From a virus: a stretch of 41,124 nucleotides of DNA. This document shows positions 1 through 41,124 of this stretch, in pieces; position 1 is the stretch's first letter; every line of letters begins with the position of its first letter. The position numbers and the translations under genes were made by a program. The stretch spans positions 1-41,124 of IMG/VR virus record IMGVR_UViG_3300044616_000690; one strand, written 5' to 3'. Below the pieces are notes generated by a model that was given only the letters and a program-made list of their open reading frames with translations, did no database searches and was not told the DNA's origin.

Positions 1-2
1 AC

Positions 3-404
3 TTCAATGTATATTATGGCGATTTAGAGTCAATTCTCCGAGTCAACTATAAAACATTATCAGAATTAAACAGTGCTTTGATCAAATATTTCTTAAATGT
101 AATGGAAATCAAAACACAAGTTGTATTTTGTTCTGAAATATGTCCCAAGGAAGTTTCTGGTGGCGAGCGTATAATGTATTTATTGAAGAATTTAAATGCT
201 ACAAAATATATTTCTGGCACTGGTCCAGGCTCAATGAGATATATAAATGAACAAGAGTTCAAAGATAATAATATAGAATTGATTTGGCAACATTATAATC
301 ATCCAAAATATACACAATTATATGGTGACTTTAAGCCATATATGTGTATAATAGATTTATTGTTCAACGAAGGTACAAATAGTAAAAGTATAATTTTAAG
401 TTAA
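3..404 (+). CDS. WbqC-like family protein (3' part, cut by window edge)
   Basis: The frame is open from base 3 with no start codon, so the gene begins outside the window and 133 C-terminal residues are seen; the ATG at 78 is internal. The C-terminal signature of the WbqC family is clear: YISGTGPGSMRYI, then NHPKYTQLYGDFKPYM, then IDLLFNEG before the end. WbqC-like proteins are encoded in O-antigen and other surface-glycan loci; their chemistry is not settled, so no reaction is assigned. The stop is followed after one base by the ATG of a PIG-L deacetylase (TAA-T-ATG), which implies translational coupling and one operon. The family call is firm; the role in a phage is inference. Confidence 0.85.
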   Translation, partial: FNVYYGDLESILRVNYKTLSELNSALIKYFLNVMEIKTQVVFCSEICPKEVSGGERIMYLLKNLNATKYISGTGPGSMRYINEQEFKDNNIELIWQHYNHPKYTQLYGDFKPYMCIIDLLFNEGTNSKSIILS

Positions 405-405
405 T

Positions 406-1065
406 ATGAAACGTGTAATGGCAATAGGAGCACATCCTGATGATATTGAATTTGGTTGTGGTGGTACACTGTACAATCACAAATTAAAAGGCGATTACGT
501 AGTATACGTGTGTATGACCAACACAGAATCTGTGGACGGTACTAATGGAACATTATTAAGAACCGCAGAAGAAAATAAACTGGAAACCATTAATGCGTCT
601 AAGGTGTTGCAATGTGACGATGTGGAGTTCTTACCGTTCAAAGACTTACACGTGCCTTTTAGTTTTGACTCGGTAAGTAAACTTGAAAGCTTGATTAAAA
701 AGCACAAAGTAAATACAATTTATACACATTGGGCCGGAGATGCAAATCAAGACCATATTTCCACATTCAAGACTACGATGGCAGCTGCTCGATATGTTCC
801 CAACGTATTATGTTATGAACAAATACCCATTTCCAGAATGACAGAGAATCAAATGGATATAAATTACTATGAAAATATAGATAACGCATTTGATAAGAAA
901 ATTGAAGCTTCTATGTGTCATAGAAGTCAGATTTCAAAATATGAAAAAGTTGGATTAAATGTAAAATCTAACCTAGAAATACTAGCAAGATTTAGAGGTA
1001 TACAAGGTCAATGTAAATATGCAGAGGCTTTTAAGGTACTGAAAATGATAAACGCACACCTATGA
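406..1065 (+). CDS. PIG-L/LmbE family N-acetyl sugar deacetylase
   Basis: A 219-residue protein of normal PIG-L length. It opens with the family zinc motif AHPDDIEFGCGG (His10 and Asp13 as ligands) and has the later motif HWAGDANQDH, with His117 as the expected third ligand. Family members are Zn-dependent deacetylases that remove the N-acetyl group from GlcNAc-type sugars (GlcNAc-PI, mycothiol precursors, LPS sugars). No signal peptide is seen, so it should act in the cytoplasm on a sugar nucleotide or lipid-linked sugar. It sits one base after the WbqC-like gene and overlaps the radical SAM gene by four bases. The substrate cannot be read from the sequence. Confidence 0.9.
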   Translation: MKRVMAIGAHPDDIEFGCGGTLYNHKLKGDYVVYVCMTNTESVDGTNGTLLRTAEENKLETINASKVLQCDDVEFLPFKDLHVPFSFDSVSKLESLIKKHKVNTIYTHWAGDANQDHISTFKTTMAAARYVPNVLCYEQIPISRMTENQMDINYYENIDNAFDKKIEASMCHRSQISKYEKVGLNVKSNLEILARFRGIQGQCKYAEAFKVLKMINAHL

Positions 1066-2138
1066 ATATTGAATTTGACGTAACACTGCAATGTAATTTT
1101 AGTTGTCCTAGTTGTAATAGACATAGTAATTTTAATGCATTAACAGATCCATTTGACAAAGATAATGCAGCTGGTCTTAATTACTATGAAAATACCAACG
1201 TAACAATGGATCACGTTGATAAATTGATATCCGATTGTAAAAGACAAGGTAAAATTGAAAGAATACATATCATTGGAGGCGAACCACTGACGCATCCAAA
1301 TATTTCTGATATAGTAGATAGACTACGTGATAATTTGTGGGGAGATCCAGTTCCAAACATTGTTATTATTTCAAATTTACACCCCAAAATGTTAAAGGCG
1401 GGTACTTTAGACACTCCAGATCGTGTTATCAAGTATTTCCCATTTGATAAAGTTGATAAGATTAAGTTATCATACATCGATCACATAAGTCCTATTTTCA
1501 AATCAATTGCACAATATCTAAATGATAGTCAAATCACAAAAGATCAATTGATTCCCAATCTGGATAAACTAGTATTTGAAATGCCAAATCAAGTATCACT
1601 GACAGAGTTACTATCAAAAGTAAACTTTTTCAGAGGCATACCAGTTACTAATTTCACCCCACTAGATGAAAAAGGAGAAATACATCGTTGTAGCTTAGTG
1701 GCTCCATATGATTCTGGTCAAGAAATGATTCCACAGTGCAATATTCCAAATAGATGTGGGGTAAATTATTCATTTGATGGATATTGGCCTTGTTCAAATG
1801 GATCTGCTATAGCGAGATTGTTCAAATTAAATGGATACAACCGTAAAGATTTGCCTGATGATTTTACAGATTGGTCCGGCGTAAATGAAAAAGGTAACGC
1901 TGAAATTAATAAAAAATCAGGAATGTGGGATATGTGTAAAATGTGTCAAGTAGCTGCTAAAAATAAATTAGCAGAAAAAGATCACGGACGACCAATCTCT
2001 ATTAGTTATAGAAAAGCACTGGGGTTGGAAAAATCAGATGAATCGTTATCAGAATATGTTATCGAAAAACATTCAAAGAGACTAGCAACTGCAGCTATTC
2101 TAAAAGAAGGTATTTGCGTAGACGATAAATGTACTTAA
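1062..2138 (+). CDS. Radical SAM enzyme with C-terminal Cys cluster
   Basis: A 358-residue protein whose first residues contain the CxxxCxxC [4Fe-4S] site (Cys11, Cys15, Cys18 in QCNFSCPSC), followed by the SAM-binding GGEP motif at 72-75. The C-terminal half is cysteine-rich (Cys residues around CSLVAPYD, QCNIPNRC, YWPCSNG and MCKMCQ), suggesting a SPASM/twitch-like auxiliary cluster. It should generate a 5'-deoxyadenosyl radical; the substrate is unknown. The start overlaps the stop of the deacetylase gene (ATGA), and the next gene follows after one base. Its position between a sugar deacetylase and glycosyltransferases suggests a sugar or glycan-linked substrate, but this is inference. Confidence 0.88.
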   Translation: MNIEFDVTLQCNFSCPSCNRHSNFNALTDPFDKDNAAGLNYYENTNVTMDHVDKLISDCKRQGKIERIHIIGGEPLTHPNISDIVDRLRDNLWGDPVPNIVIISNLHPKMLKAGTLDTPDRVIKYFPFDKVDKIKLSYIDHISPIFKSIAQYLNDSQITKDQLIPNLDKLVFEMPNQVSLTELLSKVNFFRGIPVTNFTPLDEKGEIHRCSLVAPYDSGQEMIPQCNIPNRCGVNYSFDGYWPCSNGSAIARLFKLNGYNRKDLPDDFTDWSGVNEKGNAEINKKSGMWDMCKMCQVAAKNKLAEKDHGRPISISYRKALGLEKSDESLSEYVIEKHSKRLATAAILKEGICVDDKCT

Positions 2139-2139
2139 T

Positions 2140-3084
2140 ATGATACTCAAAGTAAATCCAGAATTTGGCATTGAATTGGCACTAGCTATACCTTTTGCTT
2201 ATTGGTTACATCAAAACAAACAATTGGATGGTGTAGTTACTAGTAAAGGAATGAGACCATACTATTTCTTCTGTGACAATGTAAAAGAAGAATTTCTAAC
2301 CAGAACAATCGATAATAATCTGGCGTTAGCAGAAGTGCCAAATAAATGGATTCACCATAACTCACTAGCAGTTACAGGCAAAGAATATCACCATCTAACA
2401 ACTGAAGAACAAGAACAAGTTAATGGTGTGTTGGATTACACCAAGTGGTCTAGTCCTCCTTTTAAAGAATATTATCAAAACGACGAATATAAATTTGATA
2501 AACCCGTGGTATTTATAACAAACAAATATAATATGGAACACGGAGAAATTCCTCTGGGATATTTTAACATTCCTTGTTTATATGAAATGTTTGATTATTT
2601 TAAAGAAAAAGGATATCTTGTAATATACAAGAGAGCTACTAATAAAGAAAAAGAATTTACTATAGACCAAAACGAATACAATTCATTACAACAAGGTTAC
2701 CACGATATTAAAGCTAATGTAGAAGGAATTGGAACTATAACAGACTTTGAATTGTGCAAATATTTTGATAATGTAATTTTAATAGACGATTTGGTAAAAC
2801 AATCAAAGTATAGTTACAATGAAACCCAACTTAAATTAATGGCAAATTGCAGCAGATTTGTTACAGTTTGTGGCGGAAATTCAATATTATCTTCACTTTT
2901 TGGAGGCACAGTTATTAGTTATATACATAAGGGAAAAGAATTACGCCCTAATTACTTTGGGCCTAATAGTTATTTCCGTAAGCTTTCAAACGCTAACGTT
3001 ATTCCTGTAATAGACAAAAGTGTTGTAAAGACAGGAATCCACGATTATAGTGAATTGATGCATCAAATAAAAATACAGTTTTAA
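2140..3084 (+). CDS. Probable GT-B-fold glycosyltransferase-like protein
   Basis: A 314-residue soluble protein. I do not recognise a named family with certainty. The C-terminal third has a nucleotide-sugar-binding-like stretch (LMANCSRFVTVCGGNSILSS, then FGGTVISYIHKGKE), reminiscent of the donor domain of GT-B enzymes such as fucosyltransferase-like or heptosyltransferase-like proteins. The middle part (VVFITNKYN, then KGYLVIYKRA) fits alternating beta-alpha units of a Rossmann domain. It starts one base after the radical SAM gene and is followed two bases later by a GT2 glycosyltransferase. The glycosyltransferase call rests on fold-like pattern and neighbours; no catalytic residue can be named. 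Confidence 0.5.
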   Translation: MILKVNPEFGIELALAIPFAYWLHQNKQLDGVVTSKGMRPYYFFCDNVKEEFLTRTIDNNLALAEVPNKWIHHNSLAVTGKEYHHLTTEEQEQVNGVLDYTKWSSPPFKEYYQNDEYKFDKPVVFITNKYNMEHGEIPLGYFNIPCLYEMFDYFKEKGYLVIYKRATNKEKEFTIDQNEYNSLQQGYHDIKANVEGIGTITDFELCKYFDNVILIDDLVKQSKYSYNETQLKLMANCSRFVTVCGGNSILSSLFGGTVISYIHKGKELRPNYFGPNSYFRKLSNANVIPVIDKSVVKTGIHDYSELMHQIKIQF

Positions 3085-3086
3085 AT

Positions 3087-4289
3087 ATGAAAATTAGTTT
3101 TATCCAACCCAGCAGAAACAACTTAAAATATCTTAAGTGGAGTTACGAAGCTATTCGTAAAAATTTAAGTCATAAAGAACACGAAGTTTGCGTAGCTGAC
3201 GATTTTAGTAACGACGGCACCTTGGAATGGTGTAAAGAAACTGCAGCTAAAGATCCATACTTTAAGTTCATACGTAACCACGGACCAACCAGATTGGGTC
3301 ACACAATTCTATACGACCGTCTTATAAATGAAGTTGCTACCAATGAGGTTGTGATGATCTATCACGCTGATATGTACGCCTGTCCTAACTTTGATAAATA
3401 TGTAGAAAAGTATATTCAACCAGGCACAATCGTAAGTCTAACTCGTATTGAACCACCTTTACATCCTCCCGGACCAGAAAAGATCGTTCAAGCATTTGGA
3501 ACTGAGCCAGAAGAGTTTAATGAAGCTGGATTATTGAAATGGTTCAATGATACCCGTTTGACCAGAAAAGATAAAACCACAGAAGGAATCTTTGCGCCAT
3601 GGGCCCTTTATAAGAAGGATTTTCAATCAATTGGTGGTCACGATGATCTTTATGCTCCTCAGAGCAAAGAAGATAGTGATATTTTTAACCGTTTCCTATT
3701 AAATGGATATAAGTTTGTACAAACGTGGGAGGGATGTGTATATCATATGACCTGTAGAGGAAGTAGATATAATCCAACTCTAACCACAGTTGGCAAAGAA
3801 AGCGACGAATGGTTGGCACAAAACAATCGAAGTGCCAGAAACTTTATTCGTAAATGGGGACACTTTGTTAAACACAATGATACTATGAAGCCAATTGTGC
3901 CAAAACGTTATGATGTTGGATTTGTAGTACGTAACTGTGACGAATACAAATTGGCTTTGTTGGAACCTTGGTGTGACACCATTTATACCGATGTACCATA
4001 TGACCGTTATATTAATATCGAACAGAAAAATACCAAGTTTGATTTGAATAAAAAACTCAAACGATATGAAGTACCAAAAACAAATGATATCATCGTAGAG
4101 TTTGATGCAACTAAGTTATCAAATGAAAGTTTTGAATTTTTCAATATGATTCAACTGATGTTAGAAGATAGCGGTCAAATAGGCACTTTAGAATTTGACA
4201 TCTTCAAACTGCACATTAATAAATTACAAGATTATAGCAAACAATTAATTGAAATAAAAGACGAATGGTATAACAAAAAATTGTTATGA
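3087..4289 (+). CDS. GT2-family glycosyltransferase with extra C-terminal domain
   Basis: A 400-residue protein. Residues 1 to about 115 are a GT-A nucleotide-sugar domain: ISFIQPSRNNLKYL at the N-terminus, VADDFSNDGTLEW, and a DXD-like HADMYACPN. Later GT2 features follow: WALYKKDFQSIGGHDD, then the acidic KEDSDIFNRFL and a YHMTCRG segment. After about residue 265 comes an extra domain of some 130 residues (YDVGFVVRNCDEYKLALLEP onward) that is not part of the GT2 core. The enzyme should transfer a sugar from a nucleotide donor; acceptor unknown. Its stop overlaps the start of a small membrane protein (ATGA). It is the most conventional sugar-transfer enzyme of the cassette. Confidence 0.85.
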   Translation: MKISFIQPSRNNLKYLKWSYEAIRKNLSHKEHEVCVADDFSNDGTLEWCKETAAKDPYFKFIRNHGPTRLGHTILYDRLINEVATNEVVMIYHADMYACPNFDKYVEKYIQPGTIVSLTRIEPPLHPPGPEKIVQAFGTEPEEFNEAGLLKWFNDTRLTRKDKTTEGIFAPWALYKKDFQSIGGHDDLYAPQSKEDSDIFNRFLLNGYKFVQTWEGCVYHMTCRGSRYNPTLTTVGKESDEWLAQNNRSARNFIRKWGHFVKHNDTMKPIVPKRYDVGFVVRNCDEYKLALLEPWCDTIYTDVPYDRYINIEQKNTKFDLNKKLKRYEVPKTNDIIVEFDATKLSNESFEFFNMIQLMLEDSGQIGTLEFDIFKLHINKLQDYSKQLIEIKDEWYNKKLL

Positions 4290-4456
4290 AAAAATTGATA
4301 GAAATTTGGAAAAATACGTTCTTAAAGTATTTTGATATAAATCAAAATGGTAAATTAGATCATTTGGAAATAGTATTTTTCTTATGTTTATTAATTGCGT
4401 ACAACTTGTTTTTTCAAATATTAGGTAACTACATTTACGATCTTATAAAAAAATGA
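4286..4456 (+). CDS. Small membrane protein with a canonical EF-hand loop
   Basis: A 56-codon gene between two coupled genes: its ATG overlaps the preceding stop (ATGA) and its TGA overlaps the next ATG in the same way, so it fills the gap exactly. Residues 17-28 read DINQNGKLDHLE, a textbook 12-residue EF-hand calcium loop (Asp1, Asn3, Asn5, Gly6, hydrophobic 8, Asp9, Glu12). Amphipathic residues precede it. A hydrophobic segment follows (IVFFLCLLIAYNLFFQIL), likely one transmembrane helix, ending with basic residues. It may be a membrane-anchored calcium-responsive protein. The function is unknown, but coupling on both sides makes it a real gene. Confidence 0.8.
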   Translation: MKKLIEIWKNTFLKYFDINQNGKLDHLEIVFFLCLLIAYNLFFQILGNYIYDLIKK

Positions 4457-4830
4457 ACTTAACTGATTACAATATACCGCTTATATTTTGGGTATCATTC
4501 ATTTTGGTGATTTGGTTAAACAGCGATATAGTACACACAATCGCTAAATTAACAAACACTAAACGTCTATTAAAAATAGATGAATACCAATTGTATAAAT
4601 CAACCGTGGATCCAATGTCAACATATCCCAATTTTTTATATGCTGAATACCCAGGTTATTTTACTAAATTAATAAGTTGTGTGATTTGTTTGTGTTTTTG
4701 GTCGAGCTTATTTAGCGTGGGTATATTACTATTAGTTTTAAACTATCCGTTATACTATGCAATTATGTTGTTTCCAATTAACTACATTTTCAGTTTGTTT
4801 TTATATTTAATAATAAATAAATTATTATGA
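4453..4830 (+). CDS. Multi-pass membrane protein, unknown function
   Basis: A 125-residue hydrophobic protein. I predict helices at about 8-24, 72-92 and 94-122, separated by a polar loop with several Tyr and Pro residues. A conserved-looking CVICLCFWSS motif starts the second helix and recalls the Cys/Trp motif of small phage membrane proteins such as DUF1360 members, but I cannot confirm membership. It is coupled by ATGA overlaps to the EF-hand gene upstream and the Cys-rich gene downstream. In a glycan cassette it could be a partner that presents or flips substrate at the inner membrane, or a superinfection-exclusion protein; both are guesses. Confidence 0.7.
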   Translation: MNLTDYNIPLIFWVSFILVIWLNSDIVHTIAKLTNTKRLLKIDEYQLYKSTVDPMSTYPNFLYAEYPGYFTKLISCVICLCFWSSLFSVGILLLVLNYPLYYAIMLFPINYIFSLFLYLIINKLL

Positions 4831-5108
4831 TTATAGGAAGTTTTGTTGCATTAAACAATTTGGTATCCAAAGATAATATCGGCGCATTTGCGCCTTTAAC
4901 AAATTGTATACAAACATTTGATAAAATCTGTTCGTGTCAAAAACAAAGAAAAACACTAAAGCACGATGAATGTAATAAAATTTACATTAATACAGTTACA
5001 GCCGTAGCTCCTTCTTTGGTTGATTACTTTAAAACAAAAACCACTGATGAAGAAATTATATTCTATCACAGTGGTCATAATTTGATTACCAAACTCAAAT
5101 TGCGTTAA
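4827..5108 (+). CDS. Small cysteine-containing protein, unknown
   Basis: A 93-residue soluble protein with four cysteines in the middle (NCIQTFDKICSCQKQ, then HDECNKIYIN), which could bind a metal. No family is recognised. It starts inside the end of the membrane-protein gene (ATGA) and is the last gene of the + strand operon. Its 3' end overlaps the 3' end of the convergent dNMP kinase gene by 14 bases, leaving no room for a separate terminator. Confidence 0.65.
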   Translation: MIIGSFVALNNLVSKDNIGAFAPLTNCIQTFDKICSCQKQRKTLKHDECNKIYINTVTAVAPSLVDYFKTKTTDEEIIFYHSGHNLITKLKLR

Positions 5109-5736
5109 TAACCTTCAACGCATTTAAAACATTTTCTCTGATGTAGGGATACTCCTCCAATATAGATCCATTCAATTTATCACTACAATCTTCCCATTCA
5201 AAAGCGCAGTCTGCTTTTGCTTTTACTTTTGGATCATTGATCATTTCGTGATCGTTTGGCGCTGAATTATAAATCTTAACTATTTTGTTTTTACTAAACC
5301 TTCTGCCTGAAGGTACAGGTTCTTGTTTGTATTTGGTAATATGAACTAACTTACCACTTTGTTTTTGTTGCAACCAAGTACATTCATCTTGTGGATACAC
5401 ATCGTATCTGATATCAGTTATAAAAACCACATCTGCAGTAGATTGTTTAATCTTTTCTTCAATTTTACCAGTCCAATATCTACCCTCAGATACCTTTCTC
5501 ATAACATCACCATAAGCAACCAATAGTGGTCTAATAATATTCTTCTCATTGGTGTTCTCTGTAAATACATCAATACCCACCTTGGACTTGATAAGATCTT
5601 TTAAATCGTTCTTCAACTCATATGCCAATGCATACTTTTCGGTTTTGAGACCTTGTTCAATCAAAAGTTTTTGAGCAACAGTAGTAAATAAATCTTTACC
5701 ACTACGAGCAAATCCAGATACACCTATAATTTTCAT
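5095..5736 (-). CDS. Deoxynucleoside monophosphate kinase (T4 gp1-like)
   Basis: A 213-residue P-loop kinase. The start at 5736 is chosen because the protein then opens with MKIIGVSGFARSGKD, putting the Walker A site (GFARSGKD, residues 8-15) where T4 gp1 has it; the 14 extra residues from an upstream in-frame ATG would overlap the preceding gene. A DIRYD motif follows mid-protein. It should phosphorylate dNMPs to dNDPs in the cytoplasm, feeding replication together with NrdA/NrdB. Its ATG lies one base after the stop of the gp62-like gene (TAA-T-ATG). Substrate range, including any modified base, cannot be read. Confidence 0.8.
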   Translation of the reverse strand: MKIIGVSGFARSGKDLFTTVAQKLLIEQGLKTEKYALAYELKNDLKDLIKSKVGIDVFTENTNEKNIIRPLLVAYGDVMRKVSEGRYWTGKIEEKIKQSTADVVFITDIRYDVYPQDECTWLQQKQSGKLVHITKYKQEPVPSGRRFSKNKIVKIYNSAPNDHEMINDPKVKAKADCAFEWEDCSDKLNGSILEEYPYIRENVLNALKVINAI

Positions 5737-5737
5737 A

Positions 5738-6211
5738 TTATTTAAATAAATTCTCCACTTCTTTCTCGCTATATCCAAAACCTTGGATCAACTCACATAA
5801 TTCTTTTAAGTTGTTGTCAGAAGCAGTATAAACACTATAATAGTCTATTGCATCACGTTTGCCAATTTTATATTTGTCACAGATGCAATCTAGTATTGTA
5901 TTATTAATACCCTCGGTACTATTCTTGATATACTTACAGAACTTTCTACCTTTTGGTACCAAATCAATCAATACTTGATAAAATTGTTCTTCTGGAATGT
6001 TCTGAAAATGTTTGGATATAAAAGATACTTCTTCTATAATATCAGCATCCATACTTAAGAATCTAATCAACATATATTTGTTGAAAGACTTCTTCTCCTC
6101 TTCAGAAAGAGAAGTGTAGTAGTTTTTGTTTTTTACCTCCCGAATATGATTTACATGATCAAATAAACCACGAACTTTAACTTTGTTTTCGGATGTTTTC
6201 TTTGCTTTCAT
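5738..6211 (-). CDS. 62: Sliding-clamp loader small subunit (T4 gp62-like)
   Basis: A 157-residue protein matching T4 gp62 in order and spacing of motifs: LVPKGRKFCKYIK corresponds to the gp62 VPRGKRYGKW region, and DKYKIGKRDAIDYYSVYT to its KRYQVNTNDAINY region. A Lys-rich N-terminus precedes GLFDHVNHIREV. gp62 joins four gp44 ATPase subunits to load the gp45 clamp. Neither gp44 nor gp45 is next to it here, unlike in T4. The ATG lies 35 bases inside the end of the upstream membrane-protein gene, and no better start exists before Met47. Recognition is from remembered motifs, not an alignment. Confidence 0.8.
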   Translation of the reverse strand: MKAKKTSENKVKVRGLFDHVNHIREVKNKNYYTSLSEEEKKSFNKYMLIRFLSMDADIIEEVSFISKHFQNIPEEQFYQVLIDLVPKGRKFCKYIKNSTEGINNTILDCICDKYKIGKRDAIDYYSVYTASDNNLKELCELIQGFGYSEKEVENLFK

Positions 6212-6428
6212 TATTCAATATTCTACTACGTTTTGCCAAAACTTCAATGTCTTTTGATATTTTATTATTTTTTAAATTTAATAACTCCAATGCATCAACT
6301 GTGAGAATTTGGTGGTCATCAAATTTTCTTAATAATTTAATAAACAGATAGAAATTGAAAAAAGAAAATATGGCTACTATTATGAGTAGTAGCCATATCA
6401 ATACTTGACTATTAAAAATATAACTCAT
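6177..6428 (-). CDS. Small single-pass membrane protein
   Basis: An 83-residue protein with a strongly hydrophobic segment at about 9-33 (VLIWLLLIIVAIFSFFNFYL), then a charged tail rich in Lys, Asn and Asp that could be helical. No family is recognised. Its last 35 bases overlap the start of the gp62-like gene in another frame, suggesting coupled translation. The leader at 6429-6470 shows no clear promoter. Confidence 0.6.
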   Translation of the reverse strand: MSYIFNSQVLIWLLLIIVAIFSFFNFYLFIKLLRKFDDHQILTVDALELLNLKNNKISKDIEVLAKRSRILNNESKENIRKQS

Positions 6429-6470
6429 ACTTATAACTATTTACAAGTACGAGTTAACATTTATTTCAAA

Positions 6471-6674
6471 TTAAGCCTTATAAGCAGTGCTCAATACTTC
6501 ACGTAGAGCATTGATCTGACGACCGGTTAGGTCAACTCGGCTATTACCAGCACGTAGAGTCAAGCGTGAGGCCTTCTTAGCCTTAGCGACTGGAGTGGAG
6601 AGATAAATCTCAACACCAGTGGTGTTATGGCCTACGAAGTTAGTCTTGTTACGAGCATTTGTACGAGTATACAT
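6471..6674 (-). CDS. Small basic protein with its own promoter, unknown
   Basis: A 67-residue basic protein (SRLTLRAGNSRVDLTGRQIN, then ALREVL near the C-terminus). No family is recognised; the positive charge and small size would suit nucleic-acid binding. Its bases look richer in G+C than the surroundings, as seen for strongly expressed phage genes. It has a dedicated sigma70-like promoter (6741-6769) and a leader of about 60 bases with a short GTTAGT/ACTAAC hairpin and a purine-rich AAAGAAAG stretch before the ATG. This suggests strong early expression of a host-takeover or DNA-associated protein, which is inference. Confidence 0.65.
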   Translation of the reverse strand: MYTRTNARNKTNFVGHNTTGVEIYLSTPVAKAKKASRLTLRAGNSRVDLTGRQINALREVLSTAYKA

Positions 6675-6740
6675 ATTATTTCTTTACTTTCTTTTTTTGT
6701 TTGTTTTTTGTTTCGTTAGTTTCATCACTAACTTAAATTT

Positions 6741-6769
6741 ATCTTACCACCCAACCGTCAAACTGTCAA
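6741..6769 (-). promoter_or_regulatory. Sigma70-like promoter of the 67-aa gene
   Basis: On the - strand TTGACA (6769-6764), a 17-base spacer, then TAAGAT (6746-6741) preceded by TGG, an extended -10. The same TGGTAAGAT element precedes the UVDE and MoxR genes. It lies just past the stop of the UVDE gene. Confidence 0.75.
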
Positions 6770-6780
6770 CAACTTTTCAA

Positions 6781-7692
6781 TCAAATTTTGAATTCTTTTT
6801 CAAACCGTTCAATAGCATAATCCTTAGCTTTGAACTCAAACTCTACATCAACGTCATTTTCAAATAGTTCTTTATGTAAAATATATACATAATCTGAATG
6901 TGCTCGATCTGTTGGATCAGATCTGCCATTACTGTAATGAAATAATGGTTTATATTTACCCCAAGTTTCCATACACATTAAGATGGCTTTTTCAGGAGAA
7001 ATATTTTCTGGATTATTCAATCTAAAATGATGTGAGTCATAAGTAATAGGGATTCCTGTTTTTTGATAGATCAGATCATAAAGCTTAATCAATCCCCAAC
7101 TATTGGGTTTATCTTCTAATTCAAGAACGAGACGAGACTTAACATTTGCAGGAAAATCATTGTATACATCAATAAATCGTTTAGCAATATCCTTGGTATT
7201 GCCTTTGTAACAATTCATATGAATATTGATTGGAGATTGGTATGACTGTGGCAAACCAAACAAATCCATAATTGAAGCGTGGTTTTTTAATTCCACAATA
7301 GATTTTTCTACCACAGACTTGGTAGCACTCGCTGGTACAACAAACTGATCTGGATGTGTACTGCACCGAACATTGTATTTTTTAATTATATCAGCAGCAA
7401 TTTTAAATTCTTGCACAATTAGATTGTAATCTGGCAGAATATCAAATGACAAATTTGCTTCGGGTAAAGTCGCTAAAGGAAACAAGTCACTACTAATTCG
7501 ATAGTTCCAATTTCTAATACCGCAAAATTCAATAGTTTTGCGTGTAACAACCACATTGTTAAGTGTACGTTTTGAAACGGTAGATAAAGCTTCTTTTCGT
7601 TCCAAAGCAAGAAATTTAGTTTTGGTCATCGTGTTAGCTCTAACACTTTGTTCTTGCAGTTTGAGAGAAATACAACATAGAGATTTTTTCAT
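6781..7692 (-). CDS. uvsE: UV damage endonuclease (UVDE, TIM barrel)
   Basis: A 303-residue protein of usual UVDE length. Family motifs are in order: LCCISLKL at the N-terminus, GIRNWNYRISSDLFPL, STHPDQF, INIHMN, LELEDK, TYDSHHF, HYSNGR, HSDYV and VEFEFKAKD. The His, Asp and Glu residues supply the metal cluster of the barrel. UVDE nicks DNA 5' of UV photoproducts and some other lesions, starting an alternative excision repair. The first ATG is chosen because the family pattern begins within the first residues. The promoter -10 lies only nine bases upstream of the ATG, so the mRNA should be nearly leaderless. It is probably an early gene protecting phage DNA in sunlit water. Confidence 0.92.
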   Translation of the reverse strand: MKKSLCCISLKLQEQSVRANTMTKTKFLALERKEALSTVSKRTLNNVVVTRKTIEFCGIRNWNYRISSDLFPLATLPEANLSFDILPDYNLIVQEFKIAADIIKKYNVRCSTHPDQFVVPASATKSVVEKSIVELKNHASIMDLFGLPQSYQSPINIHMNCYKGNTKDIAKRFIDVYNDFPANVKSRLVLELEDKPNSWGLIKLYDLIYQKTGIPITYDSHHFRLNNPENISPEKAILMCMETWGKYKPLFHYSNGRSDPTDRAHSDYVYILHKELFENDVDVEFEFKAKDYAIERFEKEFKI

Positions 7693-7700
7693 TCTATGTT

Positions 7701-7729
7701 ATCTTACCATCACATTTATAATAAGTCAA
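7701..7729 (-). promoter_or_regulatory. Extended -10 promoter of the UVDE gene
   Basis: On the - strand TTGACT (7729-7724), 17 bases, TAAGAT (7706-7701) preceded by TGG. The spacer shares a TATAAAT stretch with the MoxR promoter. The expected start point falls within a few bases of the ATG at 7692. Confidence 0.75.
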
Positions 7730-7732
7730 GTC

Positions 7733-8680
7733 TTAAGTCCACGGATACAAAGGCAACTTATACTTGGTACCGCCTATCATTATTCCCACATATCCAGCAA
7801 TTGGACTTCCAGCACCACTAATAAACATAGAATTTGAACCAGTAATAGCATTAAACAATTGTAATGTGCCATTTACCAATAATTTATCATCGATTCGCCC
7901 ACTACTTCCTGTTATTTGATCAAAACCAGCATAACCACCTGTTACTTGAGTAAAACCAGCATAACCACCACTAATACTACCAGTAAATTGGTTGGCCGTA
8001 AATTTGCCTGTTATTTTGCCATTGCTACCACTTAATTTATTAAAATTAGCTCTACTGCCACTAATACTAGATGTTATTGAAGTTGCAATAACTCTACCAG
8101 AAATTCTAGCAGAAGAACCGCTTAATTTGTTAAAGTTAGCTCTGCTGCCACTAAAACTGCCTGTGAAAGATCCTGTGAAATTACCTCTTACTTGTTTGGA
8201 ATAAAAATGTGTATAACTTCCAGGTGCGCCGGTACCAATTTTTATTGTAGTAGCAGCACTAGCAAAATCTATTGTTGTAGGTGTACCCAACAACAAAGGC
8301 GAAACATTGGTACTATCAATATCGCCACCTGCGTTTATACTGCCGTTAGTAGATAATGTATTTGAAGAAGCATCATATGACAACGATGTATCTAATCCAA
8401 GAATTTTCTGACCACTGCCATTTGAAAAAACCAGATATTTAGTACCACTTGCAGCAGACTGATCTTTAATAAAATTGCTACCACTGAAACTACCTGTGAA
8501 ATTCGTAGCAATTACTTGTCCCAATTTGGTTACTTTGAATTTTGTAACACTCCCAAGTTGCAAATCTATTAGTTTACTTGTACTATCTGATGGTCCAGCG
8601 TCCGCTACATTCATCTTTATCGCAGTCTGATCTCCAGACCCGAATGTAGCGGTCATTGCATTGATTGGGGTATTCGCCAT
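7733..8680 (-). CDS. Repeat-rich tail fibre-like protein
   Basis: A 315-residue Gly/Ser/Thr-rich protein with internal repeats. The unit GSRANFNKLSG occurs twice 30 residues apart, NFTGSF/SGS variants recur, and GYAGFTQVTG is followed by GYAGFDQITG. This composition is typical of beta-rich fibrous phage adhesins. The C-terminal end (YVGIMIGGTKYKLPLYPW) resembles the short terminal motif of marine phage fibre proteins. A role in host recognition at the virion tip is likely but inferred. Two overlapping TATTTATA motifs precede the start, fitting late expression. Confidence 0.7.
   Translation of the reverse strand: MANTPINAMTATFGSGDQTAIKMNVADAGPSDSTSKLIDLQLGSVTKFKVTKLGQVIATNFTGSFSGSNFIKDQSAASGTKYLVFSNGSGQKILGLDTSLSYDASSNTLSTNGSINAGGDIDSTNVSPLLLGTPTTIDFASAATTIKIGTGAPGSYTHFYSKQVRGNFTGSFTGSFSGSRANFNKLSGSSARISGRVIATSITSSISGSRANFNKLSGSNGKITGKFTANQFTGSISGGYAGFTQVTGGYAGFDQITGSSGRIDDKLLVNGTLQLFNAITGSNSMFISGAGSPIAGYVGIMIGGTKYKLPLYPWT
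7922..7969. repeat. Tandem 18-bp repeat in the fibre gene (30-bp period)
   Basis: The 18-mer aaaaccagcataaccacc occurs at 7922-7939 and again at 7952-7969. It encodes the paired GGYAGF units of the fibre-like protein. Confidence 0.9.
8031..8154. repeat. 90-bp-period repeat in the fibre gene
   Basis: The 34 bases at 8031-8064 recur at 8121-8154 with three differences by eye, all A/G transitions. They encode the repeated SGSRANFNKLSG unit and suggest 30-residue modular growth of the fibre. Confidence 0.8.
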
Positions 8681-8690
8681 AAATTACTTT

Positions 8691-8704
8691 TATAAATATA
8701 AATA
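8691..8704 (-). promoter_or_regulatory. Two overlapping TATTTATA motifs before the fibre gene
   Basis: Read on the - strand, TATTTATA occurs at 8704-8697 and 8698-8691, preceded by TAC. They end 10 bases before the ATG at 8680. Candidate late-type promoter element shared with other structural genes. Confidence 0.5.
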
Positions 8705-8738
8705 GTATATGTATAAAGTAATTTATAATATAATAATT

Positions 8739-9923
8739 CTATCTACCAACTTCTTTGAAATAGGTATCTTTAGCCTCTTGATAAGACATTCCCAACATTT
8801 GGTTATAAAAATGTATCGTACTCTTTAAATTTGATTCACTATTTAGCTTTTTATATCGTTCTATAGCCTTGGGTCTCCACCAATCAATTACCCCTTGCAT
8901 ATCACGTTTAAACAGATCTTTCATCACCAATTGATCGTCGTTGATCTTGTTTTGTAGAAAGTCCTTGGTATTTTCATAAAAACAACTATAGTATACCCCA
9001 CGTTCATATCCGTGTTGATAATTGCTTTGTTTGATACAGCATTTGCTAAATATCATGCTCAAAATACGAGACTTAGCACCAGTAACAGGTCCACTTACTC
9101 CTTCTTTCTGAGTAAGTGCCTTGTCATAAGCCGTAACATCAATGTCTTTTAACCAATCGTGCCAAATTTCATAAATATTATCATCTGGTTTAATTGAAAT
9201 TTTCCCAGCACTACTACCACATTTATGCCACCATTTTAAACTGTTATACATACTGTAACTACCATATAAACTGGTAGTTGTCATACCCACTAGTGTTTGA
9301 TTATATAACTTTTGCCAAATATTTCTAACAGTACTAGTAGTAATCATAGCAGCTACTAATTTACCCCCTAGAAAATTATAACCAATTGGTTGGGTACTCA
9401 TAATACAACTACCAATAGCACTATGAGCTAATCTTTTATCTTTGATCTTATTATCAGATGTCCACCCCAAATAATTGTCACGATCAGTAATAGCAATTAC
9501 ATCACTAGAAACACTAATACATCCAATATATTTTGGATTGTCAACATTTCCATCGGTTACAAGAAATTTTATAAATCTACCTGGAGTTTGATCAAATGTC
9601 ATAGTATGACCAAAAATACGAAGAATAGTCCAATCTTCATTTTGTTGATCTGTTTCAACATAAACTAAGGTGGGATTGATATTTTCTATATCTTTAATAG
9701 TCAAAGACACATCGTTAATATCAGTTGGAGTCCAAATCTTAGCTTTAATAATATTAGCCTTATTCGCCAAGTTTTCGCATGTTTGTATCTCTAACCATTT
9801 TTTGTAAAAGGTCTGTTCTTCCACAGACATAGATTTTAAGAAATTAAGATTGTCTATGAGTTTCTTTTTATTTCCCTCAAAGTCAAAAGCTTCTATTCCA
9901 AAAAATTCTTGTAATGCATCCAT
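8739..9923 (-). CDS. DruA-family (DUF4338-like) protein
   Basis: A 394-residue protein. The start at 9923 (MDALQEFFG) is chosen because it lies one base after the stop of the upstream gene (TAA-T-ATG); an ATG seven codons earlier would overlap that gene. The core has the pattern of phage DUF4338 proteins: GCISVSSDVIAITDRDNYLG, SAIGSCIMSTQPIGYNFLGG, VGMTTTSLYGSYSMYNSLKW and GKISIKPDD. DUF4338 is the family that includes DruA of the Druantia anti-phage system; the biochemical activity is not established. Here it is a single gene with no other Druantia component nearby. The call is from memory of the family pattern. Confidence 0.65.
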   Translation of the reverse strand: MDALQEFFGIEAFDFEGNKKKLIDNLNFLKSMSVEEQTFYKKWLEIQTCENLANKANIIKAKIWTPTDINDVSLTIKDIENINPTLVYVETDQQNEDWTILRIFGHTMTFDQTPGRFIKFLVTDGNVDNPKYIGCISVSSDVIAITDRDNYLGWTSDNKIKDKRLAHSAIGSCIMSTQPIGYNFLGGKLVAAMITTSTVRNIWQKLYNQTLVGMTTTSLYGSYSMYNSLKWWHKCGSSAGKISIKPDDNIYEIWHDWLKDIDVTAYDKALTQKEGVSGPVTGAKSRILSMIFSKCCIKQSNYQHGYERGVYYSCFYENTKDFLQNKINDDQLVMKDLFKRDMQGVIDWWRPKAIERYKKLNSESNLKSTIHFYNQMLGMSYQEAKDTYFKEVGR

Positions 9924-9924
9924 A

Positions 9925-10149
9925 TTATTCGGTTTTCCGTACAATCAATTTAAATTTCAAAGTCAATTCGTTTTTAGATGAATTAACCTCTTTTATTTCC
10001 CACTTTTCTTTTAACGTATCCAAATACAAATTGGTGCCGTTATCAACATATTCTACAGGCTTTTTATTATCTAGTAAATCTTTTTCTTCGTATACCAAAA
10101 AGTTTTTTCCTTTTTTATCTAAATAAATTAGTATTTTATCTCGTTTCAT
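9925..10149 (-). CDS. Small charged protein, unknown
   Basis: A 74-residue Lys/Glu/Asp-rich protein of alternating beta-like stretches (DKILIYLDKKGKNFLVYEEK, then NELTLKFKLIVRK). No family is recognised. It is coupled to the DruA-family gene (TAA-T-ATG) and is preceded by a TATTTATA motif seven bases before its ATG, so the two probably form one transcription unit. Confidence 0.6.
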   Translation of the reverse strand: MKRDKILIYLDKKGKNFLVYEEKDLLDNKKPVEYVDNGTNLYLDTLKEKWEIKEVNSSKNELTLKFKLIVRKTE

Positions 10150-10156
10150 ATCAACC

Positions 10157-10164
10157 TATAAATA
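10157..10164 (-). promoter_or_regulatory. TATTTATA motif before the 74-aa gene
   Basis: On the - strand CTATTTATA ends seven bases before the ATG at 10149, immediately after the terminator hairpin of the upstream gene. That is the expected place for a promoter of the next unit. Confidence 0.45.
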
Positions 10165-10167
10165 GAA

Positions 10168-10199
10168 ATGCCGTATATCTAATCACTGATATACGGCAT
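10168..10199 (-). terminator. Intrinsic terminator after the winged-helix-like gene
   Basis: A perfect 12-bp inverted repeat (10168-10179 with 10188-10199, loop of 8) begins 24 bases past the stop at 10224. On the - strand it is followed by TTTCTATTTAT. Confidence 0.75.
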
Positions 10200-10223
10200 A
10201 TTATCACTAATTATATAGTTTTA

Positions 10224-10589
10224 TTATACGTTTACTGAATTTGTCTTTGTTGTATCAACTTCAACTACAACAACTGATTCCTTGGTAGAATTAATATTCA
10301 CCATCTCTACAAGCAGTTCACGATTCAAATGTACACCCTTAGATTTAGCATCTTCAATAATAGATGGGGTAATAGATCCAAATACGTGAACCAACGTTGG
10401 ACGACCCTTTCCGTTTGGTAATACACCAATTACACTTACTTCACCTCTCTTAATCGCCTTCTTTACCTTATCACGCAAACTAATTGCGACGATATCTGCA
10501 TTCATTGCGTTTAATTCCTTGATTGTAAAAATACAACTTGGATAGGTTACCGATTGGTTTGTCTTATTCTTTCGATCTGTCTTTTTCAT
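10224..10589 (-). CDS. Winged-helix-like putative regulator
   Basis: A 121-residue basic protein. Residues about 20-70 fit a winged helix-turn-helix: YPSCIFTIKELNAMN, SLRDKVKKAIKRGEVSVIG, then a wing with GKGRPTLVHVF; the GRP turn before a final strand is common in wHTH proteins. The C-terminal 40 residues are Val/Thr-rich and unassigned. It has its own near-consensus sigma70 promoter (10637-10664), an AAAGGA ribosome-binding site and a strong terminator, so it is a one-gene unit. A transcriptional regulator is plausible; targets unknown. The wHTH call is by pattern only. Confidence 0.5.
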   Translation of the reverse strand: MKKTDRKNKTNQSVTYPSCIFTIKELNAMNADIVAISLRDKVKKAIKRGEVSVIGVLPNGKGRPTLVHVFGSITPSIIEDAKSKGVHLNRELLVEMVNINSTKESVVVVEVDTTKTNSVNV

Positions 10590-10636
10590 ATTTTATCCTT
10601 TCTTGTTTGTTATGTGATAAATTCCTACGTTCTTAT

Positions 10637-10664
10637 ATTATAACACGTTTATATTATATGTCAA
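10637..10664 (-). promoter_or_regulatory. Near-consensus sigma70 promoter of the winged-helix-like gene
   Basis: On the - strand TTGACA (10664-10659), 16 bases, TATAAT (10642-10637) with TG one base upstream. The -35 lies at the very end of the upstream VWA gene. The leader carries AAAGGA before the ATG at 10589. Confidence 0.8.
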
Positions 10665-12726
10665 TAGCATCCATCATCTTTGAATTAATGGTATTAACAA
10701 TCTGATTTAGATTTTCTACATTAATGAAATTAGCGTCTTTGCCATACATAATTTTAAAATTATTACGATACGTATCACAATCATATTCAGATACGAAGTA
10801 TGAAATAACATTATAACCACTTTCACGAATTTTATTTACTTGTTTACGTGTATGATTACAACCTTCCGCACCGGAATAATGAAAATAAAAACCTCCTGGA
10901 GCACTATAAATAAACGCTGGTTCACCGTCACTAATATTAACAAAATAACTATTTGTGTTGGTACTAGCTTTAGGCAAATAACGCATTAGTGCCTCAAAAC
11001 ACAATCCTTCAGGAGTTGTATGTACTGGTGCTAGATAAGCAAATAGATTCTTAATCTTAGAGAACTTATCCACACGTGAGTCATAAGCAATTGCAATATA
11101 TGGATTGTGACCACTTGATGTTCTAAAACTAATGGTAAGTTCAACGTTATCAATCATAGATGTAGCTTTTGCTAGAGCAACACACAATTTAATTGTACGA
11201 TTCCACTTTTTACCCCGCATACTTGCGCTAGCATCCACACTAATATGGAAGTTAACCTTCTTATACTTCGTAGTAAAAGTATTATAAAAGATATTGGTAT
11301 CAGTATCAAATCCAAGTTCGTGCATCAAACGTTTATCAATCTTACCCAAATTACGACGGGTAAACTTATCAACATTAATTTCATTACGAATTTGTAGACG
11401 GCGACCTAGTTTAGTACCCAATACAATTCCAGCATCAACATTCTTCTGATAATCAGAATAAGCAACCTGATTGTTTTTACCAATTGTCATTGGAAATTCC
11501 TCAGACAAAAGCAACTCTTTGGTCATATTCTTAACAAAGATACACTCAACATTTCCAATAATACCTTTTGACTTAAGCTCTTCTTGAGCTACAGGCACAA
11601 GATCAATCTGACTCTTTTCAAGAATATCAAGCAAATCTTTTTCACGCTTGGTCACTTTCTTCTTCTTAAGTTTACCGGCAAGAAAATCCTTCTGCTTTTC
11701 AAAAGACTTAGCAATCTTTGTCTTCTTGGACTTGCTGAGATTATCATCTTTACCAATATCAGCAGTAACATCTTTATTATCAGGTGTTACAGTTGATTCG
11801 GTGCCTCCAAGAATATCTGCAACATCAACGTTTGATTTAGATGAATCTGAACTGTTCGATGGCGCACCGCTATCAGAATCAGCTGACAATCCCTCACCTT
11901 TTTCAGACGATTTATCTTCATTTTTATGTTCATTGATATTCTTGAACACAATTTCAGCAATATTATAAGCAACAGTCAACCGATCTTTTGGAGTGGTCAA
12001 ACGCTTGATATTTGATAGATCAAGTTCCCTAGCAATATCGTACAATCCAGGCAATGCCTTCAAAGAAGTATTTGGATTTGTAAGATTGATAATACGAAAT
12101 ATATATGACTCAATGCTTAGTGTACGATATAAATCGCTGGTCAAAGCATCTGAAATTACTTTGTTATTAAAGTACTCATCGTACAAAGCATCGTAATATC
12201 CACGATAGCCAGGAGCATTAGAATGTACCGTATAATCAATATAACGATCTTCTACATAATTTAGAATGGTCTGACAAATCTTACCCACTTCATCTTTTGA
12301 AATGTTTAACTTTTCACTGTAGCCATAGATCTCCCGTGGCACATTCATCCATACAGTCTTAAACAATTCAAAATCAGAATATTTGATGTGGCTGCCTTCG
12401 TGTAAGGCTAGTCCGACAGCCACATCAAAATTATCTTTCTTAGTAATATCGCTACTGATATAAACAACCTTACCATCAGTGCAATTTACCGAATTATCAT
12501 TAAACAATACAGGTACATTCTGATTGGTCAGAATACTAACATAGTTAGCGACAGCACGACGAGCTGATGACAAACGAATCAGTCGGGCCGTATTCTCAGA
12601 AAGACGGTCTTCAGCAGCAATATCTGCATCCAAACCATTTTCTTCTTCAATAGCCGCATCAAGTTCATCTTCCCAATCCCACTCGTAATTGTTATCCTTC
12701 AACCAGAAGTCACTGTAGTTACTCAT
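10654..12726 (-). CDS. VWA-domain protein with HEGSH metallopeptidase-like motif (CobT-like)
   Basis: A 690-residue protein in three parts. Residues 1-260 hold HEGSH (109-113) with an acidic VEDRYID (158-164) downstream, the layout of a zinc metallopeptidase-like domain. Residues 265-380 are a low-complexity, charged linker rich in Ser, Asp and Lys. The C-terminus is a von Willebrand A domain with a complete MIDAS: DASAS (Asp498, Ser500, Ser502), Thr571 and Asp600 in ISDGEP. This matches the CobT-type partner of MoxR/CobS AAA+ ATPases, and the MoxR gene lies 25 bases upstream. The pair probably remodels or activates a target protein using ATP. The target is unknown, and a role in cobalamin synthesis is not supported. 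Confidence 0.8.
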   Translation of the reverse strand: MSNYSDFWLKDNNYEWDWEDELDAAIEEENGLDADIAAEDRLSENTARLIRLSSARRAVANYVSILTNQNVPVLFNDNSVNCTDGKVVYISSDITKKDNFDVAVGLALHEGSHIKYSDFELFKTVWMNVPREIYGYSEKLNISKDEVGKICQTILNYVEDRYIDYTVHSNAPGYRGYYDALYDEYFNNKVISDALTSDLYRTLSIESYIFRIINLTNPNTSLKALPGLYDIARELDLSNIKRLTTPKDRLTVAYNIAEIVFKNINEHKNEDKSSEKGEGLSADSDSGAPSNSSDSSKSNVDVADILGGTESTVTPDNKDVTADIGKDDNLSKSKKTKIAKSFEKQKDFLAGKLKKKKVTKREKDLLDILEKSQIDLVPVAQEELKSKGIIGNVECIFVKNMTKELLLSEEFPMTIGKNNQVAYSDYQKNVDAGIVLGTKLGRRLQIRNEINVDKFTRRNLGKIDKRLMHELGFDTDTNIFYNTFTTKYKKVNFHISVDASASMRGKKWNRTIKLCVALAKATSMIDNVELTISFRTSSGHNPYIAIAYDSRVDKFSKIKNLFAYLAPVHTTPEGLCFEALMRYLPKASTNTNSYFVNISDGEPAFIYSAPGGFYFHYSGAEGCNHTRKQVNKIRESGYNVISYFVSEYDCDTYRNNFKIMYGKDANFINVENLNQIVNTINSKMMDAIDI

Positions 12727-12751
12727 AATAATTTGTTTTTAATAATTTAAC

Positions 12752-13723
12752 TTAGAAAGGAGGCTGATCACTCTTTAGAGGATCATTAAATAGCTTATCC
12801 TTTGATTCAACCTTTACATACTTTTGTACCAACTGACGAATGTAGGTACGTTCACTGTCAACACCGCCATCGTCACTGAAGTTAGGATAGATGGTAGTTT
12901 CTGCGATTTCAAGTAAATTAAATCCGTCAACAATTAGTTCAGCAATTTCAACTGTACTACGTGTTGGAATAAAATTAGTTAGCTTGCTGTCGTCCTGCTT
13001 TACTTGCTTACGAGTATGTTCAGCAATTTCACAAACAGCCTTCAAGATACCAAGATGATCTTCGGTATTCAAATTGAACCGATTCTTAAGAAGATTATAC
13101 TCACTGTCCTTATCAAGTGGAGTAACCTCAATCTTAACTGGAAAACGTGACAATAGAGCACGATCCATTACACGGGTAGCGGTGTACTCGTTACCAACGT
13201 TGGCGGTAGCAATAAATGTAACACCATCAGCTACCTTTACAACTTCACTGTCTTCCTTTTCATCCAAACGAAGATAACGCTGTAGATCATCTAGAACAGT
13301 CATTAGAATATTAACACCATCGTGATGACTACGACTAATTTCGTCAAGAAGAATGATGGCATTAGGAGTACGAATAGCTTTAATAAAAGATGACTCCTTG
13401 AATAGAGTACCCGTCTTTTTGTCAAAATGAGTATTACCAATCAAAGCACTACGAGCATCTTGAGTAGCACCCAGATTAAAATAGAAGAAGTTATCTTCAC
13501 GACCAATTGCCTTAGCTACAGTCTGAGCAGCTAGAGTCTTACCACAACCAGTTGGACCAAGAAGCAGAATGTTCTTGCCACGAATAGCACTACGTACCAT
13601 ATACTTCCACTTCAGATCATCCATAATCAATGAACTGGGACGTAGATTAACGCAAGTATCTAAATATGTCTTGATATTGAAGTCCTTGCCAGTAACCAGA
13701 TTTAGTGAATTTTTATTTTTCAT
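12752..13723 (-). CDS. MoxR/CobS-like AAA+ ATPase
   Basis: A 323-residue AAA+ protein with Walker A GPTGCGKT (56-63), Walker B IILLDEIS (123-130), sensor-like FIATANVG, and an arginine-finger region with VMDRALLSRF. The insertion pattern fits MoxR/CobS ATPases, which work with VWA-domain proteins; such a protein is encoded directly downstream (gap 28 bases between stop and ATG), so the two form an operon. It has its own extended -10 promoter (13746-13773) and lies behind a terminator, so it starts a new unit. In other phages such genes are often labelled cobS; I regard protein remodelling as more likely than cobalt insertion. Confidence 0.88.
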   Translation of the reverse strand: MKNKNSLNLVTGKDFNIKTYLDTCVNLRPSSLIMDDLKWKYMVRSAIRGKNILLLGPTGCGKTLAAQTVAKAIGREDNFFYFNLGATQDARSALIGNTHFDKKTGTLFKESSFIKAIRTPNAIILLDEISRSHHDGVNILMTVLDDLQRYLRLDEKEDSEVVKVADGVTFIATANVGNEYTATRVMDRALLSRFPVKIEVTPLDKDSEYNLLKNRFNLNTEDHLGILKAVCEIAEHTRKQVKQDDSKLTNFIPTRSTVEIAELIVDGFNLLEIAETTIYPNFSDDGGVDSERTYIRQLVQKYVKVESKDKLFNDPLKSDQPPF

Positions 13724-13745
13724 ATGTGTTTCTTACCGTAAAATC

Positions 13746-13773
13746 ATCTTACCACGGATTTATAAGAAGTCAA
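13746..13773 (-). promoter_or_regulatory. Extended -10 promoter of the MoxR-VWA operon
   Basis: On the - strand TTGACT (13773-13768), 16 bases, TAAGAT (13751-13746) preceded by TGG. Very similar to the UVDE promoter, including a TATAAAT in the spacer. The expected leader is about 16 bases. Confidence 0.75.
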
Positions 13774-13787
13774 CACCAAAAATAAAA

Positions 13788-13809
13788 AAACCACCTGTTA
13801 CGGTGGTTT
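13788..13809 (-). terminator. Intrinsic terminator after the His-tailed gene
   Basis: AAACCACC (13788-13795) pairs with GGTGGTTT (13802-13809), loop of 6. On the - strand the stem runs into TTTTTTTATTTTT. It separates the His-tailed gene from the MoxR operon. Confidence 0.85.
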
Positions 13810-13834
13810 CTAGAGTTTTATCAAAATAATATTA

Positions 13835-14155
13835 TCAATGATGGTGATGATGATAATGATATACTGGACGACCCCATCCACCATATACTACCACAGGTTG
13901 TGGTTGATAATATACAACAGGAGCAGGTTGATAATAAACAACTGGTTGAGGATGTACTACTACTGGTTGCGCATAAACCACTGGTTGTGGTTGAACATAT
14001 ACAACTTGTGTTGGGGGATTAACAATTCTACCAATAGCTTCAATCGCAACTACACCTGTCAATACTTTACCAACTGTTGCCCATTCTCTATCACCAGCAA
14101 ATGTTTGAGAGGCTAAAGTTGCACTCAATACTGTGATAGTAATTAATTTATTCAT
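13835..14155 (-). CDS. Secreted Pro/Gln/Val-rich protein with His-rich C-terminus
   Basis: A 106-residue protein. The start at 14155 is chosen because it follows an AAAGGA site by seven bases and yields a clean signal peptide (MNKLITITVLSATLASQTFA, cleavage before GDREW). A short domain (REWATVGKVLTGVVAIEAIG) is followed by about 60 residues of repeats of the type QPVVYAQPVVVHPQPVVY, ending in HYHHHHH. It should be exported to the periplasm or surface; the His end could bind metal. It looks more like a small bacterial envelope protein than a phage core gene, so it may be host-derived. It has its own promoter and terminator. Confidence 0.75.
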   Translation of the reverse strand: MNKLITITVLSATLASQTFAGDREWATVGKVLTGVVAIEAIGRIVNPPTQVVYVQPQPVVYAQPVVVHPQPVVYYQPAPVVYYQPQPVVVYGGWGRPVYHYHHHHH

Positions 14156-14182
14156 ATGTATCCTTTTTTTAGATATACTTTT

Positions 14183-14211
14183 ATAGTACATCAAAAATCA
14201 AAAAGTGTCAA
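14183..14211 (-). promoter_or_regulatory. Sigma70-like promoter of the His-tailed gene
   Basis: On the - strand TTGACA (14211-14206), 17 bases, TACTAT (14188-14183). The -35 directly abuts the stop codon of the upstream gene at 14212. An AAAGGA site follows before the ATG. Confidence 0.65.
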
Positions 14212-14847
14212 TTATTTCTTCTTAGCTTTACCAGCCTTAGTATACTTTACAACCAACTTTTGAAGATTTTTTGGCAATGTGGGTGGTACATATTCTGCTT
14301 TCTTTGGTTTATGATCACCTTGTTTAGCAAATTTACCAACAGCTTGCATTGGTTGAGTAGGATCGTCTTTTGGATCGTTCATCTTTTCAACCTTGATATC
14401 TTTGACAATTTTAAATCCTTTTATAGGATCTACTACATTTTCTTCTTTTTCAGATTGTGCATCAGCCTTTTTGCCACCTTGTTTATCTTTGCTATTTTCT
14501 ACACCCTTTGCCAATGCGCTATCAACGTAGTTTTTGATATCTGATTTTAGATATTCTTTAACGAATTTCTTCACATCTTCGTACTTCATAAATAGCTTTT
14601 TAGTACGATCACTAGTATCTCTGTATGCTAATACATCAAATATATCGTGTACAATTGGTCTCAAGCTAATATGATATGGTTCACATTCACATACATTGTA
14701 ATTTCCCGCGTCATCCAATGTAATAGGTTTCTTGATATCCTTGGATAAATCTTCAATCATTGACTCCCACGATTCTTTTGCGCAAGTATACTTTTGTTCC
14801 AAGGTTTCTTTTACAAGTCTGTTTACTAGTTGTTTAGAAGGCTTCAT
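14212..14847 (-). CDS. Lys-rich protein, unknown (possible virion component)
   Basis: A 211-residue protein. The start at 14847 (MKPSKQLVNRL) is preferred over an ATG four codons upstream because that one lies inside a TATTTATA motif. The N-terminal half is folded-looking, with a CECEPYHISLRPIVHDIFDV segment. The C-terminal half is low-complexity and Lys/Asp/Pro-rich, ending in KAGKAKKK, and might bind nucleic acid. No family is recognised. The late-type motif upstream suggests expression with structural genes. Confidence 0.6.
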   Translation of the reverse strand: MKPSKQLVNRLVKETLEQKYTCAKESWESMIEDLSKDIKKPITLDDAGNYNVCECEPYHISLRPIVHDIFDVLAYRDTSDRTKKLFMKYEDVKKFVKEYLKSDIKNYVDSALAKGVENSKDKQGGKKADAQSEKEENVVDPIKGFKIVKDIKVEKMNDPKDDPTQPMQAVGKFAKQGDHKPKKAEYVPPTLPKNLQKLVVKYTKAGKAKKK

Positions 14848-14858
14848 ATTAATATACA

Positions 14859-14866
14859 TATAAATA
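14859..14866 (-). promoter_or_regulatory. TATTTATA motif before the Lys-rich gene
   Basis: On the - strand TACTATTTATA ends 11 bases before the chosen ATG at 14847. Same extended form (TAC before the 8-mer) as upstream of the fibre gene. Confidence 0.5.
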
Positions 14867-14884
14867 GTAGTAGGTAGCGGATTA

Positions 14885-15439
14885 TTAATCTTTTTTATTG
14901 TCCAATACTTCTATATGTCCTATATACCCATAATTATCATTTCTAGTAGCTATTACTTTAACTTCATATATTGTACCCTCTCTATCAACCACTCTGTGCG
15001 TACTAACACTGCTTCTTTTATCTTTAATAGTTCTTTCCCACTCTTTTTCTACCATTTCCAAATCTTCACTATGTACACCATTTTTCCATCCATTGCCCAA
15101 GAAATATTCCACATCGTGTTTCAATAACTGACAATACTTTTCATTTACCCACGTACAGTTGCCGTTTGTATCACATTCAAATATGGGTTCAGGTCTGGTA
15201 TCAAGTATCCACTTTTGACGGGTACATATAGTATTAATTAAATTACTATCGTGACATACTTGTTTTTCTATCTTAGCAACTTGATCTTTTAAAGAAGTAC
15301 CAGAGTTAGGCTTTACTTCTTTTAATATTTCTTTTACGTTCCGATTTAAGGTAAATACCCACTTGAATGCTCCAAAAAGCACCCCACCAGCTGCACTAAT
15401 TACCAATATTTTTTCAAGATATGCGAAAATGATTTCCAT
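14885..15439 (-). CDS. Membrane-anchored PAS-domain protein
   Basis: A 184-residue protein: a hydrophobic segment at about 10-30 (KILVISAAGGVLFGAFKWVF), a short coiled-coil-like linker (about 33-66), then a PAS domain (about 75-180) with PEPIFECDTNGNCTWVNEKY, GNGWKNGVHSEDLEMVEKEW and a closing YGYIGHIEVLDNKKD. The PAS resembles PAS_3-type sensor folds. There is no kinase, cyclase or other output domain, so it may modulate another protein at the membrane or bind a ligand. PAS proteins are unusual in phages. It follows the nrdB terminator and is preceded by a TATTTATA motif. Confidence 0.8.
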   Translation of the reverse strand: MEIIFAYLEKILVISAAGGVLFGAFKWVFTLNRNVKEILKEVKPNSGTSLKDQVAKIEKQVCHDSNLINTICTRQKWILDTRPEPIFECDTNGNCTWVNEKYCQLLKHDVEYFLGNGWKNGVHSEDLEMVEKEWERTIKDKRSSVSTHRVVDREGTIYEVKVIATRNDNYGYIGHIEVLDNKKD

Positions 15440-15451
15440 AATAAAGATGAA

Positions 15452-15459
15452 TATAAATA
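15452..15459 (-). promoter_or_regulatory. TATTTATA motif before the PAS gene
   Basis: On the - strand the motif lies just after the nrdB terminator T-run and ends 12 bases before the ATG at 15439, where a promoter of the next unit is expected. Confidence 0.5.
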
Positions 15460-15467
15460 TAATAAAA

Positions 15468-15493
15468 AACGGATACTATTTAAAGTACCCGTT
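15468..15493 (-). terminator. Intrinsic terminator of the nrdA-nrdB operon
   Basis: On the - strand AACGGGTAC pairs with GTATCCGTT (one G-U pair, loop of 8) and runs into TTTTTATT. It begins 28 bases after the nrdB stop. Confidence 0.85.
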
Positions 15494-15520
15494 ACATTTT
15501 TTAATTATTTACAATTGTAA

Positions 15521-16579
15521 TTATAGTTTGAAGTCATCAAAAGCACCCTCGCTAATGGTATTATCAACACCTTTAACGTAACTGCTCAATTCAGTTTCTT
15601 GGGGGGCTACCTGTAACTTCTTGCTATCGTAGTAACTATCCAACCATCCAGCCAATGGATTTGTCTTGGCTGTAGGATATAGTTTCTTGTATCCCATACT
15701 AGATAAACGATTGTTGGCCAACCATTCAACATAGTGTTTGAGACTTTCGCTGGTCAAACCTACTAGATTACCTTTACTGAATAGATAATCAGCCCAGTCT
15801 TTTTCTGCATTAACTGCCATTTCATAAGCAGCATAGATCTTGTCTTCGTTCTTCTTAACAATATCTTGGAAGCCTTCTTCTGGGTTATTAATCCAGTTCT
15901 TCATAATGTTCTGAGTAATAGCTACGTGTAGATTTTCATCTCTACTGATAAACTTAATAATCTTACTATTACCCTCCATCTTTCCACGATATCCAAAGTA
16001 GAAACTACAAGCAAATGATACATAGAAGATCAACCCTTCAGTAATTTGAGTTGCTAGTACCGCATCAAACAATTGTTGTTTAACATCATTTGATGGTGCC
16101 AATAGTTCGTCATACTTCTTACTAATAGCCTTAGCACGTTTCACGATTTCTTCGTCTTCTAAGACACTATCAAAGAACTTGGTAGCATCTGGGTAAACAT
16201 TGTTTAGAATGTATGTATAACTGTTACTGTGAATAGTTTCAAAGAAACTCCACGAATTCATACAAATTTCCAATTCACTATTTGTAACGTGCTTCATTAA
16301 TTCGTGAATACTACGACTCAACATACTATCAGTCATAGTTTGAAACTTGAGATTGCTATCAAAAACAAATCGTTCTTCTGGTGAAAGATTCTTGTAGTCA
16401 CTAATGTCCTTCACCAATGATACTTCTTGGGGTCTCCAAAAGAAGTTTAGTTGTTGATCATACAACTCGTAAAACTTAGGATACTTGATCTGATCATATC
16501 GTTGTAGCGATAAATCTTCTCCCAAGAACATTGGATTACGTAACTGATCTATGTTTTTCTTATTTAATACTGTCTTCAT
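15521..16579 (-). CDS. nrdB: Ribonucleotide reductase class Ia beta subunit
   Basis: A 352-residue R2 protein. The start at 16579 follows a strong Shine-Dalgarno (AGGAGG, spacing 5-6), whereas the longer frame would start inside nrdA. Diiron and radical residues sit almost at E. coli numbering: Asp84 (FQTMTDSML), Glu114 and His117 (FFETIHSNSY) and the radical tyrosine Tyr121. It supplies the tyrosyl radical used by NrdA to reduce NDPs to dNDPs in the cytoplasm. The C-terminal tail (EGAFDDFKL) is the expected NrdA-docking peptide. It is co-transcribed with nrdA (gap 11 bases) and followed by a terminator. Confidence 0.97.
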   Translation of the reverse strand: MKTVLNKKNIDQLRNPMFLGEDLSLQRYDQIKYPKFYELYDQQLNFFWRPQEVSLVKDISDYKNLSPEERFVFDSNLKFQTMTDSMLSRSIHELMKHVTNSELEICMNSWSFFETIHSNSYTYILNNVYPDATKFFDSVLEDEEIVKRAKAISKKYDELLAPSNDVKQQLFDAVLATQITEGLIFYVSFACSFYFGYRGKMEGNSKIIKFISRDENLHVAITQNIMKNWINNPEEGFQDIVKKNEDKIYAAYEMAVNAEKDWADYLFSKGNLVGLTSESLKHYVEWLANNRLSSMGYKKLYPTAKTNPLAGWLDSYYDSKKLQVAPQETELSSYVKGVDNTISEGAFDDFKL

Positions 16580-16590
16580 ATATCCTCCTA

Positions 16591-18879
16591 TTATAGAGCA
16601 CAAGCGCCACTGGCACAACCAGATTCTTCTTGTACTTTTGTTTTCGCCTCAACAGATTTTGTTTCCATAGCGGTCTGTTTGTCGCCGTCATCGGTATTAG
16701 CATAATATAGATTCTTCAATCCATACTTGTATGCCAACAAGATGTCTTTAATAACAACTTCAACTGGCACCTTATTCTTCTCGTAACGTGATGGAATATA
16801 GTACGTATTTGTACTGATACTCATATCTGTAAACTTTTGGATAGCAGCTGCTACCTTTAGGTAACCTTCATTACTTGGCATATCAAAAGCAAAAGTATAA
16901 TTGTCTTTGTACTTATCAATATTAGGAACTACCACAGGCAAAATGTTACTCTTGCTTCCCTTGAAGCTAATAGCACTACGCGGTGGTTCAATGCCATTGG
17001 TGCTGCTCTGAATTACACTACTAGATTCAACAGGCATACAAGCTGTAAGTGTACTGTGTCTCATACCGTACTTCTTGATTTCTTCACGAAGTGTTTCCCA
17101 ATCACAATGTAGTGGTTCTGTAATAAATTCATCTACATCTCGCTTATAAGTATCGATTGGCAAAATACCTTGACTGAACTTGGTACGATCAAACTTTTCA
17201 CATTTACCCAATTCTTTTGCCATTTCAACACTAGCCTTGATTAGATAGTAACTGGTCTTTTCCATCCACTTAGAAACAAAGTTAGGAGCGTTAACATCCC
17301 AGTACTTCAATTCTTCTTTAGCCAATAGAGCAGCCAAGTTACTTACGCCTACACCAAGACTACGACGTTTAGTAGCAAAATTCTTTGCTGCTGGTACAAA
17401 ATATTCTTGATGATCAATCAAAGCATCCAACATTCTGACAATGATATCACAAACACTTTCCATTTCATTATCATCCTTGATTTCCAACCAATTTAGTGCT
17501 GCTAAGACACAAACACCAATTTCACCATCTGGATCATTTACATCATAAATTGGAATTAGTGGATGGTTAACTTCAAGACATAGATTGCTTGTATCTACTT
17601 GATCCAACCAACTACCGTGTTCATTTGCGTGATCAACGAACATTGTATAAATACGTCCAGTTTCAAGACGTTCTTTAGCCAATAGACCCATCAATTCACG
17701 AGCGGGTACTTTCTTCTTGAACTTAATGTTTTTGTTGGCTTCAGCCTTTTCGTACTTCTCTTTGAATCCTTCCATACCAAAAGTATTCCACAGTGAAGGA
17801 CATTCGTGATAACTAAATAGTGTTACGTCTTGATTCTTCAAAAAACGTTCAAAGATTAACTTATCCAATCCCACACAATAGTCCAACTTGCGTACTCGGT
17901 TATCATCAGTACCTTGATTGTTCTTCAATACAAGAATATCTAGAATATCATAATGGAACCAGGCAAAGTTAACAGTTGCACTACCACCACGAATACCATT
18001 TTGGTGACAACTTTTTACAGTAGATTCAAATGCTTTAGCAAATGGAATTGGTCCTGTATGTACAACTTCACCATTACGAATAGGAGCGTTAGTAGCACGT
18101 AGTCTGGATAGATTCAATCCAATACCATAACGACTAGCTGTAGCAAATCCCACAGCACTATTGTTACTGAAAATACTACGAAGATCATCGTCTACAGTAA
18201 ATAGTGAACAACTAGCATAACTCTTCATTGGAGTTCTTACACCCGCCATAATAGGGGTTGGTAGATTAATCTTATGCTTACTAAAGTAGTTGTAAGCCTT
18301 CTTGATATAATCAAGACGATTTTCTTTATAACCTTTAAAGAATGTCATTGCGATAAGCATATAAGCAAACTGTGGGGTTTCATAAATCTGTTTGGTTACA
18401 CGATTTTGAACCATATACTTATCACACAACTGTTTAATACCAGCATATGTGAAATTAAAATCACGGTCATGACGTAAAAATTCATCTAGCTTATCAAACT
18501 CTTGTTTGGTGTACCAATTTAAAATTTCTTCATCATATACCAAAGCATCAATATTTGCTTTGACGATATCATATAGTTTAGGAGGATTCTTACCACCCCA
18601 AACATTCTTACGTAACTGGTAATTCAATAAACGTGAAGCTACATATTGATAATTGGGCTTATCTTCAGAAATTAGATTTGCAGAAGCTTCAATCAACATT
18701 GCATGAATGTCTTTGGATGTCATACCATCGAAAAACGATAGATGCGCATTCATTGCAACTTCTTCAAAACTAACACTTTTTATGTCTTCGGTAGCCCATT
18801 GCAAAATCTTATTGATTTTATCTGCATTGAATTTCTCGACGTTACCATTTCTTTTCTTTATAAAAATTTCTTTATTCAT
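16591..18879 (-). CDS. nrdA: Ribonucleotide reductase class Ia alpha subunit
   Basis: A 762-residue catalytic subunit, full length. An N-terminal ATP cone (about 4-95) is present, so ATP/dATP activity control is likely. Active-site elements are visible: ASCSLFTVDD (first redox Cys), TSNLCLEVNHPL (Asn, thiyl Cys, Glu), GVCVLAALNWLE (second redox Cys), the radical-transfer tyrosines in NTYYIPSRY and the C-terminal GCASGACAL redox pair. It reduces ribonucleoside diphosphates with NrdB. A hairpin with a T-run lies directly upstream in the leader. No intron or intein is seen. Confidence 0.97.
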   Translation of the reverse strand: MNKEIFIKKRNGNVEKFNADKINKILQWATEDIKSVSFEEVAMNAHLSFFDGMTSKDIHAMLIEASANLISEDKPNYQYVASRLLNYQLRKNVWGGKNPPKLYDIVKANIDALVYDEEILNWYTKQEFDKLDEFLRHDRDFNFTYAGIKQLCDKYMVQNRVTKQIYETPQFAYMLIAMTFFKGYKENRLDYIKKAYNYFSKHKINLPTPIMAGVRTPMKSYASCSLFTVDDDLRSIFSNNSAVGFATASRYGIGLNLSRLRATNAPIRNGEVVHTGPIPFAKAFESTVKSCHQNGIRGGSATVNFAWFHYDILDILVLKNNQGTDDNRVRKLDYCVGLDKLIFERFLKNQDVTLFSYHECPSLWNTFGMEGFKEKYEKAEANKNIKFKKKVPARELMGLLAKERLETGRIYTMFVDHANEHGSWLDQVDTSNLCLEVNHPLIPIYDVNDPDGEIGVCVLAALNWLEIKDDNEMESVCDIIVRMLDALIDHQEYFVPAAKNFATKRRSLGVGVSNLAALLAKEELKYWDVNAPNFVSKWMEKTSYYLIKASVEMAKELGKCEKFDRTKFSQGILPIDTYKRDVDEFITEPLHCDWETLREEIKKYGMRHSTLTACMPVESSSVIQSSTNGIEPPRSAISFKGSKSNILPVVVPNIDKYKDNYTFAFDMPSNEGYLKVAAAIQKFTDMSISTNTYYIPSRYEKNKVPVEVVIKDILLAYKYGLKNLYYANTDDGDKQTAMETKSVEAKTKVQEESGCASGACAL

Positions 18880-18893
18880 ATGGGTAAAAAATA

Positions 18894-18910
18894 ACTATCT
18901 TTTGGATAGT
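18894..18910 (-). terminator. Hairpin plus T-run in the nrdA leader (weak terminator or attenuator)
   Basis: On the - strand ACTATC pairs with GATAGT (loop CAAAA) and is followed by TATTTTTT, ending about 7 bases before the nrdA ATG. A TATAAT (18931-18926) lies just upstream, without a convincing -35. It could end the gp41 transcript or regulate nrdA. Confidence 0.45.
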
Positions 18911-18980
18911 CTATTGTGTGTTTAGATTATAACTTTTTAATAATTTTTTTATACGTTTTTTGTGCGTTACATACTATAAA

Positions 18981-20363
18981 TTATTCTTCGTCATCGCTGT
19001 TATGTACATTCCACTTGGACTTTAGTGCTTTTTTAACTTGATTTTCTCCATCCATCATTTCATTTAGAATACTCATACCCTCACGGCTATTTTCTCCATA
19101 AATTTCAATGTGACCACAACCAGCGTTCATCTTACTTGGGAATGTCAAACCATCTGGTCCGAAACGATTCTTAATTACGTGGAATCGTGCTGTATTTGCC
19201 TGTTTATCGTTAACTTTACGACTGAGTGACATAACGAAGTCAGCAGTCATAATCTTACGATAACTATCAGCAATGTTATTAGCCTGAATGATATCTTCAT
19301 CCATAGCAGCACGATTGCTCTGTGAAGCACTCCAAATAGGAACTTGTAGTTCACCAGCTACACCACGTAGTTCTTCATAAATACCACCAGCTTCACTATA
19401 ACTGTTACTATTACGTTCACTCTGAGAAGGACGTAGAATATCAGCGTAGTCAACGATAATCATATCTACCTTTGTACCAAGTACAGCCAATCGTTCACAA
19501 TGTGCTTTTAAACTATAAGCACTAACTGTCTTGATTGGGAAGTATTTGATCTTCAACTTGCCTGGTACATCAGCAATCTTCTGTTTTACGATATCAACGT
19601 TGTTACGAATGTTTTGGAAATCAATTCCAGTAAAACAAGCATCATAACGAAGACCCACATAGTTTTCATTCAACTCTAGAGTAAAATGAACTACATTCTT
19701 ACCCTGCTTCATTGCTTCGGCACCCAACTTGGATAGTACCCAACTCTTACCACTACCAGCACAAGCTGTAATAATACCAAGTTCGCCGGCCGCCAATCCA
19801 CCATCCATAATGGTATCAATTTCAGTCCAATTGGTCTTGACACAATTGCGACTCATTACACTCATACGTTTTTCAACGTCTTCAGAGTAATCGTGACCGA
19901 TATTACGTTCCATACCAGCTTTCATTGCGTGGTCAACTACGTTTTTAATCTTTTCGTATTGACCAAGTGCCAATAGATCAGCACTTTCAATAATAGCGTT
20001 CTTTAGCTTTTGATTCTTACAGAATTCCAAAAACTGTTCTTTGACAAATTTCAAATCACTATCACTAACCTTTTGATATACCAATTTGAGATTGTCTACT
20101 ATGCTTCGTTTTAGAAGTTCATCATTGATCTCATCCAATTTAATTTTGAATACTGTTAATGTTGGAAGATCTTTATACTCATTGAAATATTTAATACTTT
20201 CTTTTACTACCCACTTATTTGCATCACTTTCAAAGAAGTCTACTTCAATAATATCGTGAATTCGTTCAATAAATGAACGATCAGATATCAAGCACGAAAT
20301 ACACTTGATTTGGAAGTCACGGCCATATTTTGTTAATGAATCAATTGCTTTTTTGTTTTCCAT
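18981..20363 (-). CDS. 41: Replicative DNA helicase, DnaB/T4 gp41-like
   Basis: A 460-residue RecA-fold helicase. The N-terminal 170 residues correspond to the DnaB-type N-domain and linker. The ATPase core has Walker A ACAGSGKS within GIITACAGSGKSWVLSKL, the catalytic-Glu segment HFTLELNENY, Walker B MIIVDYADILRPSQ and the ASQSNRAA motif. It should form a hexamer on the lagging strand and work with primase, the gp32 ssDNA-binding protein and the polymerase. Residues after about 430 form an acidic tail ending DDEE. A promoter with an extended -10 is placed about five bases upstream of the ATG. No primase is in this window. Confidence 0.93.
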   Translation of the reverse strand: MENKKAIDSLTKYGRDFQIKCISCLISDRSFIERIHDIIEVDFFESDANKWVVKESIKYFNEYKDLPTLTVFKIKLDEINDELLKRSIVDNLKLVYQKVSDSDLKFVKEQFLEFCKNQKLKNAIIESADLLALGQYEKIKNVVDHAMKAGMERNIGHDYSEDVEKRMSVMSRNCVKTNWTEIDTIMDGGLAAGELGIITACAGSGKSWVLSKLGAEAMKQGKNVVHFTLELNENYVGLRYDACFTGIDFQNIRNNVDIVKQKIADVPGKLKIKYFPIKTVSAYSLKAHCERLAVLGTKVDMIIVDYADILRPSQSERNSNSYSEAGGIYEELRGVAGELQVPIWSASQSNRAAMDEDIIQANNIADSYRKIMTADFVMSLSRKVNDKQANTARFHVIKNRFGPDGLTFPSKMNAGCGHIEIYGENSREGMSILNEMMDGENQVKKALKSKWNVHNSDDEE

Positions 20364-20374
20364 AAGATAACTCT

Positions 20375-20403
20375 ACTATACCACTGTTTTTTACCAACCA
20401 CAA
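20375..20403 (-). promoter_or_regulatory. Weak extended -10 promoter of the helicase gene
   Basis: On the - strand TTGTGG (20403-20398), 17 bases, TATAGT (20380-20375) preceded by TGG as in the UVDE and MoxR promoters. The expected transcript starts within a few bases of the ATG at 20363. Confidence 0.5.
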
Positions 20404-20424
20404 CGTTTAAATAACGTTTATTTT

Positions 20425-21492
20425 TTATTCGATGAAACTGTTTAGTTTGCCAAAACACTCATTCAACCAAATGTGATAATTTGGGATATTATTCCACATT
20501 TTGTCTTCTGTAATCAACTTCGTAAAAGTCATTTTATCTATTTTACGAATAGGAGTCTTTATTATTTCTTCTATACGTAATTGTGTAAATGACTGAACCT
20601 GCGTATCACTCAATTGCATCAGAGAGTGATTTCTTTCTAGTAACAACTTATTATCCAATACAGTATCGTATATTTTATATTTACCTCTGTTGTTTTCAGA
20701 GTAATTATAAATTTCTTGTAATCCATATTGTTGACCGTCTGATAAAAATGGAAATGCTTTTACTACACGTTTTAAACCCACACCATCTAGTCCAGGTATG
20801 TTGTCGCTAACGTCACCTTCCATAACTCTGTATAAAACAAAGTTATTGCAAGTAATTCCATATTCATCCACTATTTCTTTACAACCAAAAATTTTCTTTT
20901 TTACAGGACTCCAGATTTTAATCTTGTCACTTGCTAGTTGAAGAAAATCTTTATCAGTAGACATAATTGTTACATTACTGTCCTTAAAAGTTTCTTTAGC
21001 TAAATAAGCAATTGTGTCGTCCGCTTCTATTTGATCAATTGCCATAACTGTTACAGGCAACGTGTCCAAATAATTTACAGTACGAATCAATTCTTTTTTG
21101 AAGTTAACAGATTCAATCTGTGATGAAGATAATTCTTCGTAATTACGGTTGAGACGAATATCAGTCTTTCTGCCGTTTTTGTAACCTGGATATATCTTTC
21201 TGCGTTTCTGACTACCACCTTTACCATCAAATACAATAATAACTCGGGTAGGAGAAAGTAATTTAATTGCATATCCAATGCTCTTCAAGAAACCAGCAAT
21301 ACCCCCGGTATGTAATCCGTCTTCATTGAGTGAAGGAATGGCCATAAAACTACGAATGTAAGTGTTAAGGCCATCCACAAGGAGGATGTCAGAATTAATG
21401 TTCTTTTGTAGACCATCGTTTCCAACACCCCCCTTGATATTTTCAAACAAGGAGAACAGTTTCTTCTTTTCAGATGAACTGAATCCACTCAT
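20425..21492 (-). CDS. rnh: 5'-3' exonuclease / RNase H (FEN-like, T4 Rnh type)
   Basis: A 355-residue FEN/PIN-like nuclease. Acidic metal motifs are in order: ILLVDGLNTYIRSF, VIIVFDGKGGSQKRRK, IEADDTIAYLA, MSTDKDFLQLA and GDVSDNIPGLDGVG, the last beginning the helix-hairpin-helix. T4 RNase H removes RNA primers and adjacent DNA from lagging-strand fragments. The N-terminal 27 residues before the first motif are an extension whose role is unknown. The ATG lies two bases after the uvsX stop, so translation is coupled. It sits in the recombination-replication block between uvsX and the helicase gene. Confidence 0.92.
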   Translation of the reverse strand: MSGFSSSEKKKLFSLFENIKGGVGNDGLQKNINSDILLVDGLNTYIRSFMAIPSLNEDGLHTGGIAGFLKSIGYAIKLLSPTRVIIVFDGKGGSQKRRKIYPGYKNGRKTDIRLNRNYEELSSSQIESVNFKKELIRTVNYLDTLPVTVMAIDQIEADDTIAYLAKETFKDSNVTIMSTDKDFLQLASDKIKIWSPVKKKIFGCKEIVDEYGITCNNFVLYRVMEGDVSDNIPGLDGVGLKRVVKAFPFLSDGQQYGLQEIYNYSENNRGKYKIYDTVLDNKLLLERNHSLMQLSDTQVQSFTQLRIEEIIKTPIRKIDKMTFTKLITEDKMWNNIPNYHIWLNECFGKLNSFIE

Positions 21493-21494
21493 TT

Positions 21495-22640
21495 TTATTC
21501 TTCGTTGCCTGCAGTTTCTTCGTGTGTATCCACAACAGCATCCTCAATAATTTGACTATTGGGATCTTTGTATTTCATAATTACAGCGTCACAAATCTTC
21601 AGGTAAATTTCTTCACCCAATTGTTTGTCACTCTGCATTACACTTACAAAGTCTTTGGATTGGAACTTCCATTCGTTTCCATCGTTCTTTTTATAAGTAT
21701 AATAAGCACCACCCTGTTTAATTAGATTTTGTTCTTTTAGAACTTTAATCCAACTGCCATAGTCAGCAATTCCACTATCAAAATAGATATCAAAATTGGC
21801 CTGACGTTGAGGTGGTCCCATACGATTCTTGATAACAACTGCCTTACACTCGTTTCCGATGACTTCTTCACCCTTCTTGAGTTTACCGGCATTATTCAAA
21901 CGAACACGTACACTACAATGATATGCTAAAGCCTTACCACCACTTACTACGTACTTATCACCAAATGCCATAGCATTTAAATTCTGACGTAGTTGATTAG
22001 TAAATACAGTCAATACTTTCTGTTTACCAATCATAGTAGTAATCTTACGCATTGCCTTACTGATAATAATAGATTTACCCGTTGCAAATCCATCCTTACC
22101 GTGATCACTTTCCAATTCAACTTTAGTAGATGCTGCTGCTACAGAATCTACAATGATTGTAAGAATACGATCTTTGTTGCTCTTACGAACAATCGCGATC
22201 ATCTTCTCCATCTGAGCAAAAATATCTTCAACGGTTTCACATTGAACATATAGTAGCTTAGACAAATCTACACCAAGACTCTTCCAGAACTCAGGCGCAG
22301 CTGCGTTTTCAGTATCAATTACTACAGCGACTCCACCCTTCTTCTGTGTATCTGCGACAACGTGTGCCGACAATAGACTCTTACCAGTACCTTCAAGTCC
22401 GTTGAATTCAACCATCTTACCAACTGGTAGACCGCCGTGTGGACGATTACTAATTGCAAGATCCAAAATAGAAGAGCCAGTACTAATCCAATCAGTAATT
22501 TCTGAAGGATTATCTTGTTCATCTAGGAAATGTGCAATTTTACCACCATCTTTATTTGCTTTGTTAAGCTCATTCGCCAACATTTCGATTAATTCGTCAC
22601 GTTGACCCGATGTATCTTTTGTAACACTTTTCTTTGCCAT
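21495..22640 (-). CDS. uvsX: UvsX/RecA-like recombinase
   Basis: A 381-residue RecA-family protein. The start at 22640 (MAKKSVTKD) is chosen; the frame stays open 14 codons further but would run into the gp32 terminator hairpin. Motifs: Walker A GLEGTGKS, AVVIDTENAA, Walker B LTIIVDSVAAAS, the DNA-binding loop 2 region with TNQLRQNLNAMAFG and SGGKALAYHCSVRVRL. It should form filaments on ssDNA, catalyse strand exchange and start recombination-dependent replication with gp32. The acidic C-terminus (HEETAGNEE) is typical. It lies between gp32 and the RNase H gene, all on one strand. Confidence 0.94.
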   Translation of the reverse strand: MAKKSVTKDTSGQRDELIEMLANELNKANKDGGKIAHFLDEQDNPSEITDWISTGSSILDLAISNRPHGGLPVGKMVEFNGLEGTGKSLLSAHVVADTQKKGGVAVVIDTENAAAPEFWKSLGVDLSKLLYVQCETVEDIFAQMEKMIAIVRKSNKDRILTIIVDSVAAASTKVELESDHGKDGFATGKSIIISKAMRKITTMIGKQKVLTVFTNQLRQNLNAMAFGDKYVVSGGKALAYHCSVRVRLNNAGKLKKGEEVIGNECKAVVIKNRMGPPQRQANFDIYFDSGIADYGSWIKVLKEQNLIKQGGAYYTYKKNDGNEWKFQSKDFVSVMQSDKQLGEEIYLKICDAVIMKYKDPNSQIIEDAVVDTHEETAGNEE

Positions 22641-22656
22641 AACGTATATAACTAGA

Positions 22657-22688
22657 AAGCCGGTGGGGTATAAAAACTCCACCGGCTT
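22657..22688 (-). terminator. Hairpin terminator after gp32
   Basis: A perfect 10-bp GC-rich inverted repeat (22657-22666 with 22679-22688, loop of 12) lies between the gp32 stop and the uvsX ATG. On the - strand it is followed only by TTTCTAGTT, so termination may be partial, letting some transcripts reach uvsX. T4 gene 32 also has a terminator here. Confidence 0.7.
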
Positions 22689-22699
22689 ATTTTTATTTT

Positions 22700-23536
22700 T
22701 TAGGAGTTAAACAAGTCATCAAATGCTTGTTCTACACTGTCTTTACCCTTTGCTTTGGCAGCAGTTGGTGAAGCTGGTGCCTTAGCTGTAGCAGTTGCGG
22801 TTACTGCTGGTGATGTTGAAAACGGAGCTTCATCATCATCTCCACTAGGAGTAGGTTCAGCTGCAACTTCGGTTGCGGCTGATTCTGGATTCAACCACTT
22901 ATCCATAACTTCCTTCAAGTCATCATAGGATAGTTCTTCAAACAAATCCAAGATGTTTACTTGTGCCTTTAGAGCATCCAAGAGTTGGGTATTCTTTGGA
23001 TCTACGGCGACACTTACGTTTGGTTTAACACGAATGCTGGTTTCTGGGAAACTAGCTCCGCCTTCAGCTGTCTTGAATTCTACAACGATATCACGACCAT
23101 TGGTTAGATCGGTAATATCACCGAAATCAGGATCACTGATGATTGAAAGAAGTTCTTGATAAACTTGCTTTCCAAATCCCCAGAACTTGACACCTTCTCC
23201 TTCTTCACCACGAACAATGACTGGTACGAAAGTACGCATCTTTGGTTCCATCTTACGACCCATCTGCCAATCTTCCTTTGAACCAGTCTTCTTCAGACGG
23301 TTAGCAAATTCAACGATTGGATCTGGCCGACCAAAACTATCAGGAGATAGATAAGTCTTGTTATTGATATTGTAATGAAACTTTAGTTCGATAAACGGAT
23401 TCTCAGGTACGTACTTATATGGTACGATACGAACTACTTGTTTACCTGGCTTTGGTTTCCAAATCAAGTTGGATTTTTGATTTGTGTTTGAAAGGGAGTT
23501 CAAACGACTCTTTAGTTTACTTAGATCTAATGCCAT
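22700..23536 (-). CDS. 32: Single-stranded DNA-binding protein, T4 gp32-like
   Basis: A 278-residue gp32-type SSB. The N-terminus is basic (KLKSRLNSLSNTNQKSN, the cooperativity-type region). The OB core includes WKPKPGKQVVRIVPY, HYNINNKTYLSPDSFGRPDP and a FVPVIVRGEEGEGVKFWGF strand pair. Residues from about 210 are an acidic, Ala/Thr-rich tail ending in QAFDDLFNS, the expected protein-protein interaction tip. The zinc-binding Cys/His set of T4 gp32 is not visible here. It coats ssDNA during replication and recombination. The leader has a hairpin and AU-rich repeats that look like an autoregulatory operator, and a sigma70-like promoter is present. Confidence 0.93.
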   Translation of the reverse strand: MALDLSKLKSRLNSLSNTNQKSNLIWKPKPGKQVVRIVPYKYVPENPFIELKFHYNINNKTYLSPDSFGRPDPIVEFANRLKKTGSKEDWQMGRKMEPKMRTFVPVIVRGEEGEGVKFWGFGKQVYQELLSIISDPDFGDITDLTNGRDIVVEFKTAEGGASFPETSIRVKPNVSVAVDPKNTQLLDALKAQVNILDLFEELSYDDLKEVMDKWLNPESAATEVAAEPTPSGDDDEAPFSTSPAVTATATAKAPASPTAAKAKGKDSVEQAFDDLFNS

Positions 23537-23594
23537 AATTATTTAATGTTTAATTGTTAATTAGTTAATTACTTCAACGGATCACTCGACCCGT
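23537..23594 (-). promoter_or_regulatory. Candidate autoregulatory operator in the gp32 leader
   Basis: On the - strand a 7-bp hairpin (ACGGGTC/GATCCGT, loop GAGT, 23594-23577) is followed by about 40 bases almost free of G and C, with repeated TTAA units right up to the ATG. In T4 a folded element followed by unstructured UUAA-type repeats lets gp32 bind its own mRNA and block translation. The resemblance is seen; the function is inferred. Confidence 0.5.
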
Positions 23595-23614
23595 CATATA
23601 ACCAACCTAAAATC

Positions 23615-23643
23615 AGTCTACACTATGTATAGATTGAAATCAA
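23615..23643 (-). promoter_or_regulatory. Sigma70-like promoter of gp32
   Basis: On the - strand TTGATT (23643-23638), 17 bases, TAGACT (23620-23615). It would give a leader of about 70 bases carrying the whole candidate operator. Confidence 0.5.
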
Positions 23644-23657
23644 GTCTAAAATATATA

Positions 23658-24053
23658 TCAAATTTCTTGGATAGAAAACAATTTTAATGGAACTATTTTT
23701 ACACCAATTTCGTTGGTTAGTATAATACTGTTTTTATATAGTTCCCAATTTAATTGGAAGTTCTTATCAAATACACCATTGTTTTCGTCAGCAATCAACT
23801 TATTCATTGCGTTGAGTGTATATAGTGTATTTGTTTGTTTCTTACGATGAATACTTATAGTGCCTTTGTAACGATTATTACGTTCGGTTTTTTCCACATT
23901 AAACGTTAAGTACAATTCCCGAAGATTATTCTCATTTGCAAATATAAAAATCTTATTATCGATCAATGTATATTGTTGAGTTATCTCTTTAATCGTTTCA
24001 GTATAATTTATACTATTTGCAAATGTGCAAAGTAGTTGTTTTTGGGTTATCAT
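23658..24053 (-). CDS. Small protein of T4-like phages, unknown
   Basis: A 131-residue protein with a beta-rich middle (NKIFIFANENNLRELYLTFN) and a LYTLNAMNKLIADENNGVFD motif followed by NWELYKNSIILTNE. I recognise no function. Its ATG overlaps the stop of the 773-residue gene (ATGA), so it is translated from that late-type transcript. The promoter of gp32 lies just after its stop. Confidence 0.6.
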   Translation of the reverse strand: MITQKQLLCTFANSINYTETIKEITQQYTLIDNKIFIFANENNLRELYLTFNVEKTERNNRYKGTISIHRKKQTNTLYTLNAMNKLIADENNGVFDKNFQLNWELYKNSIILTNEIGVKIVPLKLFSIQEI

Positions 24054-26371
24054 ATTTTATCAACGACTTCTTTTCCTTCTACACTAAACGTAAACGAACT
24101 ACCACTACTACTATCTAAACTAAAAACAGAATATGTTGGTGTAGCAATATCATCTTTCATAACAATTCCAGCGAATAAATAAAGAGTTACCGTTAAATAT
24201 CCTTCGTCAACCACCATATTGATTCGGATCTTACCCAATTTTACATCTTCGAACTCTTTTGGAATTTCTAATTTAAAATTACCTTTATATCTCAACCTTT
24301 CAATCTTTTTACCAGTGTATTTGATTAGAGGTAAACTAACGTTTTTGCCAAATACAGCTTCGGTTGAAAGAAGACTAGATAATTTTATAAATTCTTCACG
24401 TATTAAATTAGGATCTGATGTATTTACATCTTTTAATACATTGTTTAAGATTAAATCTATATACTTAAGTGACAAAACATTAGCTCTGTATTTAAAAATG
24501 GGTCTGAGTGTATATCGTTCTAAACAATCTCCAATTTTAAAATCTCCGTCAATTTGATTTATTACATATATTAGATTTTTTTTCAAATTTTCAATTTGTT
24601 GCAATTGTACCGTTTTTATTTCAATTGGAAAAAATTCAATTAGAAATTTATTGTTTGATAATTCGGAAATTTTGTTAATAAGAGTTATGTCCTCTGTACT
24701 TGATTTCAAAATGTTTTTAAATAAATTCAAATTTTTATTAATGGTCTCCGTATATTCTGTATGTTTATTATCACATTTCTTACTAGATTTTTCTGAAATA
24801 GTACCTATTTCTCTTTCAAGTTGACGCTCTAAATTTTCTAGATTTTTTAATTCCGAAGATTGTAAAATTTTTACATCCGTATTTAATTTTTTGAAAAAAA
24901 AGTTATTTATTTTTGTAGTAAATGGATTTATTGCTTTTATGAATGATTGAAAATAATTTTTAGCAATATCTGGTATACTTTTAATTTTATCTATAGCATA
25001 TTTTATGCTACTTGATATTTTATCAATTATTCCTTCACTAAGTGGCACTGGTTCATCCGATGGAGTAGGTGCCAAAGATTGACCAACGTATTGTGCCAAT
25101 TGAGTTAAAACTCTTCCCAATTTTCCACCACCTGCTTTTAAACTAATTAAAGCAAATTTAATATTTTTATCTTTTATTTTAGCCATCGAATCGACATCTT
25201 GTTCATCAATATTGCCATCTTTTAAAGCGTTTAATACATCTGCCTTTGTGCCACCATAAATCAAAACAATGTCTGCGGTATTTGATTTTGTTTCTTGTTC
25301 ACCTTTTAAAAATTTTCTGTTATAATCATCGGCTGCTTTATAAAAACTATCTATTGATTTATGAATAAAATCAGTAGGCGTTCCTAATTCCGCTAAAGAA
25401 ACTCCGTCAAATCCACCAATTTGTTTTAAATCTTTATCGACTAAATCGTATAATTTAAGATTTTCTATACGACTGGTTTCGTTTGGTATATTCTCTAATT
25501 TTTCTCTTAAATTGCCCCAAGCAGATAAAAATCCAATCGCAAAATCGTTGTAATCTTGTCCGGTTTTAGCATTTTTAAAATCAGTAATTCCGTAAGCAAA
25601 CAAAATAGGTATAGTTTCAAATAATTTAGTCCGTGTATTATTATCTGCATTTTTTAAGAACTCCAACTTAACCAAAAGTTCTTTGTTTATAATGTCTTTT
25701 ATTTTTTTTGATTTATCAATATATTTAGCAGGCGCAATTGCATCAGCTACAATTACGTTTTTAGAAATAGTTTCATCGTATATCTGTTCACCTATTAAAT
25801 CTCCATTAGTATCAAACCATTTGAATCCTTTGTTGTAAAATCCATAACTTTTAGCTTCATCTACACTATAATTAACAAGTGGCGTTTGACCTGTTAATAT
25901 AGCTTCCACTCCCCAAGCATCTTGCTTTTTCTCAGCTGGTGTTCTTTTGTCTACACCACTATCACCTTCGATATCTTTATCTAATGTTTGATCTAACGTG
26001 GCAGGTTGTTTCTTAGATGGTTCTGAATCTGTTTGTGTATCGACTCCTTGTTCACCATCAGCTTTAAAAATATTAGCTTGAGCCTTTTTGGGATTTTCAG
26101 CGAAGTGAGTGCCTTTATTAACAGCTCTATCTCTGTATTGTTTATTAGGAAATGTTACAAGTATACCATCTTTATTATATGCTTGTCGATCTGGAAATCT
26201 ACCCGCTTCAAATAACCTAGCGGTCTTTTCTACTATCTCATCGATATTATATCCAGCTTTCTCTAGATATTCCTGCAATATAAAAACGTGATCTTCGTTC
26301 TTAAGATCCAATACACCGTTCTTAATACGATTGTCACAACAAATTTCGTTTACTAATGATTTAAAGTTCAT
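24050..26371 (-). CDS. Large protein, probably virion-associated, unknown
   Basis: A 773-residue protein that I cannot assign. Residues 1-100 look helical and basic; 100-150 are a hydrophilic linker with many Lys, Asp and Gln. A middle domain contains NTADIVLIYGGTKADVLNAL and KFALISLKAGGGKLGRVLTQ. Residues about 450-560 are strongly helical, probably coiled coil, with an amphipathic stretch. The C-terminal 150 residues are beta-rich (GKIRINMVVDEGYLTVTLYL). Two TATTTATA motifs precede it, as for tail genes. A structural or ejected protein is the best guess from size and neighbours. Confidence 0.55.
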   Translation of the reverse strand: MNFKSLVNEICCDNRIKNGVLDLKNEDHVFILQEYLEKAGYNIDEIVEKTARLFEAGRFPDRQAYNKDGILVTFPNKQYRDRAVNKGTHFAENPKKAQANIFKADGEQGVDTQTDSEPSKKQPATLDQTLDKDIEGDSGVDKRTPAEKKQDAWGVEAILTGQTPLVNYSVDEAKSYGFYNKGFKWFDTNGDLIGEQIYDETISKNVIVADAIAPAKYIDKSKKIKDIINKELLVKLEFLKNADNNTRTKLFETIPILFAYGITDFKNAKTGQDYNDFAIGFLSAWGNLREKLENIPNETSRIENLKLYDLVDKDLKQIGGFDGVSLAELGTPTDFIHKSIDSFYKAADDYNRKFLKGEQETKSNTADIVLIYGGTKADVLNALKDGNIDEQDVDSMAKIKDKNIKFALISLKAGGGKLGRVLTQLAQYVGQSLAPTPSDEPVPLSEGIIDKISSSIKYAIDKIKSIPDIAKNYFQSFIKAINPFTTKINNFFFKKLNTDVKILQSSELKNLENLERQLEREIGTISEKSSKKCDNKHTEYTETINKNLNLFKNILKSSTEDITLINKISELSNNKFLIEFFPIEIKTVQLQQIENLKKNLIYVINQIDGDFKIGDCLERYTLRPIFKYRANVLSLKYIDLILNNVLKDVNTSDPNLIREEFIKLSSLLSTEAVFGKNVSLPLIKYTGKKIERLRYKGNFKLEIPKEFEDVKLGKIRINMVVDEGYLTVTLYLFAGIVMKDDIATPTYSVFSLDSSSGSSFTFSVEGKEVVDKI

Positions 26372-26375
26372 CTAT

Positions 26376-26395
26376 TATAAATATAGATATAAATA
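26376..26395 (-). promoter_or_regulatory. Two TATTTATA motifs before the 773-aa gene
   Basis: On the - strand the 8-mer occurs at 26395-26388 and 26383-26376, a 12-base period, ending 4 bases before the ATG at 26371. They fill the gap after the polymerase gene. Confidence 0.5.
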
Positions 26396-26398
26396 TAT

Positions 26399-27697
26399 TT
26401 ACAATTGGACTAATTTCAAATCATTATAATTATTTCCCGTGTAAGTCTTTACCTTAAATCGCTTGTTTTTAAAGATCTCAATCAAATCAGTAATATCTTG
26501 TCTATCCACATCATTGTGAATATCAAACACTATCGAATCATATACATACAGAATAGGTACGATCTTTTTGTTACTAACAAACTTAATACACTTACTTAAG
26601 CTGTCAATTCCATATTCAGTTTCAGCAGCTTGAATAATATAAGCAAACAACTTGTTTTTGTTGGCATCAACTATATGTTTATTTGTTATCTTTCGTTTAT
26701 ATATCGGAGTTGTTATATACCCATTCTTCTCAAACTTTTTCCAATATTTATCCTTTAACTGTTCAACTTTGTGAAAATAAGGAATATCACAATATTGATT
26801 GGAAATCTGACCATATAGATTTACCATCGTTAATTTCTTTGATTTGCCAATATCATCAGCTGTTACATTGACAATGTTAAAGTAATATTTAGCTAAATGT
26901 TCATATATTGTTTCTTCTTCGGGTACTTTGTACTCCACAAGATTTGCTACAATGTAAGGATGGAATCCTGTAAAATCAATCATCATCAAATGACCGTCTT
27001 GTCCATATCGTGAAACAAAACTAGCTCTCGACCCATCATCTTTTTTAAGAGCTACATAATTGATGGTATCATATGAATTACTTGGTCTTCCCGTTGGATT
27101 GTATATGTTGTAGTTGGTATATACAAATTTATTATAAGTTTTGCTCTTGAAATATTTTGAAAAAACATCAACGTCTACTTTGATTCCGTTCTTTTCTACT
27201 TCAAACAATGTATCAGATATAACATTGTTAAAAAATTTAAAACAATAACTCTCAGTTTCCTTTGAATCCAAGTGTTTGATTTGTTCTACCTCTTTATCAA
27301 AGATCTGTTGATGTATAACATATGGTAATATCAAATTAAAGTTATTGATATTGTAGTAACTATGCTGTAGAAAATTTCTGCTAAGGTTTTCCACTTCATC
27401 CAATGTTTCATTGTTGTCTATAAACCCAAATAGATTAACATCAATTAATTTACAGTTTAACCAATACTTATATGTCTTTTTATTGTTAACGTATACCGTA
27501 ATATCTTTTGATTCGATATCTAGTTTAAATTGATCAAACGAACAATCCACAGGCAAATCACCGTGGGAAAAATTTAAGTAATGTTTCTTACCATCTTTAA
27601 AATCATAAATAAAAGCTGCAATAATATCATTACAAGCATTATGATAATTATTGTGCTTTGTTACTAATTTTAGATAGATTTTAGACGAATACTCCAC
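26399..27697 (-). CDS. Divergent small family A (PolA-type) DNA polymerase
   Basis: A 432-residue protein with PolA palm and fingers. YNPTGRPSNSYDTINYVALK resembles the TGRLSS...PNLQNIP region. Motif A is MMIDFTGFHPYIVANL (Asp241), motif B KSKKLTMVNLYGQ (Lys287, Tyr295, Gly296), motif C LYVYDSIVFD (Asp387). Both catalytic aspartates are kept, but the motif A Glu (E. coli Glu710, the ribonucleotide steric gate) is His246, the motif B Arg is Ile283, and HDE is YDS. The N-terminal 150 residues look like a 3'-5' exonuclease relic without its first acidic motif. The start is GTG at 27697, the only start in frame, lying about where its sigma70-like promoter should begin transcription. Confidence 0.8.
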   Translation of the reverse strand: MEYSSKIYLKLVTKHNNYHNACNDIIAAFIYDFKDGKKHYLNFSHGDLPVDCSFDQFKLDIESKDITVYVNNKKTYKYWLNCKLIDVNLFGFIDNNETLDEVENLSRNFLQHSYYNINNFNLILPYVIHQQIFDKEVEQIKHLDSKETESYCFKFFNNVISDTLFEVEKNGIKVDVDVFSKYFKSKTYNKFVYTNYNIYNPTGRPSNSYDTINYVALKKDDGSRASFVSRYGQDGHLMMIDFTGFHPYIVANLVEYKVPEEETIYEHLAKYYFNIVNVTADDIGKSKKLTMVNLYGQISNQYCDIPYFHKVEQLKDKYWKKFEKNGYITTPIYKRKITNKHIVDANKNKLFAYIIQAAETEYGIDSLSKCIKFVSNKKIVPILYVYDSIVFDIHNDVDRQDITDLIEIFKNKRFKVKTYTGNNYNDLKLVQL

Positions 27698-27703
27698 ATC
27701 TTT

Positions 27704-27731
27704 AGTGTATACTGTTTACACCAAATGTCAA
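27704..27731 (-). promoter_or_regulatory. Sigma70-like promoter of the polymerase gene
   Basis: On the - strand TTGACA (27731-27726), 16 bases, TACACT (27709-27704). The GTG start is 6 bases past the -10, so a leaderless mRNA is predicted. It interrupts the run of tail genes. Confidence 0.55.
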
Positions 27732-27736
27732 TTGAT

Positions 27737-28120
27737 TTATTTGTAGAACTGAGTAAGATTGGTTAGAACTTCGTTGGTTCCGTTAATCACTGTATTTATT
27801 TGTTCCACTTGCTTCTTGTTGTACTCAATTACTCCTTGTTCCAGTAGCATCTTACCATCATACTTACTGTTTAACGGACCTGTTATTTTCCATTTCAATT
27901 TGGCTTTTCTGAAAAAGTTTGAGTCTATTTTGTTGTAAACGTCGCCTGATACTTCTGTTATTTCCGAGTAGTTGATCTTGGAAACTAGATATCTTTCTAT
28001 ATAACCCACCTTGTAATCTTTTTCTTGTGGTTTTGGCAAAAACGTATTTGGTAAATTAATGTTAAAATTACCCAGATTTAATTTTGTTTTGGTTGCAACA
28101 TCAACATCTTTTATAATCAT
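27737..28120 (-). CDS. Probable baseplate-associated protein
   Basis: A 127-residue protein without a recognised name. The LPKPQEKDYKVGYIERYLVS segment and the following RKAKLKWKITGPLN recall small proteins encoded beside baseplate genes in T4-like marine phages. Its ATG overlaps the stop of the 954-residue hub-like gene (ATGA). It is the last gene of the tail transcription unit before the polymerase promoter. The virion role rests on context. Confidence 0.55.
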   Translation of the reverse strand: MIIKDVDVATKTKLNLGNFNINLPNTFLPKPQEKDYKVGYIERYLVSKINYSEITEVSGDVYNKIDSNFFRKAKLKWKITGPLNSKYDGKMLLEQGVIEYNKKQVEQINTVINGTNEVLTNLTQFYK

Positions 28121-30981
28121 ACAGGTATTAGTTCAATGTTTTGATCTGCTACACATCTTGCCAAACATCCAACAACAGTTTCCCATTTGCCATTGCCAGC
28201 TGTAACATAATGTGTAACATCTGTTATCATAAATATCACGTTCTCAGGAATATAAGGTTTTGGAAAATTTGAAATGCCAAAGTGTTGAAACATTCTAAAT
28301 CCAAATATACCATCAAATGTTACTGTCAACGAAAAGTTAGGAGAGATTCCACTATATAAAGATAAATTGTTTTCTATATCTTGATCGTCTATTATTTGTC
28401 CCAACTTGTCTTTTAAATCGGTAGATAAATTCAACTGCTTGTAATTCTTAGCGGCATCATTTGGGTTTTCACCATCTACAATATAAGCACTTGTTAATGT
28501 TAATACCTTGTCTATTGTTCCGTGCGTTTGTATTGCAGATATTAATGGGTTTTGGTCTACTGTAATTTCTTCTTGCGAAGGCACTGTATTACTTTCACCA
28601 GTGCCTGTTTCTTCTTCATTGAAAACATCCAATCTATCTATAAAACTGGTAGCAGGCACACTTGAATTCTTAGCACTCATCGATGTGTCAGAAGAATCTG
28701 GTTTGTTGATGCCCGCTTGAAATAATGTCAACGTAGCTTGTTCGCTCGTCAAAGAAGTATCTAAACTAATGTTTTTTATACAGGAATCAGTGCCACCAGC
28801 ATCAAAGACATATACTTTTTTTAGACTAGGCGATTTGTCACCTAAATCAATATAATTGTTATCCAATATAGATAATCCGCCCAAATCATCTTGTGATATT
28901 TGGAATTTCCAAAATCCATTAGAAGCTTCATTAATAACATTCAATATTGCGTTTGCAAACTGTTGCCAAGTTTGGACTTCTTTATTTTCTACAATTTCCA
29001 AGACTTTGGTTTTGCTTATGTATATGTTTTTTAAATTACCATATCTAAACTTCTTGTATGTTCTTTTAATTGACTGCGATCTTGTTTTTTGAGGATCGGA
29101 TAATACAAGTTCTTCACCTGTCAATACAACTTCTTTGTCATAAATAAACGGAAATGATATATTGTCACTTGGACTATTTTCACTTATACCACCAATATCA
29201 TAGTACAATCTATTGATAACAGTATCTAAATTATCTCTATAAGCACCCGCTGTTTTAAATACAGTTTCGACTTTTTTAGCAGCTCTATAAAGTTCGTCGT
29301 TTACATTAGTTACCTCGACATCATATTTTGATTTTAAAAACGCATTTTGATTTGGATCACCATTTTTCAAATATCCACCAGACTTGATTTCATTTTCAAC
29401 TCGACTTTGTGCAGTTGGATCCAATTTATTATTTTTTATAGTATTTAAGTAACTTTCATCTGGAAGTTTTTTGCCAATATTAAATTTAGGAGCAATTCCA
29501 TTTGGTATTAATACGTGTGGGTCACAACTTATTAAATTTGGATGTGCATTTATTATCTTATCTACATTAATAGTAAATGTTTTATTTGATACGACGGAAC
29601 AGAATTTGTTAGCAACTTCAAAAAGAAAATCCAATTGCATCCACACTTCATCGTCGCCTTTGGTATCAAAATCACAACGATCATCTTTATATGATACAGC
29701 TTTGTAATTTACTCCACCAATATTAGTTGATTTATATGATATATTTTCTTCTCCAACTGGTACAGCTGGTTTTTTATATACATTAGGCGCATCTGTTCTT
29801 CCTATAAAAATTCTGTTTTCAATTTTTCCATCATAAAAAGTTTGTTGTTTTAAAAACTCTTGTGTTTTAGAATTGTCATAATCTTCCGAATTGGATATAC
29901 CGTTTGTAGCAATATATTCCATAAAATTTTTACGATCAATAACAACTTGCTTTAACTTGGGTAAAGCGGTTTTCAAAAACGTTTTTAATCCTGTATATTC
30001 TTTTGTTTCTGTTGGTATTTTTTTGCCATTGGAATCGGTCTTTGAATTTGTTGTGGTACTTACATTGTTTTCCGCAGGCATACCAGCAAATAATGCTTGT
30101 CGAGAAGTTAGTTCCACATTGCAATCATATATAGTACCGTCTTGTGTTGAAAAATTATACTTGGTTACAATTCCAGTAATACCACCATAATTACCATACG
30201 ATTGGTACCATTTATCCATTATTTTTTGTGGAGATTGTATTATTGACCAACATTCATTTTTGCTGGATAAATCAATCAGTGAATTGATATTAAACAAATT
30301 CCATCCTATTTCAACAAACACATTTATTCTGGGTGTCAAAAAGAATGGTGCTAGATATTCCAACTGAGCCAATCCATAACATTTGAATTTTATGGTAGCA
30401 AACGACAACATATCTTTGCTAGTTTTTATTTCTATGCTATCTAAATTAGGTGGTGGTAACACAGAAGACACTTCAGATTTCTGTACGCTTTCTATAATCT
30501 TGCCGTTTTTGTTAAATGTACTTGGCCACTTGTAAGAAAATTGATTTCTATATCTAGAATCTATATAATGTGGATTTCCATTAGCTTCATATCCAATAAC
30601 AGACTTGTCTTGTTTTAATACATTGCCATCTTGTTTAAAACCATACATTTCATAAAATCCACTGCCAGGCATAAACAAGAATCCATCATAACTCTTTTCT
30701 TCTCCGTTTTTATTTAGTATCGTACTACGAGGTACCAATCCATTTCCAGCTATACCAGTGCCATTTGAAAAAACTCGTACCCACGGAGTCATTGGTCCTT
30801 TGTACTGACCATGTTTATTGTAGAAATCATATACAACACCACTTGGGTCACCTGGGGTTGGATAGTTAAAACCAACGTTATTTGAGTTTTTTCTGCGTCT
30901 TAATTCACGAATTAATGCAACAGGAATGTTTTGTACTTCCCACCATCTAGGTTCTTCTGCAATTTCATCCTCGTATGCCAT
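28117..30981 (-). CDS. Large baseplate/tail hub-like structural protein
   Basis: A 954-residue protein. The N-terminal part (TPWVRVFSNGTGIAGNGLVP, FLFMPGSGFYEMYGF) is typical of large tail proteins of marine T4-like phages. A middle part (DMLSFATIKFKCYGLAQLEY, FVEIGWNLF) and the end (VIFMITDVTHYVTAGNGKWE) resemble beta domains of baseplate hub proteins (gp27/gpD type). A Ser/Thr-rich linker lies near residue 760. It is coupled to the next gene by ATGA and preceded by the LysM-like gene at 6 bases. A hub role is inferred from the C-terminal pattern and neighbours. Confidence 0.65.
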   Translation of the reverse strand: MAYEDEIAEEPRWWEVQNIPVALIRELRRRKNSNNVGFNYPTPGDPSGVVYDFYNKHGQYKGPMTPWVRVFSNGTGIAGNGLVPRSTILNKNGEEKSYDGFLFMPGSGFYEMYGFKQDGNVLKQDKSVIGYEANGNPHYIDSRYRNQFSYKWPSTFNKNGKIIESVQKSEVSSVLPPPNLDSIEIKTSKDMLSFATIKFKCYGLAQLEYLAPFFLTPRINVFVEIGWNLFNINSLIDLSSKNECWSIIQSPQKIMDKWYQSYGNYGGITGIVTKYNFSTQDGTIYDCNVELTSRQALFAGMPAENNVSTTTNSKTDSNGKKIPTETKEYTGLKTFLKTALPKLKQVVIDRKNFMEYIATNGISNSEDYDNSKTQEFLKQQTFYDGKIENRIFIGRTDAPNVYKKPAVPVGEENISYKSTNIGGVNYKAVSYKDDRCDFDTKGDDEVWMQLDFLFEVANKFCSVVSNKTFTINVDKIINAHPNLISCDPHVLIPNGIAPKFNIGKKLPDESYLNTIKNNKLDPTAQSRVENEIKSGGYLKNGDPNQNAFLKSKYDVEVTNVNDELYRAAKKVETVFKTAGAYRDNLDTVINRLYYDIGGISENSPSDNISFPFIYDKEVVLTGEELVLSDPQKTRSQSIKRTYKKFRYGNLKNIYISKTKVLEIVENKEVQTWQQFANAILNVINEASNGFWKFQISQDDLGGLSILDNNYIDLGDKSPSLKKVYVFDAGGTDSCIKNISLDTSLTSEQATLTLFQAGINKPDSSDTSMSAKNSSVPATSFIDRLDVFNEEETGTGESNTVPSQEEITVDQNPLISAIQTHGTIDKVLTLTSAYIVDGENPNDAAKNYKQLNLSTDLKDKLGQIIDDQDIENNLSLYSGISPNFSLTVTFDGIFGFRMFQHFGISNFPKPYIPENVIFMITDVTHYVTAGNGKWETVVGCLARCVADQNIELIPV

Positions 30982-30986
30982 ATAAC

Positions 30987-31280
30987 TTAACTATTAATCT
31001 GTTTGAGATTCTGTAATATATTTGGTAAATTGCCTGGAATTCTTAATTGTTTATTTGCATTAACGGACAATTTGCCATCAGATATGTTGTTAGCCAAAGC
31101 AATTATCCACCAGTACATTTCATCACCATAATACTTTTTGGCTAAAGCATCCAAATAATCTTCATTGGATGCGGTAATGTATATATCGTCCTCGGTTTCC
31201 GGTATATTGGGATAATACGTGGTCTTAAATACCAATTTCCCATCATATCTTTTTTCAGTTGGCGTAAATTGATATCTCAT
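30987..31280 (-). CDS. 53: LysM-like baseplate protein (gp53-like)
   Basis: A 97-residue protein. DYLDALAKKYYGDEMYWWII, then LANNISDG and LRIPGNLP, is the LysM-like pattern of T4 gp53 and of tail protein X: a short helix ending in YYGD, two Trp, then an Asn and a final hydrophobic-Pro turn. gp53 is a baseplate wedge component that joins wedges. A start at 31280 is used, overlapping the upstream stop by ATGA with an AAGGAAAT site in the end of that gene. gp53 versus another LysM tail protein is not certain. Confidence 0.72.
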   Translation of the reverse strand: MRYQFTPTEKRYDGKLVFKTTYYPNIPETEDDIYITASNEDYLDALAKKYYGDEMYWWIIALANNISDGKLSVNANKQLRIPGNLPNILQNLKQINS

Positions 31281-33889
31281 TTATTTCCTTGTCTGTCAAC
31301 ATCATATCGCATATTCATAGAGAAATCATTATTAGCTACATCATTATAATCTTTATCGCCATAAAGATCGGTTGTACCAAATGTAGATACAGTAGCAGTT
31401 TCTCCAGCATCCGCCTGAGTCATAGTTGCAACAGGAGCATTTCCCCACAAAGCTCTTCCTGTTTTTGGTCTGTCTTTTTCCATCAATGACATATTGATAG
31501 TAATTTCCGCTTCTCTTGGAAATTGCGCAACTTTACCTTTCATACTGGTTTTGTCAAATGTAAATATATTTCCTAAATTATAACTCCAGTCTTGTTGTTG
31601 TACAGTACTCTCGTTAATTAATTCCCAAGATGCATCTTCAGGTATGCTAACATTGCACGAATTTAAAACCACAAAGTGATTTTTGTAAAAATCTCCAAGT
31701 GTAAATTGCACCATCGGTGGTATCATAAATCCACCATTTACAGTGGAAGTATAATTAGAAGGTCTGGTTAAACCCACCAAATAGTTTACACGTTGCCACA
31801 TAGGTAATAATTCTTTAACAGAATGTGCAACCACTTTAAAATTGAAACTAACGTCTCTGGTAAATCCTTTGTAATAGTATAACTTGTCAGGTCTACCCAA
31901 GTATTCAATTGGTTCCCAAGTAGATGTATTGTTTTCTTGTAACCCTTTTACAGTAGCATTAAACGGTATAAATCTGTTGTTAACTATATCATAGAAGTAA
32001 AACTTAACCAAGTCAGGACCCAATCCGTTAAATTGATCATTATATTTTTCAGCAAATTCATCAGCATTTAATACACCCAAGCTGTTAACATAGTCAACAT
32101 TGTTGGTGGGTCTTATAAATCTGTCTCTACCTTCTTTTTTACCCAATAGAGTTGGAAACTTTTCTTTTCTTTCATATCTGATTCGACCAGTATAGGTGTA
32201 TTGATTTGCACTATCAGATCCGTCAGTATTGGTTCTGTCTGATTTTACTTTCGCTAAATAATTAAAACCAACATCATCTGTGGCATACTGTTGTGTTTTT
32301 CCAAATATAGGATCTACACCATACTTTAAATTGTCGTTTCCAGCAATTTTGGTTTTTAAAATTCTGCTTAAATCTTGAATATATTCTACAGTTTTATCTG
32401 TTTTATCTGAAAGTGTACGTTGATAGTTTACAGATAATTTAGGATCGGTATATTGTTTATAATTTAACAATTGATCACTATATTCTACATCACCATCTAT
32501 TTTAACTAAATCACCGTATCTATTTGTATTAGCGCCGTCTACAGAACTAATTTCAACATTACTAATTGTATACGAATCTGTTAATTTACCAACGCCAGGT
32601 GTAGTTGAATATGTAACAGATAAAAAGCTGTTGTTTCTTAAATTTTTATTGCTTTGAACATATAGTCTCAATCGTTTAGAAACTATGTTTGTCAGAGGAG
32701 TGGCAAAAAATCTCATTCCACTTGTACCACTGCTGTTGCCTCCTGTTATTTGTTGTAATCCAACTGCTTTTAACAACCCACCAATAAAACCACCTTTTGA
32801 TTTTGGTTGTGTGCCTGTATATAACAAATTGTTACCCTGATTTAAATTAACATTTAGATTAGCACTCTTCTTACCACTTGTTCTGTCGTGTGTAATAGAA
32901 TTACTCCATCTATTGGTATTCAACATCAGATCATATGTATCTTCGTCAGCTCTGTAATTTAATCCTGCTATTGGTTGAGTAGGTGGCAACAATCCACCTA
33001 GAATCGTATTATTCTTTAAAAATGACCCAGCTGATTTTAGTAGATTACTAAAGAATCCGCCTTTGCCTGTAGAATTACTCATCAAACTCTTATATCGTTT
33101 GTTGTTGTAACCAGCAGTAGCTGTATTACCTCTTAGTAATCCTTTAACACCATCTCGACCTGTAATAGGCATTACTTGATCTGCTTTATCGCCACCACCA
33201 AGTAATCCTGTAAAATTGAAAAATCCACCCAATCCACTCTTTGGCTCACTAGCTGCACTAGCCACACTACTACGTGGCGGAGATGGATTGCCTTCAGTTG
33301 CACCAAACAATCCACCAATAGCTTTTGTAATACCACCTATACCGGCAGCACCCATTAAACCACCGACGATATTGCTACTATCTATAAATCTGGTGGGTCT
33401 TTCTATAGCACCAAATGTTGATAATCTAACCGCAGCCAAAAGAGGGCTTGCTGGATTATAAATCTTGGTTTCGTCAAATGGAGCAAATCCTTGTAATAGT
33501 ATTTGTTTTGTTAAAAAAGTACCACCTTTACCAGATCCTAGAAATCTTCTGATTCTGGTACCGTCTCTCAATGCGGATTGTATAGGAAACGATCTGCTAA
33601 CATTTATCTTCTGACGTTGACCTTGATTTGGATTTGCGTAAAATGGAGGTGCTAATTCGCTGCTAATTAATCCTCTTGCGTATAAATCAGTTGGTTTATT
33701 CTTGCTATATAATACTTCGTTGTTATTATTAGTATTGAATAATGTTTCTAATTTACCAGGCGCTCTTAGATTTATATATTGTTCGGCATTTGGCGGCAAA
33801 GATAAACCCGCACCTTGTATATTAGAAAGTGTGGTAACTTGCGCACCATCATTACCTATTGCGCTAGAATATGTATTACTATTTGCCAT
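31277..33889 (-). CDS. Large tail/baseplate structural protein
   Basis: An 870-residue protein, not assigned to a named T4 gene. Residues about 175-330 are a Gly-rich, low-complexity stretch with several GG(F/L)(F/L) turns such as SGLGGFFNFTGLLGGG, perhaps a flexible linker. The C-terminal 250 residues (VQFTLGDFYKNHFVVLNSCN, SIPEDASWELINE, FPREAEITINMSLMEKDRP) have the pattern of tail-tube-initiator or baseplate cap proteins. It lies between tape measure and gp53-like genes, coupled to the latter by ATGA. A TATTTATA motif precedes it. Confidence 0.65.
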   Translation of the reverse strand: MANSNTYSSAIGNDGAQVTTLSNIQGAGLSLPPNAEQYINLRAPGKLETLFNTNNNNEVLYSKNKPTDLYARGLISSELAPPFYANPNQGQRQKINVSRSFPIQSALRDGTRIRRFLGSGKGGTFLTKQILLQGFAPFDETKIYNPASPLLAAVRLSTFGAIERPTRFIDSSNIVGGLMGAAGIGGITKAIGGLFGATEGNPSPPRSSVASAASEPKSGLGGFFNFTGLLGGGDKADQVMPITGRDGVKGLLRGNTATAGYNNKRYKSLMSNSTGKGGFFSNLLKSAGSFLKNNTILGGLLPPTQPIAGLNYRADEDTYDLMLNTNRWSNSITHDRTSGKKSANLNVNLNQGNNLLYTGTQPKSKGGFIGGLLKAVGLQQITGGNSSGTSGMRFFATPLTNIVSKRLRLYVQSNKNLRNNSFLSVTYSTTPGVGKLTDSYTISNVEISSVDGANTNRYGDLVKIDGDVEYSDQLLNYKQYTDPKLSVNYQRTLSDKTDKTVEYIQDLSRILKTKIAGNDNLKYGVDPIFGKTQQYATDDVGFNYLAKVKSDRTNTDGSDSANQYTYTGRIRYERKEKFPTLLGKKEGRDRFIRPTNNVDYVNSLGVLNADEFAEKYNDQFNGLGPDLVKFYFYDIVNNRFIPFNATVKGLQENNTSTWEPIEYLGRPDKLYYYKGFTRDVSFNFKVVAHSVKELLPMWQRVNYLVGLTRPSNYTSTVNGGFMIPPMVQFTLGDFYKNHFVVLNSCNVSIPEDASWELINESTVQQQDWSYNLGNIFTFDKTSMKGKVAQFPREAEITINMSLMEKDRPKTGRALWGNAPVATMTQADAGETATVSTFGTTDLYGDKDYNDVANNDFSMNMRYDVDRQGNK

Positions 33890-33893
33890 TAAT

Positions 33894-33901
33894 TATAAAT
33901 A
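33894..33901 (-). promoter_or_regulatory. TATTTATA motif before the 870-aa gene
   Basis: On the - strand the motif ends 4 bases before the ATG at 33889 and fills the 17-base gap after the tape measure gene. Confidence 0.4.
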
Positions 33902-33906
33902 TCAGA

Positions 33907-36900
33907 TTAATTGGTTGTTGCTTGACCAAATGAACCAAATTTTGAGTTACTTGTTGCTAATAATTGATTTGCACGTTGACCATCAATATACACAGCAATT
34001 TGACCAGATGCCATCATAGAAGTCAATTTATCAAGTTTTTCTGCTAAAACTCTATTGGAATTTACAATTGTATTGATCAATAAATCATCAGTTTTTACAC
34101 TTGTTTTTGATTCAGTCGCAGTTTTTGATGGAGTTTCTTCTGATGTTCCGACTATTCTACCAACAAAACTAAAAGTTTTTCCTATTGTATCAGATATAAA
34201 TGAACCAATACCTTTCATTTTTTCCCATACTTTTTCAAGAGCACCAATAATAAAAGTAAAAGCTCCACTGAATGTGTCTTTGAGAAAAGTACCAACTTCA
34301 GATACAGCAGACTTTATTAGTTCAAATCCTTTTTTAAATGGATATGTAATCAAATCAAACATCACATCCATTACGGATTTGAAAGCATCAACAAATGTTG
34401 TTTTTAAAATATTTATAATCTCTGGTATAATTTGAGCGGCTTTTTTAAATGGATATGTAAGTACATCAAATAACATATCTACTACAGATTTAATACCATC
34501 AACAATCGCTAAACCGATTTCGGATGGAGATTTACCACCCAATTTATCCATTACCCAATTATATACCAATTCAAATGGCCATTTAAGTATAGTATATAAA
34601 GTGTCTGCTACAGATGCAATACCGTCAGCGATTGCGTTCAGTCCAAAAGCTTTCAAAATTAACAATCCTAATTTTCCCACTGTTTTAGCTATAGCTATAG
34701 GCAATTTAACAAAGTGAAATACAATAATTTCAATTGCTAATCTTCCAATATTTGCAAAAATTTTACCCCATTCAATTCCCCCACCGCCACCACTAAATAA
34801 CTCTTCTATTTTATCAGGCAAACTCGTTAGTGCGTCTAATAAAAAGTTGGTTACGTCTTTAAATATTCCCGCAAAATCTATATCGGCTAAAAACGACGGT
34901 ATCTTTTTAAGAAAATCCCAAACCATTTTTAATGGTTCTACAACCAAAGCATTAACTACAGCTTTTAATCCAGCTACTGCTTTTTGACTCACGGTACCTG
35001 TCGTTTCATTAAATGCTTTAAAAAACGCTATGCCACCTTGAATCACAGATACAACTAGTCCTATTGGTCCTAAAAATTTAGCTACTGCTCCAAAAATCGG
35101 AGCGAGTTTTGAAAAAAACCCAATGCCAGTACCAAGTTTGCCAAATATTCCACCCACAAAACTTCCAATTCCTTTTACCGAACTACCTAGTCCACTAAAT
35201 ACGTTTGAGATAATATTTCCAATTTTTGAAATTGCTGGAAATTTTGTAAATACTTTTTCAATATTCATTCCGATATTAAAAACGCTATTTGAAAGTTTTG
35301 TTAATTGTGTAGATCCTTTTCCGATAAAATTAGATATGGATTGAAATCCCGTACCAAATCCTTTTAATGTATCTGATGCTGATTTTAGTCCACTTGCGAT
35401 CTTTTCTATTTTTAACGAAATATTTACTATCGTGTTTATGATACCCGATGTACTCGTTGACCACCCAATAAAAATACTTGATATTTTTAGCGCCGATGAT
35501 AAAAATTGTGAAGAATAAGTAATTAATTTTCCAAATCCACTTGTCATTTTTCCTATCCCACCCAATATATTTGATACTATAGATAAACTTTTAAACATCA
35601 TATATAGTTTACCCACTTCTTGTGCAAATTTTTTGATTTCTTCTCGGTTATCTTTTATATATTTTAATAACTGTGTAAATATTGGTCCAATTTCTTCCAA
35701 TATAGGCCCAATAAATTCCATAAAAATTGCATTAATTTCATTTTGCAACTGTTTCATTCTGGTTTGATTTTTTTCTTGAATCAACCCTTTTTCATATTCG
35801 GCTTGAGCAGCTTTTTTAGCAGCAATAGGATCGTTCTTCATCATTTCCGCCATTTGCTTTTTCTTCTCTGCTTCGGCTCTTACCAATGGATCTTTTGATT
35901 TTAATGCTTCTTTCAGATTTTCTTCAGCATTTAACATTTCTTGCAATTCTTTTACAGTCTTACCAGCAGCTTTTGCAAACGCGTCTTGTGCAATTGGATT
36001 TAACTGATTGAACTTAATTTTCTTAGCTTGATCCAATATTAATTTATTTGCCCCAATAATATCGCCTTGAAATGCCAATCTGCGAGCTTCATTAAAATTA
36101 ATATTTTTACCAATCAATGCACTAGCTTTTAATTCTGATTGAATACTACTTTCAAAGTCAAGCAAACCCTTTGCAGTTTTTGCCATATTGTCAAGAGTAG
36201 TACCCATTTGTCTAGCTTGAGCTGCAGCTCTAACCATTTCATCTGCATTTTTACCAGCAAACATTCTAGCTTCTTCAGATGCATTTGCGACATCGTTCAT
36301 TACATCGTCCAACCCAACTCCATAAGCATTTGCAGCAAATTTTGCCAATCCCAACATATTTTGTTTGGCTATTGCACTTTTTCCAGATACGCCACCTAAC
36401 GTTTGTAGAAACTTAACACTTGTTTCAGAAGCTACTCCAAATTGAGCAGACATTATTGAAACATCTTTAACCAATCCTTTTTCCATAGATTGCAAACTTG
36501 TAAAAGTTGAACCTATTTGTTTCATTGTTCCGCCAAGTTGTTCAGCGTTTATACCAAACTCAGCTAACTCAATAGAAGCTTCTCGTATGTTTTTTTCAAA
36601 AATTGCACCCTGACTTGGTAATAGTCCAAATTTTTGTCTAACATTTGTAGCAGCGGTGTCAATTTGATTAAAAACGTCTAATATTCTTTCAAAAGTACCA
36701 GCTAATGTGGTGGGTATATTTAGTTTAGTTGCTAAACCCGAAGCCAAATCACCCATCTTGTTTAACAACTTTACACCCATCTCCAATGCTTTGTTATATA
36801 AATCTATTAACTCGTTTGCTGCTTTTAGTAAAAAATTATGTAGTTTTAACGATTCTAACTTGGAAGCACTGTTTTTCAATAAATGTTCTTCCAAATTCAA

Positions 36901-37314
36901 CTCGGTTGATTTTTTATTAATTAAATCTTGTAAAGCTATAACAGTATCGCTGGTAGGATCTTTACTTTGCTCTACTAGAAGTTCAGCTGCGTTTGTCAAT
37001 AATTCATTTTGTAAACTCTCTATTTTTATGTAACTGTTGATACGTGCCTGTGCAAATTCATTTAACTTTTTTTCAGAATTTACAAATTTTGATGATAATT
37101 TTTCTTGTAAACTTTTTCCTTTTAACTGTTCATCAAGCTTATCTTTTTGTGTTTTATATGCCTGTCCTAACTGTTTGGCTATATCAACCATTCTTTTCTC
37201 GGTATCAACTATCTTGTCTAGATTAGACAGAGTATCTTTGATTTCAGCGTTTAAATTATTAAACGCCTCTACTAGTTTATCCGCTGTTGCTTTATCAAAT
37301 GGTTGTGCTGCCAT
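33907..37314 (-). CDS. Tail tape measure protein
   Basis: An 1135-residue protein, the longest here. Residues 1-190 are helical, coiled coil with many Lys/Glu/Leu. A central domain (GLLPSQGAIFEKNIREASIE, YGVGLDDVMNDVANASEEA, AAQARQMGTTLDNMAKTAKG) is typical of T4-like tape measures. The second half has many hydrophobic helices (FIGPILEEIGPIFTQLLKYI; FGAVAKFLGPIGLVVSVIQG) and C-terminal copies of a TYPFKK unit. It sets tail length and is ejected with DNA. It follows the gp26-like chaperone gene and its frameshift ORF, as in other long-tailed phages, and is preceded by TATTTATA. Confidence 0.85.
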   Translation of the reverse strand: MAAQPFDKATADKLVEAFNNLNAEIKDTLSNLDKIVDTEKRMVDIAKQLGQAYKTQKDKLDEQLKGKSLQEKLSSKFVNSEKKLNEFAQARINSYIKIESLQNELLTNAAELLVEQSKDPTSDTVIALQDLINKKSTELNLEEHLLKNSASKLESLKLHNFLLKAANELIDLYNKALEMGVKLLNKMGDLASGLATKLNIPTTLAGTFERILDVFNQIDTAATNVRQKFGLLPSQGAIFEKNIREASIELAEFGINAEQLGGTMKQIGSTFTSLQSMEKGLVKDVSIMSAQFGVASETSVKFLQTLGGVSGKSAIAKQNMLGLAKFAANAYGVGLDDVMNDVANASEEARMFAGKNADEMVRAAAQARQMGTTLDNMAKTAKGLLDFESSIQSELKASALIGKNINFNEARRLAFQGDIIGANKLILDQAKKIKFNQLNPIAQDAFAKAAGKTVKELQEMLNAEENLKEALKSKDPLVRAEAEKKKQMAEMMKNDPIAAKKAAQAEYEKGLIQEKNQTRMKQLQNEINAIFMEFIGPILEEIGPIFTQLLKYIKDNREEIKKFAQEVGKLYMMFKSLSIVSNILGGIGKMTSGFGKLITYSSQFLSSALKISSIFIGWSTSTSGIINTIVNISLKIEKIASGLKSASDTLKGFGTGFQSISNFIGKGSTQLTKLSNSVFNIGMNIEKVFTKFPAISKIGNIISNVFSGLGSSVKGIGSFVGGIFGKLGTGIGFFSKLAPIFGAVAKFLGPIGLVVSVIQGGIAFFKAFNETTGTVSQKAVAGLKAVVNALVVEPLKMVWDFLKKIPSFLADIDFAGIFKDVTNFLLDALTSLPDKIEELFSGGGGGIEWGKIFANIGRLAIEIIVFHFVKLPIAIAKTVGKLGLLILKAFGLNAIADGIASVADTLYTILKWPFELVYNWVMDKLGGKSPSEIGLAIVDGIKSVVDMLFDVLTYPFKKAAQIIPEIINILKTTFVDAFKSVMDVMFDLITYPFKKGFELIKSAVSEVGTFLKDTFSGAFTFIIGALEKVWEKMKGIGSFISDTIGKTFSFVGRIVGTSEETPSKTATESKTSVKTDDLLINTIVNSNRVLAEKLDKLTSMMASGQIAVYIDGQRANQLLATSNSKFGSFGQATTN
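34330..34460. repeat. 20-bp direct repeat in the tape measure gene (111-bp period)
   Basis: ttttttaaatggatatgtaa occurs at 34330-34349 and 34441-34460. It encodes the repeated TYPFKK units; a more diverged copy (KWPFELVYNW) lies near 34580. Confidence 0.85.
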
Positions 37315-37320
37315 ATAATA

Positions 37321-37328
37321 TATAAATA
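37321..37328 (-). promoter_or_regulatory. TATTTATA motif before the tape measure gene
   Basis: On the - strand CATATTTATA ends 6 bases before the ATG at 37314, in the short gap after the +1-frame ORF. Confidence 0.45.
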
Positions 37329-37349
37329 TGACAACTATATTATTTTACA

Positions 37350-37562
37350 CTAAAAAGGCTTATCTACTTTACCTGACTTTTTAGCAGGTTCTTTGTAACT
37401 ATCACTTTCTTTATTCTTTATATTTGCTAATTGAGCATAGTAAAAATTACGTAAAAATACAGGTAAATTATACGCAATTTGTACATTTACCGCTCCTTGC
37501 GAGAAATAACTCAATTCAAATATTTGACCGTGAACTTGTAACTTATATTCAGGACTCAGGCC
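37350..37562 (-). CDS. Start-less +1-frame ORF after gp26-like gene (frameshift extension)
   Basis: Seventy codons in the +1 frame relative to the gp26-like gene, from just after its T7 run to a TAG at 37350, with no ATG or GTG in frame. The sense is gene-like: GLSPEYKLQVHGQIFELSYF, AYNLPVFLRNFYYAQLANIK, then a Lys-rich tail. A +1 (or -2) shift on TTTTTTT would fuse it to residue 270 or so of the gp26-like protein; the zero frame stops only four codons after the run. Long-tailed phages commonly make an extended tail-assembly chaperone by frameshifting just before the tape measure gene, exactly this position. A sequencing indel in the homopolymer would look the same. Confidence 0.65.
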   Translation of the reverse strand, partial: GLSPEYKLQVHGQIFELSYFSQGAVNVQIAYNLPVFLRNFYYAQLANIKNKESDSYKEPAKKSGKVDKPF

Positions 37563-38373
37563 AAAAAAACTGTACCGTCATCGGTACATCCATCCTTTCC
37601 ACCTCACCACAGTGTTCACATACAAAGTCAAAACCCATATCCAATTCAGGCGCAATTGTTTTAATATAAGCTCTTAGTGCCATACTGTCTTTTGACAACA
37701 ACTCATTGTCAACAAATTTATTGATAGATGCAATATCTGGTTTTCCATCTATACTTACAATCAGCTTTTTAAGTCTGGTAGTTACTTCTGTACTGGCTTG
37801 TTTTTTGATCTTGGTCATCGCTTTAATATCACGATCAATGCTTTCTTGATCACCAGATGTAACAAGTTTAAATGTTATTCTACGTTTACAATATGGAAAC
37901 TCAAATTCAAATTCATTACTACCCTTCTGAAACTTATTGAAGTCCACTTCTTTTTCATTTAATGTACTTAAATCAATATATGTTTTGTTTTCGGTATTAC
38001 ATTTTTTGCACTCAATTTTTACAGGCCCGTATTTGTCACCATATGCCAAACGTCTAGCAGCAACAAACAGTGCATTTTTGTCTACCATCAACAAATCTTG
38101 TGTTCTTACGCCGGGCGTAACAATTAAAGATTCAAGCAATTTATCCAATACAGTACCGTTTTTGATGAAGTTTTCATTGGTTAAAATGTCTTCTTCTCTA
38201 GCAGTCATCATCTTTAATTCCACACTACCTTTGCTTAGTGGACTAGACTCATCATAGAAATATCCTTTAGATGGCAATTCTATTGTTTCCGCAGGATAAC
38301 TTGTAGGTGCAGCTGTTGTTGATGCAGTTGAATGTTGTTGCTTTAATTTTTGAATTATAATTTCGTCACTCAT
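37549..38373 (-). CDS. 26: gp26-like baseplate hub/tail assembly protein
   Basis: A 274-residue protein of the T4 gp26-type baseplate family. ETIELPSKGYFYDESSPLSK near the N-terminus and KMMTAREEDILTNENFIKNG are characteristic. A zinc-ribbon-like set (CKKCNTENK, FPYCKRR, CEHCGE) is present. After YIKTIAPELDMGFDFVCEHC the protein ends in TVQFFWPES, reading through a seven-T run. gp26 acts in baseplate hub assembly in T4; the position directly before the tape measure gene matches that of tail assembly chaperones. No TATTTATA motif precedes it, only AT-rich sequence. Confidence 0.8.
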   Translation of the reverse strand: MSDEIIIQKLKQQHSTASTTAAPTSYPAETIELPSKGYFYDESSPLSKGSVELKMMTAREEDILTNENFIKNGTVLDKLLESLIVTPGVRTQDLLMVDKNALFVAARRLAYGDKYGPVKIECKKCNTENKTYIDLSTLNEKEVDFNKFQKGSNEFEFEFPYCKRRITFKLVTSGDQESIDRDIKAMTKIKKQASTEVTTRLKKLIVSIDGKPDIASINKFVDNELLSKDSMALRAYIKTIAPELDMGFDFVCEHCGEVERMDVPMTVQFFWPES

Positions 38374-38422
38374 AACTTTATAACAATATATAGAACTTTA
38401 TATAACTTTTATGTTATTATAT

Positions 38423-39331
38423 TTAGGTATTTAATTGATGTTGAGCAGCATCACGAGCGGCTGTTTTACTGTCTACTGCATCTTTTTTGTTTTTTACACG
38501 TAGTTCAGCCGCAGCTTTTTCTTCGGGGGTAGTTGCAGCTTTTAAATCGTCATTTGCTTTTGTAAGTTCTTGTTGTGCCGCATCAAGTTCAACGGTACGA
38601 AGAACCAATCCAGCTTGATTATACTTTTTTCTTGCAGAATTTATTTTAGCTTCGTCTTCTTTCATTATACCCACAATCAATTTCTTTAATAACTTCTTTT
38701 GTTTTTCGGTTAATTTACCAGTAATTTTACCCAATTTATTGTTTAATATATTATGAACATTTGTATTGTAATTACCAAACAAATCGATAATAAAAGCCTT
38801 TTGTTGTTCTGGGGTTAATGTAGCATATTGAGATCTTAATTGACTTGCACTTCTAGCCGGTAACCCTAGTACTGTAAAATCTACAGTTGGTACTGTTATC
38901 AAGTATCCGTGTTTTATGGCTGGGTCTAATTTGGATTGATTTTTTGGCAATGGCTGTAAATAAGAAGGAGATCCATCTTTTTTTACAAAGTTTTTGAATC
39001 TTGGATCTTCAATCATATCCTTTTCACTAACTGCAAAAATAATAATATCACGTTCTATATTGATTGGTATTTGATTAGCTACACTTTTCAAGTTGTAGTT
39101 GTTTTTGACGTTTAGTATTTTGTTTGCCGGTATACCTGTGGTAATCATCATTTGCATTTTTTCATTGAAAGTAAATGGTGATTTTGGCAATTTTGTAACA
39201 CCTGTGGTTGTTATGTATACATCATTACCACCAAATTTAGTGGTTAGGTAGTTGTATACACTTTTGTGACCTTTGTGAAAGGGATGAAATCTACCAGGAT
39301 AAATTACGAATATTTTCTTGCCCATTTGCAT
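38423..39331 (-). CDS. HxGH nucleotidylyltransferase (NMNAT-like) with coiled-coil tail
   Basis: A 302-residue protein. The start at 39331 (MQMGKK) is chosen because a longer GTG frame would begin inside a terminator hairpin. Residues 5-25 hold the HIGH-superfamily site IYPGRFHPFHKGHKSVY (His19-Lys-Gly-His22), and later PARSASQLR fits the second nucleotide-binding motif. These enzymes adenylylate or cytidylylate small phosphates such as NMN or phosphopantetheine. Residues about 170-215 are a linker (TPEQQKAFIIDLFGN), and 225-302 an Ala/Lys/Glu-rich coiled coil. It sits between tail tube and gp26-like genes. Substrate not readable. Confidence 0.75.
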   Translation of the reverse strand: MQMGKKIFVIYPGRFHPFHKGHKSVYNYLTTKFGGNDVYITTTGVTKLPKSPFTFNEKMQMMITTGIPANKILNVKNNYNLKSVANQIPINIERDIIIFAVSEKDMIEDPRFKNFVKKDGSPSYLQPLPKNQSKLDPAIKHGYLITVPTVDFTVLGLPARSASQLRSQYATLTPEQQKAFIIDLFGNYNTNVHNILNNKLGKITGKLTEKQKKLLKKLIVGIMKEDEAKINSARKKYNQAGLVLRTVELDAAQQELTKANDDLKAATTPEEKAAAELRVKNKKDAVDSKTAARDAAQHQLNT

Positions 39332-39347
39332 ATAGTAATAAATAGAA

Positions 39348-39371
39348 AACCCCACAAATAAATGTGGGGTT
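39348..39371 (-). terminator. Terminator after the tail tube gene
   Basis: AACCCCAC (39348-39355) pairs with GTGGGGTT (39364-39371), loop of 8. On the - strand it runs into TTCTATTTATT. The + side also carries TTCTTTTT, so it could act in both directions. It starts 20 bases after the gp19 stop. Confidence 0.8.
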
Positions 39372-39390
39372 CTTTTTGATACAATAAATA

Positions 39391-39882
39391 TTAATATTGG
39401 AGAATTGCGTAATCGTATGCTACAGATAAACTGATCATCTGAGCAGCACCGTCATCGCTCCAATCCATTTCTTGGAAATCAGCGCTTACGATAAATGAAC
39501 CTACCAACTTCCATTCTTCTACTTTGTCACCTACTGGACCCAAGACGTTAATTGTTAGATCCTTCTTATAGAAGTCTTGGTAACCATCACGACCAGTAAC
39601 TGATTCGTGGTGCAAACGTACCCATTCCATTACTGCTTGAGCACCGGATGGTACAATTGGATCATAAAGTTCCATACTGATTTCATCCCATACACTTTTA
39701 CCCTTGTAGTAGGTTTTTACGTTAATATGGTCAAGTTCCTTCTTGGCTTGTGTTAGTTTAGGACGATTGACCTTTTTGATGATGAATGATGGAATACCAT
39801 CAACATAAAGAATAAAACGATTCTTTACTTTTGGTTCGAATGCCGTAGCGAATATTTCACTTGGATTTAGTAGTTCTGCCAT
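39391..39882 (-). CDS. 19: Tail tube protein (T4 gp19-like)
   Basis: A 163-residue protein of normal gp19 length. Motifs: FEPKVKNRFILYVDGIPSFI, VNRPKLTQAKKELDHINVKT, DPIVPSGAQAVMEWVRLHHE, DLTINVLGPVGDKVEEWKLV and the closing DGAAQMISLSVAYDYAILQY. It polymerises as hexameric rings to form the inner tube of the contractile tail. An AAGGT site precedes the ATG, a TATTTATA motif lies 23 bases upstream of it, and a strong terminator follows, so it forms its own highly expressed unit. Base composition looks less AT-rich than neighbours, as expected for an abundant protein. Confidence 0.94.
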   Translation of the reverse strand: MAELLNPSEIFATAFEPKVKNRFILYVDGIPSFIIKKVNRPKLTQAKKELDHINVKTYYKGKSVWDEISMELYDPIVPSGAQAVMEWVRLHHESVTGRDGYQDFYKKDLTINVLGPVGDKVEEWKLVGSFIVSADFQEMDWSDDGAAQMISLSVAYDYAILQY

Positions 39883-39905
39883 ATTTTTACCTTATTGTTC
39901 TTGAA

Positions 39906-39913
39906 TATAAATA
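39906..39913 (-). promoter_or_regulatory. TATTTATA motif before the tail tube gene
   Basis: On the - strand AATATTTATA ends 23 bases before the ATG at 39882, leaving room for a short leader with AAGGT. This is the best-spaced copy for a promoter. Confidence 0.55.
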
Positions 39914-39945
39914 TTAAACGATTTAGTTTTATATAAAGTTTTTTA

Positions 39946-41109
39946 TCATTTACTCAAATTTTTATCTGTAATATTTGTGATAGCATTTTTTAGTTGATTG
40001 ACGTAACCTGTGGATCTTAAAAGTTTAAACACCAAATTTTCTGTACTATACTCGCCGCTCTTACTTAATCCAGCTTCTCTCATTTCATACAAACGTTTAA
40101 CTAAACGCTTTAATTTATCTAAATTTTGTTCTTTTATAGCTGTGGAAATAAACGAAACATATTGTTTGTATTTCTTTGTAATAGCATCTTTATCAATCTG
40201 AATGTCTTCTATTTTTGGCTTTTTTACCCATTCATTTTTCATCAAACTATATACAGCTTGACTTCTATTGACCTCTTTAATATCTTGAATGTAAACTTCC
40301 ACTGGATGATTGCCAATTCTAATGTTGTGGTTTTCATTCCATTTGCTTTTTAAGCCATCCACATAATTCTTAACCAGTTCTTCATTTGGATCAATTTTGG
40401 AAAAATCTACAACCAAATGTAAGTCAATATCACTTGTTGGTGTCCAATTATATCCGGCAGTACTACCAAGAAAGTATATATTTTCAAGAGGTACATTCAA
40501 ATCAGTATCTTTGTAAAAAGTATTTGCAATAGTTAATAACTTGTTTAATACATCAGGTTTAATAGCATTTTCAGTAGCCCATATCTCAGGATTTAAAATG
40601 CTATTATAAATTCTATGAGATTCTTTGATACCCAACATTTCTTTTAGTTTATTAATTGTATCTATTGCGCTTTTATGCAATATTGCTTTACCACCAGCTT
40701 TGATAAAATCATTTACATTATCTTCACGGTCATCTATCAAAATACTATCAGGAGTTGCAAACTTTGCTTTTAAATTTCTATGCGGTACCAAATTAGCTTT
40801 AATATCAATATTGTTATTGGCTAACCACTGCTTTTTACCAACATATGCCAAATTGGTAGGCGCATGACTCAATATCTCTACAGGCAAATTTGATACAAAA
40901 TTATAAAGCAATCTGCCATCTTTCATCCAAGGCATACTAGAATAGTATTCAGGACAATTCTTATCTACAAACTTAAATCTATTCTTTTTACCGTGTTCAG
41001 CATCATAAGTTTCAACAGGTACACCACCACTATATCGCTTGAATTGCAATTCCCAATCACTTATCACACCATCCATATCCAAATATATTTTATGTTTATT
41101 AGTAATCAT
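39946..41109 (-). CDS. HAD 5'-nucleotidase-like and Pol-beta-type nucleotidyltransferase fusion
   Basis: A 387-residue two-domain protein. Residues 1-160 are a HAD phosphatase: YLDMDGVISDWE (Asp11, Asp13), ILSHAP, a Lys-containing segment before SILIDDREDNVNDFIKAGGK, close to 5'(3')-deoxyribonucleotidases. Residues 185-290 are a minimal nucleotidyltransferase: GSTAGYNWTPTSDIDLHLVV (Gly215-Ser216, Asp227, Asp229) and a third acidic residue in HPVEVYIQD (Glu271). The last 80 residues are helical (LKRLVKRLYEMREAGLSKSG). The substrates are unknown. It sits upstream of the tail tube gene. A degenerate TATTTATTATAA lies directly before the ATG at the window edge. Confidence 0.82.
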   Translation of the reverse strand: MITNKHKIYLDMDGVISDWELQFKRYSGGVPVETYDAEHGKKNRFKFVDKNCPEYYSSMPWMKDGRLLYNFVSNLPVEILSHAPTNLAYVGKKQWLANNNIDIKANLVPHRNLKAKFATPDSILIDDREDNVNDFIKAGGKAILHKSAIDTINKLKEMLGIKESHRIYNSILNPEIWATENAIKPDVLNKLLTIANTFYKDTDLNVPLENIYFLGSTAGYNWTPTSDIDLHLVVDFSKIDPNEELVKNYVDGLKSKWNENHNIRIGNHPVEVYIQDIKEVNRSQAVYSLMKNEWVKKPKIEDIQIDKDAITKKYKQYVSFISTAIKEQNLDKLKRLVKRLYEMREAGLSKSGEYSTENLVFKLLRSTGYVNQLKNAITNITDKNLSK

Positions 41110-41124
41110 TTATAATAAATAGTA

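Follow-up and report, generated by a model that had tools for sequence, protein, structure and literature searches.

Several T4-like cyanophages (P-SSM2, S-SSM7 and S-SM2) carry LPS-like gene clusters of unproven function (Sullivan et al. 2010, PMC3037559), and it has been undecided since 2010 whether such clusters serve T4-like marine phages or only fill their heads. In mycobacteriophages, phage-encoded transferases glycosylate the capsid and the tail tube, according to the account of Freeman et al. (2023) given in PMC12619734. Like the locus described here, the cyanophage clusters are large groups of LPS/glycan genes carried by aquatic myoviruses of the T4-like type.

The window, that is, the whole stretch of DNA that was analyzed, consists of 41,124 nucleotides of the IMG/VR record IMGVR_UViG_3300044616_000690. 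The eight open reading frames (ORFs) that a preliminary description had placed at positions 3-5108, all on the + strand, were all seen again in the window; they are listed here together with the gene that bounds them.

3..404, + strand: WbqC-family protein, 3' part (PF08889, 1.8e-31); truncated at its 5' end by the window edge
406..1065, + strand: PIG-L-type de-N-acetylase, 219 aa (PF02585, 4.8e-22)
1062..2138, + strand: radical SAM enzyme, 358 aa (PF04055, 6.3e-8)
2140..3084, + strand: GT314, 314 aa, predicted GT-B glycosyltransferase with a GT9-like fold (AlphaFold2, Foldseek)
3087..4289, + strand: GT2-family glycosyltransferase, 400 aa (PF00535, Glycos_transf_2, 4.5e-10)
4286..4456, + strand: 56-aa protein with a single hydrophobic stretch, judged by eye
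4453..4830, + strand: 125-aa small membrane protein with three hydrophobic segments
4827..5108, + strand: 93-aa soluble protein, final gene of the island
5095..5778, - strand: dNMP kinase (phrog_139, 3.2e-12), the boundary, outside the cassette

The junctions across the eight ORFs are, in order, +1, ATGA (-4), +1, +2, ATGA, ATGA and ATGA, in agreement with the ATGA overlaps or 1-2 base gaps first described. Since the gene order and spacing are repeated in independent viral contigs, this arrangement is not due to chance. The eight genes are the 3' tail of a much larger glycan island that was cut by the window edge. Consequently, the view of the set as one machine is right as far as a phage-borne glycan cassette acting as a unit is concerned, but the set is not self-contained. 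The island ends convergently with the dNMP kinase gene (5108 versus 5095), and all of the large ORFs outside the eight-gene set are on the - strand. The claim that the operon lies opposite to everything else is thus true of the large ORFs in the window, but it is not general, because in L003/L005-type phages the island shares its strand with the clamp-loader and kinase genes. Both proteins counted earlier as membrane proteins, those of 56 and 125 aa, keep that status, and a prediction of transmembrane segments in the 93-aa protein gave none. The 125-aa protein is conserved in L014, L016, L035, L043 and L046, and the 93-aa protein is conserved in the same six phages.

Leftward extension on a 132-kb contig that belongs to this phage revealed genes encoding a PseB-like dehydratase, a second short-chain dehydrogenase (SDR2) and a PseC-like aminotransferase (DegT) directly upstream; the full-length WbqC is a protein of 229 aa (L002:3710-4399; PF08889, 9.1e-66). 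The PseB-like gene scores 174 bits against TIGR03589 (equivalog cut-off 408) and the PseC-like gene 249 bits against TIGR03588 (cut-off 424); both are below the cut-offs, so that these assignments, and any sugar configuration read from them, are tentative. Judging from these matches, the set belongs with its upstream genes to a recognizable PseB/PseC-type nucleotide-sugar route to a 4-amino-4,6-dideoxyhexose. An ordinary pathway with a known product would have spoken against the first description; here the type of route can be recognized, but it leads to no known end product. The island has both a nucleotide-sugar pathway and glycosyltransferases, as do bacterial O-antigen and capsule loci. 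Catalytic residues are invariant in DegT (K186) and in PseB (D126-K127-Y135-K139), and the AHPDD motif and H117 of PIG-L are invariant in 13 phage copies. By sequence, PIG-L is a PF02585 protein with an AHPDD metal site, and it matches the diacetylchitobiose deacetylase 8bgn (7.9e-14).

The order PseB-SDR2-DegT-WbqC-PIG-L-GT314 is identical in all ten other records that have this set, as opposed to the random order that would have spoken against a functional unit. Therefore, the PseB-like, SDR2, PseC-like, WbqC and PIG-L genes, with an optional radical SAM gene, are one conserved cassette. In about 20 further phages the same place is occupied by other sugar pathways, with genes for a C-methyltransferase, a formyltransferase, a UDP-sugar dehydrogenase, GMD or a carbamoyltransferase.

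We infer the following steps. UDP-GlcNAc would be dehydrated by the PseB-like enzyme, SDR2 would modify the dehydrated sugar, and DegT would then aminate C4. On the basis of gene neighbourhood, WbqC probably acylates the new 4-amine, and PIG-L would take off the 2-N-acetyl group. If present, the radical SAM enzyme may make one more change on the amino sugar, and GT314 would move the finished sugar onto a glycan started by the conserved island transferases. As to the neighbourhood of WbqC, cellular WbqC genes adjoin DegT and/or PIG-L, and one lies in a pse operon that has no annotated acetyltransferase. The predicted fold of WbqC (pLDDT 90) has no significant match in the PDB. We considered a PanC-like, ATP-dependent ligase of the HIGH superfamily: many PanC, TyrRS, PPAT and RibF structures appear in the Foldseek list, none of them significant (E 0.054 for the best PanC), hhalign gave a probability of 0.9% and hence no profile support, and the first HIGH-type His is replaced in several cellular WbqC proteins. 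The idea is kept as a weak lead.

In another reading, the cassette would provide the first half of a pathway to a nonulosonic (pseudaminic-type) acid, with the rest supplied by the host or by distant phage genes. The PseB- and PseC-like genes speak for this, as does a pse operon in a bacterium that includes PIG-L and WbqC. A sibling phage, G006, does carry NeuB and a CTP-transferase-family gene, but in a separate and different gene group, and neither a NeuB/PseI synthase nor a cytidylyltransferase was found in G001, G002, G004 or G005; we consider this very unlikely.

Two glycosyltransferases had been claimed for the window. One, GT2, is recognized by Pfam, and the other, GT314, by structure prediction only. 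By sequence GT314 does not match family GT9: it has no Pfam match and no relevant PDB sequence match. Its AlphaFold2 model (pLDDT 94.8) has the GT-B fold, with Foldseek matches to 3tov (GT9, 3.4e-5) and 1psw (heptosyltransferase II, 1.2e-4), and so GT314 is predicted to be a GT9-like GT-B glycosyltransferase. It is present in 35 viral loci and is monophyletic with this cassette (labelled type A): there is one label change on the tree (support 98/99), this single change is found in 100% of the bootstrap trees, and none of 500 shuffles was as low. The tree of the last GT2, in contrast, has seven cassette changes, and 89 of 500 shuffles were as low. These results imply that GT314 travels with the sugar: it is inherited with the cassette, whereas the last GT2 is common to phages with other cassettes. 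The GT2 proteins are 88-90% identical across cassettes, with synonymous sites that are near-saturated; the identity thus reflects constraint, and GT2 is not a recent recombination anchor. The search for a cellular source of GT314 gave one distant MAG relative (27%) adjoining hopanoid genes, which is uninformative.

Could these be host LPS genes that were picked up by chance and kept to fill the head? Their content is highly variable among relatives, and the question was left undecided for P-SSM2 and S-SSM7 (PMC3037559). However, when the window was compared with L014 and L016, the sugar genes and the two transferases had dN/dS values of 0.018-0.066, compared to 0.117 for the dNMP kinase and 0.041 for the clamp loader. 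The cassette genes are under strong purifying selection, and values of 0.02-0.07 at a dS near 1 argue against stuffer DNA, as do the invariant catalytic residues and the tight coupling and fixed order in distant phages. The filler explanation is scarcely credible. Together, the purifying selection, the fixed gene order and the inheritance of a transferase with its cassette show that the genes are working parts.

The radical SAM enzyme scores 33.4 bits against PF04055 (cut-off 29.5). Its CX3CX2C motif (C11-x3-C15-x2-C18) is invariant in the alignment, as are C210, C226, C232, C244, C292 and C295, and the C-terminal pattern C232-x7-G-x3-C244 ... C292-x2-C295 is twitch/SPASM-like. NF033640 (twitch radical SAM) matches at 4.5e-8, covering the radical SAM core only, and PF13186 gave no match. 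The gene is present in only four viral contigs and is missing from two phages whose operons are 90-95% identical. It is an optional add-on, and the unusual sugar or glycan modification that was read from it would not be part of the core. No relatives were found in INPHARED or in the genome contigs. The plasmid search gave one match, to the core only, and the likeness of a radical SAM protein adjoining WbqC in Solidesulfovibrio is also limited to the core. Our literature search found no paper joining radical SAM enzymes and pseudaminic acid to phage virion glycans.

The least certain part of the explanation is what receives the sugar. A flippase (PF01943) and an initiating undecaprenyl-phosphate transferase (PF02397, PF00953) were each found in none of seven phage contigs, which may be fragments; the positive controls matched. 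No ligase was found alongside these, and the islands examined have small membrane proteins and no large polytopic ORF. These results favour a cytosolic acceptor; it is probably cytosolic and most likely a virion protein. The preliminary description had offered envelope remodelling or virion decoration, and both are still candidates. The phage could borrow the host flippase and ligase, and its sugar would then be added to nascent LPS or capsule in the cytoplasm, blocking superinfection or altering receptors. WbqC, PIG-L, PseB/PseC and GT9-like enzymes are usual in surface-polysaccharide loci, where cellular WbqC also sits; known phages change O-antigen with single transferases, and there is a weak GtrB-like match (phrog_841) here. 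Nevertheless, the initiating transferase, the flippase and a GtrA/GtrB-like membrane partner were not found, and the infection cycle of a lytic T4-like phage leaves little time for remodelling an envelope, which makes this explanation rather unlikely.

Another acceptor might be a modified genome base, on which a glycan is built to block restriction. The island in the window ends next to a dNMP kinase gene. Vibrio phage V-YDF132 has PIG-L adjoining WbqC, both upstream of a glycosyltransferase-ParB-terminase group that we take to be associated with DNA modification, and in Arthrobacter phage DanielleIgnace WbqC is near a glycosyltransferase and ParB. Against this, the 132-kb and 173-kb nearest phages (G001, G005) have no member of the thymidylate synthase/hydroxymethylase family (PF00303), and the family proteins of G002 and G004 retain the ThyA-type Asn; a Tet_JBP search, run without a positive control, gave no match. 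Furthermore, the island has at least six transferases and its sugars can be exchanged, which goes beyond any DNA glycan known to us, and DNA hypermodification is improbable.

We see about an even chance that this explanation holds as a whole: the distal end of a phage glycan island with a swappable sugar cassette, GT314 as the transferase of the finished sugar, and an acceptor in the cytosol, most likely virion protein, through which the variable sugar would change the phage surface. More tentatively, and with doubt prevailing, this widespread lineage of aquatic T4-like phages may make a glycan for its virions in which the inner part is conserved and the terminal sugar can be exchanged. Entire sugar-nucleotide cassettes with their matching transferases would then be swapped between phages as in bacterial O-serotype switching, one variant adding a radical-SAM-modified amino sugar. 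If the virion is the target, the surface of these phages would vary in a way that resembles serotypes. The locus also suggests candidate enzyme pairings: beside PIG-L, WbqC would acylate sugar amines, and the radical SAM enzyme would be an undescribed one acting on amino sugars.

How does the island compare with known systems? The preliminary description knew of no described phage system with this exact set; in agreement with this, a tblastn search of INPHARED isolates gave no match to the radical SAM, GT314 and U329 proteins. The 2-deoxystreptamine toolkits (BtrS/BtrD/BtrN, NeoL/NeoN) combine an aminotransferase, a PIG-L deacetylase and a twitch/SPASM-type radical SAM enzyme acting on amino sugars; the window enzyme has no sequence match to those structures, and the likeness is a lead only. 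A pseudaminate operon on a plasmid of Mariluticola halotolerans (L055) likewise has pseB, pseC, PIG-L and WbqC together, but unlike the window cassette it also contains pseF and pseG, the gene for a NeuB-family synthase and one that is formyltransferase-like. The mycobacteriophage systems are a possible functional parallel, although glycans have been shown experimentally there and the window island is known from genes alone; to our knowledge, their gene clusters have no radical SAM or WbqC. Flavobacterium phage vB_FspM_immuto (MW353175) has homologues of the scaffold, GT337 (43%), GT441 (50%), GT223 (52%) and GT2 (48-50%; the 400-aa window protein is 48% identical over its length). It also has an aminotransferase and a PseB-like gene, the latter with 74% identity to that of another island. 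It lacks GT314, WbqC, PIG-L and the radical SAM gene and has another sugar cassette. The acceptor of such glycans can be tested in this cultured relative. Compared to the cyanophage clusters, the window lineage is nearer to Microcystis phage Mel-JY01 and immuto, and cassette exchange with a linked transferase has been shown for the window island.

The genes at 3-5108 (+) are the end of a phage glycan island that holds a modular sugar cassette, which is real and under selection; its product and acceptor are putative. The window, an IMG/VR virus record of 41,124 bases, is from a T4-like myovirus encoding an nrdA/nrdB-type reductase, UvsX/RecA, a gp41-like helicase, clamp-loader A and a dNMP kinase, several of these being assigned by eye. 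A UvdE UV-endonuclease gene (6781-7692, -) belongs to the phage core and lies close to the island. All eight open reading frames of the preliminary description were found, coupled as it stated. Pfam supports its WbqC, PIG-L, radical SAM and last glycosyltransferase (GT2), but the 314-aa protein (GT314, 2140-3084, +) matches no Pfam family.

The locus is truncated by the window edge. A longer contig from this phage (L002; 132,463 bases; radical SAM 100% identical) provides the leftward extension that had been proposed. It reaches 3,995 bases further left, completing WbqC and bringing in a DegT/PseC-like aminotransferase, an atypical SDR (SDR2), a PseB-like 4,6-dehydratase and a methyltransferase-like protein of 185 aa. 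Among NCBIfam models, PseB fits the dehydratase best and PseC the aminotransferase, both below equivalog cut-offs; therefore, the naming stops at PseB/PseC-like. In the larger relatives L003-L008, the island has about 20 or more genes, including GT1, GT2 and GT8-type transferases, a Gfo/Idh/MocA-DAO fusion, methyltransferases and a DUF2334 deacetylase-like protein. Directly after the dNMP kinase gene, L006 (6423-7190) encodes a DruA-domain protein (PF14236, 90.6 bits vs. a cut-off of 27), i.e., a Druantia-type domain within a phage genome, and L007 and L008 carry homologues.

Scanning with the GT314 alignment detected 35 viral loci. Eleven records, counting that of the window's phage, share the order PseB-SDR2-DegT-WbqC-PIG-L-(radical SAM)-GT314, with small gaps or overlaps. 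These represent somewhat fewer lineages (L014 and L016 are near-identical), and one has two inserted methyltransferases. About 20 further loci have other genes in the cassette place, which is flanked by the upstream transferases on one side and by GT314-GT2 on the other; contents at or near this place include a TylCIII/NovU-type C-methyltransferase (PF08484), UDP-sugar dehydrogenase, formyltransferase and GMD, with a carbamoyltransferase nearby.

In the GT314 tree, which covers 30 phages, those with the window-type cassette form one clade (98/99, all bootstrap trees, 0/500 shuffles), whereas the same label needs seven changes on the GT2 tree of 30 phages, and 89/500 shuffles are equally good. 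This difference shows that GT314 is inherited with the sugar cassette and that GT2 is common property. Within the window's subclade, GT2 is 86-93% identical across cassettes, whereas GT314 falls to 39-67% between phages differing in gene content at the cassette place. Recent exchange might have produced this contrast, but synonymous sites in these comparisons are near saturation, which rules it out; GT2 is therefore constrained, and GT314 has been replaced or diverges fast.

The radical SAM gene is an optional part of the cassette. It is present in four viral contigs representing three lineages (L004 and L005 are 98% identical), and no phage in INPHARED carries it. L014 and L016 are without it, PIG-L being followed directly by GT314, and their sugar genes are 90-95% identical to those of the window. 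Since the window protein is 60-62% identical to those of L003 and L005, close to the values for neighboring genes, it is simpler to suppose that L014 and L016 have lost the gene. The protein has the canonical CX3CX2C and six further invariant cysteines resembling a twitch/SPASM site; no domain match covers that region. Another phage glycan island encodes a distinct radical SAM protein that does match SPASM (L042:198-1211).

It has been left open whether cyanophage LPS clusters are functional or "stuffer DNA" (PMC3037559). The dN/dS values below, together with catalytic residues that are invariant across phages, settle this question in favor of function for the present lineage.

Values of dN/dS for the window vs. 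L014/L016
PseB-like: 0.018
SDR2: 0.05
DegT: 0.024
WbqC: 0.035
PIG-L: 0.035
GT314: 0.065
GT2 (3087-4289, +, 400 aa): 0.033
dNMP kinase (control): 0.117
Clamp loader (control): 0.041

The identities of the cassette genes and their linkage are established. The structure prediction suggested earlier for the 314-aa protein gives a confident GT-B fold (pLDDT 94.8), nearest to the GT9 heptosyltransferases. A close structural homologue of the model in BFVD is A0A3G4ZQV3 from the giant virus Terrestrivirus (E 2.7e-22, 27% identity). As for the sugar, UDP-GlcNAc would be converted to a 4-keto-6-deoxy sugar and then to a 4-amino sugar, which WbqC would acylate and PIG-L would then 2-N-deacetylate. The acylation step is proposed because of the genes adjoining cellular WbqC. 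These include DegT aminotransferases and PIG-L; WbqC also occurs with PIG-L in a pse operon that has no annotated PseH-type acetyltransferase but does have a formyltransferase-like gene, in an NRPS cluster with PIG-L and ATP-grasp close by, and grouped with radical SAM and DegT genes. A fold search with WbqC placed PanC-like ligases among the matches, not significantly, and sequence profiles give them no support. Plasmids of Mycobacterium branderi (L067), Streptomyces vietnamensis (L066) and Virgibacillus (L068) have WbqC with PIG-L, DegT, radical SAM/SPASM, NRPS or ATP-grasp genes, and two of the three have MFS exporters; these look like uncharacterised amino-sugar natural-product clusters.

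We favor a cytosolic acceptor, with a virion protein as the first candidate. A Polysacc_synt flippase, Bac_transf and a Glycos_transf_4 initiating transferase were found in none of seven phage contigs (linear and possibly incomplete), the control genomes being positive, and the islands have no large polytopic protein. NeuB and a CTP-transferase family protein occur only in one sibling, G006, within a separate sugar gene group. This second large group (L069; G006:C1:29000-46000) also has two DegT aminotransferases, a carbamoyltransferase and several SDR/Gfo-Idh genes. A 315-aa protein of the window (7733-8680, -), rich in Ser/Thr/Gly with repeated F/I-TGS-FSGS motifs and with no Pfam match, is a conceivable acceptor; L014 and L016 have an ORF of equal length at the matching position.

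DNA is a less likely acceptor. A hydroxymethylase-family gene is absent from the two nearest large contigs (linear, possibly incomplete). Adjacent PIG-L and WbqC genes in Vibrio phage V-YDF132 (8324-9738) lie upstream of a glycosyltransferase, a ParB-like gene and terminase, and vB_VpS_PG28 and VH2_2019 have the pair in the same setting, which looks like DNA modification rather than a surface glycan. Thymidylate synthase-like proteins in L050 and L051 have 391-400 residues between stops vs. 266 positions in the family model, with inserted stretches.

The nearest cultured phage is Microcystis phage Mel-JY01 by polymerase (44%) and RecA (49%), and Flavobacterium phage vB_FspM_immuto by GT2 (48%). 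Both have scaffold transferases (conserved island glycosyltransferases outside the cassette), and therefore the acceptor question is open to study in cultured phage. The enzyme families of the cassette are ordinary; its novelty lies in being exchanged as a module together with a linked transferase, and in a radical SAM step that is optional.
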